Shown here in pieces: positions 1 to 22,285 of a stretch of 22,285 bases of DNA. The stretch lies in the NCBI GenBank assembly GCA_014730235.1, contig WJIO01000147.1, positions 1 to 22,285 on the forward strand, in the 5' to 3' direction. A program made the translations under genes and the position numbers. This DNA comes from Candidatus Poribacteria bacterium (GTDB lineage: Bacteria > Poribacteria > DTPJ01 > WJIO01). The notes beneath the pieces are model-generated. The model searched no databases, was not told the origin of the DNA, and saw only the letters and a list, made by a program, of their open reading frames with translations. Each line of letters opens with the position of its first letter. Within the stretch, counting starts at the first letter, position 1.

Positions 1-132
1 GTTTATAAAAGTCTGTACCTCCACAGGCTCCATAGTTATTTTATGACCTGCGCAGCCCATGAAAAAAATGCCTGTTAAAGATAATACAAAACATAAAGCC
101 ATACAGTATCTTATTTTCCGTAAAATTTCCAT
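1..132 (-). CDS. Lipoprotein, N-terminal fragment (runs off the window)
   Basis: An open minus-strand frame of 44 codons starts with ATG at 132-130 and continues past the window edge. An AGGAG ribosome binding site lies 9 nt upstream of the ATG. The N-terminus has basic residues (K6, R8), a hydrophobic stretch of about 15 residues and then F-M-G-C, a near-consensus lipobox with the lipidated cysteine at residue 27. This indicates a lipid-anchored envelope protein cut by signal peptidase II. After the cysteine only about 17 residues are visible, so the mature domain and the function cannot be named. Confidence 0.7.
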   Translation of the reverse strand, partial: MEILRKIRYCMALCFVLSLTGIFFMGCAGHKITMEPVEVQTFIN

Positions 133-469
133 AATTCGACACTCCTTTTAGCATATAAAACCATGGTATAATCTATTATCGTAGATGAGATTTTTCTGAT
201 TTAGGACATTCTTTGTCATTTCCACAATCAAATCGGAACAGCAAATTTCCTGAAGTAAGTGCTATCCGGATTAAATGGATTTTAAGCGCGTTCGGAAATT
301 ACAAAATTATTTATTGAAATTGCTTAAGCCTATTATATTATATCACGATTTAAATATAAGCTTGTTACAGAAATATTACAATATGAAAATTTGTTTTATA
401 TCTCAATAATCGTTAAAAATGAAAAATATGTTTAGAAAATACTTTTATAATGATGGTAAATTACAAAAT

Positions 470-547
470 TTGTCATTCCTGCGAAAGCGGGAATCCAGAA
501 AAACACTATCCTGGGAGACTGGATTCCCGCTTTCGCAGGAATGACAA
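470..547. repeat. Perfect 29-bp inverted repeat (hairpin element, copy 1)
   Basis: The arms 470-498 and 519-547 are exact reverse complements and start with the core TTGTCATTCCTGC; 20 bp lie between them. A weaker inverted match (ATCGTTAAAAA-type, near 409-420 and 561-572) flanks the arms, so the whole unit may be about 165 bp. The core recurs at 2944, 11760, 11805 and 21607. Palindromes of this kind are common dispersed repeats or miniature elements in environmental genomes. There is no U-tract, so it is not a typical terminator. Confidence 0.85.
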
Positions 548-701
548 CTAAATTATATCCATTTTTTAACGATTACATCTCAGTATAATTTGATTTTTTG
601 GATAATATCAGGGGAGTGGCAGGAAAAATGATGGTATTGGCTTTAAATTCGTAAAGTTTTCACTTGACTTTATAGAATTTTATGCTAACATTAATATCAC
701 G

Positions 702-723
702 AAAAAAGCCGCTTTCGCGGCTT
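702..723 (-). terminator. Intrinsic terminator of the small RNA
   Basis: On the minus strand a 7-bp stem AAGCCGC/GCGGCTT closes a GAAA tetraloop (716-713). The last two stem T's and four more make a run of six T's (707-702). There is no comparable T-run on the plus strand, so termination is directional. Confidence 0.75.
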
Positions 724-806
724 GGCAAAATTTTAACTATGACACCATCTTGGAACCGTTGAAACAAGCATTAATATTATTAAAATCGGAGGTGTATAGT
801 TATGTA
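702..806 (-). ncRNA. Predicted small RNA, about 105 nt, family unknown
   Basis: Transcription is predicted from about 806 to 702 on the minus strand. A near-consensus sigma70 promoter lies just upstream (-35 TTGACG, 18-bp spacer, -10 TATAAT). Near the 5' end, positions 802-791 pair with 746-734, giving a 12-bp stem with one bulged base. The RNA ends in a tetraloop hairpin (AAGCCGC-GAAA-GCGGCTT) followed by a T-run, a textbook intrinsic terminator. A CACCTCC segment (794-788), complementary to Shine-Dalgarno sequences, lies across the base of the loop. No open reading frame of note is present. I do not recognise an RNA family. Promoter, stem and terminator in register make a gene likely; expression is inferred. 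Confidence 0.6.
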
Positions 807-995
807 TTTAACATTATAGCAGAAAATGCCAGTTTCCGTCAAGGTTTAACTGGTTTGTATATATATCGCTGTTGATATTTGCCATAATCTACAACCTTGC
901 CAGCTTTAATTTGGGGCAATTGTTAAACAGGGATTAAAAGAACCAAAGCTTGTTAGTGATCATTAGAGTATTTGGTTCTCTTCACCTCCGATTTT
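782..995. repeat. 13-bp perfect inverted repeat, 188 bp apart
   Basis: AAAATCGGAGGTG at 782-794 is the exact reverse complement of 983-995. The left arm is inside the predicted small RNA, where it reads CACCTCCGATTTT. The right arm, read on the minus strand, presents a strong Shine-Dalgarno-like GGAGGTG. Confidence 0.75.
813..842 (-). promoter_or_regulatory. Sigma70-type promoter of the small RNA
   Basis: Minus strand: -35 TTGACG at 842-837 and -10 TATAAT at 818-813, with an 18-bp spacer. The predicted start is about 806. The -10 is a perfect consensus match and the -35 matches five of six positions. Confidence 0.65.
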
Positions 996-1193
996 TCACG
1001 ATTCCATAACAACCGGATATTTCTGATCTTTGGCCTTTTGGCTAAAGTATGCTGATTTATACCTATAACTGCAATTTGGTTTATGATTTGTATGGTTAGA
1101 CTGTATTTTGAATTATACGAAAATATTTGAAATTACCATGAATAATTCATATAAAAACTATTCACATAAATAAATGTTTAGGAGGATATTGAT

Positions 1194-1778
1194 ATGAGAA
1201 GAAAGAAATCCAAAGCATCAATTGATGAAAAAGATATACTGGATGATAAAGAAAATATTGATGAAAATATAGATATAGATAATGATATGGAGAATGAGGA
1301 TATGCCAGAACAAGAAGATATCGAACTGGAAGTTCCAGATGACGAATCCCTGGAAGACATAGATGAAGACGATTTCTCCGATGTGCTTGATATTATGGGC
1401 TTGGATAATACCAGCGATGTTTTATCCAAACTGCGCAAAGATGGTGACGATGGAGAAGAATCTCAGAATTTTGATGAGGTAATCAGGTATTCAAACAAAA
1501 GTGTTACAAAAAAGCCGCCAAAGAGAACTCCAAAGAAATCGAAAGCTAAAACCAAAGTCAGAGAAAAGGTTATAAAAGAAGATTTTAGCGATGACTTTTC
1601 AGATGATTTGGAAAATACACACAGGGGTAAGTGGTTGATAACTACCTGCATCTACTGCACTGATATGTATAGGTTCAGGTCAGATGGAGAAAAGCCATCA
1701 ACCTGTGGAAAACCCGAATGTAACGCAAAGCATGAAGAGAGAATGAAAAGAATTAAGGGCAGGGATGTTGCTGCTTAA
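1194..1778 (+). CDS. Acidic protein with C-terminal four-cysteine zinc ribbon
   Basis: This is a 194-residue protein of unknown function. Residues 10-65 are extremely rich in Asp and Glu and probably disordered; 100-128 is a Lys-rich linker (K-K-P-P-K-R-type); a second acidic patch lies at 129-140. The C-terminal 50 residues hold C152-x2-C155 and C171-x4-C176, a plausible zinc ribbon, followed by a basic tail with H180. Such proteins usually contact nucleic acid or a nucleic-acid machine, but nothing here names the partner. The start is supported by AGGAGG at 1180-1185, 8 nt before the ATG. There is no signal peptide or membrane segment, so it is cytoplasmic. It is a single gene ended by a strong palindromic terminator. 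The Ser-rich frame on the opposite strand is only its antisense shadow. Confidence 0.8.
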   Translation: MRRKKSKASIDEKDILDDKENIDENIDIDNDMENEDMPEQEDIELEVPDDESLEDIDEDDFSDVLDIMGLDNTSDVLSKLRKDGDDGEESQNFDEVIRYSNKSVTKKPPKRTPKKSKAKTKVREKVIKEDFSDDFSDDLENTHRGKWLITTCIYCTDMYRFRSDGEKPSTCGKPECNAKHEERMKRIKGRDVAA

Positions 1779-1796
1779 ACATTTAAAAATTTAACA

Positions 1797-1844
1797 TAAA
1801 CACCAAAAAGCGGATGATAATTATCATCCGCTTTTTGGTGTTTA
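1797..1844. terminator. 48-nt perfect palindrome, probable bidirectional terminator
   Basis: Arms 1797-1820 and 1821-1844 are exact complements with no spacer, centred on AAGCGGATGA...TCATCCGCTTTTT, just downstream of the zinc-ribbon gene. The A- and T-runs on either side of the GC-rich part suit termination in both directions. The hairpin at 3094-3125 shares the same GC-rich core. Confidence 0.7.
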
Positions 1845-1923
1845 TGGGGTAGAAAGGAATATTATACGCATAATTAATCAGTGCTTTATCTCTTCTTAAT
1901 CTGCGGATGATACAATATATTTC

Positions 1924-1952
1924 TTGGAATTAAAGACTGTTTGTGCTATGTT
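1924..1952 (+). promoter_or_regulatory. Possible promoter of the secreted protein at 2026
   Basis: TTGGAA (1924-1929), a 17-bp spacer and TATGTT (1947-1952) precede the gene, with a leader of about 70 nt. Both boxes match four of six consensus positions, so this is only a candidate. Confidence 0.3.
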
Positions 1953-2025
1953 ACTAAGCAGCAAATTCAGACGTTAAAATTGGATCTAAATATAAGTATC
2001 CGTTAGTTTATGAAAGGAGAGAACT

Positions 2026-2859
2026 GTGTTTCTCAGAAGAATAATTTTGGCTTTTTTCATGCTATCCGTTATTACTATTATCAATTCCGCCTATGGCGTT
2101 GAAGTAGTTCTTTTTGAGGAAGATTTTGAAGATTTAACCCTTGAAGATAGTGTTATGGAAGGTTTAGCAAGAAACAAAGTATGGACAGACACACCACCTG
2201 ATGGCTGGAATATAGTGGATGCTGGAGACAAAGATGGTGGTGGCGAAATATGCAACGGGATGCGCGAATGGGACGGATGGGCTTTTGCCGATGCTGAGTG
2301 GTGGACACAAACCGCGGATGATCAGAATCGAAGTCAGTTTACCTTGAATGGATTAGCCGAAGGCACTATTGCTATTGCAGACCCTGACGAATGGGATGAC
2401 GCTAATGGCCCGGAAGGTCGTGGATGTACTTTCAATTCATGGCTGTCAACCCCACCTATAAATATAGCAGGAGCTACGAGAAATTCCCTGGTGCTGACAT
2501 TTGATTCAAGCTGGCGCCCTGAAGACCAGCAGGATGCAGAATTGACAGTTTCATTTGATGGTGACGAAGAGATCGCTATCATGACAATGGAGTCAATTGG
2601 AGTTACAACCCGGTATAAAGTTCCAGAAGAGGGAATTGACGAAATAAAGAACGACAATACACAGGTAAACGAAACTCTGGAATTTATGATCCCAAATCCA
2701 AAAGGATCTCAAACAATGGTCATTACCTGGGCAGTAATTGACGCTATAAACGACTGGTGGTGGGCCGTTGATAATATCAGCTTGAAATCTACGGATTTTG
2801 CAGTATCCACAGAGGGAAAACTCGCATCTAGCTGGGGAAGCGTCAAAAGCCAGTTATAG
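2026..2859 (+). CDS. Secreted protein with MAM/cleaved-adhesin-like fold and WG-K tail (paralogue A)
   Basis: This is a 277-residue exported protein starting with GTG, supported by AGGAG 6 nt upstream. Residues 1-24 form a signal peptide ending in S-A-Y-G. The body begins with V-x-L-F-E-E-D-F-E and ends with N-D-W-W-W-A-V-D-N-I (242-251). An E-D-F-E start and V-D-N-I end are typical of the beta-jelly-roll choice-of-anchor-J / MAM / cleaved-adhesin type, which bind carbohydrate or protein at the cell surface; this is inferred from motifs. The C-terminus carries K265-L-A-S-S-W-G-S-V-K. It is strongly similar over its whole length to the convergent gene at 3150-3962. Compared with that copy it has an insertion at about 66-78 containing C76, and C134 in another short insertion; these two are the only cysteines and could form a disulphide. 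Confidence 0.8.
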   Translation: MFLRRIILAFFMLSVITIINSAYGVEVVLFEEDFEDLTLEDSVMEGLARNKVWTDTPPDGWNIVDAGDKDGGGEICNGMREWDGWAFADAEWWTQTADDQNRSQFTLNGLAEGTIAIADPDEWDDANGPEGRGCTFNSWLSTPPINIAGATRNSLVLTFDSSWRPEDQQDAELTVSFDGDEEIAIMTMESIGVTTRYKVPEEGIDEIKNDNTQVNETLEFMIPNPKGSQTMVITWAVIDAINDWWWAVDNISLKSTDFAVSTEGKLASSWGSVKSQL

Positions 2860-2892
2860 ATTGGTTACTCAGCCCATGGGTTAATAGCAATC

Positions 2893-2970
2893 TTGGTTCT
2901 TCGGGGTTTAAGTGTGGTAAAAATAAAAAAACTTCTATATGCTTGTCATTCCTGCTTTTGCAGGAATGAT
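2893..2970. mobile_element. Left-end remnant of the miniature inverted-repeat element
   Basis: TTGGTTCTTCGGGGTTTAAG and the following GTGTGG (2893-2917 overall) match the left terminal repeat of the complete copies at 11693 and 21538. About 27 bp further on comes the core hairpin (TCATTCCTGC/GCAGGAATGA, 2946-2955 and 2960-2969, TTTT loop). No right terminal repeat follows, so this copy looks truncated. Confidence 0.5.
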
Positions 2971-3093
2971 AGCCTGATAGCATTTTCATTTGCTAGTGTC
3001 TCTTTAAGCACTGCAACATCTGGTTTTAGTTAATTTTAGAAATATCAGTATAAATATTATCTTTAGCAGAAAACCCATATCTCATAAACAAAT

Positions 3094-3125
3094 AAAGCGG
3101 ATGAGTAATTACTCATCCGCTTTTT
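3094..3125. terminator. Terminator between convergent paralogues
   Basis: Perfect 15-bp arms (3094-3108, 3109-3123) centred on AATT, with a T-run to 3125 on the plus strand. It shares AAAGCGGATGA...TCATCCGCTTTTT with the palindrome at 1797-1844. It lies just past the stop of the minus-strand paralogue and could end both convergent transcripts. Confidence 0.7.
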
Positions 3126-3149
3126 CTATTTCTAAATAAGCTTTCTTAT

Positions 3150-3962
3150 TTATTTTGTCTTTATTTCGCCCCATATGGTGCTGAGTTTATTAGCGGCTTC
3201 TACAGCAGCAACGCTCTGAGTTGTTTTGATGGAGATATTATCAACTGCCCACCACCAGTCGTTTGTGGCGTCGATCATTGCCCAGGTAACAACGGCTGAG
3301 CTTGCGCCGGCTGGATTGGGAATATCTATTTCGATGGTTTCATTGACCTGGGTGTTATCTGCCAGGGTTTCTTCCACACCGTTCAATGGCTCTTTGTAGA
3401 TGGTATTGGTTCCTGATGATTCCATTCTAATCAATACGATCTCATCACCACCGTCAAAGGAAACAGTCAATTCAACGGTCTGGGTATCTTCTGGACGCCA
3501 ACTTGAATCAAAGGTAAGAACCATTGAGTCAGGAGCAACACCGGTGATGTCCATAACCGGCGTTGAAAGCCATGAGTTGAATGTACCCTGGTCGCCAGGA
3601 GAATTCAGGTCATCCCATTCGTCAGGGTCAGCTATAGCGATAGTTCCCACAGCTTTTCCGTCGCCAGAAGTAAATTGGCTTCTGTTCTGATCACCGGCGG
3701 CCTGTGTCCACCATTCGCCATTGGCAAATGCCCAACCATTCCATTCTGGCATACCTTCGGGAAGATCATCAACTATTGTCCAACCGGCAGGCGGCACATC
3801 TGTCCATACGTTGGCTCCTGCTAAGTCTTCACCAACATTAGCACCCAGGGTTAAACCTTCAAAGTCCTCTTCAAAGAGAACTAAATCAACACCAAAAGCG
3901 GCACTGGCAATAACAAAAAGAGTCAGAGCGAAAACGCTCAAGAGAGTATTTTTAACAAACAT
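3150..3962 (-). CDS. Secreted protein with MAM/cleaved-adhesin-like fold and WG-K tail (paralogue B)
   Basis: This is a 270-residue exported protein. The ATG at 3962 has AGGAG 8 nt upstream. Residues 1-24 are a signal peptide ending S-A-A-F-G. Blocks shared with the convergent paralogue at 2026-2859 include L-F-E-E-D-F-E (29-35), E-W-W-T-Q (83-87), D-Q-N-R-S-Q-F-T (91-98), G-T-I-A-I-A-D-P-D-E-W-D-D (106-118), F-D-S-S-W-R-P-E-D (151-159) and N-D-W-W-W-A-V-D-N-I-S (234-244). The Trp- and Asp-rich make-up and V-D-N-I end suggest a beta-sandwich binding domain. The mature protein has no cysteine, unlike its paralogue. The tail K259-L-S-T-I-W-G-E-I-K is shared in form and might be an anchoring or sorting signal (inference). 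It has its own promoter (4061-4090) and terminator. Confidence 0.82.
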   Translation of the reverse strand: MFVKNTLLSVFALTLFVIASAAFGVDLVLFEEDFEGLTLGANVGEDLAGANVWTDVPPAGWTIVDDLPEGMPEWNGWAFANGEWWTQAAGDQNRSQFTSGDGKAVGTIAIADPDEWDDLNSPGDQGTFNSWLSTPVMDITGVAPDSMVLTFDSSWRPEDTQTVELTVSFDGGDEIVLIRMESSGTNTIYKEPLNGVEETLADNTQVNETIEIDIPNPAGASSAVVTWAMIDATNDWWWAVDNISIKTTQSVAAVEAANKLSTIWGEIKTK

Positions 3963-4060
3963 TACTTTATCTCCTTTTTAGCTTAAACTTTACACAGAGC
4001 AATAACAGTAAAACTCAAACAAAAATTTTTACTGTCTGCTCATGATATTTCAACAAAAAT

Positions 4061-4090
4061 ATTTTAGCAAATGTTTATATCCAGCGTCAA
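4061..4090 (-). promoter_or_regulatory. Sigma70-type promoter of paralogue B
   Basis: Minus strand: -35 TTGACG (4090-4085), 18-bp spacer, -10 TAAAAT (4066-4061). The start is predicted near 4054, giving a leader of about 90 nt. An inverted repeat, AATCGTT-N7-AACGATT (4095-4115), sits immediately upstream of the -35 box and could be a regulator site. Confidence 0.55.
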
Positions 4091-4129
4091 TGAGAATCGT
4101 TGGTATGAAACGATTTGGTTAATTTTTGG

Positions 4130-5101
4130 TTAATAATGCCACTGGTCAGTTTTATCTTCATAACCTTCAGATACATCAATGGGCCACCAGAGTTCTTCTT
4201 CCTCTTCCCATTCCTTTAAAATGCGCCTATTCCTGGCTTTTCGGCGCAGATAAGCTATAACAGCTATTAAAATAACCAGTGTCCAGAATATAACCCAGCT
4301 ACTCAATATGGATATCCATTTATATCGTTTTTTGATGCTGTTGAGCCATGTATGCTCCAGCCAATCAACGCTGATGCCCATAGATATATTCATCGCTCTG
4401 TTGAAGCTGTAACCACTAGCCATTAGCCTTATACACTCTCTCAAGGCCGGATGTCCATATCTTTCAACGATGAAATTTATAACACTGCTACTTTGGGCAT
4501 AAGCTAATCTAGCTTTAGACTCTCCTCTTGGAAATGTATAGGATATTTCTTTAAGGGGTATAATTGAATCACTCAGCGTACCCATAAGAATCGTCCAATA
4601 TTCACCATAAGACCATTCATCAGCCCCATACATTGCAATACCTTCATTAAACCAAGTTGGCACTTTTTCCAGATTATCACCCATATATAGACCAAATATT
4701 ACATGGGTTATTTCGTGTTTTAAAAGATGTGTGAGATTTATCCTTCGATTTTCCAGAGAAGATGGGTCTTTTATGGCAATCCGAGCATGTAAAGGGTAGG
4801 CATAACCTGCAGCCCAGTCTTGAATTGGCGCTCTGGCAGTCATATGAAAATTTTTTCGGGATTCGAAGAACCATATAGCAATCTTTCGCGGGGTAGAATA
4901 TCCCAGGTTTTCCGTCACTTTCGGGTAGAAATCTTCAGCAATTTTCTGAATTTCCAGAGCTTTCTTCCGGCTTTCAGAATACATAACTACAAAGTGTTCG
5001 CTTTCTACCGATGACCATTCTTTGGCATGAATATGACAGGGAATGAAAATGAGTATGATGAAAATCAGTATCGGTAAATTTTTTCTTAATATATTAACCA
5101 T
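4130..5101 (-). CDS. Membrane-anchored gluzincin metallopeptidase (peptidase MA-like)
   Basis: This is a 323-residue predicted zinc peptidase facing the periplasm. A signal peptide spans about residues 1-26. The zinc motif is H129-E130-I-T-H133, and W150-F-N-E153-G supplies the third ligand E153, the gluzincin arrangement of the peptidase MA / M1-like group. The domain runs to about 255. A membrane segment at about 263-285 is followed by a basic stretch and an acidic, Trp-containing cytoplasmic tail (297-323). The anchoring tail means it probably acts on envelope proteins near the membrane; the substrate is unknown. The ribosome binding site before the ATG is weak. No other start fits, because the signal peptide begins here. 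An extended -10 promoter lies about 24 bp upstream. Confidence 0.8.
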   Translation of the reverse strand: MVNILRKNLPILIFIILIFIPCHIHAKEWSSVESEHFVVMYSESRKKALEIQKIAEDFYPKVTENLGYSTPRKIAIWFFESRKNFHMTARAPIQDWAAGYAYPLHARIAIKDPSSLENRRINLTHLLKHEITHVIFGLYMGDNLEKVPTWFNEGIAMYGADEWSYGEYWTILMGTLSDSIIPLKEISYTFPRGESKARLAYAQSSSVINFIVERYGHPALRECIRLMASGYSFNRAMNISMGISVDWLEHTWLNSIKKRYKWISILSSWVIFWTLVILIAVIAYLRRKARNRRILKEWEEEEELWWPIDVSEGYEDKTDQWHY

Positions 5102-5124
5102 AAAATTACCATTGCGTTTGACAA

Positions 5125-5133
5125 ATTATACCA
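5125..5133 (-). promoter_or_regulatory. Extended -10 promoter of the peptidase gene
   Basis: Minus strand TGGTATAAT (5133-5125) combines a TGn extension with a perfect -10. No good -35 is visible. The predicted leader is short, about 17 nt. Confidence 0.4.
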
Positions 5134-5170
5134 TTTTGTAATTTATCATCATGATAACGATTACATAGTT

Positions 5171-5208
5171 AAAATAAAAACAGGGCAAGTTTTTACCTTT
5201 GCCCTGTT
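5171..5208 (-). terminator. Intrinsic terminator of the small gene at 5266
   Basis: Minus strand: the 10-bp stem AACAGGGCAA/TTGCCCTGTT (5208-5199 and 5188-5179, 10-nt loop) is followed by TTTATTTT. It lies 58 bp past the stop of the 93-residue gene and just upstream of the peptidase promoter. Confidence 0.75.
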
Positions 5209-5265
5209 GAGGAATGATTTCTTATAAGGAGGATTTGGGAGATATATTCAGAATGAGAGTGGTTA

Positions 5266-5547
5266 TTACTTGGGTTTGGTATCAGAGGGATTAGGAATAC
5301 CTGTAACTTCATAAAGTCTCCTGAGCAAATCTTTATATGAAGCAATATCTATTGTTGCCTGAATTACCTTCTGCTGTATTTCTTCTACCTCTTTTTCTGT
5401 CATATTACGGGAGACTTCTCTTCTCAATATATGTCGAGCCATTAAGTATTTACCCTGAGCACGGGTAATGTAATCTTTAATCTCCTGAGCAGCCATAATA
5501 AGCTTATCATCTTCCGTCATTCTTTGTCTCCTGATACCAGATGCCAT
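5266..5547 (-). CDS. Small helical protein, unknown function
   Basis: This is a 93-residue protein that I do not recognise. It is highly charged, without cysteine, signal peptide or membrane segment, and looks all-alpha: helices at about 11-45 and 50-83, separated by S-R-N-M-T-E-K, suggest a two-helix hairpin or coiled coil. The C-terminal ten residues (P-N-P-S-D-T-K-P-K) are probably unstructured. AGGAG 6 nt before the ATG supports this start over the internal M10. The gene has its own terminator and lies downstream of rng on the same strand, separated by a 420-bp repeat-rich gap, so it is probably a separate unit. Confidence 0.65.
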   Translation of the reverse strand: MASGIRRQRMTEDDKLIMAAQEIKDYITRAQGKYLMARHILRREVSRNMTEKEVEEIQQKVIQATIDIASYKDLLRRLYEVTGIPNPSDTKPK

Positions 5548-5967
5548 ATATAACTCCTGATTCCGATTTATTACCTATATTATTTATGTATATATTTTAA
5601 TTAATTCTTTTTATGACATGTATCTATATAAGCGGGATTCATGCCAAACATTTAAATTAACTAAAAACCCATAAACTATTGTAAATAGAGAATTAATAAA
5701 TAATATGGGTTCGGAATTATATCCATATATATGTTGATTTATGAAGCATGGCACATAATGCAACATATATTATATATCAGGATATGAATATGAAAGAAAT
5801 CATTATTGAAAATTAATTAATTTTCAATAATGATTTTTCAGTTTTCAATCGCGTTAAAAATCCCCCTCGCCCCCTTATTAAAGGGGAATAATGGGCAAAG
5901 CCCATTAAGAGGAAAGCTGAATAAATTTTTTGAAGTTGCTTAAAGGCAAACAGCAAAATAAATAGTA
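5548..5967. other. 420-bp non-coding gap with palindromes downstream of rng
   Basis: No gene is supported here. The gap holds a perfect 40-nt AT-rich palindrome (5797-5836) and two short hairpins next to each other, CCCCTT-ATTA-AAGGGG (5871-5886) and TAATGGGC-AAA-GCCCATTA (5889-5907). The AAATCCCCCTCGCCCCCTTA stretch resembles a C-rich palindrome widely scattered in bacterial genomes (from memory). The rest is AT-rich. Confidence 0.6.
5797..5836. repeat. 40-nt perfect AT-rich palindrome
   Basis: Arms 5797-5816 and 5817-5836 are exact complements centred on TTAATTAA. It lies 131 bp past the rng stop and could terminate rng transcription, but it has few GC pairs and no long U-tract. Confidence 0.6.
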
Positions 5968-7530
5968 TCATTCCTCTCTTAATAAAATTTCCTGGTTGTC
6001 CCTGAGTGAGATTAACATGAAATCCTCAATATGCAGATCCAGATCTTCTTCAACCTCGATCCTGATATTGAATTTGCTCTCCAAATCCTTAACCATATAA
6101 TTATCTTCACCCAGTAACCTGTAGGCCACAGGACCGCTGGCCATAATCTTTATTTCTCTTTCTTTTGTTTCACGATAAATATCTTTTATTTCTCTAAGGA
6201 TATTTATGCTGGTAGTTTCTGTGGATATGACCAATCCATCGCCTTGACAGTATGGACATGGTTGGCATAATACATCATTGATACTTGGTTTGGTGCGTTG
6301 TCGTGTCATTTCAACCAAACCCAGATCTGTGATCTGAAGTATATTTGTTCTGGATCTATCGCGCTTTAGGGCATCACCCATAGTTTTAAGAACCTTTGTC
6401 TTATGCTCTTCTTTGTCCATATCTATAAAATCAATTACAATTATTCCTCCCAGGTCCCTCAATCTTATTTGTCTGGCTATTTCCACGGCGGCTTCGATAT
6501 TGGTTTTGAGAATAGTTTCTTCTGCGTTCTCTCTACCAACATATTTTCCGGTATTAACATCTATGGAAACCAAGGCCTCTGTTGGATTTATAATAATATG
6601 ACCGCCGGATTTAAGCCATATCTTTTGTCGAAGGGCCTTTTTAATCTGCTTTTCGATGGAATAAGCTTCAAAAATTGGCTCTTCTTCATCATAAAGTTTA
6701 ACCTTGGATTTAAGAGAGGGTAGGAAAGAATTAAGGAATTCTATAATCCTATCGTGGTCTGATTTTGAGTCAATAATAAAACTGGATACTTCCTGAGTAA
6801 ATATATCCCGAATAACTCTGAATATGGGTCCCAGGTCTTCATGTATCAACGCTGGAGCTTTGGCTTTCTGGGCCCGTCTGTTAATGCTCTCCCAGTGATC
6901 CAGCAGAAATTTCATGTCGGATTTAAACTCAGATTTGCCTTTACCTTCTGCCGCAGTACGCACTATAAACCCTTGATTTTTTGGGCGTATACTATCAATA
7001 ATATCTTTTAGTCTTTGTCGTTCTGAGTCATTTTCAATCCGACGGGATACTCCTACATGCTCAACAGTGGGCATATAGACAAGATACCTACCCGGAAGTG
7101 TTATATAGGCGGTAACCCTTGGACCTTTTGTGTCCATAGGTTCTTTGTCCACCTGAACCAATATTTCCTGGTCTTTTTCCAGCAATTTAGTTATAGATGG
7201 TATTTCGCTTTTTTTTCTATAACCATTGCTATTCTTTCGATTCGATTTGCTTTTATTCTTTGATTTGCCTTCACCCTCTATAAATTCCTCATATTCTTCC
7301 AGGTGATGGGCTATGTCTGAAACATGGAGAAAGGCATTTCTTTCCAGGCCAATATCAACGAAAGCTGCCTGCATTCCTGGCAAAACACTGTTTACCTTTC
7401 CTTTATAAATGTTACCCAGGACATATCTTTCCCCTTGACGCTCGATGAATAGTTCGGCTAACACTTTATTTTCCAGTAAAGCAGCCCTTGTTTCGTATTC
7501 ATCCTTACTTACAATAATCTCCTTTAACAT
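5968..7530 (-). CDS. rng: Ribonuclease G/E family endoribonuclease
   Basis: A single-strand-specific endoribonuclease that processes 5S/16S rRNA precursors and starts mRNA decay. At 520 residues it is RNase G-sized and lacks the long C-terminal degradosome scaffold of RNase E. An S1-like RNA-binding domain starts at about 37 (L-G-N-I-Y-K-G-K-V) and is interrupted at about 86-112 by a Lys/Ser/Asn-rich insertion. The catalytic Asp pair is seen in S-I-D324-V-N and V-I-D367-F-I-D-M, matching the magnesium ligands of RNase E. The zinc-link is C425-P-Y-C428. A small domain follows to the end. The start has a GGGAG site 6 nt upstream. It lies 224 bp after the radical SAM gene, in the place rng often takes in mre-rod clusters; rplU and rpmA, often next, are not here. 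Confidence 0.93.
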   Translation of the reverse strand: MLKEIIVSKDEYETRAALLENKVLAELFIERQGERYVLGNIYKGKVNSVLPGMQAAFVDIGLERNAFLHVSDIAHHLEEYEEFIEGEGKSKNKSKSNRKNSNGYRKKSEIPSITKLLEKDQEILVQVDKEPMDTKGPRVTAYITLPGRYLVYMPTVEHVGVSRRIENDSERQRLKDIIDSIRPKNQGFIVRTAAEGKGKSEFKSDMKFLLDHWESINRRAQKAKAPALIHEDLGPIFRVIRDIFTQEVSSFIIDSKSDHDRIIEFLNSFLPSLKSKVKLYDEEEPIFEAYSIEKQIKKALRQKIWLKSGGHIIINPTEALVSIDVNTGKYVGRENAEETILKTNIEAAVEIARQIRLRDLGGIIVIDFIDMDKEEHKTKVLKTMGDALKRDRSRTNILQITDLGLVEMTRQRTKPSINDVLCQPCPYCQGDGLVISTETTSINILREIKDIYRETKEREIKIMASGPVAYRLLGEDNYMVKDLESKFNIRIEVEEDLDLHIEDFMLISLRDNQEILLREE

Positions 7531-7754
7531 TTTGGTCTCCCTATGCTCTTTTGACTACTTTGGTAATCCTACTTTGAAGATAAAATATGTTATACCTGAA
7601 ATATATTCCTATATTTATGGTATGAAAATACAGAAAAACACCATTTATATTCAATATATAAACAGATTATAGGTATAGATTAACAGGTATAAACAAATCT
7701 TTTTATAAATATAATCTCAGCAAGCAGATTACAACAGATAGCCACCTTAATAAT

Positions 7755-10373
7755 TTATTGGTTTATAATCTCTACGGGAGACAGAAGCTTTCCTTTATGT
7801 TCTATAAATGTTCCGGTTTTATGGATTTCTGTATTGAAAATTATATCATCATGTTTTGATTCATCTTCTTCATTTTTAAGCATAAATCTCACTATCTCTT
7901 CCGGCTTTGCTTTACCGCCTTGTCCTTCACTGAGCAACATTTTCAGATACAATGATTTATCGGTATTTTTAATAAGCTTAATGTCTCGTATTAATGGTCT
8001 AATATCAACAAACTTGCTTGGTTTTGTTTTTGATCTTTTACCTCTATTTTTATTACTGCTTCTTCTTTCAACCCATACATGTTCCATATTCAGAATTGAT
8101 TCTATACTGGATTGAGCATCATCATTATCCTCAGGTATTTTTACCTCGTAGGAAGCCATATTGATCTGTGACATAAGGGATTTTTCTTTTAATTTAACCT
8201 GATCTGCGCTTAGTATTTTTAGTCCCGGAGGTAACTCGTTGTTTGCTTTCTCCATAAATTCTTCGGGATCCATGTATAGCTCAAGTTCCACATCCGCGTA
8301 TTCTGCTTCACTTGTTGTATTAACGGGCAAAACAGAACCAAAGCTTATCTTGGGATGGGGATTAAAACCATGGGAGTATGCTATTGGTATATCGGCCCTT
8401 CTGAAAGCCCTTGTAAAGGCATTTATCATATTGAGGTGAGATATAAATCTAACTTCCTCACCTTTTACAAACATAAATCTTATACGCATATCCGGACTTA
8501 TAATTTCTGTTTCCTTTTCCCTGTGAGGCTCTGCTTTTATATCCTCTGCTTTCTCAGACGATGACAACCTTACAGATCGTCCTACCTTATTATCGCATAC
8601 GCCGCAATTGCTGCAACTTCCCCATCGGCAGTCAGGAGTTAGTTTTGCCTCATATGCCTTTTCTCTTTCAGATAGTAAAAAGTCCTTTGTCAGATAGGTA
8701 TCTATATGATCCCAGGGTAATTTGTATTCTGGATTTCTGGGTTTAAGATACTCCCGGGGATCTACGCCAGCTTCATTAAAGGCCCTGAGCCACAATTCAT
8801 AATTAAACATCTCTGTCCAGCCATCAAGTTTACAGCCCAGCTTATGGGCTATATGCAAAACTTTACCAAGTTTTCTGTCACCGCGAGCGAATGCTCCTTC
8901 AAGTAGACTAATCTCTGGTGAATTAAAACTGATGTTGATACGCCTGTTTCTACCAACACTGTATTTAACAAGCCTTTGTTTTTCCTCCACTTCGGATGTG
9001 GATAGCTGGCGTTCCCACTGAAAAGGAGTATGGGCTTTCGGAATAAATGTTGATATACTAACGTTTATGCTGGCTCTTTTGTTGACACCTGTAGCGATAT
9101 TTAAAATCTTTCTTGAAAGATAACCTATATTCTCCACATCCTGATCATTTTCAGTAGGCAGACCAATCATAAAATATAATTTTAGAGAATCCCATCCTGT
9201 GGAAAAAGCATCGCGAACTGTTGAAAAAACGTCTTCCTTTGAGATGTTTTTGTTTATTACACTTTGCATTCTATTCGTAGCCACTTCCGGAGCAAATGTA
9301 AGTCCTGTTTTACCTATGCTTTCAAGGCTACGGGCTAGTTCTACAGAAAAGGCATCGGTGCGCAGGCTGGGGAGAGAGATTGACACATGCTTTTCTTTAC
9401 CCGGAGATTCTACCAGTTGCTGCATTATTTCTGATATAGTGCTGTGATCGCATGTGCTGAGACTTGAGAGGGATATTTCTTCGTAACCTGTATTATCAAC
9501 AATTTCCCTGGTAAGTTTTGAGACAACTTCTGTTGACCTTTCCCGCACCGGCCTATATATCATACCGGCCTGACAGAACCTGCAACCTCTTGAACATCCT
9601 CGCATAACCTCAACCACTGCACGATCATGAACTGGTCGCATGAAGGGAAGCATGTAATCCACAGGATATGGCATTTGGTTCAGGTCGCTAGCCGCTCTTT
9701 TTTTTATCTTTATATCGCCTGATACTGCGAGAAAGCCATCGAGCTGTTCTTCAACTTCCACAAGAGAAGGCACATATATTCCTTCTATACCTGCCATTTT
9801 CTCTAATAATTCTTTTCTGCTGGTGTTCTTATTTTTCTTATAGCAATCTATTATATCATTTACAATTTCTTCTCCATCACCAATGACAAAGAAATCAATA
9901 AAATCGGCTAAAGGTTCAGGATTAAAGGCACAGGGTCCCCCGGCTATGATCAATGGATGTTTTTCATCTCTTTGGGAAGTCAGCAGGGGAATATTACCCA
10001 AATCCAGCATATTCAGGATGTTTGTATAACTCAATTCATATTGAAGGGAAAAACCTACAATATCAAATTCAGCAATGGGAGTCGAAGATTCAAGACTGCT
10101 TAAAGATATATTCTGAGATCTCATATATTCTTCCATATCAATCCAGGGAGTATATACCCTTTCCGCCCACACATCCTTCCGATTGTTCAGGATATGATAT
10201 AGAATTTTTAAACCCAGATGTGACATACCGATGTCATATATATCAGGAAATGCCAGGGCAAATCTGATTAAATCTTTTTTACTGCTGTCCTTCTTTACGA
10301 CATTTAGTTCATCACCCAGATAACGGGTAGGTTTCGATATTTTTACAAGATCATTTAACAATTCTTTATTCAT
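7755..10373 (-). CDS. Radical SAM protein (TIGR03960-like) fused to DUF2344
   Basis: An 872-residue fusion of two families usually encoded side by side (TIGR03960 and TIGR03936/DUF2344). The N-terminal part (about 40-200) looks like a B12-binding-type Rossmann domain (F-P-D-I-Y-D-I-G-M-S-H-L-G). The radical SAM core binds a 4Fe-4S cluster through C260-x3-C264-x2-C267, followed by a long barrel. A second cluster of cysteines, C582-x4-C587-x2-C590-x2-C593, marks the end of that part, and DUF2344 runs from about 631 to the end. The reaction is not known; conserved linkage with rng and ribosomal protein genes suggests RNA or ribosome modification. It starts 11 bp after the rodA stop with no clear ribosome site, so it is probably coupled to rodA translation. 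Confidence 0.9.
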   Translation of the reverse strand: MNKELLNDLVKISKPTRYLGDELNVVKKDSSKKDLIRFALAFPDIYDIGMSHLGLKILYHILNNRKDVWAERVYTPWIDMEEYMRSQNISLSSLESSTPIAEFDIVGFSLQYELSYTNILNMLDLGNIPLLTSQRDEKHPLIIAGGPCAFNPEPLADFIDFFVIGDGEEIVNDIIDCYKKNKNTSRKELLEKMAGIEGIYVPSLVEVEEQLDGFLAVSGDIKIKKRAASDLNQMPYPVDYMLPFMRPVHDRAVVEVMRGCSRGCRFCQAGMIYRPVRERSTEVVSKLTREIVDNTGYEEISLSSLSTCDHSTISEIMQQLVESPGKEKHVSISLPSLRTDAFSVELARSLESIGKTGLTFAPEVATNRMQSVINKNISKEDVFSTVRDAFSTGWDSLKLYFMIGLPTENDQDVENIGYLSRKILNIATGVNKRASINVSISTFIPKAHTPFQWERQLSTSEVEEKQRLVKYSVGRNRRINISFNSPEISLLEGAFARGDRKLGKVLHIAHKLGCKLDGWTEMFNYELWLRAFNEAGVDPREYLKPRNPEYKLPWDHIDTYLTKDFLLSEREKAYEAKLTPDCRWGSCSNCGVCDNKVGRSVRLSSSEKAEDIKAEPHREKETEIISPDMRIRFMFVKGEEVRFISHLNMINAFTRAFRRADIPIAYSHGFNPHPKISFGSVLPVNTTSEAEYADVELELYMDPEEFMEKANNELPPGLKILSADQVKLKEKSLMSQINMASYEVKIPEDNDDAQSSIESILNMEHVWVERRSSNKNRGKRSKTKPSKFVDIRPLIRDIKLIKNTDKSLYLKMLLSEGQGGKAKPEEIVRFMLKNEEDESKHDDIIFNTEIHKTGTFIEHKGKLLSPVEIINQ

Positions 10374-10384
10374 GATAATTAAAA

Positions 10385-11668
10385 TTACTGCCTTTTGAGT
10401 CTTACATTAAGAATAAGTCCTACAGAAATAAAAGTAGCCACCAGGGAAGAACCACCATAGCTCATCAATGGCAGAGGAACCCCAGTTATAGGCATCATGC
10501 CAACTGTCATGCCAATATTCATAAAAACCTGAGTTATTATCATGGCTGTTATACCTGTAGCAAGAAGGGCCCCAAAATCGTCATCGGCTTTATAAGCGGC
10601 TTTCAGACATCTTGTTATAAGGGTAAGAAAAAGGAACATAAGAAAAACTGCGCCTACAAACCCCCATTCCTCCGCAACCACAGAAAAAACAAAGTCCGTA
10701 TGCTGGGCTGGAAGAAAATCCAGCCTGTTTTGCGTTCCCTTCAGGTATCCCTGACCAAAAATCCCTCCTGCTCCTATGGCTATCTTTGACTGAATTATCT
10801 GGTATCCTGCCCCTTTGGGATCAAAATCAGGATTAACAAAGGCCAGAAGCCTTGCTTTTTGGTAGTCTTTCAGTATTCCCGTTCCCGCCAGGGCCATAAG
10901 AAATCCAGCAAAAATACATATGGAAACAAATTTAACCCATTTTTTGCCATTTCTTGTCCGGGTTTTGGATATCATATAATATGCAAAAAGCGATAAAACA
11001 CCATACCCAAAAGAAACAAGAGCTATTTTTATTAATGATGATGTGGCTGTAATATCCCAGCCTTTATGGCATATAATGATTGTTGCGCTGCTGGCTACAA
11101 ACCCCGGAATTATAAGGAGGAGCAAATATGTAGAGCTTATTCCGCCTATATAAAACATGGATAAAGCTATAGGAATCAGGGTAAGAGCATAGCCTAAAGC
11201 CGGCTGCATAAAGATAAGTATAGTATATACCATAACAATAACCATAGCACCAGCAAAGATCCGGAACTGATCTGCCACGTGTTTTTTATCGCTAAGAAAC
11301 CTGGCCAGGGTTATTATAAGTATTATTTTGGCAAGTTCAGAAGGTTGTATAGCACCTTTCATAAACCATCTTCGAACACCGGATTGCTCTGGGAAGGTAA
11401 GCAATATTGCAAGAAGCACAGCCCATATAACATAAATTATATAAGAAAATCCGTAAAGAATTCGATATTCTATTATCAGGGCAACAAACATTGCCACCAG
11501 GGCAATACCAAGCCGAATGGCCTGAGCTATCCAGAGCTTATTGTTGCTCATAGGGCCAGAGTGGGCTGCACTAAATATGGTAAGTAAACCAAAAAGGCTT
11601 ATAACAATGGCAACAGCCAGCAGAAAACCATCAAAATCCTTTACCTTTATTCTCTTTGAATTTAACAA
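10385..11668 (-). CDS. rodA: SEDS peptidoglycan glycosyltransferase RodA
   Basis: A membrane enzyme that polymerises lipid II into glycan strands during side-wall elongation, paired with PBP2. The 427 residues form about ten membrane helices. Family motifs are P-S-E-L-A-K (109-114), K-G-A-G-Y-Q (285-290), L-P-x-x-H-T-D325-F with the catalytic Asp, A-E-E-W-G (332-336) and P-L-P-L-M-S-Y-G-G-S (398-407). Oddly, the normally conserved Q-P-D-L-G reads Q155-P-A-L-G. The start is a TTG with a stop codon two codons upstream and only a weak GGTG before it, so the exact start is uncertain. A miniature repeat element lies just upstream, separating it from mrdA. The stop is 11 bp from the radical SAM gene. 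Confidence 0.93.
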   Translation of the reverse strand: MLNSKRIKVKDFDGFLLAVAIVISLFGLLTIFSAAHSGPMSNNKLWIAQAIRLGIALVAMFVALIIEYRILYGFSYIIYVIWAVLLAILLTFPEQSGVRRWFMKGAIQPSELAKIILIITLARFLSDKKHVADQFRIFAGAMVIVMVYTILIFMQPALGYALTLIPIALSMFYIGGISSTYLLLLIIPGFVASSATIIICHKGWDITATSSLIKIALVSFGYGVLSLFAYYMISKTRTRNGKKWVKFVSICIFAGFLMALAGTGILKDYQKARLLAFVNPDFDPKGAGYQIIQSKIAIGAGGIFGQGYLKGTQNRLDFLPAQHTDFVFSVVAEEWGFVGAVFLMFLFLTLITRCLKAAYKADDDFGALLATGITAMIITQVFMNIGMTVGMMPITGVPLPLMSYGGSSLVATFISVGLILNVRLKRQ

Positions 11669-11692
11669 CTTCTACACCAACTTTTTGTTAAA

Positions 11693-11887
11693 TTTGGCTT
11701 TTCCGACCCGAGTGTGGAAATTTAAAAAACATTGTCTAATTAAGAAAAAAGTCATCTGTTTGTCATTCCTGCGAAAGCAGGAATCCAGTCATAATGTTAA
11801 GCCTTTGTTATTCCTGTCTTTGCAGGAATAACAAGCTGAGAAAACTTCCAAATTATTATACCACGCTAAACCCGGAAGAACCCTAAA
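11693..11887. mobile_element. Miniature inverted-repeat element between mrdA and rodA
   Basis: A complete, degenerate copy of about 195 bp. The left end (11693-11717, TTTGGCTTTTCCGACCCG then AGTGTGG) and right end (11861-11887) are imperfect inverted repeats. Shared interior blocks with the copy at 21538 include ACATTGTC-N-AATTAAGAAAAAA, the TTGTCATTCCTGC core and A-A-A-T-T-A-T-T-A near the right end. The middle holds a 29-bp half-unit (11760-11788) and a hairpin TTGTTATTCCTG/CAGGAATAACAA (11805-11816, 11823-11834). It encodes nothing, so mobility would need a transposase supplied elsewhere. Confidence 0.6.
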
Positions 11888-11899
11888 TTTCAATCGGGT

Positions 11900-13651
11900 T
11901 TACTGCTGTTTGGCAATCAGAGGTTTATCTTCTTTATCCCTGTAAAAATATTCAGCGAAAATCTGACCGGCGACAGGAGCGGCATTCTGTGAACCAAGAC
12001 CGGTATTTTCAATCAACACAGCAAGGGCGATCTCGGGGTTATCATAAGGGCCGAAACCAATGAACCAGGCATGATCATCTCCGTGAGGATTCTGGGCAGT
12101 ACCGGTTTTTCCGGCTGTGTGATAATCCGGCAGGTTAGCCTGCTTGCTGTAACCTCTTTCTACCACATACTTCAGGGCATTCCTGACAATTTCGATATTT
12201 CTCGGGGAAACTTTGCCACGTATATCAACAAGTATCTCCGGTTTAGTTCCCGGAAGGTTTACAACGTGGGGTTTATAAGAATAACCGCGATTTGCCATTA
12301 CACTTATCATATTGGCCAACTGTAATGGTGTAACAAGCAATTGTCCCTGACCTATGCACATGTTAATTTTATCCCCTGTATACTTGCTGGTTTTTGGGAT
12401 GTAACCGGCTTTTTCACCAGATATATCTATACCTGTCTTTTTACCTAAACCAAACATATCAGCATATTTATGCATAAGCGGGACATCAATACCCCTGTTA
12501 TAAGCCAGATTATAAAAATATACATTGCAGGATTCCACTATACCCCTGTGCATGCTTACGTTACCGTGTCCACCCCGCTTATGACATTTAAACCTCCACT
12601 TACCAAGCCTGAAAGAACCTTTGCAGTTATAGCTTATATTCTCGTTTACCTTACCGCTTTGAAGGGCGGCAGTTGCTGTTACTATTTTAAAAGTTGATCC
12701 CGGTGGATACTCGCCCATTACAGCCCGGTTTAATAATGGATTATCTTTGTTACTGATGAGTTCCCGCCATTCATCAGGTGAACAGTTACCGGAAAAAATA
12801 TTGGGATTAAAGTCGGGTTTGCTGGCCATAACCAGTATTTCTCCATTTCTGGGGTCAACAGCTATGATTGTGCCTGTTTTATCTGCCAACAGTTCTTCAG
12901 CTTTGCGCTGTAAGCCAGCGTCAATAGTCAGGTTTAAGCCTTGCCCTGGTTCTGCCATTACTGAGAGGGGTAAATCCCTTACTATATGTCCAAAGGCGTT
13001 GACTTCAGCCATTTTCCATCCCAAATCACCTTTTAAATAATCCTCGTATTCTGCTTCTATACCGGATTTTCCAATCATATCGTTAATATCATAACCGTTC
13101 TCAATGTCTTTATCACTAACCGGGGCAGTATAACCTATAACATGAGTTGCCAGACCACTGTAGCGGCGTTTGGGCCTGGGCTGGATTATAAGTTCCGGCA
13201 TTTCAATTCCGTTTTCCGCCAGATAAGCTGCAACTTCTTTATCAATATTTTCCTTAATAACAACTGTTTCAAAGGCTGGTCCATGGCTGTTTTTAACCTT
13301 TTCCATAACCTGTTCCGATTTCAAATCAAGTTGATTGAATATTTTCATTCTCAAGGGATCAGGATTTTCCAATGGTTTCGCTTCATCAGGTACAACACAT
13401 AGATCAAAAGCTGTTTCATTATCGGCAAGGGGTTCTTTACCTGTGCGATCATAGAGTACACCGCGCGGTGGTATCAATCTAACAGGACGTATCCTGTTTC
13501 CTTCTGATAAATTAGTATAGTATTCAGTTTTTATTATTTGCAAATGAGCCAAACGAAGGGTCAATACTCCGAAACCCAGTGTCACAAGTATTAGAATAAA
13601 TCTGATTTTATTCCTTATCAGGTTATCCCGGATTTCATGATTTCTAAACAT
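11900..13651 (-). CDS. mrdA: Penicillin-binding protein 2 (peptidoglycan transpeptidase)
   Basis: The class B PBP of the elongasome, which cross-links peptides in glycan made by RodA. It has 583 residues. One membrane anchor lies at about 15-36, the pedestal domain at about 55-230 begins with R-L-I-P-P-R-G-V-L-Y-D-R, and the transpeptidase domain covers about 255-570. Active-site motifs are S319-T-F-K322 (serine nucleophile), S374-C-N376 and K515-T-G517. The ATG at 13651 has an AGAGG site 6 nt upstream and lies 9 bp past the mreD stop, so the two are co-translated. No missing motif was seen. A repeat element follows directly before rodA. Confidence 0.95.
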   Translation of the reverse strand: MFRNHEIRDNLIRNKIRFILILVTLGFGVLTLRLAHLQIIKTEYYTNLSEGNRIRPVRLIPPRGVLYDRTGKEPLADNETAFDLCVVPDEAKPLENPDPLRMKIFNQLDLKSEQVMEKVKNSHGPAFETVVIKENIDKEVAAYLAENGIEMPELIIQPRPKRRYSGLATHVIGYTAPVSDKDIENGYDINDMIGKSGIEAEYEDYLKGDLGWKMAEVNAFGHIVRDLPLSVMAEPGQGLNLTIDAGLQRKAEELLADKTGTIIAVDPRNGEILVMASKPDFNPNIFSGNCSPDEWRELISNKDNPLLNRAVMGEYPPGSTFKIVTATAALQSGKVNENISYNCKGSFRLGKWRFKCHKRGGHGNVSMHRGIVESCNVYFYNLAYNRGIDVPLMHKYADMFGLGKKTGIDISGEKAGYIPKTSKYTGDKINMCIGQGQLLVTPLQLANMISVMANRGYSYKPHVVNLPGTKPEILVDIRGKVSPRNIEIVRNALKYVVERGYSKQANLPDYHTAGKTGTAQNPHGDDHAWFIGFGPYDNPEIALAVLIENTGLGSQNAAPVAGQIFAEYFYRDKEDKPLIAKQQ

Positions 13652-13660
13652 TGTTAACCT

Positions 13661-14143
13661 CTATTTCTGGGCTCTTATAATTCTTTTAAGTAACCAGTAA
13701 ACCATGATTACCATAAAAGAGTTAATTGCAGCAACTATAATCAATCCTGAAATCTTGTAATTCAAATACTGCCGATTGAAAAAAATAACCAGGTAAACAA
13801 CTTCCACTAACTTATTCAAAATTGTACCAACAAAACCAGCTAAAAATTGTGTAATAACATTATCCGAATACAGCCTGCCACGTAATAAACCAGCACAGAA
13901 GCCAGATATGAGTTTACTTATGGCCTGTAAACCCAACAACCCCCCGGAAAAGGCATCGGATAATATACCTGTTACAAAACCTGCTATCTCACCATGAAAA
14001 GAACCTCTGAATAAAGCCAGAGCCAATACAAAAGCTAAAGGCAGATCAGGTGAACTGCCAAATATTGATATTTTTGCAATTAAGCTTATCTGTAATACCA
14101 CGCTCCCAAATATTAAAATTACTATCTTAACTAAATAAATCAT
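13661..14143 (-). CDS. mreD: Rod shape-determining protein MreD
   Basis: A small inner-membrane protein of the elongasome, interacting with MreC. The sequence has five or so hydrophobic helices over 160 residues and the family's weak signature, with F-V-L-A-L-A-L-F-R-G and a G-rich S-G-G-L-L-G-L-Q turn in the middle. MreD is poorly conserved, so position between mreC and mrdA is strong support. I chose the ATG at 14143, which overlaps the mreC TGA stop as TGATG, typical of translational coupling. A TTG one codon earlier (14146) is the alternative. No clear ribosome site is present. Confidence 0.88.
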   Translation of the reverse strand: MIYLVKIVILIFGSVVLQISLIAKISIFGSSPDLPLAFVLALALFRGSFHGEIAGFVTGILSDAFSGGLLGLQAISKLISGFCAGLLRGRLYSDNVITQFLAGFVGTILNKLVEVVYLVIFFNRQYLNYKISGLIIVAAINSFMVIMVYWLLKRIIRAQK

Positions 14144-15126
14144 CAATTGTTATTATCACTGGTCTCTTTTTCTAAATGCCCCTCTGCTTCCTGTGGAACA
14201 ATTTCCCTTTGTTCGATTTTAAGAACCACCATAAGTTCACTTAAACGGCTGAATTTAAAAGCCGGTTGGACTTCAATAGGGCAGAAATGCGTGCCTTTTT
14301 CAATAGAAGATATATTACCTACCAGCATACCGGGAGGAAAAATAGGGCTTCTCTCATCAACCACTATCGGGTCTCCCTCTTTAAGTATTTCAAAAGCAGT
14401 GGAGGGAATTTCATCTATGACGCATTTTTCTGTATCAGGTTGACCTCTCAATAAAACCAGATCACCCAGGGACTCAATAGTAACTGATACGACACTTTGT
14501 CGATCAGTTACTAACCTGACTCTGGATGAGCGAGGGTATACTTCAACGATCTTTCCCACCACCGCACCTGTTACATAAGGTGTATCAGTAGTGGCTGTTG
14601 AGCGCGTAACAACCGGCATATCATATCTTACGCCGTTTTTGTACCCCTTGTTAATTGTAACATATCGAAACCAGTCTGATGGTTCTACCGCAATAACCCT
14701 TGCGGGAAGTAAATCATATATAACACTACTTTCCGCTTTCTCTCCGATATCATCGCTGGATTCAATTCCAGTATATAATTTTATTTCCTGCTTGAGCTGT
14801 CTGTTAATGTCAAACTGTCTTTTCAATTGTCTTTTTAGATTCTCTACCTGCATTTTTAATTCTTCGATCTCCTCTTTTCTTGCTGGTTTTTGCACGATAG
14901 AAACGAAGAACCTGCCGACATATCCAAGTTTTGATGTTAAATTATTTATAGCGCCGGTGAGATAAAAGACAGGAGAAACTGAGGTAGAAAAGCTGTGCTT
15001 TAATGAGCTGCGGGATGCTTCTTTTGTGTAAGCTGGTTGAACTGTCAGCCAGCTAAACACCAGGGAAAGTGTGCAAAGAAGCACAAACATTATAACAATT
15101 TTGTATCTACTGAAAAAAACAAACAT
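14143..15126 (-). CDS. mreC: Rod shape-determining protein MreC
   Basis: A periplasmic scaffold that links MreB and MreD to PBP2 and RodA. At 327 residues it has the normal size. It has a single N-terminal membrane anchor (about 9-30), a coiled coil with K-E-E-I-E-E-L-K and L-K-R-Q-L-K-R-Q (about 84-118), and a two-lobed beta domain (about 135-300) with V-I-A-V-E-P-S-D-W-F-R and G-M-L-V-G. It ends in a short acidic, Asn-rich tail. The gene lies 53 bp downstream of mreB, and its stop overlaps the mreD start by one base. The ribosome site before the ATG at 15126 is weak. Confidence 0.94.
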   Translation of the reverse strand: MFVFFSRYKIVIMFVLLCTLSLVFSWLTVQPAYTKEASRSSLKHSFSTSVSPVFYLTGAINNLTSKLGYVGRFFVSIVQKPARKEEIEELKMQVENLKRQLKRQFDINRQLKQEIKLYTGIESSDDIGEKAESSVIYDLLPARVIAVEPSDWFRYVTINKGYKNGVRYDMPVVTRSTATTDTPYVTGAVVGKIVEVYPRSSRVRLVTDRQSVVSVTIESLGDLVLLRGQPDTEKCVIDEIPSTAFEILKEGDPIVVDERSPIFPPGMLVGNISSIEKGTHFCPIEVQPAFKFSRLSELMVVLKIEQREIVPQEAEGHLEKETSDNNN

Positions 15127-15179
15127 TATTAAGTCTTCACACCTGGTAAAACATGGTAATATTAAAGTTCCATTAAATC

Positions 15180-16223
15180 TTATTGTTCACCCTGAGCGGG
15201 AGTAGCCAGTACATCCCTTAAGGTGTCCAATTCCTCTAAGGCCTTCCCTGCCCCAAGAACGACGCAGTCAATAGGATTTTCGGCAATAATTACAGGCAAT
15301 TTAGTTTCTTCACTGATTAGCTTGTCAAGACCTTTTAATAAAGCCCCTCCTCCAGTAAGTACCATTCCTCTATCCACAATATCGGCTGCCAATTCTGGAG
15401 GAGTACGTTCCAGGGTTTGACGTATGGCTGAGATAATTTCAGATACTGGCTCTTCCAGGGCATTTCTGATCTCTTCTGATGTAATAGTCAGGGTTTTAGG
15501 CAAGCCTGCTACCAGGTCCTGACCCTTTACCTCTATTGTTACTTCTTCCTCCAGGGGAAACGCAGAACCGATTTTCATCTTTATATCTTCGGCTGTACGT
15601 TCTCCTATAAACATACTGTATTCTCTTTTTATGTGCTGAATAATTGCGTTGTCCAACTCATCTCCGGCGGTTCTAGCAGATTTAAATACGACAATCCCAC
15701 CCAGGGATATTACGGCTACTTCTGTTGTTCCGCCGCCAATATCCACCACCATATTACCGGCGGGTTCCTGGATTGGTAATCCCGCCCCAATAGCTGCTGC
15801 CATTGGTTCTGTTATAAGATGCACTTCGCGAGCTCCTGCCCGTTCGGCAGATTCACGAACTGCCCGTCGTTCAACTTCGGTTATACCTGATGGTATACCG
15901 ATAATCATTCTCGGCCGGCTCATTCTGCGGCTGTTATGGACTTTCCGTATGAAATGCCGGATCATGCTTTCTGTTATCTCAAAATCTGCTATAACACCAT
16001 CCCGCATGGGTCTGATTGCTACAATATTGTTTGGGGTTCGACCCAGCATTTTTTTTGCTTCAGCTCCTACTGATCTGACACGATTAGTGCCTCTGTCCAC
16101 GGCAACAACAGAAGGTTCGCTCAGCAATATTCCTTTGCCGCGCAAATAGACAAGAGTTGTGGCTGTTCCCAGATCAATAGCAATATCGTTTGAGAAAAGT
16201 CCCCAAAGAAAATCAAATATCAT
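15180..16223 (-). CDS. mreB: Actin-like cell-shape protein MreB
   Basis: Forms membrane-bound filaments that orient the elongasome. With the ATG at 16223 the protein has 347 residues and begins [13 protein letters not shown], where the hydrophobic start resembles the membrane-binding N-terminus of the family. Nucleotide-binding motifs are I-D-L-G-T-A-T-T (16-23), D-I-G-G-G-T-T (161-167) and V-L-T-G-G-G-A-L-L (288-296); E139-P-M-A-A-A-I-G holds the hydrolytic Glu. The usual I-D-L-G-T-A-N-T has Thr22 instead of Asn. A GTG four codons upstream is in frame, but GAGGTG overlapping it is the likely ribosome site of the ATG. It starts 42 bp after the PorX-like gene. Confidence 0.95.
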
Positions 16224-16265
16224 AATGTTCCGCACCTCATAGTTATGGGTTATCTCTAAAACCCA

Positions 16266-17825
16266 TCATCTTGGTTTCATAAACACGCAAGGCAAAATCA
16301 TTTCTTCCAGTGAGATGCCGCCGTGTTGGAATCCACCTCGGAATTGTCTTTTGTATTCATGGAATTGGTTGGGATAAACGAAATAATAATCCTCTTTTGC
16401 CAGAATATAATTTTTACCTATATTTCCCCCTGGTAATCTGTAATCTTTTGGTGTTGTTATATGCACAGCTTCGTCAGGATCACACCCCAGATTATTACCC
16501 ACCTTAAATCTAAGACTTGTAGAGGTGTCACGATTGCCAAATGCTTTGGATGCACGATTACTCAATATTGATCCATGATCCGATGTCAATACCACAACCG
16601 TATTCTTTTTGCGGGAAATAATCTTGAGTATTTCAAATAAAGCAGAATGGGTGAACCAGGATTTGGTTAGAGACCTGAAAGCTGATTCATCCGGAGATAT
16701 TTGTTGAAGTATATCTATCTGGGATCTCTTATGAGTTAGAATGTCAATAAAATTAACCACAACAGCAGCAAGGCTTATGCGATTAGCAGAAGACGCGTGT
16801 CTTATATATTCTTCCCCTCCCCTTGTATCAAAAATTTTAAAATATCTGGGAGGTGGGCTTAAATTCAAACCCATCTGCTGAAGCTTAATTTCAAGCATTT
16901 TCTTTTCATATTTGTTTGTGCTGGTCTCATCATCTGGAACTTCTTTCCAGTATTTGGGATATTTTTCCGCAATTTCCTTGGGAAACAGACCGCTAAATAA
17001 GGCATTTCTTGAATAAAGAGTAGCGCTGGGTAAAATTGAATAATAATAATTTCTTGTTACCTGAAAATATGGTAAAAGAAGGGGTTCGATAGTTAGCCAC
17101 TGGTCTAATCTTAAACAATCCACTACTATAAAGTATACCTGTAGACCTTGATTAAGTAAAGGAACAATATGTTTACTTATAACGTCAACAGATAAATCGG
17201 GAGAATTTTTCCCGTTTAACCAATCCAGATAGTTTTGTTCTACATAGTTTGAAAATAAGGCATTACATTCTTTTTTTTGTTCTATATGTGTTTCCTCAAG
17301 CCCTGTTTTCCCAATATGGTCAAACTCAATATCCCATTCTGACAATCTTAGATAAAGAGAAATCCATTCTTCCCAGTTTGGACCGATCTCTTTTAGCATC
17401 CTTATTTCGTTGAATTCTTTTGTATAATTTCGCGGTACTTTTTTTTCTATTATCTTATCCTGATCCAGTACCCGTTTAAGTATAGGAAGTATTCGACCTG
17501 GACTGAGAGGTTTAACCAGAAAATCATCAATGCGATTTCCTATAGCCTCGTCCATTAATTCCTCTTCATCGCTTTTTGTAACCATTATCACAGGTAAATT
17601 TGGTTCTAAATCCCTTATAAGGGAAAGTGTATTCATTCCATCTCTACCGGGCATAATTTGATCCAGTAAGACGGCATCATACTGCTGTTCCTTTATCAGA
17701 GATAGACCGTCATCTCCGTTGGATACAGGTGTTATATCATAACCTTTATTCTTCAGAAAGAATATATGCGGTTTAAGAAATTCTATTTCATCATCTATCC
17801 ACAGTATCCTCCTGCTTTCATTCAT
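16266..17825 (-). CDS. PorX-like response regulator with PglZ phosphatase-type effector domain
   Basis: A 519-residue two-component regulator without a DNA-binding domain. The receiver (about 5-120) has D11-D12, phospho-acceptor D55, T83 and K105. A helical linker (about 125-215) leads to a PglZ / alkaline-phosphatase-superfamily domain with a full set of metal and active-site positions: D236 (V-V-D-C-L-R), T269 (P-S-A-T-L-Y-S-R), D361 and H365 (F-I-D-I-L-T-H), D416-H417 (S-D-H-G) and H501 (Q-H-G-G-I-S-L-E-E). This is the architecture of PorX, which in Bacteroidetes controls type IX secretion and hydrolyses nucleotide compounds. Here it follows a histidine kinase by 40 bp and precedes mreB by 42 bp, so it is probably that kinase's partner. 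No other type IX genes are in view. Confidence 0.88.
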   Translation of the reverse strand: MNESRRILWIDDEIEFLKPHIFFLKNKGYDITPVSNGDDGLSLIKEQQYDAVLLDQIMPGRDGMNTLSLIRDLEPNLPVIMVTKSDEEELMDEAIGNRIDDFLVKPLSPGRILPILKRVLDQDKIIEKKVPRNYTKEFNEIRMLKEIGPNWEEWISLYLRLSEWDIEFDHIGKTGLEETHIEQKKECNALFSNYVEQNYLDWLNGKNSPDLSVDVISKHIVPLLNQGLQVYFIVVDCLRLDQWLTIEPLLLPYFQVTRNYYYSILPSATLYSRNALFSGLFPKEIAEKYPKYWKEVPDDETSTNKYEKKMLEIKLQQMGLNLSPPPRYFKIFDTRGGEEYIRHASSANRISLAAVVVNFIDILTHKRSQIDILQQISPDESAFRSLTKSWFTHSALFEILKIISRKKNTVVVLTSDHGSILSNRASKAFGNRDTSTSLRFKVGNNLGCDPDEAVHITTPKDYRLPGGNIGKNYILAKEDYYFVYPNQFHEYKRQFRGGFQHGGISLEEMILPCVFMKPR

Positions 17826-17865
17826 ATAAATTCACCTACCTGAAATCTATTTATAATTAATTTAT

Positions 17866-19350
17866 TTAATTATTATCAATGGCAGCGGGTAATGTTATTA
17901 TAAAGGTCGTGCCTTCGGGCCCGCTGTTTACTATACTTATATTTCCTCCGTGATAACCCTCGATAATTCTTTTTACTATTGCTAATCCTAAACCCCATCC
18001 GTGTTTTTTACTGCTGTAACCGGGCAGGAACACTTTTCGTCTTTTCTTTCTTGGTATACCTTTGCCGTTATCGCTATATACTATCATTACATTTTTATTT
18101 TTTGGATCTAGCTGGGTTCTAATATGAATTTTTCCATTATCCCGTTCTATGGCATCCAGGGAATTTCTTATTAAGTTTTCAATAACCCATTGCATTAAAT
18201 TCTCATTAGCTTCTACTTTAGGAACAATCTGATGATCCTCTATTATTTCCACATGTTTCTGACGATTTGGCAGACGTTTTTGAAAATATACAACCGCATT
18301 GTGAATAACTTCGGAGACATCCAGTAAAACACGTTTGGGCATAGAACCAATCTCACCAAAACGATCTGTTATGCTTTTTAGCCTCTTAACGTCATTTTGC
18401 ATATCCTTATATACATCTTTATTTTCTTTACTACCTTCCTGATCCTGAAGTATCTCCAACCATCCCATAAGGGATGATATAGGCGTTCCCAGTTGATGTG
18501 CCGTTTCTTTTGCCAGGCCTGCCCATACAGCCTGCTGTTCGTTATGCTTCATTTTCTGGTAACTTATAATGCCAATAACGTTAAATGTCGCAACCAGAAT
18601 CATTTGTGCTAAAGGAATCCACCACCGGATTTGATGGATTAGACCACTTCTGCCGTAGTGAAAATATGCAGTTTCAGGAGTTGGATTGAATTGCAAGGTA
18701 TTAACATAGTTAAGTCTTTTAGACTTGAGTACAAATTCTCTTAATGCTACTCGATCTTTATCTGCAATTTCTGTGCCTTTCTGCTGAAATGGGTTTGCTT
18801 CCACTTCCTGTATATTTTGCCACAGAAATGGTCTATCGTCTATATCAGTTACAACAAGGGATGAGCTTTCATCAAGAGACCATTTGATCTGATTAAAGTA
18901 AAAATATCCAAGTATGGCCCTGCCTTCTTCAGTTAAAACACCTTTCATGGTAATTGGCTTATGGTTTTTATCCATTTTTTCTATTATCTTATTAATCTTT
19001 TTTCTGTCCTCTGAAGTCAGTGTTCCTGCCTGCATCTTTTCTCTCAGGCCGCCCCCTATACCTCTGGCAATTACAGGTTGACCATTTGCATCAGTAACTA
19101 TGAAGGGAAATTCAAGGCTGTCTATAATGGCTCTGGCAGCATCACTTGTTTCTTTATCAGCAATAGAAGAAAGCTGAGCGGTAAAGTTTGCCAGCATTTT
19201 GGAAAATTCAGCCGTTTCTCTTTCCAGGCGGCTTGTTACCCAGTTGGAGTATATAAGAAATGCAATAGAAAGACATAATATACCTAATATAAAATAGCTT
19301 CTGAAAAATCCGATATTTCTGAATTCCTGCAAGCGACTTTTAAGATACAT
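17866..19350 (-). CDS. Sensor histidine kinase, partner of the PorX-like regulator
   Basis: A 494-residue membrane kinase. Two membrane helices (about 16-37 and 244-264) enclose a periplasmic sensor of about 200 residues rich in charged residues and without an obvious named fold. No HAMP domain is apparent: the dimerisation helix begins right after the second helix. H285 in E-T-A-H-Q-L-G-T-P is the phosphorylation site. The ATP-binding domain has N392-L-I-R-N396-S-L-D-A, D427-N-G-K-G, F441-L-P-G-Y-S and G451-W-G-L-G-L. The ATG at 19350 is the first possible, since a stop lies two codons before it; the ribosome site is poor. It heads the kinase-PorX-mre-rod gene string and follows a structured leader. 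Confidence 0.9.
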   Translation of the reverse strand: MYLKSRLQEFRNIGFFRSYFILGILCLSIAFLIYSNWVTSRLERETAEFSKMLANFTAQLSSIADKETSDAARAIIDSLEFPFIVTDANGQPVIARGIGGGLREKMQAGTLTSEDRKKINKIIEKMDKNHKPITMKGVLTEEGRAILGYFYFNQIKWSLDESSSLVVTDIDDRPFLWQNIQEVEANPFQQKGTEIADKDRVALREFVLKSKRLNYVNTLQFNPTPETAYFHYGRSGLIHQIRWWIPLAQMILVATFNVIGIISYQKMKHNEQQAVWAGLAKETAHQLGTPISSLMGWLEILQDQEGSKENKDVYKDMQNDVKRLKSITDRFGEIGSMPKRVLLDVSEVIHNAVVYFQKRLPNRQKHVEIIEDHQIVPKVEANENLMQWVIENLIRNSLDAIERDNGKIHIRTQLDPKNKNVMIVYSDNGKGIPRKKRRKVFLPGYSSKKHGWGLGLAIVKRIIEGYHGGNISIVNSGPEGTTFIITLPAAIDNN

Positions 19351-19486
19351 ATTTTAAAGGAATAATCTGGTGAAATGACGAAAAGTTACAATACGATTCT
19401 TTGACCTTTCTTGAGCTAAAGATAGGATTGATATTGCAGAGACGATCTTTACAGAATAAAAAGCAGGCTTTTAAGTGAACCTGAGA

Positions 19487-19579
19487 CTTAATCTATGTCG
19501 CTTTGCAACACGGAAAGCTCAACGTCTAATAATTTGATCGCGAGAGCAAAGGGAAAGGTATGAATAAGACATAGATAAG
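19487..19579 (-). ncRNA. Structured leader element upstream of the kinase-mre operon
   Basis: On the minus strand CTTATCTATGTC (19579-19568) pairs with GACATAGATTAAG (19499-19487), one bulge, closing a domain of about 93 nt. Inside, GCTTT-N9-AAAGC (19518-19500) competes with a longer-range CTTTGC/GCAAAG pairing (19551-19546 with 19506-19501). Mutually exclusive stems in a 5' leader suggest a regulatory RNA. I match it to no known family. Confidence 0.35.
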
Positions 19580-19596
19580 CACCTATTTTAATGTCT

Positions 19597-19624
19597 AAAA
19601 TACCATAATTATTGTATCAAACAA
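19597..19624 (-). promoter_or_regulatory. Candidate promoter of the kinase-PorX-mre operon
   Basis: Minus strand: TTGTTT (19624-19619), 16-bp spacer ending in a TGG extension, TATTTT (19602-19597). The start near 19590 would give a leader of about 240 nt that contains the structured element. The -35 is weak. Confidence 0.35.
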
Positions 19625-19865
19625 AATATAGAAAGTCAAGCGTGTTCCAGTATTAGACTGCATCTAACATGACGTTTTTGGCTTTAAACATGCCTGCAAA
19701 ACCAGGTTTTAAATATTATTATTCTATTTCTTTTCAATTTCCCATGTACTCATTTTTAAATATATGGTAAAATATAGACAATTCCAGGACTTGAAAATGC
19801 CATATTTTCTTGGCTTAACGCCTGTGGAATTTCACTTTTATATCTTATAGTCGAAAGGGGATATT

Positions 19866-20717
19866 ATGAAAATATTGGTTACTGGTGGCAGTGGAAATAT
19901 AGGTAAATTCGTGGTTGATGAATTATTAGACAAAGGTCATCATGTCAGGATATTTGATTTAAAAAAGCCGGATATTTCCGAAGCTGTTTACATCCAGGGC
20001 AGTATAACTCAACCGGAATGTTTAGAAGAAGCTATCACCGGTGTCAATGCTGTAATTCATCTTGCAGCAATACCAAGTTTGAAAACAGATATTCCCCCCC
20101 ATGAGTATATGAATATCAATGTTACAGGCACTTATAACGTATTGGAAGCATGTGCTAAAACCGGGGTTAAGAAGGTAGTCGCAGCCAGCAGTGATTCCGC
20201 CCTGGGATTTGTTTTTTCTACCCATAATTTCTCACCTCAATACTTCCCTATTGATGAAAAACACCCCCTAAAACCCCAGGATCCCTATGGATTAAGTAAA
20301 CTGCTGGATGAGGATATTTGTAAAAGTTTTACCAGGAGATATGGAATCAGCACTATATGTCTTCGTTTTTGCTGGGTTTGGTTTCCTGAAACATATAAGC
20401 ATAGACAAAACATTATTAATAATGAAGAAATGCTAAATGCAAAGCGTATGTGGGGTTATGTGGATGCTAAAGACGTTGCCCGGGCCTGCCGTTTAGCGGC
20501 AGAATGTGATGGTATAAAGCATGAAGCACTCTTTATTAGCTCTAATGACACTTTTACACAGGAGAAATCCCTGGAATTAATAAGAAAATATTATCCAGAT
20601 GTTACAGATATATCCGATGATTTTCTTAATAACTCCTACAGAACTATTTTTGACATATCAAAGGCCAGAAAGCTTATTGGATATAATCCTGAATATTCCT
20701 GGCGCAATCTGAAGTAA
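19866..20717 (+). CDS. NAD-dependent epimerase/dehydratase (extended SDR)
   Basis: A 283-residue Rossmann-fold enzyme of the nucleotide-sugar epimerase/dehydratase type. The dinucleotide motif is G7-G-S-G10-N-I-G13 with D31 after the second strand, which favours NAD over NADP. The catalytic set includes S109/S111 in A-A-S-S-D-S-A and Y141-G-L-S-K145. Y-V-D-A-K-D-V-A (198-205) is a typical downstream motif. The C-terminal substrate part is short, so the substrate cannot be named; sugar or steroid-like alcohols are both possible. An AAGGGG site lies 5 nt before the ATG. A YdcF-like gene follows after 44 bp on the same strand, which suggests a shared envelope-polysaccharide role (inference). Confidence 0.88.
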   Translation: MKILVTGGSGNIGKFVVDELLDKGHHVRIFDLKKPDISEAVYIQGSITQPECLEEAITGVNAVIHLAAIPSLKTDIPPHEYMNINVTGTYNVLEACAKTGVKKVVAASSDSALGFVFSTHNFSPQYFPIDEKHPLKPQDPYGLSKLLDEDICKSFTRRYGISTICLRFCWVWFPETYKHRQNIINNEEMLNAKRMWGYVDAKDVARACRLAAECDGIKHEALFISSNDTFTQEKSLELIRKYYPDVTDISDDFLNNSYRTIFDISKARKLIGYNPEYSWRNLK

Positions 20718-20761
20718 ATAAATGTGTTTCAAAATGCAACACAGTGTTACTTTTTTGAACG

Positions 20762-21379
20762 ATGAAATTAAGAAAAAGATATATAGTCCTTATAGCAATT
20801 CTGACCTTTTTGATTATACTGGCGGCAACTCATGTTTTATGGCTTGAAGCCATTGCCAGCTTTCTCATTGTGCAGGATGAACTTTATCCTGTAGATGTAA
20901 TAATAGTATTAGGCGGTGGAGGGGCGGAAAGAGTCTTGCAGGCGGTAAAGCTTTATAAAGAGGGATATGCGGATAAAATCGTATTTACGGGTATGAAAGC
21001 CAAATTACCCGGTATGATTGTTACATGGCCGCAGCTTGCCATGAGAGAAGCGTCATCCCTGGGTATACCTGAAAGCAAAATAATCCTTGAAGAAAGACCT
21101 ACCAGCACTTATGAAGATGCTGTTTATTCAAAGGAAGATATGATTAAAAGAGGACTGAAGTCAGCTATTATTGTAAGCTCTCCCCACCACACAAGAAGGG
21201 CCAGAATGATTTTTCATAAAGTATTTAAAGATAATAAAGATATGTCAATAATCTTCAGCCCGGTTGAGAGCGACCAGGGATTCCAGGTTCATAGGTGGTG
21301 GACCAGAGAAGCAGAATTAATCGGTGTATTTAACGAATACTGCAAGCTGGTTTTCTACATCTTCAAGTATATTATATAG
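20762..21379 (+). CDS. YdcF/ElyC-like DUF218 membrane protein
   Basis: A 205-residue protein with one N-terminal membrane helix (about 7-29) and a DUF218 domain. Typical motifs are V-D-V-I-I-V-L-G-G-G (44-53), A-D-K-I-V-F-T-G (70-77), E-R-P-T-S-T-Y-E-D-A (111-120) and I-I-V-S-S-P-H-H-T-R-R-A (136-147). Relatives such as ElyC, SanA and YdcF affect envelope barrier function and polyprenyl-phosphate-linked pathways, though their chemistry is unclear. Nearby cell-wall genes fit that. It follows the epimerase by 44 bp but lacks a visible ribosome site; a short stem (TGTGTT/AACACA, 20723-20743) and a T-run occupy the gap, so partial termination there is possible. Confidence 0.87.
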   Translation: MKLRKRYIVLIAILTFLIILAATHVLWLEAIASFLIVQDELYPVDVIIVLGGGGAERVLQAVKLYKEGYADKIVFTGMKAKLPGMIVTWPQLAMREASSLGIPESKIILEERPTSTYEDAVYSKEDMIKRGLKSAIIVSSPHHTRRARMIFHKVFKDNKDMSIIFSPVESDQGFQVHRWWTREAELIGVFNEYCKLVFYIFKYII

Positions 21380-21537
21380 GTACACTTTTTCATTAATATA
21401 GTTTCAAGCCTTCCTATCTTGCTCTAACTAAGGACAGGTTTGGTTGGGAGATTGGTATTACCAAGCATAAATTTTACATCCCTGTGTTATTGCGAAGAAC
21501 GGAGTAGCAAATAAAGTTTTTAGTCTGTATCAAAATT

Positions 21538-21706
21538 TTTGGCTCATCCAGTTTAAGTGTGGAAGTGCAAAAGACATTGTCCAATTAAGAAAAAAATATC
21601 CTCCATTTGTCATTCCTGCTTCAAGCTTTTTGAAAAAGCTTGAAGCAGGAATGACAAGTTGAGATAATTTTCAAATTATTACCATACTCAAACCGGAAGA
21701 GCCAAA
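21538..21706. mobile_element. Miniature inverted-repeat element with 51-nt perfect hairpin
   Basis: Terminal inverted repeats of 25 bp (21538-21562, TTTGGCTCATCCAGTTTAAG then TGTGG; 21682-21706) match at about 20 positions. The centre is a perfect hairpin with 25-bp arms (21607-21631 and 21633-21657) and a single-base loop. Its outer part is the TTGTCATTCCTGC core; its apex TTCAAGCTTTTT is unique here. Interior blocks match the copy at 11693-11887. It carries no coding sequence. Target-site duplication is not clear. Confidence 0.7.
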
Positions 21707-21749
21707 GTTTTCACGGATATAAATTTTATGCTTAGTTGGTATGATCAAA

Positions 21750-21778
21750 TTGACTTAAATTCATTGTCAGTGTATAAT
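21750..21778 (+). promoter_or_regulatory. Strong sigma70-type promoter, distal, of the HEAT-repeat gene
   Basis: TTGACT (21750-21755), 17-bp spacer and TATAAT (21773-21778): five and six of six consensus matches at ideal spacing. The start is predicted near 21785. Confidence 0.65.
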
Positions 21779-21799
21779 ACCCCATTATGGGAATGAATA

Positions 21800-21827
21800 T
21801 TGTTTGTTGAGAAAATAGTGGTATAAT
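21800..21827 (+). promoter_or_regulatory. Second, proximal promoter of the HEAT-repeat gene
   Basis: TTGTTT (21800-21805), 16-bp spacer ending in a TGG extension and TATAAT (21822-21827). The start near 21834 would leave just room for the GGAGG ribosome site before the ATG. Confidence 0.5.
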
Positions 21828-21845
21828 TTCCACATGGAGGAATAG

Positions 21846-22256
21846 ATGCTCAAAACCTTGCTTCGATGGAGATTAAAAAAAATTAAATCCGGGGATGAAA
21901 ACTCCCGTTTAAAAGCCGCCAAAAAGCTAAGTAAAGCACGAGATATAAGGGCTGTGGAACCTTTAATTAATATGTTAAATGATGAATCAAATGAAGTGAA
22001 AGCAACAGCGGCGGCAATACTTGGCTATATCGGCGACCGGCGCGCTATTCAACCGTTGATCGCTGTTTCAGACGATTATGACGCCGGAGTACAAAGCTCA
22101 GCAAACATGGCTCTGGGAATGATTATGGACATGCACTCAGATGCAAAATTGACAAGTCTTTTAATGAATACCAAGGACGAAAGCTCCAGAGAAGAAATAC
22201 AGAATAAACTGACAGCTCTGGGTAATGAATGGCTTAATAAATTACAGACAACGTGA
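21846..22256 (+). CDS. Small HEAT-repeat protein
   Basis: A 136-residue helical-repeat protein. Two clear HEAT (PBS-lyase type) repeats are visible: about 20-51 (S-R-L-K-A-A-K-K-L...A-V-E-P-L-I-N-M-L) and about 51-85 (E-V-K-A-T-A-A-A-I-L-G-Y-I-G...A-I-Q-P-L-I), and a third, weaker one to about 120 (V-Q-S-S-A-N-M-A-L-G). Such proteins are protein-binding scaffolds; the partner is unknown. There is no signal peptide or membrane segment, so it is cytoplasmic. GGAGG 5 nt before the ATG fixes the start. Two tandem promoters suggest well-expressed or doubly regulated transcription. It is the last gene in the window. Confidence 0.85.
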   Translation: MLKTLLRWRLKKIKSGDENSRLKAAKKLSKARDIRAVEPLINMLNDESNEVKATAAAILGYIGDRRAIQPLIAVSDDYDAGVQSSANMALGMIMDMHSDAKLTSLLMNTKDESSREEIQNKLTALGNEWLNKLQTT

Positions 22257-22285
22257 TTTATAGCGAATATATTATATCCATTTAA

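Follow-up and report, generated by a model that had tools for sequence, protein, structure and literature searches.

The window analysed here covers the full length of contig WJIO01000147.1 (22,285 nucleotides), from a Candidatus Poribacteria bacterium whose metagenome-assembled genome comprises 5.53 Mb in 451 contigs. Near the start of the window lies a gene-free interval, flanked on one side by a minus-strand gene, read from the sequence as lipoprotein-like, that runs from ~134 and is truncated by the contig end, and on the other by a plus-strand gene at 1194-1778 that belongs to no known family. The product of the latter has 194 aa, with cysteine pairs (CIYC...CGKPEC) and an N-terminal half that is acidic; searches of GTDB and of 57 Poribacteria genomes found no relative of it and gave no route to related loci. 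A 20-bp near-perfect palindrome (AAACACCAAAAAGCGGATGATAATTATCATCCGCTTTTTGGTGTTT, 1797-1844) lies 3' of this gene, which ends at 1778, and is likely its terminator. Within the gene-free interval, positions 470-547 are occupied by a perfect inverted repeat of 29 nt with a 20-nt spacer (TTGTCATTCCTGCGAAAGCGGGAATCCAG), a REP/MITE-like palindrome with relatives in contigs L105, L104 and L068 of the same genome. Further into the window, two similar secreted-looking proteins of ~270 aa are encoded in opposite orientation at 2026-2859 (no Pfam family) and 3150-3962, and the protein at 16266-17825 reads, from its sequence, as a response regulator with an alkaline-phosphatase-like C-terminal half, resembling PorX-type regulators. 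The peptidase at 4130-5101 has its nearest named relative (55% identity) in 'Candidatus Poribacteria bacterium SpSt-970', and its use as an anchor led to a contig from the same phylum that does not carry the RNA locus described below.

The first-pass annotation had placed a promoter, a stem with one bulge and a GAAA-loop terminator in register in this gene-free DNA, and all of these parts are present at the minus-strand positions given for them, at a locus free of overlap with any ORF of at least 60 aa. The promoter (813-842) is of the sigma-70 type, with TTGACG at 842-837, an 18-nt spacer and TATAAT at 818-813; it matches the consensus at 11 of 12 positions, has the TG of an extended -10 box, and ranks first among 15 promoter-like matches in positions 1-2100. 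With the start placed 7 nt past the -10 box and the end at the T-run, the predicted RNA spans 806 to 702 and is ~105 nt long. Near its 5' end, a 12-bp stem is predicted between arms at 791-802 and 734-746, with 802-796/740-734 and 795-791/746-742 as its two paired segments and C741 as the single bulge; past a second bulge the stem gains two more pairs. The motif CACCTCC (794-788) forms the inner end of the 5' arm and the next three bases. Judged by unpaired probabilities, the body of the RNA is most accessible in an A/U-rich loop of ~40 nt (750-788). The intrinsic terminator (702-723) consists of the hairpin AAGCCGC-GAAA-GCGGCTT at 723-706, with a 7-bp stem, and a run of six T residues at 707-702. 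In fold predictions, the 107-nt transcript reaches -24.9 kcal/mol (z -3.1 against shuffles); the terminator accounts for about half of this energy, and the body on its own is only modestly better than shuffles (z -1.6).

The frequency of such signals was assessed in the window and in 100 further contigs of its genome, amounting together to 918 kb (about a sixth of the genome) with ~105 kb of intergenic DNA. The rules were fixed and genes were taken as ORFs of at least 90 aa, though the spacing rule was picked after the finding had been seen. Intergenic promoters matching at least 11 of 12 positions numbered 46, versus 5.7 in dinucleotide shuffles (8-fold), and intergenic terminators 24 versus 1.85 (13-fold), ratios from which ~88-92% of single promoter or terminator calls are real by the same measure. 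A promoter with at least 10 of 12 matches followed within 50-250 nt by a terminator was observed twice, with 0.05 expected; both pairs persisted when at least 11 of 12 was demanded, and none arose in 40 shuffles. The excess also withstood looser terminator rules. When the interval 136-1193 was itself shuffled, a pair with the same spacing appeared in 0.4% of cases at 10 of 12 or better and in none of 500 at 11 of 12 or better. Near-consensus sigma-70 promoters and intrinsic terminators are thus demonstrably in use in this genome, and in the sixth of it that was counted the locus at 842-702 ranks among the two best free-standing units. Outside the window, other intergenic promoter-terminator units of the same genome, at L131:4170-4475, L117:14606-14992 and L094:1320-1584, are candidates for small RNAs or short mRNAs. 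Because promoters, terminators and pairs of the two all exceed their counts in shuffled sequence, a discrete transcription unit of ~105 nt at 842-702 is likely, and the small-RNA transcription unit originally suggested for this site gains support from the pair counts. It has its own promoter and its own terminator in intergenic DNA, as is expected of an orphan small RNA (sRNA).

No family had been recognised at the outset, and a covariance-model search of Rfam 15 agrees, as it returned nothing at the gathering score; the sole overlap was with Trp_leader, at 16.9 bits of the 41 needed (E 4.1). A single-sequence covariance model and plain DNA searches of 84 Poribacteria genomes, including one other of the same order, matched only the window itself, apart from one short DNA match at chance level. 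With no relative among these genomes, the unit is, by this comparison, lineage-specific or young. The locus was not found in a plasmid search, and a phage search recovered only the terminator hairpin, a near-identical form of which ends a gene in a Cronobacter phage, a few nt past the stop codon. Pfam scans of the region, read in all six frames, revealed no protein family, and the ATG-led frame within the transcript has 12 codons and no ribosome-binding site. Several possible coding remnants were considered and set aside. A match to DUF3309 (E 0.067) fell under the cut-off of that family. Another Poribacteria genome has an ABC-2 permease gene that matches the region over 37 nt at 86% identity (E 5e-4; MLVSTVPRWC versus ILVSPVPRWC); this match was judged to be due to chance, given that 84 genomes were searched, since it ends after ten residues, the remaining permease is absent and the permeases of the host genome itself are only ~25% identical. 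A LamG-like piece weakly matched by the plus strand (E 3e-4, with 718 queries) was dismissed on the same grounds.

The proposal that the CACCTCC segment pairs with ribosome-binding sites fared less well. In the predicted fold this segment is mostly paired, with unpaired probabilities of ~0 for CACC and of 0.46, 0.17 and 0.58 for the final three bases. Across 567 translation starts, a sample from roughly one-sixth of the genome, predicted duplexes had a mean energy of -17.7 kcal/mol versus -16.0 for shuffled RNAs, energies alone being a weak test, and this excess disappeared when CACCTCC was masked. On gene interiors (-19.2 versus -17.6) the CACCTCC-dependent excess was as large as on starts, hence there is no preference for starts. 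No outlying target was present among the 567 starts, the best of which was no better than shuffled RNAs reach, and the A/U-rich loop likewise had no outlying partner.

The host genome does encode an Hfq-like protein, scoring 30.1 bits against the Pfam cut-off of 27. Its gene (L148:1483-1764, 93 aa) is situated between those for a two-component sensor and a TPR-like protein. Given the presence of this protein, an Hfq-type route is possible; the predicted RNA ends in a terminator with a U-tail (T6, 707-702), and the two together are the combination expected for an Hfq-dependent sRNA.

The explanation that we favour, at close to an even chance, is that the locus encodes an orphan, lineage-specific, trans-acting regulatory sRNA expressed from a genuine intergenic unit. 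What the sequence contributes to this reading is a set of signals that lie in register and are rare by chance, the lack of a known family and the Hfq-like gene; from there we infer transcription, action in trans and any target. RNA polymerase would start at ~806 on the minus strand and halt at the terminator at 702, releasing a noncoding RNA of ~105 nt with a stem-loop at its 5' end and a terminator hairpin bearing a U-tail. The A/U-rich loop would then base-pair with a target in trans, and the U-tail could serve as a dock for Hfq. Such an RNA resembles the orphan intergenic trans-acting sRNAs that scans for a promoter plus a terminator, such as sRNAscanner (PMC2916834), bring to light, in that it has a free-standing sigma-70 promoter, a length of ~100 nt, a 5' stem-loop, a single-stranded A/U-rich middle and a U-tailed intrinsic terminator; unlike them, the candidate, known here from its sequence, has neither conservation nor a supported target. 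For sRNAs predicted by a similar method and seen by sequencing, Northern bands were obtained in only 6 of 16 cases (PMC2916834). It is plausible, and indeed probable, that the candidate is an ordinary kind of orphan sRNA, with a mechanism that is unproven and for which the ribosome-binding-site proposal is not supported.

The strongest of the alternatives, though still unlikely, is that the transcript has no function, either as a short spurious product of young intergenic DNA or because a real promoter or terminator has met a look-alike of the other by chance. The locus lacks any conservation, no target signal emerged from the 567 starts, the fold of the RNA body is ordinary, and under looser terminator rules pairs with promoters of at least 11 of 12 matches occur five times in the 918 kb, all of which would fit a spurious transcript. 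However, those five pairs stand against an expectation of 0.2, and the joint architecture far exceeds chance at the genome's own composition.

It is doubtful that the promoter at 842 instead drives the minus-strand lipoprotein-like gene, with the hairpin at 723-706 acting as a conditional terminator in a cis leader or attenuator. The order of a promoter, then a stem and a terminator is that of known attenuators and leaders, the gene starting at ~134 is the next one downstream on this strand, and the stretch between them holds no minus-strand promoter of greater strength. Unlike in those systems, that gene is ~570 nt further downstream; the implied leader would be ~670 nt long and would contain the repeat element at 470-547. 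Moreover, there is no strong competing antiterminator, the terminator stem has a pairing probability of ~1, and no leader family was found in Rfam. Neither antiterminator pairing nor an adjacent regulated gene was identified.

The 5' half of the RNA also falls within a larger, imperfect inverted repeat, which extends outside the coordinates of the first-pass annotation. On the plus strand, its left arm (GGAACCGTTGAAA ... AAAATCGGAGGTG) occupies 752-799 and its right arm (CACCTCCGATTTT TCACGATTCC) 978-1007. The 13-mer AAAATCGGAGGTG has exact matches in the 5.5 Mb genome only at these two arms, and the blocks GGAACCGTTGAAA and TTTCACGATTCC lengthen the repeat; the arms comprise ~12 further pairs in addition to the 13 exact ones. 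This repeat could represent either a partner site for regulation or the remains of an element. That the RNA unit is incidental to a ~255-bp element (752-1007), whether a mobile element that has decayed or exists in a single copy or a structured RNA of greater length, is slightly less credible than a leader. The arms themselves suggest it, as does the fold of the region at ~700-1010, with z-scores of -4.0 for one strand and -4.7 for the other. Yet the intergenic DNA of this host folds well generally (median z -1.8) owing to dispersed palindromes, the repeat has no second copy in the genome, no flanking target-site duplication is seen in the sequence, and no minus-strand promoter lies upstream of 1010. 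The right arm can pair with the 5' half of the RNA, and this duplex, at -32.6 kcal/mol, is stronger than any of 1000 shuffles (best -27.0). A two-state device might be envisaged, in which the 5' half pairs with 978-1007 on transcripts crossing the region (~25 bp, with a GGAGGTG ribosome-binding-like site inside) and a single lineage-specific locus provides both the regulator and its target, but we consider this very improbable.

Least credible of all is a functional plus strand, in which the stem would hide a strong ribosome-binding site (GGAGGTG, 788-794; ATG, 802-804) in a 5' leader and the minus-strand RNA would be its antisense: the 7-nt distance between GGAGGTG and ATG, the cover of the site by the stem and a weak plus-strand promoter at 664-691 would suit this, but the frame from 802 has five codons, the stem region on the plus strand is no better than shuffles (z -0.35) and promoters with 9 of 12 matches are frequent by chance. 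A short terminated RNA antisense to a strong ribosome-binding site also recalls the cis-antisense RNAs of type I toxin-antitoxin systems, from which this locus differs in that its five-codon opposite-strand frame encodes no toxin-like peptide, and no small hydrophobic toxin ORF was found on that strand.

If transcribed, the orphan sRNA candidate at 842-702 would give Poribacteria an sRNA with support from sequence; no described sRNA from this phylum was found in the papers searched. Its mechanism would be ordinary. The more useful by-product is that, because the host genome demonstrably carries near-consensus promoters and intrinsic terminators, it allows orphan transcription units to be predicted at an error that can be measured.
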